NCBI GenBank assembly: GCA_027307335.1
Contig: DAHUXD010000044.1
Coordinates: 124,001-188,000 of the forward strand
DNA length: 64,000 nucleotides
DNA from: Acidobacteriota bacterium
GTDB taxonomy: Bacteria > Acidobacteriota > Thermoanaerobaculia > UBA5066 > Gp7-AA6
Direction of reading: 5' to 3'
Shown here: piece after piece, positions 1-64,000 of the stretch
Layout: each line of letters begins with the position of its first letter
How positions within the stretch are numbered: position 1 is the first letter of the stretch
Notes under the pieces: generated by a model
Told to the model about the DNA's origin: nothing
Database searches by the model: none
Seen by the model: only the letters and a program-made list of their open reading frames with translations
Position numbers and translations under genes: made by a program

Positions 1-1612
1 CTTCGTCGCCGGACGCCGACCACGCGAGGCCGCCCTCGCTCGCCCACTTCGCGGTCAGCGTCGTCTTCTTGCCGGCGAGGTCGATCACCGCGACCGTGCC
101 GGCGTCGTCGAGCGGGAACGGGTGGTCGAGGAACGCGATGCGGTCCGCCTTCGGCGACAGGCGCGCGTAGCTGATGTGGCCCGACGTCTCGTACAGGACC
201 TTGCCCATCGGGAACTCGAGGCGCGACTTCCCGCCGACGTCGCGCACGATCATCAGGTTCGAACCGTCCGGCGCCCAGTCCGCCTCCTGCACGCCCTCGG
301 CGACGTCGCGGGGCGAGCCGCCGGTCAGCGCGGCGCGCGCGAGCGTGCCCGCGCAGACCCCGGTGTGGTTCGAGCGGCAGTCGATCGCGATCGCCATCTC
401 GCCCGACGGCGAGATCGAGAGCAGGTTCGCGCTCGGCAGCTCGAGCGGCAGCGAGTCGGGGCTCGAGGGGTGCTTGAGGAAGAGCTTGAGCGGCTCGCCG
501 GCCCAGGCCGCGCTGTAGACGATCGTCTGCCCGTCCGGCGCGAATCGCGCCGCGCGGATCGTGCCGCTGCCGAACGTGATCTGCTGGTACGAGGGCGGCA
601 GATGCTTCACGAGGCCGCGTTGGAGCAACATGCCCGCGCCGAGCGCGGCGAGGACCACGACGGCGACCGCGACAGGGCCGAGCGCCGAGCGCTTCCGCGC
701 CGGCGGGACCGCTGGCGTCGCGCCCGAGACCTCGGCGATCACGCCGCTGACGGCCTCCGAGAGGTGCTCGCGCACGCCGCGGATGTCGCGGGCGAGGTCG
801 CGCGTCGAGGCGTAGCGCTCCTCCGGGTCCTTCTGCAGGCAGCGCTCCACGATCCAGCGGAACGGGGCGGGCACGGTCGCGTTCAGCTGCGGGATCGGCT
901 CGGGCTCCTCGCGGATGATCGCCGTGAGCGTCTCGGCGGACGTGCCGCGCTGGAAGGCGCGCTTGCCCGTGGCCATCTCGTAGAGGATCGAGCCGAGCGC
1001 GAACTGGTCGGACCGGAAGTCGACGACCTTCCCGCTCGCCTGCTCCGGCGACATGTAGCCGATCGTGCCCAGGACCATCCCCGCCTGCGTCGCCTGCGCC
1101 GTCGGCAGATTCGACGTGTCCTCCGGCTGCTCCTTCAGGAGCTTCGCCAGCCCGAAGTCGAGGATCTTGACGGTCCCGTCCTTCGTGACCATGACGTTCT
1201 CGGGCTTCAGGTCCCGGTGGACGATGCCGGCCGCGTGCGCTTTCGCGAGCCCGTCGGCGATCTGGTAGGCCAGCGCGAGCAGCCGCTTGGTCGGGATCGC
1301 GCCGGAGTGGAGGGCCTCCCGCAGCGTGCCGCCGTCGACGAGCTCCATCGCGATGTAGACGGTGTTCGCGTCGGCGCCGATGTCGTGGATCGTGACGATG
1401 TTCGTGTGGTTGAGGGCCGAGGCCGAGCGCGCCTCCTGCTCGAACCGCTTGCGCCGGTCGGCGTCGGCGGCGAACTCCGGCGACAGCACCTTGACCGCGA
1501 CCTCGCGCCCGAGGCGCGAGTCCTTCGCGCGGTACACCTCGCCCATGCCGCCCGCGCCGAGGGGCGCGACGACCTCGAAGGGACCGAGCTTCGTTCCGGC
1601 GGAGAGAGTCAT
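1..1612 (-). CDS. Ser/Thr protein kinase with TolB-like propeller (3' end beyond window)
   Basis: Translating the minus strand from the ATG at 1612 gives an uninterrupted frame to the window edge (537 codons seen; C-terminus missing). It begins [14 protein letters not shown], then a P-loop [17 protein letters not shown] lysine, catalytic HRDLKPENV and DFGLAK, so the kinase domain fills about residues 1-275. A hydrophobic segment ([18 protein letters not shown]) near residue 315 is a single membrane anchor. After it come WD40/TolB-type repeats ([39 protein letters not shown]). This is the known acidobacterial architecture of cytoplasmic Hanks-type kinase plus extracytoplasmic sensor propeller. 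It is clearly paralogous to the kinase ending at 2932. A TAGAAT box lies about 16-21 nt upstream of the ATG. Substrate unknown. Confidence 0.93.
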
Positions 1613-1681
1613 TCGTGGGCCGCCGGGATTCTAACCGGGGGTGCCGTAGAATCGCGCCACTTTCGTGACGGCGCGATCTTC

Positions 1682-2922
1682 ATGAAGCGGACACGGATCC
1701 CGGCGGCGCTCTTCGCGCTGTTGGTGGCGGCGTCGGCTTCGGCGGCCGAGATCGTCGCGGTCAAGGCCGGACGACTCGTCGACCCGAAGGCGGGCGCGGT
1801 CGCGCCGAACGCGGTGATCCTCGTCGAGAACGGCCGCGTGAAGGCGGTGGGACCGGCGCTCGCGATCCCCGCCGGCGCGAAGGTCGTGGATCTGTCGTCG
1901 CTCACCGTGCTCCCCGGTCTGATCGACTGCCATACCCACCTCGTCGGCGACTACGTCCACGACAAGGACCCTCTCTCGGACCTGAAGAAGAGCGCGGCCG
2001 ACCGCGCCTTCGAGTCGGTCCCGAACGCGCGGGCAACGCTCGAGGCGGCCTTCACGACCGTGCGCGACGTCGGCACGTACCGCGCGTTCGTGGACGTCGC
2101 GATGCGGGACGCGATCGCGCGCGGCGATTTTCCCGGCCCGCGCATGTTCGTCGCGGGCGCCTACCTGACGATCACCGGGGGCGGCGCGATCACCGGGTTC
2201 GCCCCGGACGTCGCCCTTCCCTGGGACCTGCGCTTCGGCATCGCCGACGGCGTGGACCAGGTCCGGCAACGAGTCCGCGACATCGCCCAGCACGACGTCG
2301 ACCTCATCAAGGTCCTGGCGACAGGCGCGTTTCTGACGCACGGCTCGGACCCGCACGCGGTCGAGTACGGCTACGACGAGCTAAGGGCCGCCGTCGAGGA
2401 GGCCGCGCACAAGGGACTGAAGGTCGCCGCGCACGCCCACTCGACCGACGGCATCAAGCTCGCCGTGAAGGCGGGCGTCGCCTCGATCGAGCACGGGACG
2501 TACCTCGACGACGGAGGCATCCGTCTCATGAAGGAACACGGGACATACCTCGTCGCCGACATCTACGATGCCGAGTGGATCCGCCAGGGCGCGGCGCCGG
2601 GTATCCCGGGGATTTCGCGAACAAGCAGCCCGAAGCGGACGAGATCCAGCGCCAGGCCTTCCGCAAGGCGGTGGCCGCGGGAGTCCCCATCGCCTTCGGC
2701 ACGGACGTCAGCAACTTCCCCCACGGCCTGAACGCGCGCCAGTTCGCCTGGCAGGTGAAGTACGGCCAGACGCCGATGGAGGCGATCCGTTCGGCGACCG
2801 TCTCGGCCGCCGAGCTGATCGGCCGCGGCAACGACGCGGGCTCGCTCGAGCCCGGCAAGTGGGCCGACCTGATCGCGGTCCTCGTGATGAAGGGCGGGAA
2901 GATCTACAAGGACGCGCGCTGA
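1682..2922 (+). pseudogene. Amidohydrolase (imidazolonepropionase-like), single-base frameshift
   Basis: An exported metal-dependent amidohydrolase. It starts MKRTRIPAALFALLVAASASA (signal peptide) and carries the metal-binding GLIDCHTHL, the lysine of LIKVLATGAF, AAHAHS and IEHGTYL in one frame. The frame is lost near 2590-2605 (after AEWIRQGA). The rest, beginning GYPGDFANKQ and holding the FGTDVSNF aspartate and the closing SLEPGKWADLI segment, lies in the next frame. Adding one G in the GC run at about 2592-2600 would restore a protein of about 413 aa of normal family length. Either the gene has just been inactivated or the base is a sequencing/assembly error; every conserved motif is intact, which favours error or a very recent event. 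It sits between two paralogous kinase genes and is divergent from the first. Confidence 0.8.
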
Positions 2923-2931
2923 ACCCGTGGG

Positions 2932-5526
2932 CTACCGGATTCCTTCGGCGACGAAGAGCTGGGAAAAGGTGAGGCCGTAGCTGTACGCGTACGTTTGCCC
3001 GTCGACGCCCAGAGCGCTGGCCCCGATGACCCTCACCCCGGTCGGATCCGCCGGCATCAGCTCCCTCCAGGGTTCGCGACGCCCCGTCGCGACGTCGATC
3101 CGAAAGATGCGTCCGGGCGGCTCGAGAGCTCTCGATCCGCGGATGTACAGCCACCGGCCGTCTCCGCTCCAGCGCTGAGGGAATTCGCCCTCGGTCGCGG
3201 CCGGGAGCGAGCGCGGCGTCCCTCCATCGACGGGATAGAGCGCGATCCTGTGATCCGGCCCGACCGCGGCCACGAACCGGGCGTCGGGCGAGGGCGCGAT
3301 GCGGTCGATGTAACTGGCTTCGATGCCTTCCGGCGACATGGGGCGCGGGGCTCCTCCGTCGATGTCCTGGACGTAGAGCCGCATCGGGCGCCCGACCGCC
3401 GCTCCCGCCAAAACGATGCGTCTGGCGTCCAGCCACTCCGCCTCTTCCGGATGGATTCCGGCGGTCGGGAGAACACGACGCTCGCCCGCGCCGGTCGCGA
3501 GGAGCACCAGCGGGGCGTCCCCGGTAATGAGACCCGTCAGCGCCCACTTCCCGTCGGGAGAGAGCGCCAGAGCGGACCCCTGACCGAGTCGGACGACCGG
3601 AGATCCGTCCATCCCACGCAGGCACACGGCGTAGTCCGATCCGACGGCGGCGTTGCTTTCCTCGAACAGCAGCGTCTTCCCGTCCCGGGAGATGTCGCGG
3701 GCGAGAGACCAGTCGAGCCAGCCCAGATCGCGCTCCCGCTCCTCGCCGCTGATCCGGCCGGCGATCTGGACCCGGGAGCTTTCCTGCGTGAAGAGCACGC
3801 GCCCGGCGCGGGAGATGTCGTGAAGCCTCATCCCCGATGGAAACCGCGCCAGGAGGCGCTCGCGCCCGCTCTCGCTCACGGCGTGGAGGGCGAACGACGC
3901 GCTGATGTCCGCCGCGGTGAACCAGATCTCGTCGCCTCCGGGCGACCAGGCGAGGCCCTCGATTCCCTCCCACTCCCGGGTGAGCGTTCGCTTGTGGCCG
4001 GCCAGATCCATGACGGCCACGGACCCCCGGTCGTCCACTTTGAACGGGTGATCCAGGAACGCGACCCGGTCCCCTTTCGGGGACAGCCTCGGATAGCTCG
4101 TGTGCCCGGCGGTCTCGTAAAGCACCTTCCCGACCGGAAACTCGATGCGTCCCCGGCCCCCGAGGTCGCGGGCCACGACCAGACCGTCCCCGTCCGGCGA
4201 CCAGTCCGCTTGCTGCACGTTGTCCGCGACCGGCCGGGCCGCGCCGGCCGTCATGGGCGCCCGCGCCAGGGCGCCGCTGCAGACTCCGTTGTGCGTCCAG
4301 CGACAGTCGAGCGCGATCGCCATCTCACCTGACCTCGAAATCGAGAGGATGTCGGCGCTCGGGAGCGCGATCGGCACCTCGTCGGGGCTGTCCCGCCGCT
4401 TGAGAAAGAGCCGCGGGGCGTTGCCGTCCCACGCCGCAGAATAGACGACCGACTCGCCATCCGGCGCGAACCGCGCGGAGAGGATCGAGCCGCGGCGATA
4501 CGTCACGGGTGTGAACGTGGGCGACGGCACTCGAGCCAGGCGTCTTCCCGCGAGCACCCCGGCCGCGGCGACGAGCGCGAGAAGCACGGCGGCGGCGCTC
4601 GCGCGGCTCCAGAGAGCTCGCGGGCGCCGCGCCGACACCGCCGCGCTCGAGACGGACAGGTCCGACAGGTGGTCTCGGAGGGAGGCGAAGTCGCGGGCGA
4701 GATCGCGGGTCGACGCGTACCGGTCCTCGGGGTCCTTCGCGAGGCACCGCTCGACGATCCAGCGGAGCGGCGCCGGCACCGACGGAGCGACCGCGGCGAG
4801 CGGCTCCGGCTCCTCCCGGATGATCGCCGTCATCGTCTCCGGTCCCGTCGGGCGGCCGAAGGCCTTCTTCCCGACGAGCATCTCGTAGACCATCGAGCCG
4901 AGGGCAAACTGGTCCGATCGGTAATCGAGCGGCCTTCCGAGCGTCTGCTCCGGCGACATGTAGCTGACGGTCCCGACCACCATGCCGGGCTCGGTGCCCT
5001 CCGAGACCGTTCGCATCTCGGTGCCTGCGCCGCTGTCCGCCTCCGGCTGCGTCAGCTTCGCGAGGCCGAAGTCGAGGATCTTCGCGAAGCCGTCGCGCGT
5101 CACCATGACGTTCTCCGGCTTCAGGTCCCGATGGACGATTCCTGCGCCGTGCGCCTTCGCGAGGCCATCGGCGAGCTGGGTCGCGATCGCGAGCGCCTTT
5201 CTCGTGGGAAGAGGGCCATCCGCGAGGATCTCGCGCATCGTGCGTCCCTCGACGAGCTCCATGGCGATGAAGGCTCGCCCGGCCGACTCCCCGATCTCGT
5301 AGACCGTCACGATGTGCGGGTGGTTGAGCAAGGACGCCGAGCGGGCCTCTTTCTCGAACCGTCGGAGTCGGCCGACATCCGACGCGACCTCCGCGGGCAG
5401 CACCTTGAGGGCCACGTCGCGGCCCAGGCGGTCGTCCCTCGCCCGATAGACCTCTCCCATACCGCCGGCGCCGAGAGACGAGACGATCTCGTACGAACCG
5501 AGCTTCGACCCGATCGGGAGAGTCAT
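2932..5526 (-). CDS. Ser/Thr protein kinase with TolB/WD40-like sensor domain
   Basis: An 864-aa kinase. The ATG at 5526 is chosen because [15 protein letters not shown] matches the start of its paralogue at 1612; the frame stays open upstream but without family similarity. Kinase motifs are [11 protein letters not shown] (about 19-29), VALKVL lysine about 41, [10 protein letters not shown] about 132 and DFGLAK about 155. A membrane segment ([19 protein letters not shown]) lies near 310-330. The C-terminal 530 residues form a PD40/WD40-type propeller ([37 protein letters not shown]). Its last residues, [10 protein letters not shown], recur in a relic at 51.0 kb. Probably a membrane receptor kinase; ligand and substrate are unknown. 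Confidence 0.94.
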
Positions 5527-5726
5527 GGGCGTTCGCGGCCCGCCATGGAACACGTCGATTGTAACGAGGAGCCGGTCGATCGTTCGAACCTTCCGAAGCG
5601 GTCTTCGTCCTCGGAAGCGGGCCCGTCGTACTCGCGCCGGGCACCCGCCCGCCGCCTGGCTGGTCTTTTCGCGGCGTTCTCCCGCCGCGCGTCTGTGCGA
5701 CACTGGCCGCTCCGGGAGGAGCCGCG

Positions 5727-6239
5727 ATGGACCTGAAGTCGGTGCAGCGCCCTTTCAAGGAGCGCTACCGGAGCGACCCGTCGAGCTCGCGGATCACGCT
5801 GCGCGCGTCGGGAGGAGAGACCGGGACGCCGATGACGTGCTCGGTCGACATCGGGCGCGCCGTCTACGCGGCCGAGGCGCACGCGGGCACCGGCGGCCCC
5901 GGCACGGGCGCCTGTTCGGGCGACCTGCTCCTCGGCGCGCTCGCCGCGTGCGCGCAGATCACGTGTCAGCTGGTCGCGACCGCAATGGGCATCTCGTTCG
6001 AGCGGATCGCGGTCACGGTCGAGGGCGACCTCGACCTGCGCGGCACCCTCGGCGTCTCGAGGGAGGTCCCCGTCGGCTTCGAGGACATCCGGGTGCGATT
6101 CGACGTCGCCGCGCCGGGCGCGACCCCGGAGCAGCTCGCCGCGCTCCGCGAGAAGACCGAACAGTACTGCGTCGTGTTCCAAACCCTCCGGCAGCCGGCG
6201 CGTATCGAGACGGCGTGGGAGTCGTCGAGGAGCGCGTGA
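5727..6239 (+). CDS. OsmC family protein
   Basis: A 170-aa OsmC/Ohr-superfamily protein, a small cysteine-based peroxidase family that reduces organic hydroperoxides. The two redox cysteines fall in the expected contexts: LLGALAACAQIT in the middle and EQYCVVFQTL near the C-terminus. The conserved GACSGDLLLGAL stretch precedes the first. A strong GGGAGGAG ribosome site lies just before the ATG. The stop overlaps the GTG of the VWFA gene by 4 nt, so the two are probably cotranscribed. The C-terminal ARIETAW segment is typical of the family. Exact substrate cannot be read from sequence. Confidence 0.9.
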   Translation: MDLKSVQRPFKERYRSDPSSSRITLRASGGETGTPMTCSVDIGRAVYAAEAHAGTGGPGTGACSGDLLLGALAACAQITCQLVATAMGISFERIAVTVEGDLDLRGTLGVSREVPVGFEDIRVRFDVAAPGATPEQLAALREKTEQYCVVFQTLRQPARIETAWESSRSA

Positions 6240-7291
6240 GGATCGCGGCCGCCGCCATGGTCGGGGCCCTCCTCGCGGCGGCCGCCGCGGCTCAGGATCC
6301 GGCCGACCGGCGCGGCGCGGTGCACGAGGAGGCGGTCGTCGAGCGCGTCGTCGTCGACGCGCACGTGGTCCATCCGGACGGCTCGCCCATTCCGTCGCTC
6401 GGCCCCTCGGACTTCGTCGTGACGGTCGACGGGCAGCCGGTGGTCCTCGAGTCGGTCGACTGGCTGCCGGCGGGCACGCCCGAGGTCGACCCGCGCGCGC
6501 TTCCGCCCGACGCCTCGGGGACTCCGGCCGTGTCGCCGGACCTGCCGCCCGGGCGCGTGATCATCCTCTTCTTCGAGACGGACCACGAGATCTCGCGGCT
6601 CCACGGCCTGCTCCGCATGGGCATCCAGGCGCGCCGCTTCCTGACGACGCTCGATTCGACCGATCGAGTCGCCGTCGTCTCCTACGACTCGCACCTGAAG
6701 CTGCGGCAGGACTTCACGTCCGACCGCGGCAAGCTCGAGCGGGCGATCTACGACGCGATCCGCAAGGGTGATGCGGGACCGCCCGATCCCGACAGCCACC
6801 CGTCCCTCGCGCGGTTCCTCGACGACGGCGAGGCGCGGCGTTGCGCGACGCCCGAGCGCGCGCTCGAGCTCGTCGCCCGCGCCGCGGCGACCATTCCGGG
6901 CGGGAAGTCGATGCTCTTCTTCGGCTGGGGGCTCGGCACCGTGGGAGGCCTGACCGGCCCGAACGCGAGCGAGCAGCAGGCCTGGACCGACGCGATGCAC
7001 CGCATGGCCGAAGCGCGCATCAACATCTTCACGCTCGACGTGACCGACGCCGACTACCACTCGCTCGAGGGCTCGATCCAGCAGATTGCCGACCTGACGG
7101 GCGGCCACTACGAGAAGACGCACCTCTTCCCCGAGCTGGTGATGGACCGGGTCGGCCGCGCGATCTCGGGTCGGTACGTCCTCGTGTTCGTCAAACCGCA
7201 TCTGCCGCGCGGGGATCACGACATCGCGGTGACGCTCGCGAACGGCCGCAAGGGCCTGGTCTTCGCGCGCCAGTACTACGCGGACCGGTAG
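6236..7291 (+). CDS. VWFA-related exported protein (acidobacterial type)
   Basis: A 351-aa exported protein with a von Willebrand factor A-like domain of the acidobacterial type (TIGR03436-like). The GTG start overlaps the OsmC stop (GTGA); an in-frame ATG lies at 6257. The N-terminus (AAAAMVGALLAAAAAAQ) is a signal peptide. Next comes a Gly/Pro-rich beta region (PIPSLGPSDFVVTVDGQPV), then a VWA-type core: VIILFFETDHEISRL, DRVAVVSYDSHLKL, SMLFFGWG and RINIFTLDVTDADY. The MIDAS motif is not classical DxSxS, so metal binding is doubtful. Function unknown; members of this group are numerous in Acidobacteriota and are thought to act in the envelope. Confidence 0.85.
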   Translation: MRIAAAAMVGALLAAAAAAQDPADRRGAVHEEAVVERVVVDAHVVHPDGSPIPSLGPSDFVVTVDGQPVVLESVDWLPAGTPEVDPRALPPDASGTPAVSPDLPPGRVIILFFETDHEISRLHGLLRMGIQARRFLTTLDSTDRVAVVSYDSHLKLRQDFTSDRGKLERAIYDAIRKGDAGPPDPDSHPSLARFLDDGEARRCATPERALELVARAAATIPGGKSMLFFGWGLGTVGGLTGPNASEQQAWTDAMHRMAEARINIFTLDVTDADYHSLEGSIQQIADLTGGHYEKTHLFPELVMDRVGRAISGRYVLVFVKPHLPRGDHDIAVTLANGRKGLVFARQYYADR

Positions 7292-7300
7292 AAAGTGAAC

Positions 7301-7344
7301 GACACCCCTCACCCTCCGGGAGAGGGGGTAGGGGTGAGGGGCGT
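7301..7344. terminator. Bidirectional hairpin between convergent genes
   Basis: An imperfect inverted repeat, GACACCCCTCACCCT ... AGGGGTGAGGGGCGTC, lies in the 64 nt between the stops of the VWFA gene (7291) and the hydrolase gene (7356). Its position and stem suit a bidirectional terminator. CCCTCACCC...GGGTGAGGG units of this kind are common dispersed repeats in many bacterial genomes, so it could also be a mobile repeat copy. Confidence 0.55.
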
Positions 7345-7355
7345 CACTCCGCCAC

Positions 7356-8411
7356 TCACCTCCTGAGTAGCTGCGCGCGGTTGTCGCTCTCTTTGGCGAG
7401 TCCATCGCCGGCGAGGAACGCGCGGGCGCCGGCATCTCCCTTGAGGTACGCCTCCCAGAACGCCAGCGTCGCCGCCTTCACGTCCTGGAAGATCGCGACC
7501 TCCGCGTCGGCGGTGGTCGTCTTCCGGCCGGCCTTCGGAACGGCCGCTCCCGGTTCGGCCGACAGTCCGGTCATCGACGCGTGGCCGGCGCCTTCGATGA
7601 AGATCGCGAACTTGTCTCCCGCCGCCGAGAGCTGGTAGGCGTCGAGCCGCCAGGAGGCGTCCTGGTTCTTCGTGCCGGAGTCGCGCGTCCCGGTCACGAC
7701 CATCAACGGACGCTCGACCGCGGTCCACGATTTCTCGGTCAGGCCCTGCTGACCCTTTCCGGGCGGCGAGATCAGGAGAAACGCCTTCGGTAATGGATCG
7801 GCGAAGCTCTTCGCCCGCTCCTTCTTCGAAACGTCCACGGTGGCGCCGGCGAGCAGCATCGCCGTGAAAGCGCCGAACGACTGGCCGCCCACGCCGAGCC
7901 GGGCCTCGTCCAGCTTGAGTCCATCGACGCGGGTTTCGATGGCACCGGTCGCCGCCGCGACGAACGCGACGTCTCGCGCGCTCGCTTCCCAGGCTCTCGG
8001 ATCCGGCGTGGCGTCGGCCGACGACTCGCGGGCGTCATCCGGGTCCCCGGCCGGCGCACCCGCCGCGTCCGCGTGCCCGGGGACGAGGACGGCGAAGCCC
8101 CGGGTGGCCCAGAAGCGCGCCAGCGGATCGACCGAACGGGCCGACGCGCGGGCCGAGGGCGAGAAGACGATCACGGGATCCGGTCCGGAGCCCTCGGGAT
8201 ACGTCACCCGCACCGGGACCTCGCGATTGCGGGAAGAGTCGCGAAGCACGACGTCCGCCTGCTTCACGACCGCGAGGCCGCTCCGGGCGAGCTCCGCCGC
8301 GGGCGGTGCGACCGCCGGGGGCGGCGGCGGCGCCGGCGTGGGTTTCGAGGCGCAGGCGGCCGCTCCGAAGACGAGCACGGCGGTGGCGGCTTGAAGCCAG
8401 GCGCTTCTCAT
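7356..8411 (-). CDS. Alpha/beta-hydrolase lipoprotein (dienelactone hydrolase / PAF-acetylhydrolase-like)
   Basis: A 351-aa predicted lipoprotein. The signal peptide ends in a lipobox (FGAAAC) followed by a Pro-rich linker. The fold shows the nucleophile elbow GGQSFGAFTA, an acid in VTGTRDSGTK and a histidine in EGAGHASMTG, a complete Ser-Asp-His triad. An early PVIVFSPSARASA strand fits the oxyanion region. The start ATG at 8411 overlaps the stop of the upstream peptidase gene by 4 nt (ATGA), so translation is probably coupled. It probably hydrolyses esters or peptides in the periplasm; substrate unknown. Confidence 0.85.
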   Translation of the reverse strand: MRSAWLQAATAVLVFGAAACASKPTPAPPPPPAVAPPAAELARSGLAVVKQADVVLRDSSRNREVPVRVTYPEGSGPDPVIVFSPSARASARSVDPLARFWATRGFAVLVPGHADAAGAPAGDPDDARESSADATPDPRAWEASARDVAFVAAATGAIETRVDGLKLDEARLGVGGQSFGAFTAMLLAGATVDVSKKERAKSFADPLPKAFLLISPPGKGQQGLTEKSWTAVERPLMVVTGTRDSGTKNQDASWRLDAYQLSAAGDKFAIFIEGAGHASMTGLSAEPGAAVPKAGRKTTTADAEVAIFQDVKAATLAFWEAYLKGDAGARAFLAGDGLAKESDNRAQLLRR

Positions 8412-11329
8412 GGGCGGTAGACGAGCTGAGCATATCCGCGCCCCGTGTGGATCTCGGGAAGGGCGCTCACGATCCAGCCTGCCCCGACCCGAAAGGTGAT
8501 CGTCCGGCCGAACTCGGCCGGGATCAGCCGCTCGAGCCGCACCTCGGCGCCCACGACGCGAACGGGATCGGGGCGCGCCGCGCTCCAGGCCCTCAGCCAC
8601 TCCGCGTAGAGCACGATCGGGACGACCGACCCATCCGCCTCGGCCCGGAAGCGCTCGAAGCGCCGACCCGCCTGGACGTCCGCCGGAAGCGCGGGGCTCG
8701 CGATCCGGTTCCCGTCCAGCCCCGGCGGCAGGATCGCGTTCGGCGCGCCGCCGACCGCGTAGAGGTCGAAGAGCGACGGTGCTCCCCCCGTGCCGCCGCC
8801 GCGCGCGGAGGCCGAGAGGACGACCCACGGCAGGATCGCGGACAGGCGGCCGCCCGCCGACCACTGCGTCCACGCGGCTCCGGCCGTCTCGCCCGCCGAC
8901 CCGGCCACGTCGCCATCGACGCCGAATCCGGACCGTCCGCGAGTGCGACGGAACGCGACGCGGACGGACGATGCGCCGAGCGCGCGCGCAAAAACACTTT
9001 TTGGCGACAGCGCGTCGACGCGCGTGCCGCCGCCGCCCGCCCGCGCCTCGAAGGCGCCCCACGAGAACGGACGCGCCCACGCCGCCTCCAGGAACCCTCC
9101 CGCGCGCTCCTCGTCGAACGCGGGCCGCGGCGCGAGGCCCTGGTTGCCGGGTTTCTCGAGCGCGGAGAAGAGCTGCGCGCTCAGCGCGACCGGCCAGCCG
9201 CGAAACGCCGCGGCGACCGCGCCGCCTCGAGGCCCGATCGCGTCTCCCATCGAACCGAGCGCCATCAGGTGGAGGCGCTCGATCACGTCGGCCGAGTCGG
9301 CCCCGAGCTGGACGGTATTGCCGGACGGACCGAAGGAGAAGTTGACGAGCGGACGGATCGCCTGCGTCCTCCAGGCGTCGTAGCAGACGTCGGGGTCAGG
9401 TCTCTGAATGTGTGAGTTTGAGTTCGCAGGACTGGAAGAGAAGCCCCGCCCGTGGGTCATTTCTTCAGAGATCTGACCCCCGAGTTCTTCACGTGAGCCC
9501 GATTCCGTGGGCACGGAAGGCGCCTTTGATTCCAAAGTCACATTTTCAGAGACCTGACCCCCGAGGGGGCGACCCCCGAGAGGTAGCCGGCGGATCGAGA
9601 CGCCGCGGGCGCCGAAGTCGAGGAAGTAGAGGCTCGCGCCATCCGGCGCCGGCGCCGGAGAAAGGGCTCCGCCGAAGACGCGCGTGAGCACGCGCGGGTC
9701 CGCCGTTCCGGAGGAGTCGACGGACTCGACGTTCCAGATACCGCCGGCCGCCGCCGCGACGAAGATCCGCGCGCCGTCGGGACTCCACGCGGGGGCGCCG
9801 GCGGGCGCGCCGCCCGTCGGAAGATCGACCGCCGCGCCGCCGCCCACCGGCCCCACGACGAGGCGCCAGCGTCCGCCGGCGTGGAGCAGCGCCGCGATCC
9901 GCCGTCCGTCGGGCGAGACGCGGGGATGGCTCCAGACGGGCCACTCCTCGGGGACGGGCGTCGCGGCGTCGATCGCCCGGCACTCCCCGGTCGAGAGGTC
10001 CACGCGCACGAGCGCGGACCGTCCGAACCGGCCGCGCACCGCGACCGCCCACGTGCCGTCCGGCGCCGGATCCGCGTCGGCGGCGTCCGCGAGCCGCGTC
10101 ACCCGCGCCGTGCGGCCGGCGGCATAGTCCCAGCGATACAGGTCCCAGCGCAGCCGTCCCGCGGCATCGGGGCCGCGGCGCGCGAAGAGCACCGCGCGGC
10201 CGTCCGGCATCCAGCGCGGGTCCGAGGCGGTGAAGCCGTTCGCGCGGGGCAGCCTCCAGAGCGGACGCGACGGCGGCGTCTCTCGCCCTTCGTCGCCCTC
10301 GGCGGAATCCGCCTCCCCCGCTTTCGCCGGCGCCGCCTCCCAGATCGCGACGTACGTCTCGAGCGGCGACGGATCGCGCCGCCCGAGGAGATGGCGTCCA
10401 TCGGGCGACACGGACAGCGCGAGCGTGCCGCCGCGCAGGCGCGCCCGCAGCTCCCCGCGGACGAGCCCCTCCGCGTCGAGGCGCTTCTCCTCCGCGAGCG
10501 CCGCCGCCTCGGTCTCGGCGCGGAAGCGGCCGTAGAGCGCCTCCGGCTCGTCGCGAAAGACGGTCCGAAACGCCCGGCCGAACGCCCCGCCGGACGACGC
10601 CATCTGCCGCCAGAGACGGGGCAGCGCCTCCGCGCCTTCGCGCGCGGCGAGCCACTCGAGGAAGGCCGACCCGACCAGGTAGGGCGGCGATCCACCGAGC
10701 CAGGAGCTTGCGGAGTCGAGCTCGGAGTACTCCGGCAGCTTGCCCGCGGCGCCGAGCGCGCGCAGCACCATCCCGCGGAACGCCGAGTGGGGACGCCCCG
10801 ATCCCGTGAGCGCGCCCTCGACGAGCGTGGCGTAACCCTCCATGACCCAGCGCGGCGAGCCCAGCGCGAGCGGTCCGAACGGCGCCGGCGACAACCGATA
10901 GAGCGCCGCTGTCCAGCCCTCCGCGGGGCGCGTCAGGTGCGCGACGTGCGCGACCTCGTGCGTCGTCACCATCTCCATCCAGTCGCCGAAGTCCCCGATC
11001 GAGGACTCGGACTCGGGCGGCGACGTCCAGAGGAGGACCTCCGGCCGGTCGAGGACCGGGATCGCGGCGCCGTTCGCGTCGCCGACCGGATCCGCGACGA
11101 CGACCTCGATCGGCCGCGGAGGCGCCCAGCCGACGAGCGCCGCGACGCTCGCGTGCACGTCCTCGATGCGCCCGGCCGCGTGCCGCGCCCAGTCCTCGAA
11201 CGGCGCCGGATAGTGGATGCGGAAGTGCGCCGTCTCGATCGTCCGCCAGTCGCCCCAGGGCTCCTGGGCCGGTGCGACGACCGGGACCGCGACGAGTCCG
11301 AGGATCGCGGCCAGGGCCCGCCGGAGCAC
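8408..11329 (-). CDS. Gluzincin-like metallopeptidase with propeller and C-terminal barrel-like region
   Basis: A 973-aa exported protein. A GTG at 11329 begins (M)LRRALAAILGLVAVP, a signal peptide; the open frame continues far upstream, antisense to the PDZ gene, without plausible protein. Residues about 25-300 hold a peptidase-MA-like zinc site, MVTTHEVAHVAHL, with a downstream glutamate in WVMEGYATLVEG. The middle has TolB/PD40 repeats (LSVSPDGRHLLGRRD, AWSPDGARIFVAA). The C-terminal part (LVNFSFGPSGNTVQL ... GYAQLVYRP) has alternating hydrophobic strands and an aromatic end like an outer-membrane barrel. Between propeller and barrel an in-frame repeat insertion adds about 57 residues (see 9392-9561). 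It is coupled to the hydrolase gene at 8411. Confidence 0.82.
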   Translation of the reverse strand: MLRRALAAILGLVAVPVVAPAQEPWGDWRTIETAHFRIHYPAPFEDWARHAAGRIEDVHASVAALVGWAPPRPIEVVVADPVGDANGAAIPVLDRPEVLLWTSPPESESSIGDFGDWMEMVTTHEVAHVAHLTRPAEGWTAALYRLSPAPFGPLALGSPRWVMEGYATLVEGALTGSGRPHSAFRGMVLRALGAAGKLPEYSELDSASSWLGGSPPYLVGSAFLEWLAAREGAEALPRLWRQMASSGGAFGRAFRTVFRDEPEALYGRFRAETEAAALAEEKRLDAEGLVRGELRARLRGGTLALSVSPDGRHLLGRRDPSPLETYVAIWEAAPAKAGEADSAEGDEGRETPPSRPLWRLPRANGFTASDPRWMPDGRAVLFARRGPDAAGRLRWDLYRWDYAAGRTARVTRLADAADADPAPDGTWAVAVRGRFGRSALVRVDLSTGECRAIDAATPVPEEWPVWSHPRVSPDGRRIAALLHAGGRWRLVVGPVGGGAAVDLPTGGAPAGAPAWSPDGARIFVAAAAGGIWNVESVDSSGTADPRVLTRVFGGALSPAPAPDGASLYFLDFGARGVSIRRLPLGGRPLGGQVSENVTLESKAPSVPTESGSREELGGQISEEMTHGRGFSSSPANSNSHIQRPDPDVCYDAWRTQAIRPLVNFSFGPSGNTVQLGADSADVIERLHLMALGSMGDAIGPRGGAVAAAFRGWPVALSAQLFSALEKPGNQGLAPRPAFDEERAGGFLEAAWARPFSWGAFEARAGGGGTRVDALSPKSVFARALGASSVRVAFRRTRGRSGFGVDGDVAGSAGETAGAAWTQWSAGGRLSAILPWVVLSASARGGGTGGAPSLFDLYAVGGAPNAILPPGLDGNRIASPALPADVQAGRRFERFRAEADGSVVPIVLYAEWLRAWSAARPDPVRVVGAEVRLERLIPAEFGRTITFRVGAGWIVSALPEIHTGRGYAQLVYRP
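9392..9561. repeat. Compound GGGGTCAGG palindromic element inside a coding sequence
   Basis: The left end reads GGGGTCAGGTCTCTGAATG (9392-9410). An inverted end, CAGAGATCTGACCCC, sits at 9466-9480 and a second, TTTCAGAGACCTGACCCC, at 9544-9561. Element arms match the 65-bp element at 45377-45441. It is therefore one full unit plus an extra half unit. It lies within the gene at 8408-11329 and keeps that gene's reading frame open, adding a stretch containing SENVTLESK and SNSHIQRPDP. The flanks carry CCCCCGAG repeats. No transposase is nearby; mobilisation by a REP-associated (Y1) transposase in trans is inference. Confidence 0.8.
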
Positions 11330-11398
11330 GCCTAAGAGGCTATCAGCCGCGAAACCTCCGGCCGGCGCCGCCGTCTCCCTCTGCGACAGGGAGGAACC

Positions 11399-12226
11399 AT
11401 GCCGCACTCCGCCTGGAAGACGACGCTCCTGACCGCTCTGCTCGCCGTCCCGCCCGCCGCGCTGCTGACCGCGCAGTCCGCGCCGCCGCCGCCCGATGCG
11501 CCCCGCCCCGTGGCGGCACCACCCGAAGCTCCCGAGCCGCCGGAGCCGCCGGCTCCCCCGCGCGCGAGGCGAAGGAAGATCGTCGTCGAGTCGCCGGAGC
11601 AGGACATCGTCGTCGACGGCGACCGCATCCTGATCGACGGCGACGAGTTCGATCCCGAGCGGTTCGCGGATCTCGGAGGGTTCGACGCGCATCCGTTCGC
11701 ATGGAGGTCGCCGGAGCATGGCCGCGGGTTCATCGGCATGAGGCCCGTCGAGATGACGCCCGAGCTGCGCCAGCACTTCGGCGCGCCGAAGGACGCGGGC
11801 GTCTTCGTGGGGTCGGTCGAGAAGGACGGGCCGGCGGCGAAGGCCGGCGTCCAGGTGGGCGACATCGTGACGAAGGTCGACGGCGACACGATCGCCTCGA
11901 GCCGGGAGCTCGTCCGCGCCATCCGGCACCGCAAACCCGGCGAGACCGTCGAGATCTCCCTCCTCCGCAACGGCGCCGGCAGGACGATCAAGGTCACGGT
12001 CGCCGGGCGCAAGGAGGACGACGTGCGCGTGGGCGAGATGCGTTTCCCCGGCAACTGGAACTGGGACTGGAGCGACCACGACGGGAGCTGGGACTGGGGC
12101 TGGAGGACGCCGGGGCCCGCTCATCCGCACGCGGGCGTCCCCCCCGACTACCCGCAGCTCGAGCAGCGCCTCAAGGACCTGGAGAAGAAGCTGCGTGACC
12201 TCGAGGGACGGCTGCCGAGCCACTGA
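11399..12226 (+). CDS. Exported PDZ-domain protein
   Basis: A 275-aa protein with a signal peptide (LLTALLAVPPAALLTAQ), a Pro-rich linker (APPEAPEPPEPPAPP), then one PDZ domain at about residues 103-195: GFIGMRPVEMTPELRQ, GVFVGSVEKDGPAAKAGVQ and GDIVTKVDGDTI are the HtrA/DegP-type signature. No protease domain is present. The C-terminus has a Trp/Asp-rich patch (NWNWDWSDHDG) and a short amphipathic coiled coil (LEQRLKDLEKKLRDLEG). A good GGGAGGA ribosome site precedes the ATG. Probably a periplasmic scaffold or substrate-presenting protein; partner unknown. Confidence 0.88.
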   Translation: MPHSAWKTTLLTALLAVPPAALLTAQSAPPPPDAPRPVAAPPEAPEPPEPPAPPRARRRKIVVESPEQDIVVDGDRILIDGDEFDPERFADLGGFDAHPFAWRSPEHGRGFIGMRPVEMTPELRQHFGAPKDAGVFVGSVEKDGPAAKAGVQVGDIVTKVDGDTIASSRELVRAIRHRKPGETVEISLLRNGAGRTIKVTVAGRKEDDVRVGEMRFPGNWNWDWSDHDGSWDWGWRTPGPAHPHAGVPPDYPQLEQRLKDLEKKLRDLEGRLPSH

Positions 12227-12235
12227 GCGAGGAAC

Positions 12236-12258
12236 GGGGCGGGGCTCGCCCCCGCCCC
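12236..12258 (+). terminator. GC-rich hairpin after the PDZ gene
   Basis: A perfect 9-bp stem, GGGGCGGGG-CTCGC-CCCCGCCCC, begins 10 nt after the PDZ stop and before the permease gene. There is no strong T-run, so it may be a processing or Rho-linked hairpin. It resembles the second half of the element at 15449-15500. Confidence 0.45.
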
Positions 12259-12303
12259 TCCCGCCTCATCTGATAAAACACCCCCAACACGAAGGGGGTG
12301 CGC

Positions 12304-13668
12304 GTGAGCCAGGAACCCGGGGCCCACCACCATGAGACCGAGCTCGCCCGGGAGCTCTCCCTCTTCGACACGATCAACATCGTCATCGGGACGATCATCG
12401 GCTCGGGCATCTTCCTCGTGCCCTCCGAGATCGCGCGCGCGGTCCACACGCCGGGATGGATGCTCGGCGTCTGGGTCATCGGCGGCGTCCTGACGCTCCT
12501 CGGAGCCCTCTCGCTGGCCGAGCTCGGCGCCGCGATGCCGGAGGCGGGCGGCATCTATACGTTCATCTCCCGGGCGTTCGGCCGCCTGTGGGGGTTCCTC
12601 TGCGGCTGGATGCTGTTCACGGTCGCGACGTCGGGCTCGATCGCGACGCTCGGCGCCGCCTTCCCGATCTACCTCGGCGCCTTCGTGCCGCTCAACCCGG
12701 TGACCACGAAAATCGCGGGCGTGCTCGCGATCGCGGCGCTGACCTGGATCAACATCGTCGGCGTCAAGAATGGCGCGCGCGTCGGCAACGTCCTGACCGC
12801 GCTGAAGGTCGGCGGGCTCGTCGTGATGGTCGCCGCGATCTTCGCCCTGCCCGGCCCGACGAAGGAGGCGGCCGCCGCATCGGCCGCGGCCGCTCCCCCG
12901 CTGCCCGCCGGAGCGGTCCCGATGGCCGCGGTGGGCGTCGCGCTCGTCGCGGTACTCTGGGCCTACGAGGGCTGGCACGACGTCAGCTTCGCGGCGGGCG
13001 AGCTCCGCGACCCCCAGAAGAACTTCCCGCGCGCCGCGATCGGAGGCGTCGCGATCGTGATCGCGCTGTACCTCCTCGCCAACGTCGCCTACCTCATGGT
13101 GCTCACGCCGGCGGAGATCGCGGCCACGGACAAGCCGGCGCTGCTCGCGATGACGCGCGTGACCGGCGAGTGGGGCGGCAAGATCCTGACCGCCGCGATC
13201 CTCTGCTCGATGCTCGGCGCGATGAACGCCCTGATTCTCGCGGGCCCGCGCGCGTATTACCAGATGGCCAAGGACGGTCTCTTCTTCGACCGCGTCAAGC
13301 GCGTGCATCCGAAGTGGCGGACGCCGGTCGAGGCCCTCGTCTTCCAGGGCCTGTGGGCCACGTTCCTCGTCCTCTTCATCGGCGGCTTCTCGCAGCTCTT
13401 CACGTACGTCATCTTCGGCGGCTGGATCTTCTACGCGCTCGCCGTGCTGTCGGTCATGGCGCTGCGGCGCAAGGAGCCGAGCCTCCATCGCCCGTTCCGC
13501 GTGCCGGGTTATCCGATCGTGCCGATCGTCTTCGCGCTGACCGCGCTCGCGATCGTGCTCAACACGCTGAAGGAGACGCCGCGCGAGGCGACCTACGGCC
13601 TCGCGTTCATCGCGCTCGGCATTCCCGTCTATTACATCCAGATCGCCTGGCGGAAGCGGCGCGCGTGA
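12304..13668 (+). CDS. APC-family amino acid permease
   Basis: An inner-membrane amino acid-polyamine-organocation transporter of about 454 aa. The first helix has the family motif IVIGTIIGSGIFLVPSE, followed by about eleven more hydrophobic segments (WMLGVWVIGGVLTLLGAL, IAIALYLLANVAYLMVL and others). The WAYEGWHDVSFAAGEL and GPRAYYQMAKDGLFF segments are typical of LAT/serine-threonine-exchanger-like members. GTG 12304 is preferred because the AAGGGGG ribosome site ends 6 nt before it; GTG 12298 would leave no spacing. Substrate is probably a neutral amino acid, which cannot be fixed from sequence. Confidence 0.9.
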   Translation: MSQEPGAHHHETELARELSLFDTINIVIGTIIGSGIFLVPSEIARAVHTPGWMLGVWVIGGVLTLLGALSLAELGAAMPEAGGIYTFISRAFGRLWGFLCGWMLFTVATSGSIATLGAAFPIYLGAFVPLNPVTTKIAGVLAIAALTWINIVGVKNGARVGNVLTALKVGGLVVMVAAIFALPGPTKEAAAASAAAAPPLPAGAVPMAAVGVALVAVLWAYEGWHDVSFAAGELRDPQKNFPRAAIGGVAIVIALYLLANVAYLMVLTPAEIAATDKPALLAMTRVTGEWGGKILTAAILCSMLGAMNALILAGPRAYYQMAKDGLFFDRVKRVHPKWRTPVEALVFQGLWATFLVLFIGGFSQLFTYVIFGGWIFYALAVLSVMALRRKEPSLHRPFRVPGYPIVPIVFALTALAIVLNTLKETPREATYGLAFIALGIPVYYIQIAWRKRRA

Positions 13669-13759
13669 AGCCCGCGTAAATACCGGGCGCTCAGAATCTG
13701 TACGCCGCCTCCGGCGCGCTGGCCCGAATCTTGAAACAGCCTGCATCGGAGGTATGTGT

Positions 13760-14071
13760 ATGAAGAAGAAGCTCTGTCTCTGGCTGGCTGCGGCGTTTCT
13801 CGTTTCCAGCGCGGTGATGTTCGCCGACGACGACGCCCACGAGCGCAAGGGCAAGGTCGTCCAGGTCGATCCCGCCAATCACGTGATGGTGGTTCAGAGC
13901 GAGAAGGGCGATCAGACGACGCTCTATCTCACCGAGACGACCAAGATCGAGGACGACCTGACCCTGGGCGAGTTCCGTCCGGGCGACACGGTCGAGTACC
14001 ACTTCATCGACCGGGACGGCCAGAAGTACGCGACCAAGATCGAGCGGGAGCACAAGGGCGACCGGCACTAG
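13760..14071 (+). CDS. Small exported OB-fold-like protein
   Basis: A 103-aa protein with an N-terminal signal peptide (MKKKLCLWLAAAFLVSS) and a mature part of about 80 residues. It alternates beta strands, KGKVVQVDPANHVMVVQS, TTLYLTETTKIEDD and GDTVEYHFIDRDG, as in a small five-stranded OB-like barrel. ATG 13760 is chosen over ATG 13754 because the GGAGG at 13748-13752 is 7 nt upstream of it and only 1 nt from the other. Function unknown; the strand pattern resembles small periplasmic OB-fold proteins, but no metal-binding cluster is visible. Confidence 0.75.
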   Translation: MKKKLCLWLAAAFLVSSAVMFADDDAHERKGKVVQVDPANHVMVVQSEKGDQTTLYLTETTKIEDDLTLGEFRPGDTVEYHFIDRDGQKYATKIEREHKGDRH

Positions 14072-14092
14072 GGCCGGCCGGTTCGACGCGAC

Positions 14093-15430
14093 TCAGCGCG
14101 CTCCGGCCGCCTCGAACGATTCCCGGATGATCGCGAGCGCCTCTTCCACGTCGCTCCGGCCGACCGTCAGCGCCGGGGCGACGCGGAAGACGTTGCCGAA
14201 GAGGCCGCTCTTGCCGACGAGCAGCCCGCGCTTCTTCGTCTCCTCGAACACCCGGTTCGTCAGCGCGTTCGCCGGCGCGCGGTTGCCCGCCGTCTCGTCC
14301 TCGACGAGCTCGATCGCCTGCATCAGCCCCATGCCGCGGACGTCGCCGACGTTTTTCGGATAGCGGCGCTTGAGCTCCTCGAAGCCGTCGCGCAGGATCT
14401 TTCCCATCCGCTCCGCGTTGCCGGCGAGGCCCTCCTCCTCGATGATCCCGATCGTCGCGTTCGCGGCCGCGCAGGCCACCGGGTTGCCGCCGAACGTCGA
14501 GATCGTCAGGGCCTTCAGCGACGCGGCGATCTCGGGCGTCGCGATGCACGCGCCGAGCGGCAGGCCGTTCGCGATGCCCTTCGCCATCGTCATGATGTCG
14601 GGCTCGACGCCGTAGTGCTCGATGCCCCACATCTTCCCGCCCGTGCGGCCGAAGCCCGTCTGGACCTCGTCGCAGATGAAGACGCCGCCGTACTTCTTCA
14701 CGATGCCGACGGCGATCTCGAAGTACTCCTTCGGCGGCGTGATGAAGCCGCCGACGCCCTGGATCGTCTCGGCGAGGAAGCCGGCGACGCGTCCCGACGT
14801 GGTCGTGCGGATCAGCTCCTCGATGTCCTTCGCGCAGGCGACGCCGCAGGACGGGTACGTCAGCTTCAGCGGACAGCGGTAGCAGTACGGCGACAGCGCG
14901 TGCTTGATCCCCGGCACCTGCGCCGGCAGCGGCTTCCACGTGGAGACCGCCGTCAGCGACTGCGCGAGCATCGAACGGCCGGAGTAGCCGTGGCGAAGCG
15001 CGATGATCTCGGTCGACCCCGTGTGGAGCTGCGCGAGCATGACCGCGGTCTCGTCGGCCTCGGTGCCCGACGTGGCGAGGAACGACTGCCGCAGGCGGCC
15101 CGGGGTGATGCGCGCGAGGGTTTCGGCGAGCTGAACGACCGGGAGCGTCGGGTAGAGCGTCGACACGTGCGACAGGCGCGAGATCTGGCCGACGATCGCC
15201 GCGTTGACGCGCTCGTCCGCGTAGCCGATCGAGACGGTCAGGATGCCGCCGAAGAAGTCGAGGTACTCGTTGCCGTCGGCGTCCTGGATCCGCAGGCCCT
15301 TCCCCTCGGTCAGGACGAGCGGCTCCTGGTAGTAGAGGATCGTCGCCGGGAGGATGTACTCCTTGTGCTTCTCGCGCGTCTCGCGCGAGAGCGCGGTCGT
15401 CGGGGTCGGGGCCTTCGTCTCGGTGCTCAC
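14093..15430 (-). CDS. Class III aminotransferase (AGXT2-like; beta-alanine/GABA type)
   Basis: A 445-aa PLP-dependent class III transaminase. It shows the substrate/PLP segment SFLATSGTEADETAV, the aspartate motif FICDEVQTGFGRTGGKMWG and the Schiff-base lysine in MTMAKGIANGLPLG. A cysteine-rich stretch (CYRCPLKLTYPSCGVAC) is characteristic of the AGXT2-like branch that transfers amino groups from beta-alanine, 3-aminoisobutyrate or similar to pyruvate or glyoxylate. It lies 79 nt downstream of mmsA in the same direction; its product would be the semialdehyde used by MmsA, so the pair probably forms a beta-alanine/3-aminoisobutyrate (pyrimidine or valine) breakdown unit. A palindromic element lies between the two genes. 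Confidence 0.88.
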   Translation of the reverse strand: MSTETKAPTPTTALSRETREKHKEYILPATILYYQEPLVLTEGKGLRIQDADGNEYLDFFGGILTVSIGYADERVNAAIVGQISRLSHVSTLYPTLPVVQLAETLARITPGRLRQSFLATSGTEADETAVMLAQLHTGSTEIIALRHGYSGRSMLAQSLTAVSTWKPLPAQVPGIKHALSPYCYRCPLKLTYPSCGVACAKDIEELIRTTTSGRVAGFLAETIQGVGGFITPPKEYFEIAVGIVKKYGGVFICDEVQTGFGRTGGKMWGIEHYGVEPDIMTMAKGIANGLPLGACIATPEIAASLKALTISTFGGNPVACAAANATIGIIEEEGLAGNAERMGKILRDGFEELKRRYPKNVGDVRGMGLMQAIELVEDETAGNRAPANALTNRVFEETKKRGLLVGKSGLFGNVFRVAPALTVGRSDVEEALAIIRESFEAAGAR

Positions 15431-15448
15431 TGTCGCCTCCAGTCACCT

Positions 15449-15500
15449 GTAGGGGCGGCCCTTGCGGCCGCCCGCGGGCGGGGACGAGCCCCGCCCCTAC
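15449..15500. repeat. GTAGGGGCGG palindromic element, copy A
   Basis: A 52-bp element with 10-bp outer arms GTAGGGGCGG and CCGCCCCTAC enclosing two inner hairpins: GGCGGCC-CTTG-CGGCCGCC type and GGCGGGG-ACG-AGCCCCGCC type. The whole could fold as a cloverleaf. It sits between mmsA and the transaminase gene. The first 27 bp match copy B at 27287 with one difference. It may act as an intercistronic structure. Confidence 0.75.
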
Positions 15501-15509
15501 GGGTTCCAT

Positions 15510-16961
15510 CTAGAACCACCGGGAAATCACCACCTTCTTGTCCGTGTAGAACTCGTACGCGTCGCGGCCGTGCGCCTTGAGGTCGCCGAAGAAGCTGTCC
15601 TTGGCGCCGCCGAACGGAAACTGGGCCATCGGCGCCGCGACGCCGATGTTCACGCCGACCATCGAGGCGGTCGCCAGCCGCGCGTACTCGCGCGCCGCCT
15701 TGCCGCTCGACGTGAAGATCGAGGTCGCGTTCGCGTTCGGGTGCGCCTGCATCACCGCGATCGCCTCCTCCAGCGTCTGGACCGGCGTGATCGAGGCGAC
15801 CGGTCCGAAGATCTCGTCGCGCCCGATCGTCATGTCGGGCCGCACGCCGTCGAAGAGCGTCGGCCCGAGGAAGTAGCCGTTCGGCCGGTCCTTCACCGTA
15901 TGGCCGCGGCCGTCCAGGACGACCTTCGCGCCCTCGGAGATCCCCTTCTCGATGTAGCCGACGACCTTCTCGCGGTGCGCCGCGCTGATGACCGGGCCCA
16001 TGCCGACGCCCCGCTGCGCGCCGTCGCCCACCTTCAGGGCCTTCGCGGCGGCCTCGAGGCGGTCGCGGGCCTCGGCGTGGGCCGACCCCACCGGCACGAG
16101 CACGCTGCCGGCGAGGCACCGCTCCCCCGCGCAGCCGAAGAAGGACTCCGTGATGACGTCGGTCGCCCGCGCCATGTCCGCGTCCGGCATCACCACGACG
16201 AAGTTCTTCGCGCCGCCGAGCGCCTGGACGCGCTTGCCGGCGTGCGTGGCGCGCCGGTACACGGCCTTCGCCACGGGCGTCGAGCCGACGAAGGAGACCG
16301 CGCGGATGTCGGGATGGTCGCAGATCGCCTCGACGACGGACCGGCCGCCGTGGACGAGGTTGACGACGCCCGGCGGCAGGTCGCACCGCTCGAGGAGCCG
16401 AGCCATCGCGCGCTGCGTCAGCGGCACCTGCTCGGACGGCTTGAGGATGAACGTGTTGCCGGTCGCGATCGCGAACGGCAGGAACCACAGAGGCACCATC
16501 GCCGGGAAGTTGAACGGCGCGATCGCCGCGCAGACGCCGACAGGCTGCCGGATCACGTTGCAGTCGATGCCTTGCGCGATGTTCTCGAGCCCGTAGCCCA
16601 TCATCAGCGACGGCGTCCCGCAGGCGACCTCGACGCATTCGATGCCCCGCCGCACGCTCCCGCGCGACTCGTCGAGCGTCTTGCCGTGCTCGCGCGTCAC
16701 GGTCGCGGCGAGCTCCTCGAAGTGCTCCTCGAGGAGCTGACGGAACCGGAACAGCGAGCGCGCCCGGACGACCGGCGGCGTGTCGCGCCAGGCCGGGAAC
16801 GCCTTCTTGGCCGCGGCGACCGCGGCGTCGAGGTCCTCGCCCGTCGAGAGCGGCGTCTTCGCGATCGTCTCGCCGGTCGCCGGGTTGTGGACGTCGAGGA
16901 ACTCGGAGGCCCGCGACGGGACCCAGCGGCCGCCGATCAGGTTTTCGAGGGTCTCGGGCAC
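15510..16961 (-). CDS. mmsA: Methylmalonate-semialdehyde dehydrogenase (CoA-acylating)
   Basis: A 483-aa aldehyde dehydrogenase of the MmsA subgroup, which oxidises methylmalonate or malonate semialdehyde to propionyl- or acetyl-CoA with NAD+ and CoA. Diagnostic segments are IGGRWVPSRA, AIAPFNFPAMVPLWF, the nucleotide site SFVGSTPVAKAVY, the glutamate-lacking QALGGAKNFVVVMPDAD, and the catalytic cysteine in GCAGERCLAGS. The C-terminal FPFGGAKDSFFGDLKAHG is also typical. Length matches the family. It is first in a two-gene unit with the class III transaminase at 14093-15430. Confidence 0.95.
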   Translation of the reverse strand: MPETLENLIGGRWVPSRASEFLDVHNPATGETIAKTPLSTGEDLDAAVAAAKKAFPAWRDTPPVVRARSLFRFRQLLEEHFEELAATVTREHGKTLDESRGSVRRGIECVEVACGTPSLMMGYGLENIAQGIDCNVIRQPVGVCAAIAPFNFPAMVPLWFLPFAIATGNTFILKPSEQVPLTQRAMARLLERCDLPPGVVNLVHGGRSVVEAICDHPDIRAVSFVGSTPVAKAVYRRATHAGKRVQALGGAKNFVVVMPDADMARATDVITESFFGCAGERCLAGSVLVPVGSAHAEARDRLEAAAKALKVGDGAQRGVGMGPVISAAHREKVVGYIEKGISEGAKVVLDGRGHTVKDRPNGYFLGPTLFDGVRPDMTIGRDEIFGPVASITPVQTLEEAIAVMQAHPNANATSIFTSSGKAAREYARLATASMVGVNIGVAAPMAQFPFGGAKDSFFGDLKAHGRDAYEFYTDKKVVISRWF

Positions 16962-17026
16962 GGAAAAACGCTATCACCGCGGCCGCGGAGCGTCGTGATG
17001 CGACTCGCGTCCTTTGCGGCTTGCGC

Positions 17027-17458
17027 CTACTCGTCGCAGTCCGGGCAGCCGAGGAAAGGGATCCGTTCGGCGGGGACGGGGTGCGCGTCGCCCGCGATGC
17101 CGGCCCAGGCGCCGCCGTGGGCGTGCCAGAGATAGCACTCGAGCTGGTAGGCCTCGTTCGCGTTCTCGGCGAGCATCCAGCCGAAGAGGACGTTGACGCC
17201 GCACTCGCGCGCCTGCTGGAGGAGCCGCTGGCGCAGGTCGACGTCGTCGCGGCCGACGCGCTCCCGGATCTCCCCGTCGGCGCCGACGCTCTTCAAGAAA
17301 AAGACGCCCGGGCGGCCGGGAGGAACCGTCCGGGCGACGTTCGCCTCCGTCAGCCGGATCGCCGGCTGGACGCGGGAGGAGGGAGGAAGGCCGGGGAAGA
17401 GGGAAAGCTGCGCCGGGTTGGGAAGAGGTTCGTGGCGGGCTCGCCCGGCAACCCTCAT
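17027..17458 (-). CDS. Hypothetical protein, possibly GIY-YIG-like fold
   Basis: A 143-aa protein not firmly recognised. After a disordered basic N-terminus it reads GVFFLKSVGADGEIRERVGRD, DLRQRLLQQARECG and NANEAYQLECYLWHA. This loosely follows the strand-helix pattern of small GIY-YIG-like proteins (strand, Val-Gly-Arg, helix, then a Glu-Cys-x-Leu-x-His helix). A C-terminal CPDCDE could bind metal. A TAAACT box ends 10 nt before the ATG, suggesting a very short or absent leader. The fold assignment is a guess. Confidence 0.6.
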   Translation of the reverse strand: MRVAGRARHEPLPNPAQLSLFPGLPPSSRVQPAIRLTEANVARTVPPGRPGVFFLKSVGADGEIRERVGRDDVDLRQRLLQQARECGVNVLFGWMLAENANEAYQLECYLWHAHGGAWAGIAGDAHPVPAERIPFLGCPDCDE

Positions 17459-17520
17459 CGGTGCATCAGTTTAGCGCGGTTCGGCCGAGGCCGCCAGCCC
17501 GACGCGGCCCCGGAGCCGAT

Positions 17521-18189
17521 TCAGCGCTTCGGAGGAGCGGGCGGCGGAGACGAAGGCGGCGGCAGATTCGGATCGTAGCCGACCCGCGGCACGTCGTGGA
17601 CGTCGGGAACGAGCGGCGTCCCGGAGCCTCCCGTCATCACCGGAGGATTCATCGAGCCCCCGGCGAGCGGGGGATTCCATCCGCTCCAGTCGCCGAGAAC
17701 CTTCGGCACGTCGCCGCCATCTCTCGTCATCATGGGCGGCGCGCCCGGTGCCGTCTGCACACCCTCTCCCGGCGGATACGCCATCGTTCGGCCTTCGGCG
17801 TAATCGTTGCGCGAGTTCGAGTACGGCATCGAATAACCGGGAATGAGCGTGGAGTCCCATCCGGGCCGATAGGCGCGGTAGGGATTGAGCAATGCCGTGC
17901 CTCCCGGCCCCTCGCCGGGCCTCAGAACCGGCGAGGTCGAGGGACCCGTCCGTGGCGCCGTCGGCGCCCGGAAGACGCCGAGGTCGTATGTCAGTCCGAG
18001 ATCCACAAGCTCTCCCGGCTCGAGCGGAGGCCGGGGCGCCGAGACGATCACGATTTCCTCGACGGGACTCGTGACGTTCGAGGCCCGCGGCGGGGCCTTT
18101 TCCTGGGAGAGAGTCGCCGCGGGAATCGCGAGTCCGATGGATGCGAGCAAAGCGAGCGGCTGCCGACCCGCCAGTTTTCGGAGGTTCAT
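17521..18189 (-). CDS. Exported proline-rich hypothetical protein
   Basis: A 222-aa protein. ATG 18189 is set by a GGGAGGTGAT ribosome site just upstream; a longer in-frame TTG would place that site inside the gene. A signal peptide (LALLASIGLAIPAATLS) is followed by a segment VEEIVIVSAPRPPLEPGEL. The remainder is low-complexity, rich in Pro, Gly, Tyr and Asn (LNPYRAYRPGWDS, PYSNSRNDYAEG), and ends in a Pro-Ser-Lys tail. No known domain is visible; probably a secreted or surface-associated structural protein. Confidence 0.65.
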   Translation of the reverse strand: MNLRKLAGRQPLALLASIGLAIPAATLSQEKAPPRASNVTSPVEEIVIVSAPRPPLEPGELVDLGLTYDLGVFRAPTAPRTGPSTSPVLRPGEGPGGTALLNPYRAYRPGWDSTLIPGYSMPYSNSRNDYAEGRTMAYPPGEGVQTAPGAPPMMTRDGGDVPKVLGDWSGWNPPLAGGSMNPPVMTGGSGTPLVPDVHDVPRVGYDPNLPPPSSPPPAPPKR

Positions 18190-18345
18190 GACATCACCTC
18201 CCAATCGGACCCTAGTTCGAAAGCGCGGCTCCGGCGAGATTCGGCTGCATCAATTCCCGTGCCGGGAACCCTTGACGGGGCCGGCGCCCGCCATCAGACT
18301 TCTCCGCCATGAATGCCGGCGGCCGCGCCGGCGAAGGAGGGAGCG

Positions 18346-18834
18346 ATGAGATTCCGGTCTCTTCTCGTGCTTCTCGGTGCCGCGATCGCCGCCACGGCCT
18401 CCGCCCAGACGAAGATCTCCGGCGAGCTCCAGTGCAAGTCCGAGCCGCCCACGCCGGTCGCGATCCCCGACAAGCCGAACCACGCCTTCGTGGTCGTCAA
18501 GGCGACGTGCACCTGGACGAAGCCGTTCGAGATGGGAGGATCCCAGGTCAAGGACGGGACGGAGACGATCTCGTCGGAGATGTGGGGCGGCAAGGGATCC
18601 GACCACGGTTACTTCGCCGGAACCATGGCGGGGAGCGACACGTACACCGTCAAGTTCAGAGGCACGTCGCACTCGAAGGACGGCAAGTCCGCGGGCAACG
18701 AGGGAACGTGGAGCTTCACCGGCGGCACGGGCAAGCTCAAGGGCCTGAAGGGCGGGGGCAAGTACAAGAGCGGCCCCGCGGGCGCGGACGGCACGATCAC
18801 GACGCAGGTCGACGGCGAGTACTCGCTGCCGTAG
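18346..18834 (+). CDS. Exported hypothetical beta-rich protein
   Basis: A 162-aa protein with signal peptide MRFRSLLVLLGAAIAATASA. An AAGGAGG ribosome site 5 nt before ATG 18346 decides the start. The mature part is beta-rich with regularly spaced Gly/Thr/Ser: HAFVVVKATCTWTKPFEMGG, YTVKFRGTSHSKDG and GTWSFTGGTGKLKGLKGGG. This resembles small secreted allene-oxide-cyclase-like or lipocalin-like barrels, but no family can be named. Two cysteines (ELQCKSE, KATCTW) could form a disulfide. Confidence 0.7.
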   Translation: MRFRSLLVLLGAAIAATASAQTKISGELQCKSEPPTPVAIPDKPNHAFVVVKATCTWTKPFEMGGSQVKDGTETISSEMWGGKGSDHGYFAGTMAGSDTYTVKFRGTSHSKDGKSAGNEGTWSFTGGTGKLKGLKGGGKYKSGPAGADGTITTQVDGEYSLP

Positions 18835-18883
18835 CGGCGGCCGGATTCGAAACCCGGACTTCGAAACGAGAAACGGAGACCCG

Positions 18884-19294
18884 ATGCGCAACGTGTGTGC
18901 GGCGGCGACCCTTCTCCTCGTCTTCGCCGGCACGGTTCTGGCCGCCGAGCCCGACGAGCAGTGGGAGATGACCACCTACCAGGTCGCGTTCCTGAAGAGG
19001 GGTCCGAACTGGACTCCCGCCGAGACCGAGGAGACGAAGGCGATCCAGGCCGGTCACATGGAGAACATCCGGAAGATGGGCGCGACCGGGAAGCTCCTGA
19101 TCGCGGGCCCCTTCGAGGACGGCGGCGACCTGCGCGGCCTGTTCATCTTCCGGGTCGCGACCCTCGAGGAGGCGAAGGCGCTAGCGGAGCAGGATCCCGC
19201 GGTCCGGGCCGGGCGTCTCGTCCTCGAATGGCATCCCTGGTTTGCCGCCAAGAACATCGTGGTCACGCCCAAGGCGGCATCGCCGCCCCGCTGA
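18884..19294 (+). CDS. Exported YCII-related domain protein
   Basis: A 136-aa protein with a signal peptide (RNVCAAATLLLVFAGTVLA) followed by a YCII-like ferredoxin-fold domain: YQVAFLKRGPNW, HMENIRKMGATGKLLIAGPF, LRGLFIFRVATLEEAKALA and the closing LEWHPWF. Histidine and aspartate positions of the YCII active-site region (HMEN, EQDPAV) are present. YciI-type proteins are usually cytoplasmic; the leader makes this an exported variant, a form seen in Acidobacteriota and Bacteroidota. It lies 50 nt after the previous gene and its stop is 4 nt from that of the convergent lipoprotein gene. Function unknown. Confidence 0.82.
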   Translation: MRNVCAAATLLLVFAGTVLAAEPDEQWEMTTYQVAFLKRGPNWTPAETEETKAIQAGHMENIRKMGATGKLLIAGPFEDGGDLRGLFIFRVATLEEAKALAEQDPAVRAGRLVLEWHPWFAAKNIVVTPKAASPPR

Positions 19295-19298
19295 AGCC

Positions 19299-20045
19299 TC
19301 AGTCGCCGGGGATTGCGATCTCCGCCCGCCACGTGCAGCGCTCGAGCTCGAACTGGACCTCGAGCGGCAGGGAGATCCCCGCAGGGACCCGGCCGAAGCG
19401 CGGCCAGTACACGAGGAGGAGCCGCGCCGTCCGGCCGCGGCCGACGGTTCTCGGCAACGCGACCATTTCCCAGACGTCCCCACGCACCCGAAGCCGGTCT
19501 TTCGACTTCGAACTCTCGATCACCGCGCGGACGCCGATGGCCAGGGCCAGGATGGAGACGAGGGCGATGTCGAGGATCGCGGTCTCGACGTTGTCCGGTT
19601 CATCGAAGACGGGCCAGCTGCCTTCCCCTCGTCCCGAGGGAGCCGCGTCGGCCGGAAGGTCCATCGCGGCGAGAACCCACTTCGCCTCGAGCGGATCCAC
19701 GCCTTCTCCGGTCGGCAGCCGAAGCCGAAATGAGCTGGCCGAGAGCCGGGCGGGCGAAGCGGGGATGATCGTGACCTGGAGAACCGTCGCGCTCTCCGCG
19801 AGACGCTGGCCGCGCCAACCCAGCACCGCGAGGACCTGCTCCCGGGAGAGCCGAGTGAACGACAGCCGGACGTCCCGGTCGCCGGCCTGAACGGCCGCCG
19901 GGTTGTGGACCGCGGTCTCGGTTCGATGGGTCGGTGTGGACACGCAACCGGCCTGGACCAGCAGGGAGCCCACGAGCGCGAGCGCGGTGGCGCCGGGTGT
20001 CCGCGGGCGCGGACACAGAGCCGACTCGAGGCGGCCCGATCGCAT
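19299..20045 (-). CDS. Hypothetical lipoprotein with one membrane segment
   Basis: A 248-aa protein. A GAGGAG ribosome site precedes ATG 20045. A lipobox LLVQAGC lies at about residue 35. The mature part includes DVRLSFTRLSREQVLAVLGWRGQ and the strand VLQVTIIPASPARLSASSFRL. A hydrophobic helix (ILDIALVSILALAIGVRAVI) and a C-terminal beta domain (GRTARLLLVYWPRFG, LEVQFELERCTWRAEI) follow. Not recognised. Its stop faces that of the YCII gene with only 4 nt between. Confidence 0.68.
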   Translation of the reverse strand: MRSGRLESALCPRPRTPGATALALVGSLLVQAGCVSTPTHRTETAVHNPAAVQAGDRDVRLSFTRLSREQVLAVLGWRGQRLAESATVLQVTIIPASPARLSASSFRLRLPTGEGVDPLEAKWVLAAMDLPADAAPSGRGEGSWPVFDEPDNVETAILDIALVSILALAIGVRAVIESSKSKDRLRVRGDVWEMVALPRTVGRGRTARLLLVYWPRFGRVPAGISLPLEVQFELERCTWRAEIAIPGD

Positions 20046-20139
20046 TACGGCTCCTCGCGTTCTGACCGGTCTATGGCACGGCAGAACGGGTCCCGCAAGA
20101 TGCACACGCATCTCCATCCGACGGCGCCTCCGGCCCGGC

Positions 20140-20145
20140 TAGAAT
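20140..20145 (+). promoter_or_regulatory. -10-like box TAGAAT that decides the start at 20153
   Basis: TAGAAT overlaps the first in-frame ATG (20144) and ends 8 nt before the second ATG (20153). Transcription from such a box would begin at or next to 20153, so the second ATG is preferred and the mRNA may be leaderless. No Shine-Dalgarno sequence is visible for either ATG. Confidence 0.45.
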
Positions 20146-20152
20146 GACGCCG

Positions 20153-20542
20153 ATGCTCGCTTTGATCGCACCTTTGATGGCGTGTCTCCTCGGTCTCTCC
20201 GCTTCGGCCGCGAGTCCGATGGCACCCGAGGCTTCGGCGTGTCCCGCGATCGACGCGCCGGCGCCGCCCCTTCCCCGCGTGCGCGCCTTCATCGATCCCG
20301 CGACCGGCCAGCTGCGCGAGCCCACCGCCGACGAGCTCCGCCGCCTGGCCGAGGAACGCCTCGCGGCGCGCGCGGCAGCTGCGCCGCGGGTGTTCGTGGT
20401 CGTCGAGCATCCGGACGGCATGAAGTCGGTCGACCTCGGCGACGCATTCCTCTTCGACGTGAAGCTCGAGGCCGGGGAGGACGGCGCGTTCCGGATCGTC
20501 TGCGTCCCGCCCCCGGGCGTCCCGGCGAATCCTCCGCAGTGA
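20153..20542 (+). CDS. Small exported hypothetical protein
   Basis: A 129-aa protein (132 aa if ATG 20144 is used). It has a signal peptide (LALIAPLMACLLGLSASAA), then a Pro-rich segment with RVRAFIDPATGQLREPTADEL, an amphipathic helix and a beta segment FVVVEHPDGMKSVDLGDAF. It ends in VPPPGVPANPPQ. The stop overlaps the GTG of the PA-domain metalloprotease gene by 4 nt (GTGA). The tight pairing suggests a partner or chaperone-like role for that protease, which is inference from position only. Confidence 0.7.
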   Translation: MLALIAPLMACLLGLSASAASPMAPEASACPAIDAPAPPLPRVRAFIDPATGQLREPTADELRRLAEERLAARAAAAPRVFVVVEHPDGMKSVDLGDAFLFDVKLEAGEDGAFRIVCVPPPGVPANPPQ

Positions 20543-22029
20543 GCCGCTCCGCCTGGCGCGGCGCGCTCCTCGCCGCCCTCGTCCTCGTCGTCGCGACGCC
20601 CGCCCGCGCGGGCGTGCAGATCACGATCATCAACGGCAACGCCGCCGGCGTCGGCTTCAACGACGCGACGCCCGCGACCCCGGTCGGCGGCAACACCGGC
20701 ACGACGGTCGGCGCGCAGCGGCTGCAGGCCTTCCAGTACGCGGCCGGACTCTGGAGCGCGCTCCTCGACGGCGACGTCTCGATCCAGATCCAGGCGACGT
20801 TCGAGCCGCTCGACTGCACGGCGACGACGGGCACGCTCGGGGCCGCCGGACCGACGCAGGCGATCTCCGACTTCCCGGGCGCGCCGGAGCCCCGCACGTG
20901 GTACGCCGCGGCGCTCGCGAGCCGCATCGCCGGCACCGACCTCCTGCCCGGCTCGGCGGCCGAGATCCAGGCGAAGTTCAATTCGAACCTGGGGACGACC
21001 GGCTGCCTCGCGTCGGCGCAGTGGTACTACGGCCTGGACAACCAGCACGGGAATTCCATCGACCTCGTCTCGGTGCTACTGCACGAGTTCGCGCACGGCC
21101 TCGGGTTCCTGACCTTCGCCGACCCGACGACGGGACAGGAGTTCCAGGGTCAGCCGGACATCTTCGAGAAGCACATCCGCGACGATTCGGCCGGCCAGAC
21201 GTGGGACGCGATGTCCGACGCCGGACGGCAGGCCTCGGCGATCCGCACGGGATCCGTCGCCTGGGACAGTCCGCGCGTGAACGCGGCGGCTCCCTCGACG
21301 CTCGCGTCGACGCCGACCTTGACCGTCCACGCGCCGGCCGCGATCGCCGGCGAGCTCGAGGTCGGCACCGCGTCCTTCGGCGGCGCGCTCACCGCGGCCG
21401 GCGTGTCGGGAAACCTGGCGGCCGCGGAGGATCCGTCCGATTCGGCCGGCGCCGCGACGACCGACGCCTGTTCGCCCCTGACGAACGCCGCCGCGGTCGC
21501 CGGCCGGATCGCGCTCGTCGACCGGGGCACCTGCAATTTCACCGACAAGGCGCGCAACGTCCAGGCCGCCGGCGCGGCCGGCCTCGTCGTCGCGGACAAC
21601 GTCGCCGAGCCCCTCTTCATCATGGGCGGCGCCGACGCCTCGATCACGATTCCGCTCGTCCTCGTCACGCAGTCAGACGGCGCGTCGCTGCGCGCGAACC
21701 TGGCCGCCGGAGTGGCGGTGACGCTGCGGCTCGACCCGACCCGGCACGCCGGAACCGACTCGGCCGCGCGCGTGCTGCTCTACGCGCCGAACCCGGCCGA
21801 CGCGGGCTCGTCGATCTCCCACTGGGACTCGAGCGCGTTCCCGCACCTGCTCATGCAGCCCAGCCTGGCCTCCGACCTGAAGCACGACGTCGACCTGACG
21901 CTGCCCCTGCTCCAGGACATCGGCTGGGCGGCGGCGCCGGTCGTCCCGACGGCGCCGCGCGGACCGGTGCACCGCGAGGGCAACGACGGACCGCCGCGGA
22001 AGCTCGGTCCGCGGCCGGAAGCGCCCTGA
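20539..22029 (+). CDS. Secreted metalloprotease with inserted PA domain
   Basis: A 496-aa exported protein. GTG 20539 overlaps the preceding stop and begins a signal peptide (SAWRGALLAALVLVVATPARA). Residues about 170-190 hold the zinc motif LLHEFAHGLGFLTF (HExxHxxG, but no third metzincin histidine at the usual place). A PA domain follows at about 300-400: NAAAVAGRIALVDRGTCNF, DKARNVQAAGAAGLVVAD and TIPLVLVTQSDG. The zinc-site region resumes with SSISHWDSSAFPHLLM and LLQDIGW, which resembles the end of metzincin-like domains, so the PA domain is an insertion. Confidence 0.85.
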   Translation: MSRSAWRGALLAALVLVVATPARAGVQITIINGNAAGVGFNDATPATPVGGNTGTTVGAQRLQAFQYAAGLWSALLDGDVSIQIQATFEPLDCTATTGTLGAAGPTQAISDFPGAPEPRTWYAAALASRIAGTDLLPGSAAEIQAKFNSNLGTTGCLASAQWYYGLDNQHGNSIDLVSVLLHEFAHGLGFLTFADPTTGQEFQGQPDIFEKHIRDDSAGQTWDAMSDAGRQASAIRTGSVAWDSPRVNAAAPSTLASTPTLTVHAPAAIAGELEVGTASFGGALTAAGVSGNLAAAEDPSDSAGAATTDACSPLTNAAAVAGRIALVDRGTCNFTDKARNVQAAGAAGLVVADNVAEPLFIMGGADASITIPLVLVTQSDGASLRANLAAGVAVTLRLDPTRHAGTDSAARVLLYAPNPADAGSSISHWDSSAFPHLLMQPSLASDLKHDVDLTLPLLQDIGWAAAPVVPTAPRGPVHREGNDGPPRKLGPRPEAP

Positions 22030-22036
22030 GCGCCTC

Positions 22037-22441
22037 CTAGCCCTTCGCCATCTTCTCGATGCCGTCCCACTCGCGGTCGGAGACCGGCATCACCGACAGG
22101 CGCGAGATGCGCACGAGCGGAAAGTCGCGGAACGCGGCGCTCGCCTTGATCTCCGCGAGCGTCACGGGCCGCGCGAGCTTCTGGACGGGCACGACGTCGA
22201 CGGCGTGGAGCTTTCCCGAAACGTCCTTCGGATCCGGATAAGCGTCGCCGGCGGCGCGCGCGATCCCGACGACCGCCTTCTCGCCGCCCGTGTGGTAGTA
22301 GAAGATCCGGTCGCCCTTCTTCACCGAGCGCAGGTGCTTCTGCGCGAGCGGGTTCTTCACGCCCGTCCAGCTCGTCTTCCCGTCGCGCGCGAGGTCGTCG
22401 TACGAATAGTGCGTCGGCTCTTCCTTGAAGAGAAAGTTCAT
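22037..22441 (-). CDS. EVE domain-containing protein
   Basis: A 134-aa protein of the EVE (PUA-like) family, a fold that binds modified bases in DNA or RNA. Family hallmarks are FLFKEEPTHYSYDDL at the start, a KTSWTGVKNPLAQKHLRSV segment, KKGDRIFYYHTGGEKAVVGIA and the C-terminal LVRISRLSVMPVSDREWDGI. The length is that of a single complete domain. It overlaps the upstream amidohydrolase gene by 4 nt (ATGA), so it is the last gene of a three-gene coupled operon. The link to amidohydrolases is unexplained. Confidence 0.92.
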   Translation of the reverse strand: MNFLFKEEPTHYSYDDLARDGKTSWTGVKNPLAQKHLRSVKKGDRIFYYHTGGEKAVVGIARAAGDAYPDPKDVSGKLHAVDVVPVQKLARPVTLAEIKASAAFRDFPLVRISRLSVMPVSDREWDGIEKMAKG

Positions 22442-23772
22442 GGCTTCTCCGTGGGCCGCGCCGGCGCCGCGGCGGGCGTCGGGCGCATCCGGTAGCGTTC
22501 GTACAGCCTCTTCTGCCGGTCGGTCAGGTCGAGCGCGCGGCCGTCGAGGTACGCGGCCACGACGCGCGAGCGCAGGTCGAGGATGTCGCCGTCGGTGACG
22601 ATCAGGGTCGCGTCCTTGCCCGGCTCGATCGAGCCGAGCCGGTCGCCGACGCCGAGGAGCCTCGCGGGCTCGAGCGTCATCGCGGCCACCGCCTTCTCGC
22701 GCGGGAACCCGAACGTGACCGCCGTGGCGGCGAGGTGCGGCAGGTTCCGGACGTTCGACCCGTCGTCGCCGCCCTCGTTGAAGACGACCCGCACGCCGGC
22801 CTGCGCGAGCTTTCCCGCGTTCGCGAACGCCGTGTCGTACGGCTCGTCGCCGCGGCGCGGCAGGTCGAGCGGCGAGTCGACGACCACCGGCACGCCGGCC
22901 TTCGCGAGCTCGTCGGCCATGCGCCACGCGTCCGCGCCGCCCCAGATGACGACCTTCAGCGACTCCTCCTGCGCCCAGCGCACCGCGTCGCGGATCTGCG
23001 CCAGCTCGTTCGCCGCGACGACGACCGGCACGCGGCCCTCGACCGCCGGCACCAGCGCCGCGAGCTTCGGGTCGACCGCATGCCGCGGCACCCCGGCCTT
23101 GCCGTCGGCGCCGCGGGCGGCCGCGTAGCCCCGCGCGTCCCGGAAGGCATTCTTCAGCTTCTCGAGCGCGGCGTCGCGCCGCTTCTCCTGCGCCTTGACG
23201 GACACCGTCGCGGTCGGCGACCGGTCGAGCGCCAGCTCGGGCCAGTACACGGTCACCGCCGCCGGGTCCCGCAGCGTCGCGTCCTCGCGGGTCCAGCCCT
23301 CGAGCCGCATCGCGGCGACCGTGCCCGCGACGATGCCGCCGGCCGGCGTGATGCCGGCGACGAGGACGCCGCCCGATCGCGCGACCGGCAGGAGCTCGGA
23401 GTCGAAGTTGACGGCGAGCGACGCGCGGGCGTCCGGGTTGATCTCGCCGATCTCGCTCTGGTCGATCGTCGAGCGGACCGCCGAGATCTCCTTGAGTCCG
23501 AGCGCCGTCAGCGGGGGGAAGAGCGACGGGTAGACGTGCTTGCCCCGCCCGTCGACGACCGGCGCGTCGGCGGGAGCGGCGACGCCCGCCGCGACGGACA
23601 CGATCTTCCCGTCGCGCACGACGATCGTCCCGTTGGGGATGTCGGGGCCCGAAGCCGTGTGGATGGTCGCGCCGACGATCGAGAACGCGCGCGGAACCGG
23701 CGCGGCCTCCGGCGCGCGGCCGAAGACGAGGAGCGGAGCGAACACGAGCGCCGCGGCCGCGAGGCGCCTCAC
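22438..23772 (-). CDS. Degenerate amidohydrolase-like protein (metal ligands absent)
   Basis: A 444-aa exported member of the amidohydrolase superfamily. GTG 23772 overlaps the upstream stop (GTGA) and starts a signal peptide (RRLAAAALVFAPLLVFG). The composite beta domain is clear: IVVRDGKIVSVAAGV, VVDGRGKHVYPSL and the closing LGSIEPGKDATLIVTDGDILD. Where the metal-binding HxH should follow VYPSL it reads FPPLTALGL, and no HxH is present. The other histidine positions are also not recognisable. Probably non-catalytic, acting as a partner or subunit of the 919-aa protein encoded just upstream. Confidence 0.85.
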   Translation of the reverse strand: MRRLAAAALVFAPLLVFGRAPEAAPVPRAFSIVGATIHTASGPDIPNGTIVVRDGKIVSVAAGVAAPADAPVVDGRGKHVYPSLFPPLTALGLKEISAVRSTIDQSEIGEINPDARASLAVNFDSELLPVARSGGVLVAGITPAGGIVAGTVAAMRLEGWTREDATLRDPAAVTVYWPELALDRSPTATVSVKAQEKRRDAALEKLKNAFRDARGYAAARGADGKAGVPRHAVDPKLAALVPAVEGRVPVVVAANELAQIRDAVRWAQEESLKVVIWGGADAWRMADELAKAGVPVVVDSPLDLPRRGDEPYDTAFANAGKLAQAGVRVVFNEGGDDGSNVRNLPHLAATAVTFGFPREKAVAAMTLEPARLLGVGDRLGSIEPGKDATLIVTDGDILDLRSRVVAAYLDGRALDLTDRQKRLYERYRMRPTPAAAPARPTEKP

Positions 23773-26528
23773 GGCTGCTCCACCGCCGGGGCCGGGGGCT
23801 TCTCGCCCTTCGTCTCGGGGCCCGCCTTGCCCTTGTCGAGCTTCGCCTTCGCGCGCTCGACGAGGGCCGCGCGCTCGGCATCGAGCGCCGGACGCGCCGC
23901 GAGGTCCGCGGAGCGGTCGAAGTACTTCTTCCCCTCGATCCAGGTCTCGAGCGCCATCGACGACGTGTCCAGCGGATCGCCGCTCCAGACGACGAAGTCC
24001 CCGTCCTTGCCGGCCTCGAGCGAGCCGACGCGCGCCGCGATGCCGAGCTGCTTCGCCGGGTTCGATGTCACGAACGCGAGCGCGTCCGCGGGCGCCAGGC
24101 GCCCGTACTTCACCGCCTTCGACGCCTCGAAGTTCAGGCGCCGCGCGAGCTCGTCCGAGTCGGAGTTGTACGACACGACGACGCCGCGCTCGCGCATCAG
24201 CGGGAACGCGTACGGGATCGCGTCGATCACCTCGTACTTGTAGGCCCACCAGTCCGAGAAGCCCGAGGCGCCCGCGCCGTGGCGCGCGATCTCGTCCGCG
24301 ACCTTGTAACCCTCGAGGACGTGCTGCAGCGTCGCGACGCGGACGCCGAACTCCTCGGCGGACCGCAGCATCTGCAGGATCTCGTCCTTGCGGTACGAAT
24401 GGCAGTGGATCTGGCGCTTGCCCTCCAGGATCTCCGCGATCGCCTCGAGCTGCAGGTCCGGCGCCGGCGGGATCGGGGGCGGAGCGCCCTTCACGGCGGC
24501 CGCCTTCTTGTACTCCGCCTGCCGCTGCCGGTACTCCTGCGCCGCCTGAAAACTCGCCCGGATCGACTCGGCGACGCCCATGCGCGTGCGCGGGTAGCGA
24601 GGCCGCGGGCTCGACCAGTTCGACTGCTTCGGGTTCTCGCCGAGCGCGAACTTGATCCCCTCGGGCGCGCCGACGAAGAGCATCTCGTCGGGCCCCCCGC
24701 CCCACCGCCACTTGACGATCTGGTTCTGTCCGCCGATCGAATTGGCGGAGCCGTGGAGGACGTTCGCGACCGTGGTGCCTCCGGCGAGCTCGCGGTAGAT
24801 GGCGACGTCGAACGGATCGATCACGTCGCGGATGCGGACCTCCGCCGTCACGTTGTGCGTACCCTCGTTGACGTCGCCGTCGACCGCGCTGTGCGAGTGC
24901 GCGTCGATGATCCCGGGCGTCACGTGCTTGCCGCGGCCGTCCAACTCGACGGCGCCCGCGGGGGCCGTGAGGCCCTTGCCCACCGCCGCGACCTTGCCGC
25001 CGACGACGAGAATGTCGGCGTTCTCGAGGATTCCGGACGGGCCCTGCGTCCAGATCGTCGCGCCGCGGACGACGACGGCCGAAGGCGCCGCGACCGGAGC
25101 CGCCTCGCGGGCCGGCGCCGGCCGCACGTCCATGCGCGGGGCGGCCGGCGATGCGGCGGCCTCGTCCTTCTTCCCGCCCATCTCGGGCCGCGGCTCGATG
25201 CGCACGCCGTCGACCCAGATCTCCGCGACCCGGCTCTTCTCGTCGAAGGGCTCGCCGGTCTCGACGACGAGGTCGGCAATCTTCCCGGGCGCGATCGTGC
25301 CGAGGCGGTCCGCGAGGCCGAGCTGCCGCGCCGGGATCGTGGTCACGGCGGCGAGCGCGTCGTCCTGCGCGAGCCCGCGCTCCCGCGCCTCGCGGACGCG
25401 GGCGGGAAAGTCCTTCGGGTCGTCGAGGCCGTCGGTCGTCAGCGAGAACTCGATGCCGGCGTCTTTCAGCCACCGGGGGTTCGACGGCGCGCGGTCGATC
25501 GCGCGGAGCCGGGAGAGGGGCACGTCCAGCCACTCCTCCTCGCGGTCGAGCCGGTCCGGCTGCGGGAAGGCGACCGGAAGGACGAGGTCCGGCTTCGCCG
25601 CCGCGACCTCCGTCAGGAGACGGTACGCGTCGCCGCCGCCGACGTAGCGGGCCTTGAGGTTCATCTCCCGCGCGACGCGGGCGGCGCGCAGCAGCGCCAG
25701 CACGTCGCCGGTCTCGAAGACGACGGTCTCGCGTCCCTCGGCGGCCGGCACGAGCGCCGCGGTCGCCGGCACGAAGCGCGGACGCGCCTGGCCCGTCGGC
25801 TTCGCGGCGTACGCGGCCTCGGCGGCGCGCCACCAGCGCGCGTCGAGGATCGCCTGGCGCGTGAGCGCCACGGCTCCCATCTTCGACACGGGATAGTCCG
25901 CGGCGTCCGGCTCCGGCTCGAGCACGACGTACTGGCCGCTCTGCGCCTCGAGGATGCGCGAGGGTCCGGCCGCTTCGGAGAGGCTCACGATGGCACCCGC
26001 GCCGCGCAGCACGCCCTCGGGCGGCGCCGCCGCGACGACGGCGAACCCGAGCCGACGGTACGCGTCCGCGACGTCGTCCTTGATCGCGAGCGAGTCGATC
26101 ACGCGCTCCTCGGCCCGGTTCGCCGGGGAGGGGTGGGCCATGGCCGCGCGGACGCGCCGCTCCCGCCGCGTCCCGCCGGCCGACTCCTCGTCGTCGGGAG
26201 GCTTGCGCGGCGGCTTGCCGGCGAGGCGGTCGGCCGAAACGCAGGCGTCGATGAACGCGGCGTGCACGACCCGGCCCTTCGCGTCGACCACGCGCGCGTC
26301 GGGAGGCACCGCGGTCGTTCCCGCGGGACCGGCCGCCTCGATGACGCCGCCGCGAACGATCACGACGCCGGGGTCGACGACGTGCCCCGGCGCGAGGATG
26401 ACGCGGCCGCCCGTGAGTGCGTAGGCGAGCCGATCTCCGCCGGGACCGTCGGCCGCGGCGGCGGCGGGGGGACTCGGGTCGAGGACGAGGAGGCCGGCGA
26501 GGAGGAGCGGGAGCCGGAGCGTGCCCAT
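23769..26528 (-). CDS. Tandem amidohydrolase: degenerate N-terminal half, active-type C-terminal half
   Basis: A 919-aa exported protein with two amidohydrolase units. It starts MGTLRLPLLLAGLLVLDPS. The first half has the composite beta domain (VVIVRGGVIEAAGPAG) and LGTIAPGKIADLVV closing segment but lacks HxH (VVHAAFIDACVSAD). The second half, from about residue 480, is complete: TPGIIDAHSHSAVDGD, the QIHCHSYRKDEI histidine, TLQHVLEG, SYNSDSDELAR aspartate and VGSLEAGKDGDFVVW. Double-length secreted amidohydrolases are known in Acidobacteriota and Bacteroidota; substrates are unproven. First gene of an operon with 22438-23772 and the EVE gene. A TAGAAT box lies 12-17 nt before the ATG. Confidence 0.88.
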   Translation of the reverse strand: MGTLRLPLLLAGLLVLDPSPPAAAAADGPGGDRLAYALTGGRVILAPGHVVDPGVVIVRGGVIEAAGPAGTTAVPPDARVVDAKGRVVHAAFIDACVSADRLAGKPPRKPPDDEESAGGTRRERRVRAAMAHPSPANRAEERVIDSLAIKDDVADAYRRLGFAVVAAAPPEGVLRGAGAIVSLSEAAGPSRILEAQSGQYVVLEPEPDAADYPVSKMGAVALTRQAILDARWWRAAEAAYAAKPTGQARPRFVPATAALVPAAEGRETVVFETGDVLALLRAARVAREMNLKARYVGGGDAYRLLTEVAAAKPDLVLPVAFPQPDRLDREEEWLDVPLSRLRAIDRAPSNPRWLKDAGIEFSLTTDGLDDPKDFPARVREARERGLAQDDALAAVTTIPARQLGLADRLGTIAPGKIADLVVETGEPFDEKSRVAEIWVDGVRIEPRPEMGGKKDEAAASPAAPRMDVRPAPAREAAPVAAPSAVVVRGATIWTQGPSGILENADILVVGGKVAAVGKGLTAPAGAVELDGRGKHVTPGIIDAHSHSAVDGDVNEGTHNVTAEVRIRDVIDPFDVAIYRELAGGTTVANVLHGSANSIGGQNQIVKWRWGGGPDEMLFVGAPEGIKFALGENPKQSNWSSPRPRYPRTRMGVAESIRASFQAAQEYRQRQAEYKKAAAVKGAPPPIPPAPDLQLEAIAEILEGKRQIHCHSYRKDEILQMLRSAEEFGVRVATLQHVLEGYKVADEIARHGAGASGFSDWWAYKYEVIDAIPYAFPLMRERGVVVSYNSDSDELARRLNFEASKAVKYGRLAPADALAFVTSNPAKQLGIAARVGSLEAGKDGDFVVWSGDPLDTSSMALETWIEGKKYFDRSADLAARPALDAERAALVERAKAKLDKGKAGPETKGEKPPAPAVEQP

Positions 26529-26616
26529 GCCGGCGCGAGATTCTATATGCTTCGCCCTCGCGGCTCGGCCCGCCCCGCGGGCCGCCGACCGAAAAACACT
26601 GCGACAGGAGGACATC

Positions 26617-27255
26617 ATGCTTCGTAAGGCTTCCATCCTCGGAATCGCCCTGCTCGTGTCGGGCACCATGGCCGTTTCGGCCCAGGATCGGAAGGCGCCT
26701 TCGCCGTCCGGCACCGCCGCGACGGTGGTGGGTGCCACGTTCAGCGCGCCCGACAAGGAGGGCGAGCGGCGGATCCAGGGCGGCAAGTGGATCGAGGTGA
26801 CGTACAGCCGCCCGATCCTGCGCGGCCGCAAGGACATCTTCGGCCACGGCGCCGACTACGGCAAGACGGTCAACGGCGGCGCGCCGGTGTGGCGCGCGGG
26901 CGCGAACCAGACGACCAAGCTGACGACCGAGGTGCCCTTGATGGTGGGCGGCAAGAAGCTGGCGCCCGGCAGCTACGACCTGTTCGTCGAGCTGAAGGAA
27001 GGCGCGTGGACGCTGATCGTCTCGACGCAGCCGACCCAGGAGAAGTACGACGCGAACGACAAGACGAAGATCTGGGGCTCCTACGGCTACGACCCGAAGT
27101 TCGACGTCGTGCGCGTGCCGATGACGATGATGACGCCGGCCGTTTCGATCGACCAGTTCACGATCGGCTTCGTCGACATGTCGGATGCCGGCGGCAAGCT
27201 CGCGATGGCATGGGACAAGACGGCCGCGGTCGTGCCGTTCACGGTGGCGCAGTAG
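26617..27255 (+). CDS. DUF2911 domain exported protein
   Basis: A 212-aa protein. A CAGGAGGA ribosome site upstream fixes ATG 26617. It has a signal peptide (KASILGIALLVSGTMAVSA) and then the DUF2911 body: WIEVTYSRPILRGRKDIFG, APVWRAGANQTTKL, GGKKLAPGSYDLFVEL and a C-terminal FTIGFVDMSDAGGKLAMAWD. The family is common in Bacteroidota and Acidobacteriota, secreted, beta-sandwich, and of unknown biochemical role. It is divergent from the amidohydrolase operon and precedes an M28 peptidase gene. Confidence 0.9.
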   Translation: MLRKASILGIALLVSGTMAVSAQDRKAPSPSGTAATVVGATFSAPDKEGERRIQGGKWIEVTYSRPILRGRKDIFGHGADYGKTVNGGAPVWRAGANQTTKLTTEVPLMVGGKKLAPGSYDLFVELKEGAWTLIVSTQPTQEKYDANDKTKIWGSYGYDPKFDVVRVPMTMMTPAVSIDQFTIGFVDMSDAGGKLAMAWDKTAAVVPFTVAQ

Positions 27256-27286
27256 CGCTTTTCGTTTGGCCGTTCGTTCCAGCGCC

Positions 27287-27346
27287 GTAGGGGCGGCCCT
27301 CGCGGCCGCCCGCCTCGTGAGGGGAGGGGGCAAGCCCCTCCCCTAC
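27287..27346. repeat. GTAGGGGCGG palindromic element, copy B, at the start of a peptidase gene
   Basis: A 60-bp element beginning GTAGGGGCGGCCCTCGCGG and ending CCCCTCCCCTAC. Its first 27 bp match copy A at 15449 with one change; the right half has a different hairpin (GAGGGG...GCCCCTC type). It lies 31 nt after the DUF2911 stop, and the M28 peptidase frame runs through it, so the element supplies the start codon and the n-region of the signal peptide. Confidence 0.72.
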
Positions 27347-29344
27347 GTTTTCGGGGCCCTCCTCGCGGGCGCCGTTCCCCTCCTCGCCCAGGACCGCGCC
27401 ATTCCCTTCTGGCCGGACGCGGTCCCCAACGCGATCCACGCGGAGGTCGACGGCGTCGCGGCGCTCGAGACGGTGCGGGAGCTGGGCCGCTACCACCGGG
27501 TGCAGGGCTCGCCGGGTTACGCGGCCGCCGCCGAGATGATGCGGCAGAAGGCGGTCGCCGCCGGCCTCTCCGAAGTCGCGATCGAGCGCTTCCCCGCCGA
27601 CGGCAGGACGAAGTACGCCCACTTCCTCTCGCACGTGGGATGGAGCCCCGTCTCCGCGACGCTCGAGGAGGCGTCGCCGACGCCCCGGCTCATCGAATCG
27701 TTCCCCGACCTGCCGGTCGCGCTCGGCGACTACAGCCAGGACGCCGACGTGACGGCCGGCCTCGTGGATGTCGGCAAGGGAACCTCGCCGAGGGACTACG
27801 AGGGCAAGGACGTCTCCGGAAAAATCGTCCTCGCGGACGGCCCGCTGCCGGCCGTCCACCGCCTCGCCTGCGAGGAGCGCGGCGCCGCCGGCTTCCTCTC
27901 GGACTTCCCGAACCAGGCGACGCCATGGGCCGGCGACGACCGCGACCTCATCCGCTGGGGCCACCTCTCTCCCTACCAGTTGCGGAACCGCTTCGCGTTC
28001 ATGATCTCGAAGCGGCAGGCGCAGGAGCTCCGCGCGCGCCTCGCCGCGGGCGAGCGGATCGTGCTCCACGCGCGGGTCGCCGCGAAGATGGTCCCCGCGA
28101 GCTACGACGTCGTCGTCGGGACGATCCCGGGAACCGCGCAGGCCGCCGGCGAGGTCGTCGTGACGGCGCACCTCTGCCACGAGTCGGCCGGCGCGAACGA
28201 CAACGCCTCCGGCAGCGCGGCGATCCTCGAGGTCGCGCGCGCGCTCGCCGCGGCCATCCGGAAACAGACCCTGCCGCGCCCGGCGCGCACGATCCGGTTC
28301 CTCTGGGTCCCGGAGATCACGGGCTCGCAGGCCTACCTCGTGCGGCACCCCGAGATCGTCGCGCGCCTCGTCGGAGGCGTGCACATGGACATGGTCGGCG
28401 GGCTCCTCGCGACGACGAAGGGCACGTTTCACGTCTCGCGGACCGCCGAGACGCTGCCGCACGTCGCGAACGTCGTCGCGGCCGCCTGGTTCGAGCAGGT
28501 GGTGACCGCCTCGCAGCGCTACGCCGAGGGCGCGAACCCGACGGCATACGGCGGCGGAGGCGGCGGACCCGCGGACCCCTGGGCCGGCTTCGTCTGGCCG
28601 CCCGGCTCCCGCGAGATGCTTCTCGGCGACGTGCGGGGCATCGGCATGGGCAGCGATCACGAGGTCTTCCAGGCCGCCGGGTTCCGCGTCCCGATGGTCT
28701 ACTTCCACGACTACCCCGACGTCACGATCCACACGCAGAAGGACCTGCCCGAGAACCTCGACGCGACGAAGCTCGGCCGCGTCGCGTACATGGGTGCGGG
28801 GTATGTCTACACGCTCGCGGCGCTCCCCGAGTCGGAGGTGTCGGCGCTCCTCGCGCTGACGCGGGCCGAGGTCGACGTGCGCATCGCGCGATCGCGCGTC
28901 GCCGCGGGTCCCGACGCCGCGCTCGTTCGCCGAGAGGCGATCGCGTCCGGGATCGAGACGCTCGAGTCCCTCGCCCGCCTCTGGCCGACCGCGATGCCCG
29001 AGGTCGCCGCCGACACCGAGCGGCTCCGGCGCGCCCTGCCTCCCCCGGCCGAGCCGGCCGACCCGCGCGTGCCGGTCCGCAATCCCGCGATCGTCGGCCC
29101 GCTCAACATCTACTACTACGACTACTTCGCCGACATTCCGGGCGCCGACCTCTCGAAGACGGCGCTCGCGGCCCGCGAGGACGGCGACGTGCTCGCGTAC
29201 GAGGCGCTGAACCTTGCCGACGGGAAGCGCTCGGTCTCCGAGATCCGCGACGTCCTCGCGGGCCGCTACGCCAGCGTGCCGCTTCCCGCGATCGCCGAAT
29301 ACTTCGACTTCCTGCTCAAGACGGGAGCCGTCACGCTCCGGTGA
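27317..29344 (+). CDS. Secreted M28-family aminopeptidase-like protein
   Basis: An M28-type zinc peptidase of about 675 aa. The start is uncertain: GTG 27317, inside the repeat, gives (M)RGGGKPLPYVFGALLAG, a usable signal peptide; TTG 27266 would give a longer one. Neither has a Shine-Dalgarno site. Zinc-site segments are VVVTAHLCHESAGANDNASG, FLWVPEITGSQAY (Glu), GGVHMDMVGG (Asp) and a late YPDVTIHTQKDLPENL (His). A PA-like region precedes the catalytic part (KDVSGKIVLADGPLP, EERGAAGFLSD). The C-terminal winged-helix-like tail (LADGKRSVSEIRDVLAGR) is an acidobacterial feature. Overlaps the glycosyltransferase GTG by 4 nt. Confidence 0.85.
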   Translation: MRGGGKPLPYVFGALLAGAVPLLAQDRAIPFWPDAVPNAIHAEVDGVAALETVRELGRYHRVQGSPGYAAAAEMMRQKAVAAGLSEVAIERFPADGRTKYAHFLSHVGWSPVSATLEEASPTPRLIESFPDLPVALGDYSQDADVTAGLVDVGKGTSPRDYEGKDVSGKIVLADGPLPAVHRLACEERGAAGFLSDFPNQATPWAGDDRDLIRWGHLSPYQLRNRFAFMISKRQAQELRARLAAGERIVLHARVAAKMVPASYDVVVGTIPGTAQAAGEVVVTAHLCHESAGANDNASGSAAILEVARALAAAIRKQTLPRPARTIRFLWVPEITGSQAYLVRHPEIVARLVGGVHMDMVGGLLATTKGTFHVSRTAETLPHVANVVAAAWFEQVVTASQRYAEGANPTAYGGGGGGPADPWAGFVWPPGSREMLLGDVRGIGMGSDHEVFQAAGFRVPMVYFHDYPDVTIHTQKDLPENLDATKLGRVAYMGAGYVYTLAALPESEVSALLALTRAEVDVRIARSRVAAGPDAALVRREAIASGIETLESLARLWPTAMPEVAADTERLRRALPPPAEPADPRVPVRNPAIVGPLNIYYYDYFADIPGADLSKTALAAREDGDVLAYEALNLADGKRSVSEIRDVLAGRYASVPLPAIAEYFDFLLKTGAVTLR

Positions 29345-30372
29345 AGATTGCGCAGATCGCGTCGATCTGCTTCGCGGTGCCGCCCCGCTCGCACGGCGGC
29401 ACGGAGATCGCGATCGATCGGCTCACGCGAGGGCTCGTCGAGCGCGGCCACGACGTGACACTCTTCGCGTCGGGCGATTCGATCACTCCGGCGCGGCTTC
29501 ACGCCGTCGTCCCCCGCGCGACGCAGGACGACCCCTCGTCGACCGACTACCTCGAGCGCGAGATGGAGGTGCGCAACGTCGCCGAGGCGTACGCGGAGGC
29601 CGGGAGTTTCGACGTGCTGCACTCCCACTGGCCCACGCCCGCGGCCTACTTCTCGGCGACCGTCGCGACTCCCAGCGTCCTCACGTACGCCTACATCGAG
29701 AAGGCGCTCCACGACTACTACCGCTCGCGGTTCCCGAACCTCCACACCGTCTGCGTCACCGAGGCGCAGAACCGGATGTTGGGCGGCGGCAACCCGGTGA
29801 TCCGCTACGGCATCGACGTCGACCGCGTTCCCTTCTCGGCGAGCGGCGGCGATTACCTGATCACCGTCGGCCGGCTCGTGCCGCACAAGGGCGCCGACCG
29901 CGCGATCGACATCGCGGCGCGCGCGGGACTGCCCCTCGTGATCGTCGGCGACGTCACGCCGTACCTCGCCGAGAGCGAGCCCTACTTCGAGACGCGCGTC
30001 CGGCCGCGCGTCGACGGCGCCCGCGTCCGCCTCTTCCGAAACCTGCCGAACGCCGAGGTGCTCGCCCTCGTCGCCGGGGCGCGGGCGTTCCTGTTCCCGA
30101 TCTCCTGGGAGGAGCCCTTCGGCCTCGTGGTCGCCGAGGCGCTCGCCGCCGGCACGCCCGGGGTGGCGACGCCGCGCGGCTCGCTGCCGGAGCTGGTCGA
30201 GGACGGCGTCACCGGATTTCTCGCGGCGTCGGACGACGCCCTCGCGGACGCCGTCGCCCGCGTCGGCGAGATCGACCGCGCCCGGTGCCGCCGCGAGGCG
30301 CAGGCGCGCTTCGGCTACCGCCGCATGGCCGCCGAGTACGAGGCGTTCTATAGGAAGATCGCCGGAGCATGA
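29341..30372 (+). CDS. Glycosyltransferase family 4
   Basis: A 343-aa GT-B glycosyltransferase. GTG 29341 overlaps the peptidase stop. The N-terminal Rossmann domain starts KIAQIASICFAVPPRSHGGTE with LVERGHDVTLFASGDS. The C-terminal donor domain has YLITVGRLVPHKGADRAI, LPLVIVGDVTPYL and the nucleotide-sugar signature FPISWEEPFGLVVAEALAAGTP with the E-x7-E motif. It transfers a sugar from a nucleotide donor to an unknown acceptor. Translational coupling on both sides (GTGA before, ATGA after) puts it in an operon with the M28 peptidase and an aminotransferase. Confidence 0.93.
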   Translation: MKIAQIASICFAVPPRSHGGTEIAIDRLTRGLVERGHDVTLFASGDSITPARLHAVVPRATQDDPSSTDYLEREMEVRNVAEAYAEAGSFDVLHSHWPTPAAYFSATVATPSVLTYAYIEKALHDYYRSRFPNLHTVCVTEAQNRMLGGGNPVIRYGIDVDRVPFSASGGDYLITVGRLVPHKGADRAIDIAARAGLPLVIVGDVTPYLAESEPYFETRVRPRVDGARVRLFRNLPNAEVLALVAGARAFLFPISWEEPFGLVVAEALAAGTPGVATPRGSLPELVEDGVTGFLAASDDALADAVARVGEIDRARCRREAQARFGYRRMAAEYEAFYRKIAGA

Positions 30373-31505
30373 CGTTCGACTTCTCGCCCGAGGCCCTCGA
30401 CCGCGAGTTCCCCGTCCGCCGGAACTTCCTCTATTTCAACCACGCGGCGGTCTCGCCGCTGCCCCGGCGCGTGGCCGACGCGATGGCGGCCCACGTCGCG
30501 CAGGTGCGCGACCGGGGCGCCGCGGACTGGCGCTCCTGGTTCGGGATGATCGAGAGGACCCGCGAGAAGGCGGCGCGGCTAGTCGGCGCCTCCGTCGCGG
30601 AGATGGCGTTCGTGCCGAACACGAGCTGGGGGCTGAATCTCGTCGCCCTCGGCTTCCCGTGGAGGGACGGCGACAACGTCGTCACCGACGATCTCGAGTT
30701 CCCGTCGAACGCGTACCCGTGGCGCTCGCTCGGGGACCGCGGCGTCGAGTGCCGGGTCGCGAAGAACCGGGGCGGCCGCATCGCTCTCGACGACCTCGCC
30801 GCGCTCGTCGACGCGCGCACCCGGGTCGTCGCCGTGTCGTTCGTCGCGTTCCACAACGGCTTCGTGTTCCCGCTCGCGGAGATCGGCGCCTTCTGCCGCG
30901 AGCGCGGCATCCTCTTCGTCGTCGACGGCATCCAGGGGCTCGGCGCGCTCCCGCTCGACGTGCGCGCAGCGAACGTCGACGTCCTCGCCGCCGACGCCCA
31001 CAAGTGGCTCTACGGCACCGAGGGCGGCGGCATCCTCTACGTCGCCGAGAGCGCGCGAGAGAGAGTGCCGGCGCGAGCGTGGGGCTGGTGGAACGTCAGG
31101 ACCGAGGGCGAGTACCTCGAGTACCGGGGCGCCCTCTACGCGAGTGCCCGCCGCTACGAGCCGGGCGCGCTGCCGGCGGCGAACCTGGCGGGGCTCGGCG
31201 CCGCCATCGACCTCCTCGCCGACATGGGTCCCGAGGCCATCCGTGCGCGGATCCTCGAGAACGTCGCGGCGCTTCGCCGCGGGCTCGCGGAGCGCGGGTG
31301 GCGCATCGCGACGCCCGAGCCCGCCGCCTCCGGGATTCTCGCGGGCGTGCCGCCGTCCGGCAACGCGCGATCGTGGGCGAAGGCGCTCGAGGAGCGCGGC
31401 GTCCTCGTCGCCCCCCGCGAGGGCGCCGTCCGCTTCTCGCCGCACGCCGGCAACGACGTCGGCGAGGTCGCGCGCGCCCTCGCCGTGATCGACGCGATCG
31501 CCTAG
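30369..31505 (+). CDS. Class V aminotransferase / cysteine desulfurase-like
   Basis: A 378-aa PLP enzyme of the class V group. Segments are FLYFNHAAVSPLPRRVADA, FVPNTSWGLNLVALG (PLP phosphate site), VDGIQGLGALPLDV and the Schiff-base lysine in LAADAHKWLYGTEGGG. The C-terminal VRFSPHAGNDVGEV is the usual substrate-carboxylate region. No catalytic cysteine loop of true IscS/SufS proteins is evident, so it may be a kynureninase/isopenicillin-epimerase-like or cysteine-lyase-like member. Its stop overlaps the stop of the convergent BNR gene in the palindrome CTAG at 31502-31505. Confidence 0.88.
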   Translation: MTFDFSPEALDREFPVRRNFLYFNHAAVSPLPRRVADAMAAHVAQVRDRGAADWRSWFGMIERTREKAARLVGASVAEMAFVPNTSWGLNLVALGFPWRDGDNVVTDDLEFPSNAYPWRSLGDRGVECRVAKNRGGRIALDDLAALVDARTRVVAVSFVAFHNGFVFPLAEIGAFCRERGILFVVDGIQGLGALPLDVRAANVDVLAADAHKWLYGTEGGGILYVAESARERVPARAWGWWNVRTEGEYLEYRGALYASARRYEPGALPAANLAGLGAAIDLLADMGPEAIRARILENVAALRRGLAERGWRIATPEPAASGILAGVPPSGNARSWAKALEERGVLVAPREGAVRFSPHAGNDVGEVARALAVIDAIA

Positions 31506-33466
31506 CCGGGGGGACGAGGACCGACGACCCGGGGCGACACGGGGCCCGCGGGCCGGCCGACCGGTGCGCGCGGGACGGTGACGACGCGCTCAAACACGCT
31601 GCCCCCGTTCGTGCCGGCGAGGAGCGTGCCGTCGCCGAGATAGGTCAGGGCGAAGACGTCGGGGTTCGTCAGGCCGGTCGTCTGGGCGCTCCAGGTGGCG
31701 CCGCCGTCCGTGCTGACGAAGACGCCGGCGGCGCCGCCCGCGGCGATCTCGCCCGCCGGGCCCTTCTCGGCGAGCGCGAACACGGTCCCGGAGGCGCCGG
31801 TCGCGGCGTTCCACGTCGAGCGGTCGGCGCTGACGAAGAGACCCGAGTCGGCGCCCGCGAGCACCGCGCCGGATCCGGTGACGAGCACCGCGTGGACCAC
31901 GCCGCCGGGAGCCGCCGGGACCTTCGACCACGACGCGCCGCCATCGTCGCTGCGATACACGCCGTCGTCCGTCCCCGCCCAGAGCGTCGACGCCGCCGTC
32001 GGGTCCGCCGCGAGCGAGAACACCTGGCGGGCCGACAGGTCGCCGGAGCCGGCCGACCAGCTGATGCCGTCGGCGGACTGAGAGAGACCGGAGGACGTTC
32101 CGGCGAACATGGCCTGGTTCGTGCCGGGCTGCGCGACGAACGCGCGGACGATGCCCTGCGGGCTCGCCGTCACCGCCGTCCAGCTGGCGCCCGAGTCCGT
32201 GGACCGAAAGACCCCTGAGGCGCCGGAGTAGACGACGCCCGCGTTCCGGGGATCGAAGTAGGCCGCGATCGCCACGAAGTCGAACCCGGACGCGGCCCCG
32301 CCCTGAGCGGAGGGCGGATCCCACGTTCCCGCGGGGTCGCCGGGCTGATAGACGAAAAGAGTCGTGGTGCTGGCGACGACCGCCCGGGAGCTCGTCTGCG
32401 GATCCGACGCGATCGCGGCGACGACGAGCACGGGCAGCTGCGTCACGGAAAACGCGCTTCCGCCGTCCCAGCGCGCCAGACCGCCCGTATCGGAGGGCAG
32501 ATTGCCGAACGCGGCGTAGAGCGGCACGGCCGGGCCGCCGATCGACGCGGCGCGGACGTAACTGCTCACGTAAGGCACGCCGGACCACGCGGGATCGGTG
32601 GGGCGGCGCAGGGTGATGCCCTGCTGGAGGGCCGCGAGGGCCGTTCCGTCCGACGCCACGGCCATCGTCACGACCTGGGTCGTGAAGCTCGGGTCGTCGT
32701 ATTCGGTCCAGCTCGAGGCGCCGTCATCCGATCGAAAGACGAGCCCGGCGCTCGATCCGACGTAGAGCCGGGACGCGTTCGTCGGATCCACCGCGAGCGC
32801 GGTGACCGTCGGCAGATTGCCGAAAAAATCGATGAGGCCGGTGTTCTTCGACGTCCAGGAGCCGCCGCCATCGTCGCTGCGGAAGACCCCTCCGTCGAGC
32901 GTGGCGAGGTAGATCGTCGACGAATGCATCGGGTCGACCGCGATGACGCGCGGCCGTACGGACGTCACGGCGCTGTTCCCGATCGCGGCCCACGAGGCGC
33001 CGCCATCCGTGCTGCGAGCGAGGGTCCCGGTGGCTCCCGCGGCATAGACCCTCGAGACGTTCGAGGGATCGATCGCGAGGGAGTCCACCTGCGCCGCCGG
33101 GAAGCCGTTTGCAAGCGGCGTCCACGAACGGCCGCCGTCCGTCGACCGAAAGCCTCCCGCGGGTGCGCCGGCGAAGACGACCGCGGGATCGGTCGGCGAC
33201 ACCGCGAGGCACCGGATCCTCAGATCCGACAGGCCCGAGTTCGCGGGGCGCCACGTCACGCCGTAATCGTCGCTCGCGAAGACGCCGCCGACCCGGCTCG
33301 ATGCGTAGACCGTCGCCGGCGCCGACGGCGCCGCGGCCACGAAGTCCACGACGCCCCCCGCCGGCCCGAGCGCCGTCCACGACGCCGCTCCCGACGCGGC
33401 CGCGCCGCTCCCGACGAGAATCAACGTCCCGAGGAGGAAGACGGCGAGCCATCGAGGACAGCGCAT
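31502..33466 (-). CDS. Secreted BNR/VPS10-like propeller protein
   Basis: A 654-aa exported protein starting MRCPRWLAVFLLGTLILVGSG (signal peptide; ATG 33466). The rest is a run of BNR/sortilin-type repeats, each with a VFRSDDGG-x-SWT core and a preceding VYASS/LYVGS strand: GGVFASDDYGVTWRP, GFRSTDGGRSWTPL, GVFRSDDGGGSWTSK, GVYRSDDGGASWSK and GVFVSTDGGATWSAQ. At least ten units suggest one or two beta-propellers. No sialidase or glycoside-hydrolase catalytic residues can be assigned. Probably a surface or secreted binding protein; paralogous in fold to 51589-52761. Confidence 0.85.
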   Translation of the reverse strand: MRCPRWLAVFLLGTLILVGSGAAASGAASWTALGPAGGVVDFVAAAPSAPATVYASSRVGGVFASDDYGVTWRPANSGLSDLRIRCLAVSPTDPAVVFAGAPAGGFRSTDGGRSWTPLANGFPAAQVDSLAIDPSNVSRVYAAGATGTLARSTDGGASWAAIGNSAVTSVRPRVIAVDPMHSSTIYLATLDGGVFRSDDGGGSWTSKNTGLIDFFGNLPTVTALAVDPTNASRLYVGSSAGLVFRSDDGASSWTEYDDPSFTTQVVTMAVASDGTALAALQQGITLRRPTDPAWSGVPYVSSYVRAASIGGPAVPLYAAFGNLPSDTGGLARWDGGSAFSVTQLPVLVVAAIASDPQTSSRAVVASTTTLFVYQPGDPAGTWDPPSAQGGAASGFDFVAIAAYFDPRNAGVVYSGASGVFRSTDSGASWTAVTASPQGIVRAFVAQPGTNQAMFAGTSSGLSQSADGISWSAGSGDLSARQVFSLAADPTAASTLWAGTDDGVYRSDDGGASWSKVPAAPGGVVHAVLVTGSGAVLAGADSGLFVSADRSTWNAATGASGTVFALAEKGPAGEIAAGGAAGVFVSTDGGATWSAQTTGLTNPDVFALTYLGDGTLLAGTNGGSVFERVVTVPRAPVGRPAGPVSPRVVGPRPPG

Positions 33467-33635
33467 GGGTTCGAGCCAGCCCGGAGCATATTCCGTGCCG
33501 GGGACGAAAGCTCCGGCTAACGTGACCGACCCGAGCCGGCCGCGCCCGGATCGAACGGAGAGCGCTCCCATGCTGTCTTCGAAGCGAGACATTTCGTCAT
33601 CGGCCGAATGCAACCGGCCGGGTGCCTCGCGCCGT

Positions 33636-33641
33636 TATCCT
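33636..33641 (+). promoter_or_regulatory. -10-like TATCCT ending 7 nt before ATG 33648
   Basis: TATCCT occupies -12 to -7 relative to ATG 33648, the exact position for a leaderless transcript starting at the A of the start codon. It supports 33648 over the internal ATG at 33681, which has only a weak AAAGG site. Confidence 0.4.
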
Positions 33642-33647
33642 TGAGCG

Positions 33648-35333
33648 ATGCCGCAAGTTTCGGCGCGGGAAAGGCGGACGATGCGTGTGGCGTTCGCTCT
33701 TCTCTTCGCCACGGCGGCGGCGCGGTCCCAGACTTCGACGCCTCCGGCGATCCCGCGGTCGCAGCCCTTCGTCGAGAAGGTCGAGGTCCGCGTCCGATCC
33801 GTCCTCGTGTTCGCGACCGGACCGGGCGGCAAGCCGCTGGCCGCGCCGCTGACCACGGCCGACGTGCGCGTGCTCGAGAACGGCCGGTCCGCCGAGGTGC
33901 TCGACGTCGAGCCGGTCCGGTCCGCGGGCGCTTCCCGCTTCGCCGCCGCCCCTCCGGCGGCCACGCCCTCCGCGGCCGACGCCCCGAAGGGGACGCTCCA
34001 GTACCTCTACGTCGACACCGCGACCATCAACCGCCGTTCGATGAAGCTCATCACGGACGCCGTCGCCGACCACCTCGACGCGATCCTCGCGGTCGGACCG
34101 CTCGAGATCGTGCTCGCGGACGCGGCGCCCGCGGTCTTCCTCCCCTCGACCCGCGACGCGCCCGCGATCCGCAGGGCGCTCGCCGACCTCGCGAAAAACA
34201 CCTCCGGCAAGCAGCGCCTGCTCGATCTCCGCAAGGACGCGCTCGAGGAGATCCGCAACGCGGAGCTGGCGCCGACGAAGAGCATCGCGGCGACCAACAC
34301 GCGGGCGCACGTCCGCTCGGCCACCGAGCACGAGATCGCGCTCCTGCGCATCTCGTTGGACCGGCTCGAGGCGTGGGCGGCCGCCCGCCCCGACGCGCGG
34401 CCGGGCATCCTCTATTACGCCAACGACGGCTTCGACATGGACCCGATCGAGACGTACCGCAACGCGCTCGGCTCCCACGACGAGGGACTGCGCAACGAAG
34501 TCCTGCAGCTCTCCACCGAGTACGGCGGCGAGGTGTCCAAGTTCCTCGCTCGCGTCGAGGGCACGCTCGCCGGCAAGGGGCTGACCACGGTGCCGCTCGT
34601 CCTCGGCGGCACGACGGCGGAGTTCGCGTCGAGCGCCGCGAACATGGGCCTGCGCGGCGGCGCGGCCCTGCGCCAGGTGGTCGATTCGGCGCCGATCTTC
34701 TTCTACACGCGTCCCACCGAGCCGCTGGGCCTCGTGGCCGGCGCCACGGGAGGCGAGATCGTCTCGACGTCGAGCCGCTTCGGCGCGGTGCTCGACCACA
34801 TCGGAACCGCCTGGATCGTCACCTTCCGCGTGGGCGCCGTTCCGGACGGCCGCCCGCACCCGCTCGCGGTCCAGGCGGCGCGCGACGGAGTGGTGCTTCG
34901 GACGACGCGCTATCTCCTGACCGGAAGCCCTCGAGCGGCCTCGCTCGAGCGCGCGGTTCGCGTGCTGGAGGGCTCGGAGAAGCCGTCGGACGTGCCCGTC
35001 ATCGCGACGCTGGCGCCGTCGGGAAACGCCGCGGGGCAGCCTCGCAGCGGCATGCTCCGCATCGCGGTCAACTTCGCTTCCGTGCGCGACGTCCTCGGCC
35101 CGGAGGACGCGGCGGTCCCGCTGCGCCTCGCGCTCGCCGTCGACCTCGGCGACGGCGAGCCGTTCACCTCGGCCGAGGAGGTGGACTGGCGGCGCGACGA
35201 CGGTGGAGACTCGTGGCGCTTCCAGGTGCCGCTGAACTGGCCGTCCGAGGCGCGCCGCGTAGCCGTGCTGGTCGAGGAGGTATCGACCGGCCTCGCGGGC
35301 GCGGCGATCGTCGACGTCCCCGGCGCGCGTTAG
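33648..35333 (+). CDS. VWFA-related exported protein
   Basis: A 561-aa protein of the acidobacterial VWFA-related type. A signal peptide (MRVAFALLFATAAARSQ) follows a short basic extension. The pre-domain has VEVRVRSVLVFATGPGG and LTTADVRVLENGRSAEVLDV. The VWA-like core is loosely conserved: LQYLYVDTATINRRSMKL, LEIVLADAAPAVFLP and GILYYANDGFDMDPIETY. A C-terminal beta domain (LRIAVNFASVRDVLGPED, RVAVLVEEVSTGLAGA) follows. The MIDAS metal site is degenerate (DTATINR). The function is unknown. Its stop overlaps the last codon region of the convergent diguanylate cyclase gene by 4 nt. Confidence 0.75.
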   Translation: MPQVSARERRTMRVAFALLFATAAARSQTSTPPAIPRSQPFVEKVEVRVRSVLVFATGPGGKPLAAPLTTADVRVLENGRSAEVLDVEPVRSAGASRFAAAPPAATPSAADAPKGTLQYLYVDTATINRRSMKLITDAVADHLDAILAVGPLEIVLADAAPAVFLPSTRDAPAIRRALADLAKNTSGKQRLLDLRKDALEEIRNAELAPTKSIAATNTRAHVRSATEHEIALLRISLDRLEAWAAARPDARPGILYYANDGFDMDPIETYRNALGSHDEGLRNEVLQLSTEYGGEVSKFLARVEGTLAGKGLTTVPLVLGGTTAEFASSAANMGLRGGAALRQVVDSAPIFFYTRPTEPLGLVAGATGGEIVSTSSRFGAVLDHIGTAWIVTFRVGAVPDGRPHPLAVQAARDGVVLRTTRYLLTGSPRAASLERAVRVLEGSEKPSDVPVIATLAPSGNAAGQPRSGMLRIAVNFASVRDVLGPEDAAVPLRLALAVDLGDGEPFTSAEEVDWRRDDGGDSWRFQVPLNWPSEARRVAVLVEEVSTGLAGAAIVDVPGAR

Positions 35334-36280
35334 GCCGGCGGATCCGGCACGGCGTCGATCGCGACGCCGGAATCGTCGGCGAGCGCCGTGCGATTGCGAC
35401 CGCCGTCCTGGGCGCGCTTCAGCGCGACGGTCGCGGCGCGCAGGAGCCCGTCCGCCTCCGAGGGCGTCTCGCCGCCCTCGGACGCGACGCCGAGCGACAG
35501 CGTCACCGTCACGGGGCCCGCCGAGGTGTGGACGGGCCGTTTCGCGAACGCCTCGCGGACGCGCTCCGCGACCGTGATCGCGCCGAGCCCGTCGGAGCCC
35601 GGCAGAACGATCAGGAACTCCTCCCCGCCGTAGCGCCCGACCGCGTCGTACGGCCGCAGCCCGGCGCTCAGGCGCCGCGCCGTCTCCCGCAGCACCTCGT
35701 CGCCGACCGGCGTGCCGAAGGACTCGTTGACGTGGCGGAAGGCATCGAGGTCGGCGAGGACCACGGCGACGGAGCCGCTCTTTCGGCGCGCGCGCTCCCG
35801 CTCCCTCTGGAGCGCCTCCAGGATCGCGCCGCGGTTCCAGCAGCCCGTGATCGCGTCCCGCGTCGACTGAACGCGGAGCGCGTCCTGGGTCGCGCGCAGC
35901 GCGGCCTCGATCTCGACGATGCGCGCGCCGGTGCGCACCCGCGCCTTCGTCTCGTGGGGATCGAGCGGCGCGAAGAGGAAGTCGTCCGCTCCGGCGTTCA
36001 GGCCGTCGAGGAGGTCCTCCCCATCGCGCCGGTCGGTCAGGAGCAGGACGTAGAAGGACGGAAGGTCCGGCTGGAGGCGGAGGCGGCGGCAGACGTCGAT
36101 GCCGGGCATTCCCTCCATGCGCCAGGCGACCACGACGAGCGTCGGCTCCCGCTCCCCTTCGATGGCCCGCCAGGCCTCGAGGCCGCTGCGGAACGCCCGC
36201 ACGGAGTGACCCCACTTCGAGAGCCAGCCCTCGACGAGCCGCAGCCGGTCCGGATCGCTGTCGGCGACGAGCGCTCTCAT
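35330..36280 (-). CDS. Diguanylate cyclase with degenerate receiver domain
   Basis: A 316-aa cytoplasmic protein with an N-terminal receiver-like domain (1-120) and a GGDEF domain (145-300). The cyclase half looks active: LADLDAFRHVNESFGTPVGDE, GRYGGEEFLIVLP and the RPYD inhibitory site 5 residues before GGEEF. The receiver keeps the acidic pair (VADSDPDRL), but the phospho-acceptor Asp is replaced by Ala in TLVVVAWRMEGMPG, and the usual Lys-Pro near DFLFAPLDP is missing. It probably makes cyclic di-GMP under control that does not depend on phosphorylation. Confidence 0.9.
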   Translation of the reverse strand: MRALVADSDPDRLRLVEGWLSKWGHSVRAFRSGLEAWRAIEGEREPTLVVVAWRMEGMPGIDVCRRLRLQPDLPSFYVLLLTDRRDGEDLLDGLNAGADDFLFAPLDPHETKARVRTGARIVEIEAALRATQDALRVQSTRDAITGCWNRGAILEALQRERERARRKSGSVAVVLADLDAFRHVNESFGTPVGDEVLRETARRLSAGLRPYDAVGRYGGEEFLIVLPGSDGLGAITVAERVREAFAKRPVHTSAGPVTVTLSLGVASEGGETPSEADGLLRAATVALKRAQDGGRNRTALADDSGVAIDAVPDPPA

Positions 36281-36317
36281 CCGGGGCTTCTCCGGCCGCG
36301 ATCCACTTCCGCCGATG

Positions 36318-37088
36318 CTAGCGCATTCGCGCGGCGAGCGCCTCGAAGCCGGCGAGTCGGATCCGGCGGGCGCGGACGACCTCGCGGATCGCCGGGTCGC
36401 AGAGGATCTCGCGCTCCAGGTCCCGCGCGCCGGCGTAGCGGGAGCCTTCTCGCAGCGCGTCGTCGACGACGGCGGGATGGCACATCAGCTCCGTCACGCC
36501 GTCCGGGAGCTCCTCCAGGATCCGGGCGAGACGCTCGACGCGGACGCCGTCGCCGTGGAAGCCGTCCTCGAACCGGTCGGGCGTCCGCACCCGCGCCGCG
36601 CGGAGCAGGCGCCGCGAGGCGTCGTCGGGAGCGCGCGCCGGCAGTCCGCGGGCGGCGGCGATCGCCGCGAACACCGGAGCGATCGCGGGGTGCCGCGCGG
36701 CATGGTGGTGCGAGTCGAGGTGGCTCGGGTCCATGCGGGCGAGCATCTGGAAGACGGCGATCTGCGCCTCGAGCTCCGCGCGCACCTCGGCGGACGGAAT
36801 CTCCGCCGGCAGCTCCTCGGGAACACGGCGGAAGCGCCCGCCCGGCGCGAGCGTCGGGAGCGCGCGGGCCGGCGCCGCCGGCGGGCCGCCGCCCGTGACG
36901 CAGAAGTGCAGGCCGAGCGAGAGTCGCGGCGCGCGCTCGGATGCCTCGCGGATGCCGCGCGCGGCCGCCTTCTCGAGGACCATCACGGTCGCGGAGGTCA
37001 CGATTCCGCCGCCGTGCGCCTCGAGCACTCCGGCGTTGACGCCCGGAGTGCGGCCGAAGTCGTCGGCGTTGACGATGAGGGTCTTCAC
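36318..37088 (-). CDS. ChbG/HpnK-family carbohydrate deacetylase (YdjC-like)
   Basis: A 256-aa metal-dependent polysaccharide or N-acetyl sugar deacetylase of the ChbG/HpnK/YdjC family. GTG 37088 starts (M)KTLIVNADDFGRTPGVN. Metal-site motifs are NADDFG, LSLGLHFCVTGG and MDPSHLDSHHHAARHP. Length fits the family (about 250 aa). Such enzymes act on chitobiose or on hopanoid acyl-sugar intermediates; the genomic context does not decide. It lies 37 nt after the diguanylate cyclase start, on the same strand, so cotranscription is possible. Confidence 0.88.
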   Translation of the reverse strand: MKTLIVNADDFGRTPGVNAGVLEAHGGGIVTSATVMVLEKAAARGIREASERAPRLSLGLHFCVTGGGPPAAPARALPTLAPGGRFRRVPEELPAEIPSAEVRAELEAQIAVFQMLARMDPSHLDSHHHAARHPAIAPVFAAIAAARGLPARAPDDASRRLLRAARVRTPDRFEDGFHGDGVRVERLARILEELPDGVTELMCHPAVVDDALREGSRYAGARDLEREILCDPAIREVVRARRIRLAGFEALAARMR

Positions 37089-37220
37089 GCTCGCTCAGGC
37101 ATTCTTTAACAAATCGGAACGACGCTGGTCTTCTCTTCGAAGCCTGGCCCTCGCTCGGCTCGGCCCGGGCTTCGACGCGGCGTTCCCTCGCCGCGATCCC
37201 TCGGGGATAATCGCCGGCCG

Positions 37221-37607
37221 ATGGCCATGCGCGGGGTCCGGGGCGCCACGACGGCGGAGGCCAACGACGCCGCCCACATCGCGGAGCGCACGCTCGAGCT
37301 CCTGCGGGTGCTCGTCGAGCTCAACGCGATCCGGCCGGAGGACCTCGCGAGCGCGACCTTCACGGTGACGCCGGACCTCGATGCCGACTTCCCCGCCACG
37401 CCGGTGCGCACCATTCCGGGGTGGGAAGAGGTGCCGCTCCTCTGCGCGCGCGAGATTCCCGTGACCGGGTCTCTCGGGCGGTGCATCCGCGTGCTCCTCC
37501 ACTGGAACACGGAGCGGGCCCAGCGGGACGTCCGCCACGCGTTCCTGCGCGGCGCGCGAAGGCTCCGGCCCGCGTGGGCGGTCCGGGTCCCCGGCGACGA
37601 GACGTGA
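37221..37607 (+). CDS. aroH: Chorismate mutase, AroH type
   Basis: A 128-aa chorismate mutase of the Bacillus AroH trimeric class, converting chorismate to prephenate. The family start RGVRGATTAEAND carries the active-site Arg; further motifs are LASATFTVTPDLDADFPA and the GSLGRCIRVLLHWNT stretch with the substrate-binding Arg. The length is right for the class. A GATAAT box lies 10-15 nt before the ATG. The stop overlaps the GTG of tyrA by 4 nt, and prephenate is the substrate of TyrA, so the two form a tyrosine-branch unit. Confidence 0.93.
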   Translation: MAMRGVRGATTAEANDAAHIAERTLELLRVLVELNAIRPEDLASATFTVTPDLDADFPATPVRTIPGWEEVPLLCAREIPVTGSLGRCIRVLLHWNTERAQRDVRHAFLRGARRLRPAWAVRVPGDET

Positions 37608-38419
37608 GCCGCATCGCCGTCGTCGGCCTCGGATCGATCGGCGGCTCGATCGCGCTCGGCGCGCGCGCTCGCGGGTTCGACCCGGACACCGCCGTCCGGG
37701 ACCGGGCGCGGCGCCGCGGGCTCGACGTGGCCGATCGGCTGACGGGCGCGCTCGAGGACGCCGAGCTCGTCGTGCTCGCCGCGCCCACGGCGGCGATCCC
37801 CGCGCTCCTCGCCGAGGCGGCGGCGCTCGCGCCGCACGCGGTGCTCACCGACGCGGCCTCGCTGAAGCGCCCGGTCGCCGAGGCCGCGGACCGGCTGCCG
37901 CCCGCGGTGCGATGCGTCGGCGGCCACCCGATGGCCGGCGGCCGCGCTCCCGGCATCGACGGCGCCGATCCCGGGATCTTCCGCGGACGGCCCTGGGCGA
38001 TCGTGCCCACGGCGCGGAGCGACGAAGAAGCGCTCGGCCTCGTCGAGCGCCTCGCGCTCTCCCTCGGGGCGCGGCCCCTGCGCCTCGACGCCGACCGGCA
38101 CGACCGCGCGATGACCTGGGTCAGCCACCTCCCGCTCGCCGCATCGGTGGCGCTCGTGCTCGCGGCGGCACACGGCGCGGGCACGGACCTGCCCGCCCTC
38201 GCCGGACCGGGGATTCGCGACGCGACGCGGCTCGCGTCGACCCCGGAGGCGCTCGCGCGGGAGCTCGCGCTCGCCGACCCGGAGGCGCTCGCCGCCGCCG
38301 CCGACGCCGTCGTCCGGGAGCTCCGCGGCGTCGCGGATGCGCTGCGCCGGGGCGATGCGGCCGCGCTCGACGAGTTCCTGCGCGCCGGCCGGGACGCCCG
38401 CGCGCCGCTCGACACCTGA
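37604..38419 (+). CDS. tyrA: Prephenate dehydrogenase
   Basis: A 271-aa NAD(P)-dependent prephenate dehydrogenase, oxidatively decarboxylating prephenate to 4-hydroxyphenylpyruvate. GTG 37604 overlaps the aroH stop. Visible features are the dinucleotide fold VVGLGSIGGSIALGAR, ELVVLAAPTAAIPAL, LTDAASLKRPV, the prephenate loop GGHPMAGGRAPG and the catalytic-region histidine in MTWVSHLPLAAS. No ACT domain is present, so feedback by tyrosine through that route is unlikely. The pair aroH-tyrA gives chorismate to the tyrosine precursor. Confidence 0.92.
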   Translation: MSRIAVVGLGSIGGSIALGARARGFDPDTAVRDRARRRGLDVADRLTGALEDAELVVLAAPTAAIPALLAEAAALAPHAVLTDAASLKRPVAEAADRLPPAVRCVGGHPMAGGRAPGIDGADPGIFRGRPWAIVPTARSDEEALGLVERLALSLGARPLRLDADRHDRAMTWVSHLPLAASVALVLAAAHGAGTDLPALAGPGIRDATRLASTPEALARELALADPEALAAAADAVVRELRGVADALRRGDAAALDEFLRAGRDARAPLDT

Positions 38420-38506
38420 ACCGTCTCTCCGGTCTTCACGCCGCTGCGCTAAGATCCGCGTCCCGTCCGAGGCGCCGCAGCGCGCGCGGACCGATAAGGA
38501 GGCTCC

Positions 38507-38980
38507 ATGCATTCGACGAAGAACGATCTGCCCTCGAAGGTCCGCTCGAAGGTCGCCGGCATCCTCGGCGACCGGCTCGCCGACGCGACCGACGTGATGC
38601 TCGCCTCGAAGCAGGCGCACTGGAACGTGAAGGGGCGCACCTTCTTCCAGCTCCACGAGCTCTTCGACAAGATCAACGAGTCCGCGGAGGAGTGGGTGGA
38701 CCTGCTCGCCGAGCGGATCGTCCAGCTCGGCGGCACGGCCGACGGGACCGTTCAGGCCACGGCGAAGCGCACCTCGATGGCGCCGTATCCCCTCGAGATC
38801 ACGCGCGGCGAGGACCACGTGGAGGCGATGTCGAACGCGCTCGCGAGCTTCGGCAAGAAGGTGCGCTCGGCGATCGACAAGACCGGCAAGGCCGGCGACG
38901 CCGACACCGCGGACATCTTCACCGAGATCTCCCGCGACGTGGACAAGTACCTCTGGTTCGTCGAGGCGCATAACCAGTAG
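38507..38980 (+). CDS. dps: Dps-like DNA-binding ferritin
   Basis: A 157-aa mini-ferritin that stores iron and uses hydrogen peroxide to oxidise Fe(II), protecting DNA. The ferroxidase ligands are in place: LASKQAHWNVKG, then FFQLHELFDKINESAEEWVDLLAERI (His, Asp and Glu positions). The C-terminal helix closes with DVDKYLWFVEAHNQ. A perfect AAGGAGG site precedes the ATG, and a TAAGAT box is about 50 nt upstream. The N-terminal MHSTKNDLPSKVRSKV is basic and may contact DNA. Monocistronic; a palindromic terminator follows. Confidence 0.95.
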   Translation: MHSTKNDLPSKVRSKVAGILGDRLADATDVMLASKQAHWNVKGRTFFQLHELFDKINESAEEWVDLLAERIVQLGGTADGTVQATAKRTSMAPYPLEITRGEDHVEAMSNALASFGKKVRSAIDKTGKAGDADTADIFTEISRDVDKYLWFVEAHNQ

Positions 38981-39009
38981 ACCGCAGCGCGCGAACGCGA
39001 CCGGGCACC

Positions 39010-39033
39010 GGGGTCAGGCTGAAGCCTGACCCC
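39010..39033. terminator. GGGGTCAGGC hairpin at dps/transporter convergence
   Basis: A perfect 10-bp stem GGGGTCAGGC-TGAA-GCCTGACCCC followed on the plus strand by GCTTTTCC. It lies 29 nt after dps and covers the stop codon (39014-39016) of the convergent transporter gene. It can terminate dps transcripts. Its arm shares the GGGGTCAGG end of the elements at 9392 and 45377, so it may be a short relative of that family. Confidence 0.65.
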
Positions 39034-40645
39034 GCTTTTCCTTCAACCCGTGCCGCGCCACGACGAATGCCGCCGCGCCTACGCCCACCACGAGACCGAC
39101 GACCCCGAGCCCCGCGAGCCGGATCCAGTCCGACGTCTGCGCCGGCGCGAGGATCCTCGCCGCCGCCCGCGCGACGTCCACCGACGCGCCCGGAACGCCG
39201 CGGACGGCGCGCAGCGCGGAGAGCAGGGCCGATATCGCGAGCGCGGCGGCGAAGCCGAGGCCCAGCCCCGCGAGACCCGTCGCGACCGCGTGGCTGCGGG
39301 AAACGGGGCGAGCCTCGATCGGCTCGAGCGCTTCGAGGGCCGGCTCGCGCCCGCCGAGCGGGGCGAAGCGCTGCAGCAGGAGCAGCCCCGGCACCGAGGC
39401 GGCGGTGGCGAAGAGATAGAAGGGCGTCCAGCCGATCGCGTCGGCCGTGAATCCGGCGATCGGACCGGTGACGATCCGGCCGACGGCGAAGATGCTGGAG
39501 AACAGCGCGTACTGCGTGGCGGAGAACTGCTTCTGCGTCATCCGCAGGAGCATCACGCCGAAGGCTCCCGTCGCCATGCCCTGACAGAGGTTCTCGACGC
39601 CGATCGCCGCCAGCATCACCACGCGGTGAGACAGCGGCTGCACGACCGCGCCGACGACGCCGCCGGCGCAGGGGCTGCCCGGCGTGAGTTGATCGATCGC
39701 GACGTAGCCGAGGAAGCCGACCGACTGGATCGCGCCGAACAGCCAGAGACTGCGTGTGAGGCCGATGCGATCGGTCGCGACGCCGCCCAGGAAAGCGCCG
39801 ACGATGAGCGCGATCAGGCCGATGGTGGCCGTTCCGAGACCCACGTCCTCCGGCGCGTAACACTTCAGGATCAGGAACGGGCGCACCAGCGCCGTCGCCA
39901 GGTTCTCGCCGAACTTGTAGAGCACGAGGAAGCCGAGGATGGGCAGCGCGCCCGAGCGCCGGAAGAGCTCGATCAACGGGTCGAACACCGCACGGCGCAG
40001 GGACCGCGGCGGCGTTACCGCGGCCTCGGGCTCCGGCGACCAGAGCACCACGCCCGCGAGCGGCACGAACATCAATCCGAGCGCGGTGAAGACGGGCGGC
40101 CAGCCGAGCCGCTGCCCCGCCGTGATCGTCAGCGCCCCCGCAATCAGGACCGCGGACCGCGCCAGCGCGTTGCGTGCCCCCACGGCGATCCCCTGCTCCG
40201 ACCGCTCCAGCACCTCGACCGCGTAGGCGTCGATCACGATGTCCTGCGAGGCGGAGCCGAAGGCGATCAGGAACGCGAGCGCCGCGATCACCCCCACGTC
40301 CGTCGCGTGCGCCGCCCCCGCGAGCGCCAGCATCGCGAGCATCAGGAAGAGCTGACAGACGAGGATCCACGAGCGCCGGCGGCCCATCGAGCCGAAGCGC
40401 GGCCCAAAGCGGTCCATCAGCGGCGACCAGAGGAACTTGAAGCTCCACGGCGCCTGCGCGAGCGAGAAGAGACCGACCGTCTTGATGTCGACGCCGCGGT
40501 AGGTCAGAAACGCCGGCAACGCGACCCAGACGAGGCCGAGCGGAAGGCCCGAGGAGAACGACTGCAGGGTGACGGCGCCGATGCGGCGGGACGAGGCGGC
40601 GGCCTTCAGGCTCGCCCAGGTTCCCACCCGCTCGCCGGAGGACAT
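39014..40645 (-). CDS. AmpG-like major facilitator transporter
   Basis: A 543-aa inner-membrane transporter. ATG 40645 (MSSGERVGTW) is preferred; a TACACT box ends 9 nt upstream. Family features are LQSFSSGLPLGLVW, FLTYRGVDIKTVGLFSLAQ, FKFLWSPLMDRFGPRFG, GRRRSWILVCQ and FGSASQDIVIDAYAVEVL, which match the AmpG muropeptide-permease group of MFS proteins. About 12 hydrophobic segments plus two extra C-terminal helices are seen. AmpG imports anhydro-muropeptides for wall recycling; other members of this group carry different cargo, so the substrate is unproven. Its last codons and stop lie in a palindromic element. Confidence 0.88.
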   Translation of the reverse strand: MSSGERVGTWASLKAAASSRRIGAVTLQSFSSGLPLGLVWVALPAFLTYRGVDIKTVGLFSLAQAPWSFKFLWSPLMDRFGPRFGSMGRRRSWILVCQLFLMLAMLALAGAAHATDVGVIAALAFLIAFGSASQDIVIDAYAVEVLERSEQGIAVGARNALARSAVLIAGALTITAGQRLGWPPVFTALGLMFVPLAGVVLWSPEPEAAVTPPRSLRRAVFDPLIELFRRSGALPILGFLVLYKFGENLATALVRPFLILKCYAPEDVGLGTATIGLIALIVGAFLGGVATDRIGLTRSLWLFGAIQSVGFLGYVAIDQLTPGSPCAGGVVGAVVQPLSHRVVMLAAIGVENLCQGMATGAFGVMLLRMTQKQFSATQYALFSSIFAVGRIVTGPIAGFTADAIGWTPFYLFATAASVPGLLLLQRFAPLGGREPALEALEPIEARPVSRSHAVATGLAGLGLGFAAALAISALLSALRAVRGVPGASVDVARAAARILAPAQTSDWIRLAGLGVVGLVVGVGAAAFVVARHGLKEKRGQASA

Positions 40646-40674
40646 GCGGGGCCAGTGTACGATCCCTCCCCGCC

Positions 40675-41979
40675 ATGACAAACCTCCTCGCGGTTCCCGC
40701 CCTCGCGGGACTCCTCGCCATGCCCGCCGCCTCCGGCTCGCCCGCGATCGCCCCGATCGACGCGCTCTACCCGGACCTCGCGGCCTTCTACCAGGACCTG
40801 CACCGGAATCCCGAGCTCTCGCGCCACGAGGAGAAGACGTCGGCGAAGGTCGCCGACCGCCTGCGCGCGCTCGGCTACGCGGTGACGGATCACGTCGGCG
40901 GCTTCGGTGTCGTCGGCGTGATGAAGAACGGCAAGGGCCCGACGCTCCTGATCCGCGCCGACATGGACGCGCTGCCGGTCGAGGAGAAGACGGGGCTGCC
41001 GTACGCGTCGACCGTGCGCGTGAAGAACGACGCGGGCGAGACGGTGCCGGTGATGCACGCCTGCGGCCACGACGTCCACATGACCTCGCTCGTCGGCGCG
41101 GCGGCGCTCCTCGCGAAGGCGAAGAGCCTCTGGCGCGGCACGCTCGTTCTCGTGGGCCAGCCGGCCGAAGAGGGCGGACCGGGATCGACGGCGATGCTCG
41201 CGGACGGGTTCCTCACGCGCTTTCCCAAACCGGACTTCGCGATCGCCCTCCACGACGACAACCGGCTTCCGGCCGGTCAGATGGGCTACGCCCCGGGATT
41301 CGCCTATGCCAACTCCGACACCGTCGCGATCACGATCTACGGCCGCGGCGGCCACGGCTCCGCGCCGCAGAACACGATCGACCCGATCGTCATCGCCGCG
41401 CGCACCGTGCTCGCCCTGCAGACGGTCGTCTCCCGCGAGAACAACCCGCTCGACCCGGTGGTCGTCACCGTCGGCACGATCCACGGCGGCACGAAGAGCA
41501 ACATCATCCCGGAGGAGGTCAAGCTGCAGCTGACGGTCCGGAGCTACAAGGAGGAGGCCCGGAGGCGCGCTCTTGCCGCCATCGAGCGGATCGCGAAGGC
41601 CGAGGCCGCCGCCGCGGGAGCCCCGAGGGAGCCGCTCGTGGAAATCGAGAAGGGATTCGGCGCGAACTACAACGATCCGGCGCTGACGCAGCGGGTCGCG
41701 AAGGCGCTCGCCGCCGCCTTCGGCAAGGAACGCGTCAGGGAGCTGCCGCCGGTCATGGCCTCCGAGGACTTCGGGGAGTTCGGGCGCGCCGCGAACGTCC
41801 CCTATCTCGAGTTCTGGCTCGGCGCGACGCCGGTCGCCAGGTACGAGGCCGCGCATGGGGACGTCACGAAGCTGCCGGGCCCGCACTCCTCGGAGTGGGC
41901 GCCGGATCCCGAGCCGACGCTGAAGACCGGCGCCGCCGCCCTGACGATCGCGGCCATCGAGCTCCTGCCCCGGCGCTGA
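40675..41979 (+). CDS. M20-family amidohydrolase (hippurate/N-acyl-amino acid type), exported
   Basis: A 434-aa M20D-type metal-dependent amidohydrolase that cleaves N-acyl amino acids or similar amides. It has a short signal-like N-terminus (NLLAVPALAGLLAMPAASG). Metal-site segments are LHRNPELSRHE, IRADMDALPVEE, MHACGHDVHMTSLVG, GQPAEEGGPGS, an ALHDDN histidine and LPGPHSSEWAPD. A dimerisation domain (IYGRGGHGSAPQNTIDP) is present. It is divergent from the AmpG-like gene across a 29-nt gap; a TACGAT box ends 12 nt before the ATG. Confidence 0.9.
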   Translation: MTNLLAVPALAGLLAMPAASGSPAIAPIDALYPDLAAFYQDLHRNPELSRHEEKTSAKVADRLRALGYAVTDHVGGFGVVGVMKNGKGPTLLIRADMDALPVEEKTGLPYASTVRVKNDAGETVPVMHACGHDVHMTSLVGAAALLAKAKSLWRGTLVLVGQPAEEGGPGSTAMLADGFLTRFPKPDFAIALHDDNRLPAGQMGYAPGFAYANSDTVAITIYGRGGHGSAPQNTIDPIVIAARTVLALQTVVSRENNPLDPVVVTVGTIHGGTKSNIIPEEVKLQLTVRSYKEEARRRALAAIERIAKAEAAAAGAPREPLVEIEKGFGANYNDPALTQRVAKALAAAFGKERVRELPPVMASEDFGEFGRAANVPYLEFWLGATPVARYEAAHGDVTKLPGPHSSEWAPDPEPTLKTGAAALTIAAIELLPRR

Positions 41980-42059
41980 GCGGTCTCCCTCCCCTCCCCG
42001 GCCGCCCCGCCCCGGCCCGCCCGGCACGGAAGGTGCAGTCACGCGGGCAGGAGGTTGCC

Positions 42060-42263
42060 ATGAACAGAGACGAACGCGACGGCAAGATCGAGGAGCTCAA
42101 GGGCACCGTCAAGGAGACTGCCGGCCGGATCACGAAGAAGCCCGATCTGGAGCAGGAGGGCGCCGAAGAGCGCGCCGCCGGCAAGGCCCGGCACGATTAC
42201 GGCGAAGCCCGACGCGAGGTCGGCGAATCCGTCGAAGACCTGGGAAAAGAAATCAAACGCTGA
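42060..42263 (+). CDS. CsbD family stress protein
   Basis: A 67-aa hydrophilic protein of the CsbD family, small helical proteins induced in general stress. It starts MNRDERDGKIEELKGTVKE with the family motif KGTVKETAGRITKKPDLEQEG. An AGGAGG site lies 7-8 nt before the ATG. It lies 80 nt downstream of the M20 gene and 44 nt upstream of speA. Biochemical role unknown for the family. Confidence 0.9.
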   Translation: MNRDERDGKIEELKGTVKETAGRITKKPDLEQEGAEERAAGKARHDYGEARREVGESVEDLGKEIKR

Positions 42264-42295
42264 CGCGGCCCTCGCGGGGGGCGCCCGCTGTGCTT

Positions 42296-42301
42296 TAGGA
42301 T
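42296..42301 (+). promoter_or_regulatory. Leaderless-type -10 box TAGGAT for speA
   Basis: TAGGAT occupies exactly -12 to -7 relative to the speA ATG (42308), and no ribosome-binding sequence is visible. The A of the ATG would be the transcription start. Confidence 0.5.
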
Positions 42302-42307
42302 CTGCCG

Positions 42308-44256
<1,949 letters not shown>

Positions 44257-44260
<4 letters not shown>

Positions 44261-45366
44261 GGCCCGTCCCGGCGGCGCTCGCGGCCGTCCTGCTCGCTGT
44301 GGCGGCGGCGACCGCCGCGGCCGCGCCGCCCGAGACCGCGCGCCTCGCCAACCGCGTCTGGCGCGTCGGGATCTTCGAGGCGCCGCCCTACACGTGGCGG
44401 GCGGAGAACGGCGAGTGGCGCGGCCTCCTCGTCGAGGTCTGGAAGCACGTCGCCGAGGAGCTCAACCTCTCCTACCGCTTCGGCGAGGCGAACGCCGACA
44501 CGATTCTCGACGACCTCGCGCACGACCGCCTCGACATCGCGGTGGCGCCCTTCGCCATCACGCTCGACAGGGAGCGGACCGTCGACTTCACGCACGGGTT
44601 TCTCCGCGCGCAGACCGGCATTGCGGTGCGCCGCGGCGGCGACGAGGAACGGTGGACCTCGGTGGCCCGCGCGCTGGCGACGCGAACGGCGCTGCGCCTG
44701 TATCTCGGCATCGTCCTCCTGGTCTTCCTGGCCGGCTTCGTCATCTGGTTGCTCGAGCACCGACGCAATCCGGAGTTCGGAGGCCGGCCGTCGCAGGGCA
44801 TCGGTTCCGGGGTGTGGTGGTCGGGCGTGACGACCGTCGCGGTCGGCTACGGCGACAAGGTGCCGATCACGTTCTGGGGACGCGTAACCGGACTGCTCTG
44901 GATGTCGATCAGCCTCATCCTCGTCACGGCGTTCACCGCGTTCGTGACCGCGAAGCTGGCCGTCGCCGAGTTCGGCCGCGTCGTGGACGCGTCGACCCTG
45001 CGCAACGGCATCGTCGGCACGGTCGAGGGCGCGGCCGTGGGAGAGCTCCTCCGCCACGAGCGGCTCCGGCATCGCGTCTACGCGTCCATTCCGAAGGCCC
45101 TCGACGCGCTGCGCGACGGCGAGGTCGCTGCCGTCGTCTGGGACGTGACGGTGCTCGACTACTACGTCCAGCGCGACGCGCGGCGGGACCTCGAGGTCCT
45201 CCCCTCCACCTTCGACCACCAGATGCTGGCCTTCCCCGTCCCCGACGGCAGCCCGCTGCGGGACCCGATCGATGACGCCCTGCGCCGCTTCCTCGCGCTG
45301 CCCGGCTGGCAGGACCTCCAGGATCGCTACCTCGCGGCAGCGAGGCCGGAGGCGCCCCGGCAGTGA
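44257..45366 (+). CDS. Glutamate-receptor-like (GluR0-type) potassium channel subunit
   Basis: A 369-aa membrane receptor-channel. After a signal peptide (AALAAVLLAVAAATAAAA) comes the first lobe of a periplasmic amino-acid-binding domain (VWRVGIFEAPPYTW, LLVEVWKHVAEELN, LDIAVAPFAITLDRERTVDF). A pore block follows: helix YLGIVLLVFLAGFVIWLLE, the K+ selectivity filter VTTVAVGYGDKVP, and helix GLLWMSISLILVTAFTAFV. The second lobe resumes at STLRNGIVGTVEGAAVGELL. This lobe-pore-lobe order is that of cyanobacterial GluR0. Tetramers should open a K+ pore on ligand binding. Coupled to speA by an ATGA overlap. Confidence 0.9.
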
Positions 45367-45376
45367 CGGCTATGGA

Positions 45377-45441
45377 GGGTCAGGTCTCTGAATGTGTGAG
45401 TTCCAAAATATTGGAAGTCACGCTTTCAGAGACCTGACCCC
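45377..45441. repeat. GGGGTCAGG palindromic element, complete 65-bp copy
   Basis: A near-perfect hairpin: arms GGGTCAGGTCTCTGA and TCAGAGACCTGACCCC (15 bp perfect), then GTGTGAGTTCCAA paired with TTGGAAGTCACGC (11 of 13), with AATA at the tip. It lies between the convergent channel and glnK genes, could terminate both, and on the minus strand encodes the last residues and stop of the PII protein. Confidence 0.85.
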
Positions 45442-45791
45442 ATGCCGACCGGCGTGACCGCGGCCTGGTCTTCCTCGCCGGTGCGGATCCGGTAGACCTT
45501 CTCGACGGGCAGCACGAAGACCTTGCCGTCGCCGACCGAGCCGGTGCGGGCCGAGGCGAGGATCGCGCGCACCGTCGGCTCGACGAAGTGGTCGGACACG
45601 CCGATCTCGAGACGGACCTTCTCGGCGAGCTCCATCTTCACCGTCGTGCCGCGATAGGTCTCGACGCGCTCGGTCTCGCCGCCGTGGCCCTCGACGCGGT
45701 GGAGCGTCAGGCCGCGCACCTCCGCCCGGAAGAGCGCCTCCAGGACGTCGGGCAGCTTTTCGGGGCGGACGACGGCAACGACGAGCTTCAG
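45426..45791 (-). CDS. glnK: PII-type signal protein, CTG start
   Basis: A 121-aa PII regulator. The N-terminus (M)KLVVAVVRPEKLPDVLEAL fits the family only if translation starts at CTG 45791, which overlaps the amt stop (CTGA) and has GGAGGGG 8 nt upstream. The ATP-binding signature ARTGSVGDGKVFVLPVEKVYRIRTGE is intact. In the T-loop the segment reads YRGTTVKMELAEK, so the usual tyrosine (Tyr51) is absent and classical uridylylation cannot occur there. It probably senses ATP/ADP and 2-oxoglutarate and plugs Amt. The C-terminal GSGL and stop come from the palindromic element at 45377-45441. Confidence 0.9.
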   Translation of the reverse strand: MKLVVAVVRPEKLPDVLEALFRAEVRGLTLHRVEGHGGETERVETYRGTTVKMELAEKVRLEIGVSDHFVEPTVRAILASARTGSVGDGKVFVLPVEKVYRIRTGEEDQAAVTPVGMGSGL

Positions 45792-47074
45792 AGGCCGGAC
45801 CCCTCCGCCGCCGCCGGCTCGGGCAGGGCCAACCCGGCGGTCGGCGCTTCGGGCAGCACGAGGATCGCGCCTTCGCCGCGCGCGTACGCCTCCTCGCCGT
45901 GCTGGGTGACGTCGAGGCCGAGGCCCTCCTCGCGAGCGGTGGCGCGGAGCGGCGCGAAGGCGCCGACGAGCTTGAGCAGGCCGAACGTGGCGGCGCCGCT
46001 GTAGAGAGCCACCGCGAGCACGCTCGCCGCCTGGATTGCGAGCTGGCGCGGGTTCCCGAAGAGCAGCCCGTCCGCGGTCCCGTTCCAGGCCTTCTGCGCG
46101 AGCACGCCGGTCAGCAGCGCGCCGACCGAGCCGCCGAGGCCGTGCGCGGCGACGACGTCGAGCGAGTCGTCGAGCCGCGTGCGGGCGCGGTAGAGCAGCG
46201 CGAAGTAGCTCGGGAAGGCGGCGACGCCGCCGAGCAGGATCGCCGAGACCGGGCTGACGTAGCCGGCCGCCGGCGTGATCGCGACGAGCCCGACGACGGC
46301 CGCGGTGGCCGCGCCCACCGCCGTCGCGCGCCCCGTGCGCGCGAAATCGAGGAGCGTCCAGACGACGAGCGTCGCCGCCGGGGCGAACATCGTGTTGACG
46401 AACGCGAGCGCGGCGGGCCCGTTCGCGGCGAGCGCGCTGCCGCCGTTGAAGCCGAACCAGCCGAACCAGAGGAGCCCCGCGCCGAGGAGCGTGAACGGCA
46501 CGTGGTGCGGGAGGACGGCCTGGCGGGCGTAGTCCTTGCGCGGCCCGAGCACGAGCGCCGCGACGAGCGCCGCCGCCCCCGCGTTGATGTGCACGACCGT
46601 CCCGCCGGCGAAGTCCAGCGCGCCGAGCCGGCCCAGAAACCCGCCGCCCCAGACCCAGTGCGCGACCGGCGCGTACACGACGAGGCCCCAGAGCGTCAGG
46701 AACGCCAGGTACGGGCCGAATCGCATGCGTTCGACGATCGCCCCGGAGATCAGCGCCGCGGTGATGATCGCGAACGTCCCCTGGAACGCCATGAAGAGCA
46801 GCTGGGGCACCGTGCCCTGCGGCTCGAGGCCCACGCCCTTCAGGAGGACCCGGGAGAACCCTCCGGCGAAGTCGGTCCCCGGAGCGAACGCGATCGAGTA
46901 GCCGACGAGCGCCCACCCCACGCCGACGAAGCCGAGCGAGGCGACGCTCATCATCATCGTGTTCAGCGCGTTCTTCGAGCGGACGAGCCCCCCGTAGAAG
47001 AAGCCGAGCGCGGGAGTCATCAGGAGGACGAGGGCCGTCGAAACCAGCAGCCAGGCGGTGTCGGCTTTGTCCAT
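45788..47074 (-). CDS. amt: Ammonium transporter Amt
   Basis: A 428-aa ammonium channel of the Amt/MEP/Rh family. Starts MDKADTAWLLVSTALVLLM, then PALGFFYGGLVRSKNALN, ALISGAIVERM, WGGGFLGRLGALDFAGGTVVHI (pore His region) and the second pore His in VVAAHGLGGSVGALL. About 11 membrane segments are visible. A weak TACCCT box ends 7 nt before the ATG, which suggests a leaderless mRNA. The C-terminal tail (PEAPTAGLALPEPAAAEGSGL) is unusual and ends in the same GSGL-stop as the PII protein that follows. Forms an operon with glnK; amt is first. Confidence 0.95.
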   Translation of the reverse strand: MDKADTAWLLVSTALVLLMTPALGFFYGGLVRSKNALNTMMMSVASLGFVGVGWALVGYSIAFAPGTDFAGGFSRVLLKGVGLEPQGTVPQLLFMAFQGTFAIITAALISGAIVERMRFGPYLAFLTLWGLVVYAPVAHWVWGGGFLGRLGALDFAGGTVVHINAGAAALVAALVLGPRKDYARQAVLPHHVPFTLLGAGLLWFGWFGFNGGSALAANGPAALAFVNTMFAPAATLVVWTLLDFARTGRATAVGAATAAVVGLVAITPAAGYVSPVSAILLGGVAAFPSYFALLYRARTRLDDSLDVVAAHGLGGSVGALLTGVLAQKAWNGTADGLLFGNPRQLAIQAASVLAVALYSGAATFGLLKLVGAFAPLRATAREEGLGLDVTQHGEEAYARGEGAILVLPEAPTAGLALPEPAAAEGSGL

Positions 47075-47149
47075 GGGCCGAGGGTACCAGAACCTCTGGA
47101 CCGGTGATCACGACAAACTGCACACGAGGCAGATTTCTAGAGTCAATCA

Positions 47150-47471
47150 GTTGAAATCGCCACCGATTCCGGCGATATGCACTTCAATTTGTGCATTTGG
47201 AGCAAAAATGTCGAATCAGTCCTTCGCGAGCAGAACTCCTGCACGAACCGCACGGTGGCGTCGAACTGGAAGTCCCGGTGCACCGCGAAGAGCGGCTTCC
47301 GGATCGTTTTCGGCGTCGTTCATCGGCGCGATCCGCTCCAGGGACGCCCGCATCTTCGGATCGCGCTCGTCGCCGTAGACGACGCGCCGCCGGTCCCGGC
47401 GATACGCGGACGTTGCGGTGCTCCTGGAGGGTGGTGACGGCGAGGGCCGGGAAAGGTTATGGGCAGGAACG
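47150..47471 (-). pseudogene. Low-GC patch with possible decayed gene fragment
   Basis: The 397 nt between amt and the next gene are less GC-rich at about 47100-47240 and hold no convincing intact gene. On the minus strand, natural-looking protein appears in pieces in different frames: YRRDRRRVVYGDERDPKMRA (about 47400-47340), then LFAVHRDFQFDATVRFVQEF (about 47293-47235). This suggests a frameshifted remnant that I cannot identify. A TGCAC-TTCAATT-TGTGCA inverted repeat lies at about 47179-47196. Confidence 0.3.
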
Positions 47472-48584
47472 CTAAGGAGACCAATCGCCGACCGGATAGA
47501 GCGTCGGCCCGACCGGATCGCAGTCGGCGAGGTCGCCGCCGACGTGGAGCCACCCGGAGCGGTACCAGAGGACGACGTCCCCGTTCAGCGCCTCGTTGTT
47601 CAGCCACGGCGAGAAGTCGACCGGGCAGTTGCCGAGGCCGTGACCGTCGTCGATCTCGTTCGCGTGGTAGAGCAGCGCCCACAGGTCGCCCTCTGAGAAC
47701 TCGTCCGCGGGCAGGGCCGTCTCGGCGCCGGGCACGAGGCGATAGCCGCGCTTCGCCGCCGGATCGGTCACGGACCACGTGATGCCCGGGTAGTTGACGA
47801 GCCGCATCGTCTCGGTCTCGAGGGTCTCGATGCGGGGCCGCGGACCCGGACGGCCAGGCGAGGCTCCCGCCGCCGGATTCGGTCCCTCCGTGACGATGTT
47901 CGGCACCGCGCCGTCGATGTCGAAGTCGAAGCGCCAGTAGGCGTGGTGCTTGTGGGTGCAACTGACGCAGCCCGCGTTGACCGCGGAGAACCCGAACACG
48001 GGCTCGATGCGGCCGTCGAGATAGAAGCGCCAGCGCATCGTGTAGCGGTACCAGCCGGCCTCGAACTGCGTGGTCAGCACGACCCGGTCGACGTAGCTCT
48101 CGATCGCGACGCCGTCGAAGCAGTTCGGCTGCCCCTGCTGGCAGACGTCCTGTCCGCCGCCGACGTCGCAGACGGTCTGCGCCGGCACGGTCGGCTCGGC
48201 CAGGAGATGCGGCGTCACGATGTTGTTGGCCAGGAAATAGTCCTGCTGGTATTCCCAGTCGCGGTAGCAGTCGCAGCCGCAGCTCGTCTGGACGTACTGC
48301 ACGTTGAGCATGGGCACGTGGGCGCGCTTGAGCACCATGTGGCCGTTGTAGGAGACGTCGCGGATCTCGAGCGCCGACCCGTTCGAGCCGCTGCTCTCGC
48401 AGGGGCGCAGCCAGGAGATCTGCCACACCGGATTGCCGGCGGGCCAGGAGATCGTCTGGGGGCCGTAGCAGGTGTTGCCCGGACAGCTCGGGCACGTGGA
48501 CAGCGGCGAGGCGGGCGCCGCGGCGGCGACCGCCGAAGCGCCGAGGACGGCGAGCGCGAGACAGAAGGCGCGGACGGGGGTCAC
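47472..48584 (-). CDS. Exported cysteine-rich protein resembling a copper amine oxidase C-terminal domain
   Basis: A 370-aa exported protein. GTG 48584 overlaps the upstream stop (GTGA) and starts TPVRAFCLALAVLGASAVAAA. It is rich in cysteines (STCPSCPGNTCYG, QTSCGCDCYRDW). The beta-rich body has YTMRWRFYLDGRIEPVFGF and CTHKHHAYWRFDFDIDG, which resemble the beta-sandwich and His-x-His copper site of copper amine oxidases, and NYPGITWSVTDPAAKRGYRL fits the tail of that fold. The topaquinone Asn-Tyr-Asp/Glu motif is not seen, so oxidase activity is doubtful. Pairs with 48581-49165. Confidence 0.7.
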   Translation of the reverse strand: MTPVRAFCLALAVLGASAVAAAAPASPLSTCPSCPGNTCYGPQTISWPAGNPVWQISWLRPCESSGSNGSALEIRDVSYNGHMVLKRAHVPMLNVQYVQTSCGCDCYRDWEYQQDYFLANNIVTPHLLAEPTVPAQTVCDVGGGQDVCQQGQPNCFDGVAIESYVDRVVLTTQFEAGWYRYTMRWRFYLDGRIEPVFGFSAVNAGCVSCTHKHHAYWRFDFDIDGAVPNIVTEGPNPAAGASPGRPGPRPRIETLETETMRLVNYPGITWSVTDPAAKRGYRLVPGAETALPADEFSEGDLWALLYHANEIDDGHGLGNCPVDFSPWLNNEALNGDVVLWYRSGWLHVGGDLADCDPVGPTLYPVGDWSP

Positions 48585-49165
48585 CGGGCCCTCCCCTCGG
48601 TCGCTCCCGGCGCGAAGTCGTCGTAGACGACGCGTTGCTTCACGAGATCCACGACGACCTGCCGGATCGTCCCCGCGCGGTCGGAGGACAGGAGGAACAC
48701 GCGCAGGCAGCGGCTTCCCGGGCCGCACGGCCTCCCGCGGCGCTCCGTCAGGATGAACCCGCCCTCGAAGACGACCTTGAAGCGCTTGAAGATCTTCGCG
48801 AACTCGGGGTCCTCGCGGACGAGACCGAAGGCTTCGTCGATCTCGACCTGCGACGGCGCCGGGTGACCGGGGCCGAGCGTGGTCGTGCCGAGCGGCTCCC
48901 CGTCGAGCGTCGAGTACGCCTCGTACCCGGCGCCCTTGTCGTAGTCGAAGAAGACCTGGACGCGCCGCGGCGTCTCCGCGCCGCCGGAGAGCTTGACCGT
49001 GTCCTCCCAGCTCCGGAGCAGGCGCAGCGGACGCGAGGTCTCCGTGACTTCGCGGCTCGACTGGGCGGCCGCGGGCGCGAGCGCCGTTGCGGCGGCCGCG
49101 AGGGCGGCCGCGGCGGCGAGAATCCACCGGCGCACGTACGACATGTCGGTCAGGGCGCTCGCCAT
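48581..49165 (-). CDS. Exported protein resembling amine oxidase N-terminal domains
   Basis: A 194-aa exported protein (alternative start 49144, MSYVRRWIL). A signal peptide (ILAAAAALAAAATALAPAAA) is followed by VQVFFDYDKGAGYEAYSTLD, APSQVEIDEAFGLVREDPEFAKIF and VVVDLVKQRVVYDDFAPG. These look like the N2/N3 alpha-beta domains of copper amine oxidases (helix, strand, then a valine-rich strand with a Val-Tyr-Asp turn). It overlaps the next gene by 4 nt, so the two may be the halves of a split amine-oxidase-like protein. This is inference from local pattern. Confidence 0.65.
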   Translation of the reverse strand: MASALTDMSYVRRWILAAAAALAAAATALAPAAAQSSREVTETSRPLRLLRSWEDTVKLSGGAETPRRVQVFFDYDKGAGYEAYSTLDGEPLGTTTLGPGHPAPSQVEIDEAFGLVREDPEFAKIFKRFKVVFEGGFILTERRGRPCGPGSRCLRVFLLSSDRAGTIRQVVVDLVKQRVVYDDFAPGATEGRAR

Positions 49166-49196
49166 GCTAGCAAAGGCCGCCCCGGAAAGCGCCGCC

Positions 49197-50858
49197 TCAG
49201 TGGGGGGCCGGCGTGGGCGTGGCCATCGGCGCGGTCGCCCGGGCGGCCTCTTCCGCCTTCTTCTCCGTCGGCGTCGGCTCTTCCTTCGGCACGGGCTTGC
49301 GCGGGAACATCGCGTCGCGCATCGCCGCTTCGTAGACGAAGGACGCCATCACGACCGAGGCCTGCATCAGGTCTTCCTTCACCAGGCGCTCGTAGAGGTC
49401 CATGTTCGTGTGGTGCGTCCGCGTCTCGTAGTCGAGCTGATCCTGGATGAACTGGAAGCCCGGCAGACCCACCTGGTCGAACGACTCGTGGTCGGTGCCG
49501 CCCGTGCGGTTGAGGGTCACGGTCGTGGCGCCGAGGTCGTGAAAAGGCTCGAGCCACGTCCGGAAGATCGCGGCCGCGGCGGAGTTCTCCTCGGCGTAGA
49601 TGCCGCGGATCTTGCCGGACCCGTTGTCGAGGTTGAAGTAGACCGAGAGCTTCGAGAACTCGGGCTTGAGGGTCAGCGGCCACTTCTCCTTGCGCCGGTA
49701 CCAGGGAAGCTCCTCTTCCTCCTTCGTCAGCTTGGGACGGGAGGCGAAGTGCTGGTCCACGTAGGCGCGGGAACCGTAGAGCCCCTGCTCCTCGCCGCTC
49801 CACAGCGCGACGCGGATCGTGCGGCGGGGGTGCAGGTTCAACGTCTTCAGCAGGCGCACGACTTCCATCGCCACGACCGAGCCGGCGCCGTTGTCGGTCG
49901 CACCGGTCCCGCCGTGCCAGGAGTCGAGGTGGGCGCCGAGCATGACGACCTCGTCCTTCTTGTCGGTGCCCGGGATCTCGGCGACCGTGTTCCACTGCAT
50001 CTGGTCCTGCTCGATGAACGTCGTCTTCACGTCCATCTCGATCTCGACGGGGACCTTGCGGTCGAGAAGGCGCGCGACGCGGCCGAAGTGCTCGGACTCC
50101 ATCGAGAGCGAGGGATAGGCCGGGATCATGCGCGACATCTTGTAGTCGTCGCCGACGCCCTGCACCGCGAGCGTGCCGTAGTCGCCGCGGCCGTCGTCGA
50201 CGAGCGCGAGCGGCTTCTCGTCCTTCAGAAACTCGTCCACGGCGCGCCGCAGCTCCCGGCGCTTCATGTACTCGTCCCGGTTGTAGCGGGGCGGCCCGCC
50301 CGGCATCTCGTACTGCGCCTGCTTCTGGAGGTCCTTCTCGTCGAAGCGCTCGAGCTCGGGCTTCTCGTTCGGCTTCGACGGCCGGATCTCGCCGTAGAAG
50401 ACGATCTTTCCGGCGAAGCTGCCCTTCAGCTTCTCGAGCTCGTCCTTCGACTTGATGTTCAGCCGGACGGCCTGACCGCGGACGGTGCCGCTCGTCCCCC
50501 TCGTCCATGCGACCGGCATCGCGAGAAGCTCGGCGTGGTCGGGCGCCGTCATGCGGATCGCGCAGGCCTGGTAGGACCAGCCACGACCGAACGGCCCCCA
50601 CTGCTCGAGGTGGGCGTTCGAGAGGCCCCACTCGGCGAACTTCGACCGTGTCCACTCGTTCGCCTCCTTCATCTGGGGCGAGCCGGTCAGGCGCGGCCCG
50701 ATCCGGTCCATGAGCTCGCTCGCGGTGTCCATGACCTGCGAGTGATGGAACTCCTCCAGCCGGATCCGGGTGATCGTGTCGTAGTCGACGCGCTCCTCGC
50801 CGGGGAGCGCCGGAATCGCGAGGCCGAGCAGGCAGACGAATGCGGCGAGACGCTTCAA
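49197..50858 (-). CDS. Secreted M28-family carboxypeptidase-Q-like peptidase, TTG start
   Basis: A 553-aa zinc peptidase. An AGGAGG site 7 nt upstream fixes the unusual TTG start at 50858: (M)KRLAAFVCLLGLAIPALPG. Zinc-site motifs are MLGAHLDSWHGGTGATDNGAG, RVALWSGEEQGLYGS, GGTDHESFDQVGLPGF and THHTNMDLYERL. A PA-type insert (VRLNIKSKDELEKLKG, KIVFYGEIRPS) precedes the catalytic half. The C-terminal tail is Pro/Lys/Glu-rich. Architecture matches carboxypeptidase Q and similar secreted M28 enzymes. It is followed by the amine-oxidase-like pair but with a gap, so not clearly one operon. Confidence 0.9.
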   Translation of the reverse strand: MKRLAAFVCLLGLAIPALPGEERVDYDTITRIRLEEFHHSQVMDTASELMDRIGPRLTGSPQMKEANEWTRSKFAEWGLSNAHLEQWGPFGRGWSYQACAIRMTAPDHAELLAMPVAWTRGTSGTVRGQAVRLNIKSKDELEKLKGSFAGKIVFYGEIRPSKPNEKPELERFDEKDLQKQAQYEMPGGPPRYNRDEYMKRRELRRAVDEFLKDEKPLALVDDGRGDYGTLAVQGVGDDYKMSRMIPAYPSLSMESEHFGRVARLLDRKVPVEIEMDVKTTFIEQDQMQWNTVAEIPGTDKKDEVVMLGAHLDSWHGGTGATDNGAGSVVAMEVVRLLKTLNLHPRRTIRVALWSGEEQGLYGSRAYVDQHFASRPKLTKEEEELPWYRRKEKWPLTLKPEFSKLSVYFNLDNGSGKIRGIYAEENSAAAAIFRTWLEPFHDLGATTVTLNRTGGTDHESFDQVGLPGFQFIQDQLDYETRTHHTNMDLYERLVKEDLMQASVVMASFVYEAAMRDAMFPRKPVPKEEPTPTEKKAEEAARATAPMATPTPAPH

Positions 50859-51013
50859 GGAAACACCTCCTGTCGGGAGCCGCGGCACGGTACCACCGGC
50901 CGTTTTCGGGGGTCAAATCGGGGTGAAGCCGGGACCGTCCTCTCCTGCGCCCGCCCCCTCCCCTGAACGGGAAACGGCGGCTCGTGCGTTTCGATTACAA
51001 CCGGACGGAGCGG

Positions 51014-51115
51014 CTATCGGAGGCCGTCGGCGACGAAGAGCTCGGACGAGTACCGGTGATGCGTATAGATGCAGATCTGGCCGTCCGACGCGAAGTGCGC
51101 CGTTCCGATGCCGCC
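51014..51115 (-). pseudogene. C-terminal relic of a Ser/Thr kinase propeller gene
   Basis: On the minus strand a short frame ends at a TAG (51014-51016) and reads GIGTAHFASDGQICIYTHH, then RYSSELFVADGLR. It closely follows the C-terminus of the kinase at 2932 ([17 protein letters not shown], then [10 protein letters not shown]). Nothing of the kinase or propeller continues upstream; only about 33 residues are left. It is a truncated copy, not an expressed gene. Confidence 0.6.
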
Positions 51116-51174
51116 CCCCGACTCCGCTGAAACGGGCGGCGGTGCTTCGTCACCACGTCTTCGCCGGGTACGCG

Positions 51175-51440
51175 CCCACTTCGACGCCGCTTACGCCGGC
51201 ATCTCCCACACCCACCGGAGTCCCGAAGGCAACGGAAACGTCCAAGCCTCCGCCGGCCGGAACTCCGTCCGCCACGGTCGAGGTCGGCGGAGCGTGGTCC
51301 GGCACCTTTCGCGACCAGCGACCCGAGGGAGGCGGCACCGACGTCGTTTCTCAGACCGGAGCGTCCGGCGGCGTCTGGACCGGCTGGATCGACTCGCTCG
51401 GACTCCACGTCGCCTCGCGGTGCGTCCCCTGGCCGATGGC
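51175..51440 (+). pseudogene. Decayed fragment: Thr/Pro linker and a beta-domain start
   Basis: A plus-strand frame reads PTSTPLTPASPTPTGVP, then ATVEVGGAWSGTFRD and GASGGVWTGWIDSLGL, as in secreted proteins with a Thr-Pro linker and a beta-barrel. After about 51400 the frame becomes arginine-rich, and a possible continuation (ADGSIEVHPGGRLEL) lies in another frame. No start or full domain is present. Read with the kinase relic next to it, this 700-nt stretch is a graveyard of gene ends. Confidence 0.4.
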
Positions 51441-51588
51441 TCGATCGAGGTTCACCCGGGTGGTCGGCTCGAGCTTCACCGATGATTCCGGGATGCGCCG
51501 CCGCCACTCATGGAGACGAACTGTCACAGATGAAGAAGACGAGAAGCCGCCCGCCGGGTTCGTGAAACTGAGAGACAATCGCGGTTTC

Positions 51589-52761
51589 ATGGGCACACTC
51601 CGGGCGCCGCTTTGGTTGTCGGGCGCGCTCCTCGCGACGACTGTCGTCGCCCAGCCGGACGCCGGCCCCGGCTTCGTGCTGCAAGGGGAGGGCGGGCTCG
51701 TTACGGCGTTTGCGCTCGATTCGAGCTCACCCGCCACGCTGTACGCCGCCACCGCGCGCGGCCTCTACAAGACGACCGACGCCGGGGCAAGCTGGCTTCG
51801 GACCGGCGCCGGCCTCCGCGACCACTCGGTGCTGGCGATCGCGGTCGACCCGATGGAGCCCTCGCGGCTGTACGCGACGACCGACACGGCCGGCGTGTTC
51901 CGCAGCGTCGACGGCGGCGAGCACTGGGCCGAGGCGAACCGCGGCCTCGCGGCGCGGTACGTCGGCGCGATCGCGATCGATTCCCACCGGCCTGGCGGAA
52001 TCTATGCGGGCGCCGAGGCCGGACGCGTCTTCCGGAGCGACGACTCGGGCGAGAGCTGGCGCGAGCTCGCGTCGCCGACGAGCACCGTCTCCGTGACCGT
52101 GATCGTCGAAGACCCCGAGAAGCACGACCACCTGTTCGTCGGCACCAACAGCGAGGGCGTCTTCTGGAGCGCGGACGCGGGCGCGACGTGGGCACGTCCC
52201 ACGGGCCGCCTGAGCCGCGGCACGGTCTGGAATCTCACGTTCGACACCGCCTCCGGCGAGATGTACGCGGGCACCCACGACGGGCTCTTCCGGAGCGCGG
52301 ACCGCGGCCGAACCTGGGTGCCGACCAACAACGGATTGCGGAGCTGGAACATCCTGACGCTCGTGATGCATCCCGACTCGCCCGAGACGCTGTACGCCGG
52401 AACGGCGGCGGCGATTTACCGGTCTTCGGATCGAGGACGCACGTGGCACGAGATCAAGGACGATCTCTACGTCACCGCGCTCGCGATCGACCCGCGCTCG
52501 CCGTCGACGCTGTACGCCGCCACGCACCTCGGCGTTCTGAAGAGCGAGAGCGCGGGCACGCAGTGGAAGCCGCTTCGCATGGCGCCCACGCTCGCCGACC
52601 CGACCGCGCTCGGTCCGCCCAAACGCGGCTCCGCGAAGCCGGAGGCGGCCTCGGCCCTGCCGCTGCTCCCAGTACGGAGCAAGGCGTCGAAGCCGGCCTC
52701 GCCTCTCCCCAGTCTCCCGGTGAAGCCCTCGCCGCCGTCGCTCGAGGGCAGCCGCCCGTAG
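51589..52761 (+). CDS. Secreted BNR/VPS10-like propeller protein
   Basis: A 390-aa exported protein starting MGTLRAPLWLSGALLATTVVA. It has about seven BNR/sortilin-type units: LYAATARGLYKTTDAGASW, LYATTDTAGVFRSVDGGEHW, GRVFRSDDSGESWREL, GVFWSADAGATWARP, GLFRSADRGRTWVP, AIYRSSDRGRTWHEI and LGVLKSESAGTQW, sufficient for one seven-bladed propeller. The C-terminus is a Pro/Ser/Lys tail. A GACAAT box ends 10 nt before the ATG. Substrate binding unknown; fold related to 31502-33466. Confidence 0.85.
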   Translation: MGTLRAPLWLSGALLATTVVAQPDAGPGFVLQGEGGLVTAFALDSSSPATLYAATARGLYKTTDAGASWLRTGAGLRDHSVLAIAVDPMEPSRLYATTDTAGVFRSVDGGEHWAEANRGLAARYVGAIAIDSHRPGGIYAGAEAGRVFRSDDSGESWRELASPTSTVSVTVIVEDPEKHDHLFVGTNSEGVFWSADAGATWARPTGRLSRGTVWNLTFDTASGEMYAGTHDGLFRSADRGRTWVPTNNGLRSWNILTLVMHPDSPETLYAGTAAAIYRSSDRGRTWHEIKDDLYVTALAIDPRSPSTLYAATHLGVLKSESAGTQWKPLRMAPTLADPTALGPPKRGSAKPEAASALPLLPVRSKASKPASPLPSLPVKPSPPSLEGSRP

Positions 52762-52768
52762 GGCGACG

Positions 52769-53749
52769 TCACGCGACCAGGAACAGCGTGAGCGCGAAGA
52801 GGGCGTCGGGGTCGATCCACTGCGCGTGCCGGCGGAAGCCCCGCGCCTCGCCGAGCGCGGACATCTCGGCCGCGTCGTACTTGTAGGAGCTCTCGGTCCA
52901 GATCGCCTCGCCCTCGGCGAAGGAGACCTCGAGCCCCGCGCGCGGGAGGCGCACGGTCTGGGCGCGGCGGGAGACGAGGTGCATCTCCATGCGGCGCGCG
53001 TCGGCGTTCCAGACCGCGCGGTGCGCGAACGCGTCGAGGTCGAAGTCGGCGAGGAGCTCGGTGTTCAGCCGCAGGAGCAGGTTCTTGTTGAAGGCCGCCG
53101 TCAGGCCGAGCGGGTCGTCGTAGGCGAGCATCAGATCGGGCTCCGGTTTGACGAGGTCGGCGCCGAGGAGGAGCCCGTCGCCCGGCCGCAGCGAGGCGCG
53201 GATCCGATCGAGGAACTCGCGCGCCGCGGGCGGATCGAAGTTGCCGATGTTCGAGCCGAGGAAGAGCACGAGCATCGCCCCGCGCGCCGGGCGCTGGCGC
53301 GCCGCGTGGCGCAGGCCCTCCTCGTACGTCGCGCGATGGCCGACGACCGAGACGTGCTCGAGCGCGCCGAGCGTGCGCTCCGAGAGCTCGAGCGCGGACG
53401 GCGAGATGTCGATCAGGTGGACGGCGACGGGCCGCCGGCGGACCCGCAGCGCCTCCGCGATCATCGCGAGCTTCTCGCCGCTCCCGCAGCCGAGCTCCGT
53501 CAGCGTCACGGGGTCGCCGACGGGGGCGACGATCTCCGGCGCGAACCGCGCGAGCAGGCGCCCCTCGGCCCGCGTGATGCGGTACCACGGGAGGTGGCAG
53601 ATCGCCTCGAACAGCGCCGACCCCAGGCCGTTGTAGAGGTACTTCGACTGGAGCTGCTTCGGCGTGGCGGCGAGGTCGCGGCGCACCTCCTCGGCGAGAT
53701 CGCGGACGGCCTCCGCCGGCGGCGGCTGCGCGCTGACCGGGATCGTCAA
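52769..53749 (-). CDS. egtD: L-histidine N(alpha)-methyltransferase EgtD
   Basis: A 326-aa SAM-dependent enzyme that trimethylates histidine to hercynine, a step of ergothioneine synthesis. TTG 53749 overlaps the egtB stop (TTGA) and starts (M)TIPVSAQPPPAEAV. Motifs are TPKQLQSKYLYNGLGSALFEAI, the SAM loop LTELGCGSGEKLAMI, VHLIDISPSALEL, VLFLGSNIGNFDPPAA and the substrate-region FNKNLLLRLNTELLADFDLD. Length matches EgtD (about 320 aa). Works with EgtB, encoded just upstream. Confidence 0.93.
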   Translation of the reverse strand: MTIPVSAQPPPAEAVRDLAEEVRRDLAATPKQLQSKYLYNGLGSALFEAICHLPWYRITRAEGRLLARFAPEIVAPVGDPVTLTELGCGSGEKLAMIAEALRVRRRPVAVHLIDISPSALELSERTLGALEHVSVVGHRATYEEGLRHAARQRPARGAMLVLFLGSNIGNFDPPAAREFLDRIRASLRPGDGLLLGADLVKPEPDLMLAYDDPLGLTAAFNKNLLLRLNTELLADFDLDAFAHRAVWNADARRMEMHLVSRRAQTVRLPRAGLEVSFAEGEAIWTESSYKYDAAEMSALGEARGFRRHAQWIDPDALFALTLFLVA

Positions 53750-55083
53750 GACGAGGCCGTCCGGAACTTCGCGTACACGTAGGGATAGGTCCCGCGGAAC
53801 CAGTTGCGGAAGCTCGGGCGGATCAGCTCCTTCGCGGTCGCCGGCGAGGCGCCCTTGAGCACGAAGTGCCTGCCGTCGAAGAAGTCGGTCGAGTACGGCG
53901 GATACGACGGCATCGGGCGGAAGCCCTCGAAGGGGGCGAACACCGTCGACGTCCACTCCCATCCGTTGCCGACGAGGTCGTGCACGCCCCACGCGCTCGC
54001 GCCGCGCGGGTGCGCGCCGACGGGCGCCGGGTCCCACGCCGCGAAGTCGAAGCGGCCGCGCAGCGCGTCCGGCACCGCGTCGCCCCACGGGTACCGCCGC
54101 TCCTCGCCGTGCGGCGTCCCGAACGCGGCGCGGTGGTATTCGGCCTCGGTCATCAGGCGCCGCCGGCGCCAGCGCGCGTACGCGGACGCCTCCGCCTGGG
54201 TTACGTAGACGGGCCACGCCATCGGGAGCGGAATCAGGTCCCACATCCCGCGCCAGAACCACCGTCCGCGGTGGAGCTCCCAGAAGAGCGGATGGCGCAC
54301 CCCGTTCGCCTCCCGCCACGCGCCTCCCTCCTCGTCCCATAACGCGTCGCTCGCGTACGCGCCGCTCTCGACGAACTCGAGGAAGTCGCGGTTGGTGACG
54401 CTGTAGACGTCGACGGAGAACGCCGGCACCTCGACCTCGTGCCGTGGATACTCGTTGTCCCAGCCGAACGGCTGATCCGGATCGGCGCCGAGCGTCGTCC
54501 GGCCCGACGGAATGCGCGCCTCGCGCCGGGCGGGCGGCTCGCCGCCGTCCCGCGGCGTCGCGAGACTCTCCGGACGGAGCTTCCGGTCGTAGGGCAGGCG
54601 GTGCCAGATGTAGCGGAGCGTCTCCTGATGCATCGGCTCGTGCTCGAGCACGGTGTAGACCGCGAGCCCGCCGGCGAGGACCGGGTTCGACGGGTCGGCG
54701 ACGTCGCGCCGCGCGAACGCGTCGAGCATCGCGCGGTCGGCCGCGTCGGCATACGAGAGGATCTCGTCGCGCGACGGCCAGCGCGAGCCCTCGGATACGG
54801 CGGCCTCGTCTTCGGGATCGATGCCGCGCTCGAAGAGCGTCTCGTACTCGGAGTCGAGCGCCGCGTCGCCGAGCCCCCGCTTCAGGAGGGTGTTCACGGC
54901 GAACGCGGGCATGTGTCCCTCGTAGAAGCAGATCGGATTGCGCAGCGGAATGGGACGCGCGGCGTACGCCGCGGGGTGCACGCTGTCGAACAGCGTCTCG
55001 GAGCGCTCGCGGTTGCGCGCGTACCAGGCGGCGAGGGAATCGCGGTCGAGCGCCATTTCTGGGGAAACCTCCGGCGAGCCCAT
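53746..55083 (-). CDS. egtB: Ergothioneine synthase EgtB (sulfoxide synthase)
   Basis: A 445-aa non-haem iron enzyme coupling hercynine to a thiol donor. The N-terminal DinB-like domain supplies iron ligands (CFYEGHMPAFAV and VLEHEPMHQETLRYIWHR). The C-terminal formylglycine-generating-enzyme-like domain begins at IPSGRTTLGADPDQPFGWD and continues through TEAEYHRAAFG, HDLVGNGWEWTSTVF and IRPSFRNWFRGTYPYV. The start ATG 55083 fits a TATCTT box at -12 to -7; the inner ATG 55056 has GGAGG 11 nt upstream. No egtA, egtC or egtE is nearby, so the thiol donor may be free cysteine as in the Chloracidobacterium enzyme; that is inference. Confidence 0.92.
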   Translation of the reverse strand: MGSPEVSPEMALDRDSLAAWYARNRERSETLFDSVHPAAYAARPIPLRNPICFYEGHMPAFAVNTLLKRGLGDAALDSEYETLFERGIDPEDEAAVSEGSRWPSRDEILSYADAADRAMLDAFARRDVADPSNPVLAGGLAVYTVLEHEPMHQETLRYIWHRLPYDRKLRPESLATPRDGGEPPARREARIPSGRTTLGADPDQPFGWDNEYPRHEVEVPAFSVDVYSVTNRDFLEFVESGAYASDALWDEEGGAWREANGVRHPLFWELHRGRWFWRGMWDLIPLPMAWPVYVTQAEASAYARWRRRRLMTEAEYHRAAFGTPHGEERRYPWGDAVPDALRGRFDFAAWDPAPVGAHPRGASAWGVHDLVGNGWEWTSTVFAPFEGFRPMPSYPPYSTDFFDGRHFVLKGASPATAKELIRPSFRNWFRGTYPYVYAKFRTASS

Positions 55084-55089
55084 CCTGCA

Positions 55090-55095
55090 AAGATA
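55090..55095 (-). promoter_or_regulatory. Leaderless-type -10 box TATCTT for egtB
   Basis: On the minus strand TATCTT lies at -12 to -7 relative to ATG 55083. It faces the plus-strand TAGATT box at 55100-55105 within a 28-nt intergenic gap, giving back-to-back leaderless promoters. Confidence 0.5.
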
Positions 55096-55099
55096 ATGC

Positions 55100-55105
55100 T
55101 AGATT
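55100..55105 (+). promoter_or_regulatory. Leaderless-type -10 box TAGATT for the M49-like gene
   Basis: TAGATT occupies -12 to -7 relative to GTG 55112. No Shine-Dalgarno sequence exists in the short gap. Confidence 0.5.
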
Positions 55106-55111
55106 CGCCCG

Positions 55112-56758
55112 GTGAAGGCGGCCGTGCTCGTGGGGACGATCCTCTTCGCCGCGGCCGGGGGCCTTCGGTTCGCCCCGGACATTCCCTCCGAGCTCGCGAA
55201 GCTCCCCCGCACCCCGATCGACTACGACCGTTCCGTGCTCGACGGGCGCGAGGCGGCGGCGCTCGCCGAGCTGATCGAGGCCTCGAGGCCGATCGGCGAG
55301 ATCTTCCTGCGCCAGGTCTCGCCGAAAAACCCGGAGCTCCGACGGCGGTTGACGAGCGCGAGCGCGCACGGCGTCGACGGCGCGGCGGACGCGCTCGCCT
55401 GGTTCCGCATCAACGCCGGGCCGTGGGACCGCCTGAGGGGAGACGCGCCGTTCATCGGGACCGCGCCCAAGCCGCCCGGCGCCGGCTTCTACCCCGCCGA
55501 CATGACGAAGGAGGAGTTCGAGCGCTGGGTCGGGGCGCACCCGGGCGACCAGAAGGCCTTCGAGAGCGCGTTCACCGTGATCCGGCGCGACGGAAGGAAC
55601 CTCTCCGCCGTGCCGTACGCGCGCGAGTACCGGAGCTTCCTCGAGACCTCGGCGGCGCATCTTCGCCGTGCCGCGGCGAAGACGGGGAACGCCTCGCTGC
55701 GGAACTACCTCGAGAAGCGCGCGGCGGCGCTTCTCGACGACGACTACTTCGCGTCGGACCTCGCGTGGATGGACCTCGACGCCGACATCGACGTCGTGAT
55801 CGGCCCCTACGAGGTGTACGAGGACGGCCTCTTCAACTACAAGGCGGCATACGAATCGTTCGTGACCGTGCGCGATCGCGCCGCGAGCGACGCGCTCGCG
55901 GTCTACGCGAAGCACCTCCCCGAGATGGAGGCCGGGCTGCCGATCCCGGACGAGCACAAGAACACGAGCCGCAAATTCGAGTCGCCGATCCGCGTCGTGC
56001 AGGAGGTCTACACCTCGGGAGACGCGCGGACCGCCATCCAGACGACCGCCTTCAACCTGCCGAACGACGAGCGCGTGCGGGAGGCCAAGGGATCGAAGAA
56101 GGTGCTCCTGAAGAACGTGATGGAGGCGAAGTTCCGCGTGTCCGGCCGTCCGATCGCCGACCGGGCGCTCGATCCGTCGCAGCGGGACCGCGTCACGTTC
56201 GAGGCGTATTTCGACCACACGCTCTTCCACGAGCTCGCGCACGGCATCGGTCCGGGCATCATCACGGCTCCCGACGGGCGGAAGGTGGAGGCGCGGATCC
56301 TCCTCAAGGACCAGTACTCCACGCTCGAGGAGTGCAAGGCCGACGTCGTCGGCATGGGAACGCTCCTCCAGGGGATGGACGCCGGCTGGTTCACGGCGTT
56401 CGACGCCGACACGCTCGCGATCACCGTCTCGGCCCTGCTCCTGCGCTCGATCCGCTTCGGGGTCGAGGAGGCGCACGGCGGCGGCACGGCGGTCCAGTGG
56501 AACTGGTTCGCGGAGAGGGGCGTGCTGGTCCCCGCGGCCGGGGGCCGCATCCACGTGGACACGTCGAAGTTCCGCGAGGCCGTCCGGTCCCTCTCGGCCG
56601 AGCTCCTGATGATCGAGGCGACCGGCGACGCCGCTCGCGCCGAGCGGCTCTTCGCAAAATATGGAAAACTGACGCCGGAAATGGAACGCCTCTCGGAAGC
56701 GTTGAAAGGCATCCCGGTCGACATCACCCCCGTCTACGTCGCGGCCGGAGAAAAATAG
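55112..56758 (+). CDS. M49-like (dipeptidyl-peptidase III-related) metallopeptidase
   Basis: A 548-aa zinc peptidase related to family M49. GTG 55112 begins a short hydrophobic leader (KAAVLVGTILFAAAGGL). Catalytic motifs are LFHELAHGIGPG (HExxH) and, about 50 residues later, TLEECKADVVGMG, matching the EExxA(E/D) second motif of M49. The helical N-terminal half contains AWFRINAGPWDRL and IDVVIGPYEVYEDGLFNYK, family-like. It probably removes dipeptides or cleaves oligopeptides in the periplasm. Divergent from egtB with overlapping promoter space; the next gene follows after 14 nt. Confidence 0.85.
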   Translation: MKAAVLVGTILFAAAGGLRFAPDIPSELAKLPRTPIDYDRSVLDGREAAALAELIEASRPIGEIFLRQVSPKNPELRRRLTSASAHGVDGAADALAWFRINAGPWDRLRGDAPFIGTAPKPPGAGFYPADMTKEEFERWVGAHPGDQKAFESAFTVIRRDGRNLSAVPYAREYRSFLETSAAHLRRAAAKTGNASLRNYLEKRAAALLDDDYFASDLAWMDLDADIDVVIGPYEVYEDGLFNYKAAYESFVTVRDRAASDALAVYAKHLPEMEAGLPIPDEHKNTSRKFESPIRVVQEVYTSGDARTAIQTTAFNLPNDERVREAKGSKKVLLKNVMEAKFRVSGRPIADRALDPSQRDRVTFEAYFDHTLFHELAHGIGPGIITAPDGRKVEARILLKDQYSTLEECKADVVGMGTLLQGMDAGWFTAFDADTLAITVSALLLRSIRFGVEEAHGGGTAVQWNWFAERGVLVPAAGGRIHVDTSKFREAVRSLSAELLMIEATGDAARAERLFAKYGKLTPEMERLSEALKGIPVDITPVYVAAGEK

Positions 56759-56772
56759 GAAACGAGGAAGTC

Positions 56773-57210
56773 ATGGAAGACCAGGAAGGTCCCGGCACGG
56801 TCGTCGAGATCGCGTCCACGAAGCGCCGGAAGACACCGGTGCGCCGCTCGGGCGCCGCGCGGGCGGCCGGAACGGCCCGCAAGCCCCGCAAGACCACCGC
56901 GCGTCCGAAGGCGCTCGCGAAGCGCCGCCGCGCCCCGTCCTCGAGCGTCTCCATCGAGGGCCTCATCCGCTCGATCGCGGGCGGCGTCTCGATCGCGAGG
57001 GCCGCGCTGGCCGAGGCCTCGGGCGAGGGAGCGGTCGCGGTGCGCCGCGCCGCGGGGAATGCGACGCGCGCCTCGCGCCGGACGGTGACGAAGCTCGCCG
57101 AGGAGTGGCGCGCGCTCGAGCCCCGGCGCAAGGCGCGGCTGCTCGCGGCGCTGCTCGGGGCCGCGGCCGCGGCGTCCGTACCGCTCGTGCGCCGCTCGCT
57201 GAAGAAGTAG
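56773..57210 (+). CDS. Basic Ala/Lys/Arg-rich protein with C-terminal hydrophobic segment
   Basis: A 145-aa protein starting MEDQEGPGTVVEIASTKRRK with a GAGGAA site. Residues about 15-60 are Lys/Arg/Ala/Pro-rich (ARAAGTARKPRKTTARPK), like histone H1-type tails. The middle is helical (IEGLIRSIAGGVSIARAALA) and the C-terminus has RKARLLAALLGAAAAASVPLVRRSLKK, a possible membrane or amphipathic helix. It could be a nucleoid-associated or membrane-tethered DNA-binding protein; this rests on composition only. It lies 14 nt after the M49-like gene. Confidence 0.65.
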   Translation: MEDQEGPGTVVEIASTKRRKTPVRRSGAARAAGTARKPRKTTARPKALAKRRRAPSSSVSIEGLIRSIAGGVSIARAALAEASGEGAVAVRRAAGNATRASRRTVTKLAEEWRALEPRRKARLLAALLGAAAAASVPLVRRSLKK

Positions 57211-57213
57211 CGG

Positions 57214-59859
57214 GTGCGCGCCGGACGGGAAAGACGGCCCGTGGGGCGGCGAGGCCGCGCCGTGCTCGCCGTCGCCGCGCTCGCCCTCCTCGTTCCCGCG
57301 ACCCCCCGAGCCCTGGAGGCGGGCGGGCCGGCCGCGGTCTCCTACGCGCTCGTCCCCCCGACGACCGGCGGGCTCGAGACCGTGGATCGAATGCTCCGGC
57401 GCCTCGCCACGCATCGACGCCTGCTCGTCATCGGCGCGCATCCGGACGACGAGGACACGCAGCTGCTCGCGCTGGTGGCGCGCGGCATGGGCGGCGACGC
57501 CGCGTACCTCTCGCTCTCGCGCGGCGAGGGGGGACAGAACCTGGTCGGCCCGGACCTCGGCGTCGGGCTCGGGCTCGTGCGCTCCCAGGAGCTCGGCGCG
57601 GCGCGGCGTCTCGACGGCGGCCGACAGTTCTTCACGCGCGCGTTCGACGTCGGGTTCACGCGCTCGCTCGACGAGACCTTCGAGAAGTGGCCGCGCGAGG
57701 CGCTCCTCGAGGACGCCGTCCGTGTCGTGCGGCGCTTCCGCCCGCAGGTCGTCGTCAGCATCTTCTCGGGAACCGAGCGCGACGGCCACGGCCAGCACCA
57801 GGCCGCGGGCGTGACGGCCCGCGCGGCGTTCGACGCGGCGGGAGATCCGGCGCGGTTCCCCGCGCTCTCGGCGGAGGGCCTCACGACCTGGCAGCCGCGC
57901 GCGATGTACCGCGAGACGCGCTGGTTCGACAAGGAATCCACGACCGTTCCGCTTCAGACGGGCGCCATCGACCCGCTGACGGGACGCTCCTACTTTCAGA
58001 TCGCGATGGCGAGCCGCAGCCTCCATCGCTCCCAGGACATGGGACAGCTGCAGCCCGCCGGGCCGCAGGACACCGGGGTCGGATGGGTCGCCGGTCCGGC
58101 GGGCAAGGACGGCCACGATCTGTTCGCCGGCGTCGACACGCGCCTCGCCGCGGTCGCGGACGAGGTCCCGGACGCCGCGCGCCGCGCCGAGATGTCGAAG
58201 CATCTCGACCGCGCCGCCGCGCTGACGGGCGAGGCGCTCCGCCGGCTCTCGACGCCCGATCTGCCGGGCACGGCGCCCTCGATCGCACAGGCCCTCGGCG
58301 AGCTGCGCGCCGCGCGGGCGCTGGTCCGGACCGGCGACGGCGGCACGGGCATGCTCCTCGACGAGAAGATCGTGCTGGCCGAATCGGCGCTCGCCGCGTG
58401 CTCCGGCGTCACGCTCGACGTGCTCGCCGAGCGCGAGACCGCGGCGCCCGGGGAGAGCGTCGGCATCGCGGTCAGCGTCTGGAACGCCGGCGCCGCGGCC
58501 GTGTCGGTCGAGAGCGTCTCGCTGGTCAGCGCGGAGGGGTGGAACACGGGGGCGCCCGGCGCGGCCCGGCCGGTCGCGGCGGGAAAGCTCGAGGAGTGGA
58601 AGGAGACGGTCGCGCTGCCGTCCGACGCCCGGCCGACGCTCCCCTACTTCCTCTACCGCCCGCTCGTCGGCGACCTGTACGACTGGAGCGCGGCGCCGGC
58701 GGCCGTCCGCGGGGAGCCGTTCGCCCCCGCGCCGCTCACCGCCCGGGTCCGGCTCACGATCGCGGGCGCCGAGGTCGTCCTCGGGCGCGACGCGGCCTTC
58801 CGTCTGCGCGACGAGGCGATCGGGGAGGTTCGGCGGCCGTTCCGCGCGGTGCCGGTCCTCGACGTCGCTGTCGAGCCGCGGCTCGTCGTGTGGCCGCTGT
58901 CGCAGGACGGCAAGCGCCTCGAGGTCACGCTGACGTCGAACGTCGACGCGCCCCTCTCGGGCCGCCTCGAAATCGCCGTACCGGCCGGCTGGCCCGCGCC
59001 GCCGCCGCGCGATTTCGCGTTCTCGAAGCGGGGCGAGCGCGTCTTCCTCGACGCGCCGCTCTCCCCGCCGTCGGGATTCCGGCCCGGCCGATACCCCGTC
59101 GCGCTCGCCGCCGTGCTCGCCGACGGGCGACGCCTCTCGCTCGGCATCCGTACGATCGACTATGGATACATCCCGCGCACGCCGCGGCCCGAGGAGGCGG
59201 ACGTGGCGATCTCGGCCGCCGACATCCGCTTCCCGCCGCTCCGGCGCGTCGGCTACGTGCGCGGCGCGGCGGACCAGGTCCCCGAGGCGCTCGCCGCGGT
59301 CGGGGTTCCGCTCGAGATCCTCGGTGAGCGCGACCTCCATGCCGGCGATCTCTCGCGCTACGACGCGATCCTCGTCGGCAGCCGCGCGTACGAGACGGAC
59401 CCGGCCCTCGCCGAGGCGAACGGCCGGCTGCTCGACTACGCGCGCCGCGGCGGCCTCGTCGTCGTGCAGTACCAGCAGTACGACTTCGTGCGCGGCGGCT
59501 ACTCCCCGTATCCGCTCGACATCGCGCGGCCGCACGACCGCGTCACCGACGAGACCGCGAAAGTCACGCCGCTCGATCCGAACGACCCCGTCTTCCGCCT
59601 GCCGAACAGGATCGGCCCCTCCGACTGGGACGGCTGGGTGCAGGAGCGCGGCCTCTACTTCGCCCACACGTGGGCGCCGGAGTACCGGCCGCTCCTCTCG
59701 ATGGCCGATCCCGGCGGGCCCGAGCAGAAGGGCGGCCTCCTCGTCGCGCGCGTCGGCAAGGGAACCTGGGTTTACACGGGGCTCGCGTTCTTCCGTCAGC
59801 TCCCCGCCGGAGTGCCGGGAGCGTTCCGCCTCCTCGCCAACCTGCTCGCGCTACGATGA
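57214..59859 (+). CDS. PIG-L family deacetylase, large exported form
   Basis: An 881-aa exported protein. GTG 57214, only 3 nt after the previous stop, starts MRAGRERRPVGRRGRAVLA with a signal segment. Residues about 65-290 are a PIG-L/LmbE domain: LLVIGAHPDDEDTQLLALV (zinc and catalytic Asp), VSIFSGTERDGHGQHQAAG (zinc His) and NLVGPDLGVGLGLVRSQEL. PIG-L enzymes remove N-acetyl groups from sugars. The C-terminal 500 residues are beta-rich (VSVWNAGAAAVSVESVSLV, RLEVTLTSNVDAPLSG) and end in a Rossmann-like part (YDAILVGSRAYETDPALAE). Substrate unknown. Confidence 0.87.
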   Translation: MRAGRERRPVGRRGRAVLAVAALALLVPATPRALEAGGPAAVSYALVPPTTGGLETVDRMLRRLATHRRLLVIGAHPDDEDTQLLALVARGMGGDAAYLSLSRGEGGQNLVGPDLGVGLGLVRSQELGAARRLDGGRQFFTRAFDVGFTRSLDETFEKWPREALLEDAVRVVRRFRPQVVVSIFSGTERDGHGQHQAAGVTARAAFDAAGDPARFPALSAEGLTTWQPRAMYRETRWFDKESTTVPLQTGAIDPLTGRSYFQIAMASRSLHRSQDMGQLQPAGPQDTGVGWVAGPAGKDGHDLFAGVDTRLAAVADEVPDAARRAEMSKHLDRAAALTGEALRRLSTPDLPGTAPSIAQALGELRAARALVRTGDGGTGMLLDEKIVLAESALAACSGVTLDVLAERETAAPGESVGIAVSVWNAGAAAVSVESVSLVSAEGWNTGAPGAARPVAAGKLEEWKETVALPSDARPTLPYFLYRPLVGDLYDWSAAPAAVRGEPFAPAPLTARVRLTIAGAEVVLGRDAAFRLRDEAIGEVRRPFRAVPVLDVAVEPRLVVWPLSQDGKRLEVTLTSNVDAPLSGRLEIAVPAGWPAPPPRDFAFSKRGERVFLDAPLSPPSGFRPGRYPVALAAVLADGRRLSLGIRTIDYGYIPRTPRPEEADVAISAADIRFPPLRRVGYVRGAADQVPEALAAVGVPLEILGERDLHAGDLSRYDAILVGSRAYETDPALAEANGRLLDYARRGGLVVVQYQQYDFVRGGYSPYPLDIARPHDRVTDETAKVTPLDPNDPVFRLPNRIGPSDWDGWVQERGLYFAHTWAPEYRPLLSMADPGGPEQKGGLLVARVGKGTWVYTGLAFFRQLPAGVPGAFRLLANLLALR

Positions 59860-59887
59860 ACCCGCTCGAAGGAAAGGAGCGTCGATC

Positions 59888-60742
59888 GTGAGAACCGCCG
59901 CATTCGCCCTGTGCCTCGCCGTCGCCGGCGCGCCGGCCGCCCTCGCCCAGTTCGAGGGCACGGCCGACTTCAAGGTCACGACGATCACGGGCAAGGGAGA
60001 GGTCGTGCCCGGCAGCGGCCGGATCTCCGCGAACAAGACCGGCTATCGCATGGAGTGGCAGACCGACATCTCGAAGATCGTCAAGGGCCGCGCCGTTCGC
60101 TCGGAGAACGGGCCCCAGCAGATCAGGATGACGATGATCGGCAAGGCGGCCTCGCCGGACAAGCTGTACCTCGTCGACGACGCGAACAGGACCTACTCCG
60201 TCTGGGACCTGAAGAAGGCGCGCGAGGGAAGCACGGAATCGGCCACCACGTACACCGTCACGCGGCTCGGCCCCGACAAGGTCGCCGGCCTGACCTGCCA
60301 GAAGGCCGAGCTCGTCTCCTCGAAGGGAACGGTGATCGACGTCTGCGTCGCCGGCGAGCTCGGCGTCTCGCTCGACTGGCTCGCCGCGGTCGGGCGGCGG
60401 CAGAAGGAATCCACCTCCTGGATCACGGCGCTGCGCAACAACAGCCTCTCGGGGTTCCCCGTCCGCTACTCGATGCGCGAGAAGGACGCGTCCCAGCCCT
60501 TCGTCACGATGGAGATGACGAAGATCGACCGCGGCGCGGTCAACGACGCCCTCTTCGAGGTGCCCGCCGGCTACAGGGAGACCGATTTCGCGATCGGCGG
60601 CCTCTCGCCCGAGCAGCAGAAGGCGGTGTCGGACGCGCGCGCGAAGATGCGCGCGGCGCTCGACAAGATGACGCCCGAGCAGCGCAAGGCGTACGAGGAC
60701 GCGATGCGCAGGAACCGCACGACGCCGACGCCTTCGCCCTGA
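59888..60742 (+). CDS. DUF4412-like exported protein
   Basis: A 284-aa protein. An AAAGGAG site supports GTG 59888. A signal peptide (RTAAFALCLAVAGAPAALA) precedes a beta-rich domain of the DUF4412 type: FEGTADFKVTTITGKGEVV, DKLYLVDDANRTYSVWDL, TYTVTRLGPDKVAGLTCQK and VDVCVAGELGVSL. Two cysteines may pair. The C-terminus is helical and charged (LSPEQQKAVSDARAKMRAAL). Function unknown; likely periplasmic. Confidence 0.8.
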   Translation: MRTAAFALCLAVAGAPAALAQFEGTADFKVTTITGKGEVVPGSGRISANKTGYRMEWQTDISKIVKGRAVRSENGPQQIRMTMIGKAASPDKLYLVDDANRTYSVWDLKKAREGSTESATTYTVTRLGPDKVAGLTCQKAELVSSKGTVIDVCVAGELGVSLDWLAAVGRRQKESTSWITALRNNSLSGFPVRYSMREKDASQPFVTMEMTKIDRGAVNDALFEVPAGYRETDFAIGGLSPEQQKAVSDARAKMRAALDKMTPEQRKAYEDAMRRNRTTPTPSP

Positions 60743-60755
60743 ACTTGGTTGCGCC

Positions 60756-61142
60756 TCACCAGATCGTCTTCAGGCCCGCGACGCCGCGGAGGCGAGCGTC
60801 CTTGCTGACGACCGGCGCGCCGGCCTCGAGTGCGGTCGCGGCGATCATCCGGTCCGCCGGATCGGCCAGCGCCATGGCGGGAAGCCGCGCGGCGGCGACG
60901 GAGATCTCGGTCGTCAGGGGGAGGAGCTCGATCCGCGGAAGCGCGAGGGCCTGGCGCAGGAACTCGAGCGTGTCCCGGTCGAGACGCAGCCGGTCCTTCT
61001 CCACGAGCATCGCGACTTCCCAGCACGTGATCGCGCCGACACCGAGCGCGTCCGCCTGATCGATCGCGTGGCGCGCGCGCGCCGAAAGATGGTCCGACTC
61101 GACGGCGAACCAGACGAACGCGTGCGTGTCGAGGACGATCAT
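60756..61142 (-). CDS. vapC: PIN-domain toxin VapC
   Basis: A 128-aa PIN-domain ribonuclease toxin. It starts MIVLDTHAFVWFAVESD with the first catalytic Asp, then AITCWEVAMLVEKDRL with the Glu, and ALADPADRMIAATALEAGAPVVSKDARL with the two later Asp residues. It resembles the VapC type that cleaves RNA when freed from its antitoxin. The ATG overlaps the antitoxin stop (ATGA), the usual order of antitoxin first. Confidence 0.92.
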   Translation of the reverse strand: MIVLDTHAFVWFAVESDHLSARARHAIDQADALGVGAITCWEVAMLVEKDRLRLDRDTLEFLRQALALPRIELLPLTTEISVAAARLPAMALADPADRMIAATALEAGAPVVSKDARLRGVAGLKTIW

Positions 61143-61363
61143 TCCTCGGCGGCCCACTCGGCGCCGACCGGCGACACGAGATCGCCCTCCCAGAGGACGC
61201 TCCCGCGGAGGGGACGAGGCGGCTCGACCGGCACGAGCCGCGCCACGGGTTTCCCGCGCTTCGTCACGACGAGCTCCTCCCCAGTCTCGGCGACGTGGTC
61301 GAGGAGCGCGAGACAACGGGCCTTGAACTCTCCCGCGGGCACGGTCGGCACCTTTTTGACCAT
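61139..61363 (-). CDS. Phd/YefM-family antitoxin
   Basis: A 74-aa antitoxin (76 aa if ATG 61369 is used). It reads MVKKVPTVPAGEFKARCLAL with the family motif ELVVTKRGKPVARLVPV, a Phd/YefM DNA-binding fold, and a C-terminal toxin-binding tail (WEGDLVSPVGAEWAAEE). A perfect TATAAT lies at 61373-61378 on this strand, only 3 nt from ATG 61369 and 9 nt from ATG 61363, so a transcript would start between or at these ATGs and favours 61363. The protein is expected to repress its own promoter. Confidence 0.9.
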   Translation of the reverse strand: MVKKVPTVPAGEFKARCLALLDHVAETGEELVVTKRGKPVARLVPVEPPRPLRGSVLWEGDLVSPVGAEWAAEE

Positions 61364-61372
61364 GGTCATATG

Positions 61373-61378
61373 ATTATA
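61373..61378 (-). promoter_or_regulatory. -10 box TATAAT of the toxin-antitoxin operon
   Basis: A consensus TATAAT on the minus strand, 4-9 nt from the first antitoxin ATG. The very short leader is consistent with the leaderless pattern seen at other genes in this window. Autorepression by the Phd-like antitoxin is likely here. Confidence 0.6.
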
Positions 61379-61411
61379 GTCCTTTGGAATCGCTGCTAAC
61401 ATCCGCCGCCC

Positions 61412-62440
61412 ATGCGTCGCCTTCCACTCCTCTCTCTCCTTCTTGTCGCCGGGCTCCTTTCCTGCCGCCGGGACGGCCGAACGCCGCTCGTCCTCTACTC
61501 GCCGCACGGCCGCGACCTCCTCGGCCTCGTCGAAAAGGAGTTCGAGGCCGCGCACCCGGAGATCGACGTGCGCTGGCTCGACATGGGCTCGCAGGAGATC
61601 TACGACCGGCTCCGCTCGGAGAAGGCGAATCCGCAGGCCGACGTCTGGTACGGCGGTCCGGACACGATCTTCGCCCGGGGCGCCCGCGACGGCCTGCTCG
61701 CCGCCTATCGGCCGACGTGGGCCGAGCACGTCGCGCCCGAGAGCCGGCATCCGGGCAACCTCTACTTCGGTCTGTACCGGACCCCCGCGATGCCTGTCTA
61801 CAACGACCGGCTCGTGAAGGCCGAGGACGCGCCGCGCGAGTGGGACGACCTCCTGGACCCGAAGTGGAAGGGCAAGATCCTGATCCGCGATCCTCTCGCG
61901 TCCGGAACGATGCGCGCCGTGTGGGGCTTCGTCCTCTCGCGCTCGGTCCGCGAGACCGGCTCGGCCGACGCCGGGTTCGCCTGGCTTTCGCGCCTCGACG
62001 CCCAGACCAAGGAGTACGTCTTCAATCCCATCCTCATGTACGAGAAGCTCATCCGGGGAGAGGGCCTCGTCACGATCTGGGACCTGCCCGACACGCTCCT
62101 CGAGCGGCAGCGCGGCTCGCCGCTCCAGTACGTGTTCCCGAAGAGCGGCACGCCCGTCATCGACGACGCGATCGGGCTCGTGGCGGGATCGCGGCACGCC
62201 GACGCCGCGCGGCTCTTCATCGAGTTCGTCGGCGACAAGCGCCTGCAGCGCCTGGCCGCGGAGAAGACGTTTCGCCTCCCGGCTCGGACCGACCTCGGCG
62301 ACGAGCTGCCCGCGTGGGCGCGCGACGTCGAGCGCGCGATGGTCCCGGCCCCGATGGACTGGGAACTCATCGACCGCGAAGGCTCGGCATGGATGGCGAC
62401 GTGGGACCGCACGATCCGGGGGAAGGGCCGGACAAGGTGA
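61412..62440 (+). CDS. ABC transporter solute-binding lipoprotein (ferric/2-aminoethylphosphonate-like type)
   Basis: A 342-aa binding protein. The signal peptide ends in a lipobox (LLLVAGLLSC). The fold is that of cluster of the Fe(III)/AfuA- and phosphonate-type extracellular solute-binding proteins: LVLYSPHGRDLLGLVEKEF, VRWLDMGSQEIYDRL, ADVWYGGPDTIF, DPKWKGKILIRDPLASGT and YVFPKSGTPVIDDAIGLV. No ABC permease or ATPase gene follows within the window. A TAACAT box ends 10 nt before the ATG. Ligand cannot be decided. Confidence 0.88.
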   Translation: MRRLPLLSLLLVAGLLSCRRDGRTPLVLYSPHGRDLLGLVEKEFEAAHPEIDVRWLDMGSQEIYDRLRSEKANPQADVWYGGPDTIFARGARDGLLAAYRPTWAEHVAPESRHPGNLYFGLYRTPAMPVYNDRLVKAEDAPREWDDLLDPKWKGKILIRDPLASGTMRAVWGFVLSRSVRETGSADAGFAWLSRLDAQTKEYVFNPILMYEKLIRGEGLVTIWDLPDTLLERQRGSPLQYVFPKSGTPVIDDAIGLVAGSRHADAARLFIEFVGDKRLQRLAAEKTFRLPARTDLGDELPAWARDVERAMVPAPMDWELIDREGSAWMATWDRTIRGKGRTR

Positions 62441-62456
62441 CGGCATCCCTCTCCGA

Positions 62457-62513
62457 ATGACCCGCGCCGTTTCGCGGCTCCTCGTCGCCGCGTCGCTCCT
62501 CCTCGTTTCGTGA
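62457..62513 (+). pseudogene. Lipoprotein signal-peptide relic ended by TGA
   Basis: An 18-codon frame reads MTRAVSRLLVAASLLLVS and then TGA. If the TGA were TGC it would give the lipobox LLLVSC, so this looks like the beginning of a lipoprotein gene stopped at its lipidated cysteine and otherwise lost. It starts 17 nt after the binding-protein stop. Confidence 0.4.
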
Positions 62514-62524
62514 CCCGAAAAAGA

Positions 62525-62552
62525 CGAAGGGCCCGGTCGCCCGGGCCCTTCG
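62525..62552 (-). terminator. Strong Rho-independent terminator for the minus-strand surface-protein gene
   Basis: A perfect 12-bp stem CGAAGGGCCCGG-TCGC-CCGGGCCCTTCG, followed on the minus strand by TCTTTTTCGG. It lies 22 nt after the stop of the gene at 62575. Confidence 0.85.
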
Positions 62553-62574
62553 GAAGGAACGATGGGCAGCGCGC

Positions 62575-64000
62575 TCAGCGGCGCAGCAGCAGGATCGCGG
62601 TCGCCGCGAGGAGAACGCCGATCACCGCGAGACCGAGGACGCTGACCGTCGGCACGGCCGCCGCGGCGGGCGCGATCACCGTCACGGCGGATGTCGCGGG
62701 CGTCGCATTGAAGGACGGCGGCAGGGTGGCCGTGATGGTCACCGGGCCGCCGAGCGTGACGCCGCTCGCGGTGAACGACGCCGAGTGCTGGTTCGCGAGG
62801 ATGGTGACCGACGCCGGCACGGAGACGATCCCGGCATTGGCGGAGGACAGCGCGACGATCGTGTCGGTCGACTGCGTGATGTTGATCGTGACCGAGAGGC
62901 TGCCGTTCGTCCCGACGACGATCGTCCGCGACGGCGGGCTCAGCGCGACCGTCACCTGCGTGGGCGCGCCGATCACGAGCGAGTAGGCCTGCGAACCGGT
63001 GCAGCTGCCGGAGTCGGTCGCCGTGACGGTGAACGGGAACGTCCCCTGGACCGTCGGGGTCCCCGTGATCAACCCGCCGGCGGAAAGGGTCAGGCCGCCC
63101 GGCAAGGCCCCGCTCGTGACCGCGTACGTGTACGGAGCGGCGCCGCCGCTCGCGATGAGCGTCTGGTTGTAGGCGGTCCCCTGGGTTCCGGCGGGCAGGG
63201 TCGGCGGCGCGATCGTGATCGTGGGGCAAACGGCGACGCAGGACACGAAGAGTCGTGGGCTCGGGGCGGCGCCTCCGTAACAGTTGGTCCCGGCATCTCC
63301 TTCGGTGCAGTCCATCTCCGCGTCGTTGGTCCCGGTGACGTAGGCCGTCGCCACACACCCGGCCGAGGAGAGCTGCCGCTTCGCGAACGACGGGTGCTGG
63401 GCATAGATGTTCGTGACCGCCGCGCCTCCGATGACGTCCCCCACGGCGATCGCCGGGCTCGATCCGCCCGCCTTCGTCCAGAGGAAGATCCCGCCGGTCT
63501 CGTGGCCCTCGGACGCGTCGTCGGTCCCCTCGGGGACATTGGACCCGGTCACATACGCCACCAGATCGGAATCGTTGATCGTGATCAGCTCGGCCGCGAG
63601 CGAGGTGTTCTGCGCGCCGGTCGCCACCCGGGTGACCTCGGTGACCGATCCGTCATAGAAGTAGAAACCGTCCTGGCTGCCGGCGAGGGTCGCCTGGAAG
63701 ACGACCTTCCCGGCGCTGTTGATGTCGAAGAAGGACCCGAGGTCCGTGATCGTCTGCCCGTTGACGACGTCGCCGACCGAGGCGATCGTGACGGTGGTGG
63801 ACGGGGGCGTGAAGCGGAAAATCCGCGTGACGCCGCCGCTGACCCCCTTGAACACCACCTGGTCGCTCGCGTTGATCGCCGTCCGCGGGGAGAGCGCGGT
63901 GTAGGGATTCGAGCCGCCGGTGCGCGCCGCCTGCGTCGAGGCACCGGGGCCGGTAAAGACGAAGACGCCCTGCGTGCCATCCGACAGCATCAGGACGGCG
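62575..64000 (-). CDS. Surface protein with repeat region, Ig-like domain and IPTL-like C-terminal anchor (5' end beyond window)
   Basis: The C-terminal 475 residues of a secreted protein are seen. The first 200 residues have NxxGxV-type repeats (INASDQVVFKGV, INSAGKVVFQATLAG with GFYFYDG), a sign of DUF7453-like choice-of-anchor proteins. A cysteine-bearing stretch (MDCTEGDAGTNCYG) follows, then a putative Ig (He_PIG) domain (YTYAVTSGALPGGLTLSAGG, ITGTPTVQGTF) and a second beta domain. It ends VPTVSVLGLAVIGVLLAA then TAILLLRR, an IPTL/PEP-CTERM-like sorting signal: motif, hydrophobic helix, Arg tail. Probably anchored or sorted at the cell surface. Confidence 0.82.
   Translation of the reverse strand, partial: AVLMLSDGTQGVFVFTGPGASTQAARTGGSNPYTALSPRTAINASDQVVFKGVSGGVTRIFRFTPPSTTVTIASVGDVVNGQTITDLGSFFDINSAGKVVFQATLAGSQDGFYFYDGSVTEVTRVATGAQNTSLAAELITINDSDLVAYVTGSNVPEGTDDASEGHETGGIFLWTKAGGSSPAIAVGDVIGGAAVTNIYAQHPSFAKRQLSSAGCVATAYVTGTNDAEMDCTEGDAGTNCYGGAAPSPRLFVSCVAVCPTITIAPPTLPAGTQGTAYNQTLIASGGAAPYTYAVTSGALPGGLTLSAGGLITGTPTVQGTFPFTVTATDSGSCTGSQAYSLVIGAPTQVTVALSPPSRTIVVGTNGSLSVTINITQSTDTIVALSSANAGIVSVPASVTILANQHSASFTASGVTLGGPVTITATLPPSFNATPATSAVTVIAPAAAAVPTVSVLGLAVIGVLLAATAILLLRR

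Follow-up and report, generated by a model that had tools for sequence, protein, structure and literature searches.

A likely GluR0-type potassium channel of divergent sequence in a lineage-specific position behind speA in an Acidobacteriota genome

Among the relatives of animal glutamate receptors, channels of the GluR0 type are the simplest. GluR0 is a K+ channel that is oriented opposite to ordinary K+ channels and takes part in controlling cell volume when KCl is high (PMC13099474), and the amino acid is held in prokaryotic glutamate receptors by an Arg of the first binding lobe (S1) and an Asp of the second (S2) (PMC2950845). The general K+ channel signature is TXXTVGYG (PMC6385376). None of the papers searched brought together Acidobacteria, potassium channels and ionotropic glutamate receptors of bacteria, and the literature on GluR0 with polyamine block concerned animal channels only, as far as titles and abstracts tell. 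We analyzed a stretch of 64,000 nucleotides of an Acidobacteriota genome (the window), in which a channel gene of this type follows speA, the gene for biosynthetic arginine decarboxylase (Table 1). In our preferred reading, which we consider likely, the channel gene codes for a divergent member of the GluR0 kind of prokaryotic ionotropic glutamate receptors (group 1, with a K+ filter). It occupies a lineage-specific operon position behind speA, and on this reading the two genes do not form a conserved polyamine unit.

Table 1. Features of speA and the channel gene in the window (residue numbers are those of the channel protein)
Feature	Position in the window	Strand	Basis
speA, biosynthetic arginine decarboxylase, 650 aa, directly upstream of the channel	42308..44260	+	TIGR01273, PRK05354, PDB 3n2o
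ATGA, overlap of speA stop and channel start	44257..44260	+	sequence
GluR0-type K+ channel gene, 369 aa	44257..45366	+	Pfam, PDB sequence matches, AlphaFold2, Foldseek
Probable signal peptide, residues 1 to about 23, MRPVPAALAAVLLAVAAATAAAA	44257..44325	+	hydropathy peak 4-22; model helix 5-20
Binding lobe 1 (S1), about residues 34-125, with Arg105	44356..44631	+	SBP_bac_3, Lig_chan-Glu_bd
Transmembrane helix M1, residues 143-167	44683..44757	+	hydropathy, model
Pore helix and K+-type filter, residues 178-201	44788..44859	+	Ion_trans_2, column counts
Transmembrane helix M2, residues 206-240	44872..44976	+	hydropathy, model
Binding lobe 2 (S2), about residues 245-362, with Asp296	44989..45342	+	SBP_bac_3

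The channel reading frame is intact, with zero internal stops. Its start is credible because the protein opens with a clear signal-peptide-like stretch, a hydrophobic helix ending in AAAA by hydropathy and in the AlphaFold2 model, and this is followed by binding lobe 1, M1, a K+-type pore loop (VGYGDK), M2, and binding lobe 2. All Pfam matches exceeded the curated cut-offs, with 67.8 bits for SBP_bac_3, 41.0 for Ion_trans_2 (cut-off 22.5), 37.9 for Lig_chan, and 33.5 for Lig_chan-Glu_bd. The SBP_bac_3 match spans residues 40-359 and is split by the pore at 152-233, giving the lobe-pore-lobe order that the first-pass annotation had described, and the K+-type filter TVAVGYGD that it had named lies within TTVAVGYGDK at residues 192-201. 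The gene is a normal-looking coding gene of this genome because its GC3 (0.94) matches that of speA (0.96), and it encodes the sole Lig_chan protein of the genome, with three further Ion_trans_2 matches elsewhere. A chimeric contig behind the junction of the two genes is unlikely, the junction lying inside a 217 kb contig with matching GC3 on both sides.

The assignment to the GluR0-type family, also made from the sequence in the first-pass annotation, was borne out by Pfam, by PDB sequence matches, and by the structure prediction that the annotation had suggested as a check. The AlphaFold2 model had a mean pLDDT of 91.2 and a pTM of 0.79 and placed the M1 and M2 helices (Table 1) and a pore helix at residues 178-193 between the two lobes. 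Foldseek against the PDB aligned the model over its full length, about 370-380 columns, with AMPA receptor chains comprising the ligand-binding and transmembrane domains (E 4e-21, about 20% identity). A family profile built from 58 related channels matched the binding cores 2pyy (1e-55) and Slr1257 (1.4e-37) as well as full-length animal and plant glutamate receptors. The best solved structures for the binding lobes were glutamine-type and glutamate-type binding domains, and a match to the lysine/arginine/ornithine-binding family (NCBIfam) reached 63.8 bits, far under its cut-off of 256, so that specificity is not decided by this match. A scan of contigs with the single channel protein as query returned zero matches and an alignment query succeeded; the scan of bacterial genomes with the alignment gave at least 560 channel relatives, of which 80 were used. 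Since these 80 span many phyla, the family is widespread as well as known. A channel relative from within the phylum (L141, G196:C71:21756-22805) is very divergent, has AQA where the GYG filter is expected, and resembles the group that lacks the K+ filter.

Both amino-acid-binding residues anticipated for the lobes are present in the window protein, with Arg105 kept in 57 of 57 sequences covering the position and Asp296 in 55 of 58. Elsewhere in the pocket and filter, it stands apart from the rest of the 58 sequences. Lobe-2 position 259, Ser or Thr throughout the 57 relatives, is Ala in the window protein, and so is position 100, which is Thr or Ser in most relatives. Phe at position 45 (56 sequences) and Tyr at position 295 (46 sequences) are replaced by Tyr and Trp, respectively, in the window protein only, and Tyr at position 324 (53 sequences) is replaced by Leu. 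The usual filter TMTTVGYGD reads TTVAVGYGD, with A195 in place of the Thr before VGYG, a residue that is common but not defining in the family (7 of 57 relatives lack it). Altogether, the changed conserved positions are A259, A195, V194, A100, Y45, W295, T298, L324, and S217. Because of these changes, the ligand and conductance of the window channel may differ from those of its relatives, and since they include the filter Thr and several residues of the pocket, K+ selectivity and gating by amino acids may be impaired. In the tree, the window protein sits on a long branch (1.33) and groups with three sequences of its own class and one Verrucomicrobium sequence (support 93/92); several of these neighbours also depart from the family pattern, with Gly at position 195 in G032 and Gly in place of Asp in G005 and G006. 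From the sequences, we read this group as a divergent subgroup that may have changed its ligand preference and possibly its conductance.

The same list of changed positions and the long branch, together with Gly for Asp in two related proteins of the order (L039 and L041), would also fit a degenerating or repurposed channel, in which the pocket and filter changes ended ligand gating or K+ selectivity and left a leak or a gene heading to loss. We regard this as unlikely, given a full-length reading frame with high GC3, a confident fold, and the retention of GYGD and of the Arg and Asp. On the preferred reading of a divergent GluR0-type channel, the window protein, with Ala at the filter Thr and at a pocket Ser/Thr, is a natural variant with which to probe the requirements of the fold for ligand gating and K+ selectivity.

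The gene upstream is a firmly assigned speA, scoring 742 bits against the equivalog model TIGR01273 (cut-off 624), 843 against PRK05354 (cut-off 369), and 8e-146 against PDB 3n2o, and its ATGA overlap with the channel gene was found as previously annotated. The bases immediately ahead of the channel start (GGTACACCTACCTCGAACG) hold no purine-rich ribosome-binding site, none is obvious within 20 bases of it, and the nearest purine-rich stretch, GAGGAAG, lies about 30-35 bases upstream. Because of the overlap and the lack of an obvious ribosome-binding site of its own, the channel is probably translationally coupled to speA, plausibly by reinitiation after speA, and the two genes are probably carried on one transcript; a four-nucleotide overlap of this kind implies their joint expression. 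By itself, the ATGA overlap says little, because four-nucleotide overlaps are common in this genome, being counted with a rough gene caller in about 14 of 86 same-strand neighbouring pairs over 398 kb. Directly before speA lies a small gene for a CsbD-like stress protein (42060-42263), with weak matches only (PRK10428, MBP-1).

The first-pass annotation had tied the channel to polyamine synthesis and proposed a search for the pair in relatives. Channel and SpeA would then work as one functional unit that couples membrane potential to the supply of amino acids, with the channel either sensing arginine, agmatine, or a polyamine or being blocked by polyamines from the cytoplasm. Such a unit would fit the ATGA overlap and the lack of a separate ribosome-binding site, and also a pocket so unlike that of the relatives that its ligand may be new. 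The comparative evidence speaks against it. No channel of the GluR0 kind was found in the 67 other speA neighbourhoods of the class, three of which held isolated binding-domain matches without a pore, and no speA was found near the channel in 88 loci (8 of the class and 80 from other phyla, the latter taken from the at least 560 matches), each covering up to about 10 kb (class) or 6 kb (other phyla) on either side and some being shorter at contig ends. Among these loci, the pair was thereby limited to the window genome, an absence from relatives that the first-pass annotation had itself named as refuting its proposal, and a conserved speA-channel operon was rejected. Neither was any recurrent neighbour of the channel recognised in other bacteria, since no gene was common to most of the 80 loci used from the at least 560 relatives; the loci of Pseudomonas and Marinobacter resemble one another mostly through synteny local to them.

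Across the class, the presence of the two genes was uncorrelated. True channel homologues (32-40% identity) were identified in 8 of 148 other genomes and speA in 69; four genomes (G006, G032, G037, and G103) carry both, on different contigs in each, and the other four channel genomes (G005, G061, G072, and G073) are without this speA, which also weighs against a functional unit. Weaker class matches in G145 and G040 (L042 and L043) lack binding lobes, being K+ channels of the voltage-gated type, and were not counted as GluR0. The genomes compared included no other species of the genus, within which the pair may be conserved; the closest were two family relatives (G001 and G002), both of which keep speA at about 80% identity and show no recognisable copy of the channel. 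Upstream of speA, G001 keeps the genes for an AmpG-like transporter and an M20 peptidase, and the contig of G002 begins at speA. The gene that follows speA, named by eye, is rhomboid-like in G001, formate/nitrite-transporter-like in G002, and often YqgE-like in another family of the order.

The protein itself gave no hint in the same direction: no arginine-, agmatine-, or polyamine-specific feature was seen in its pore or pocket, and almost all relatives carry K or R directly behind GYGD, with speA near none of them. We therefore hold a functional unit of channel and SpeA to be very improbable, and the narrower version, in which the channel was re-specialised at pocket and filter within the window genus to respond to arginine, agmatine, or a polyamine, as substrate or product of SpeA, and became part of a private unit coupling polyamine synthesis to K+ flux, to be extremely unlikely. 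The link to speA, seen only in the window genome among those compared, is probably incidental and would matter only if it were functional. As far as the compared genomes show, the position of the channel behind speA is lineage-specific and is not that of a conserved functional unit with polyamine synthesis.

K+ and putrescine are reciprocally related in E. coli. An osmotic link between the two genes would build on the balance of these intracellular cations, the channel being co-expressed with SpeA to adjust K+ as polyamines change, and would agree with the control of cell volume by GluR0 under high KCl (PMC13099474). MscS-type genes lie within a few kb of related channels in several phyla (11 of the 80 other-phyla loci used from the at least 560: L059, L075, L078, L093, L107, L121, L126, L125, L073, L106, and L136), more often than we would expect by chance, which may reflect a shared osmotic role, although the count and any enrichment are rough, the queries having been drawn partly from those same loci. 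An MscS-type gene also adjoins speA in three relatives of the order (L044 6535-7212, L053 10585-11205, and L057 7042-7662), upstream on the same strand in G001 and divergent in G014 and G006. Against an osmotic link stand the missing conservation of the speA-channel pair and the absence of MscS from the 8 class channel loci, and MscS beside speA was rejected as a theme, occurring in 3 of 67 loci, all within the order. We consider the osmotic link quite improbable.

On its other side, the channel gene is met by converging genes for a PII-type nitrogen regulator and an ammonium transporter (Amt) (45426-47074, - strand), and no PII or Amt genes were found near speA or the channel in relatives, among the class loci and the 80 other-phyla loci used from the at least 560 matches. 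A 16-base inverted repeat (45377-45441, GGGTCAGGTCTCTGAA ... TTCAGAGACCTGACCC) lies between the channel and PII genes. It looks like a REP-type repeated element because further palindromes resembling it are present at 9393-9560 of the window and elsewhere in the genome (L205, L201, and L211), and it may also act as a terminator.

By analogy with GluR0, four channel subunits would form an inner-membrane K+ pore turned upside down with respect to KcsA, and the two lobes would lie in the periplasm. The clamshell would be closed by a small ligand, for which an alpha-amino acid, not necessarily glutamate, is the most likely candidate; the closed clamshell would pull on M2 and open the pore, and the resulting K+ flux would change membrane potential or turgor. 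An alpha-amino acid is favoured because Arg105 and Asp296 are present, and glutamate itself is less certain because the pocket is changed.

Among known systems, GluR0 (Slr1257) of Synechocystis sp. PCC 6803 and the other group 1 channels (PMC2950845, PMC13099474) have in common with the window protein the lobe-M1-pore-M2-lobe order, the GYGD K+ filter, the S1 Arg, and the S2 Asp. The window protein differs from them in the Ala that replaces Thr before VGYG, in its altered pocket (A100, A259, W295, and L324), and in the placement of its gene behind speA. The core of a bacterial ionotropic glutamate receptor homologue, 2pyy, is the top glutamate-receptor-type match of the window lobes among solved structures (8.8e-17), at low identity and with its lobe-2 GST replaced by GAA in the window protein. 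Animal AMPA-type glutamate receptors share the fold of the ligand-binding domain and pore, whereas the window protein is without their amino-terminal domain and M4 and carries a K+-type filter in place of the animal pore loop.
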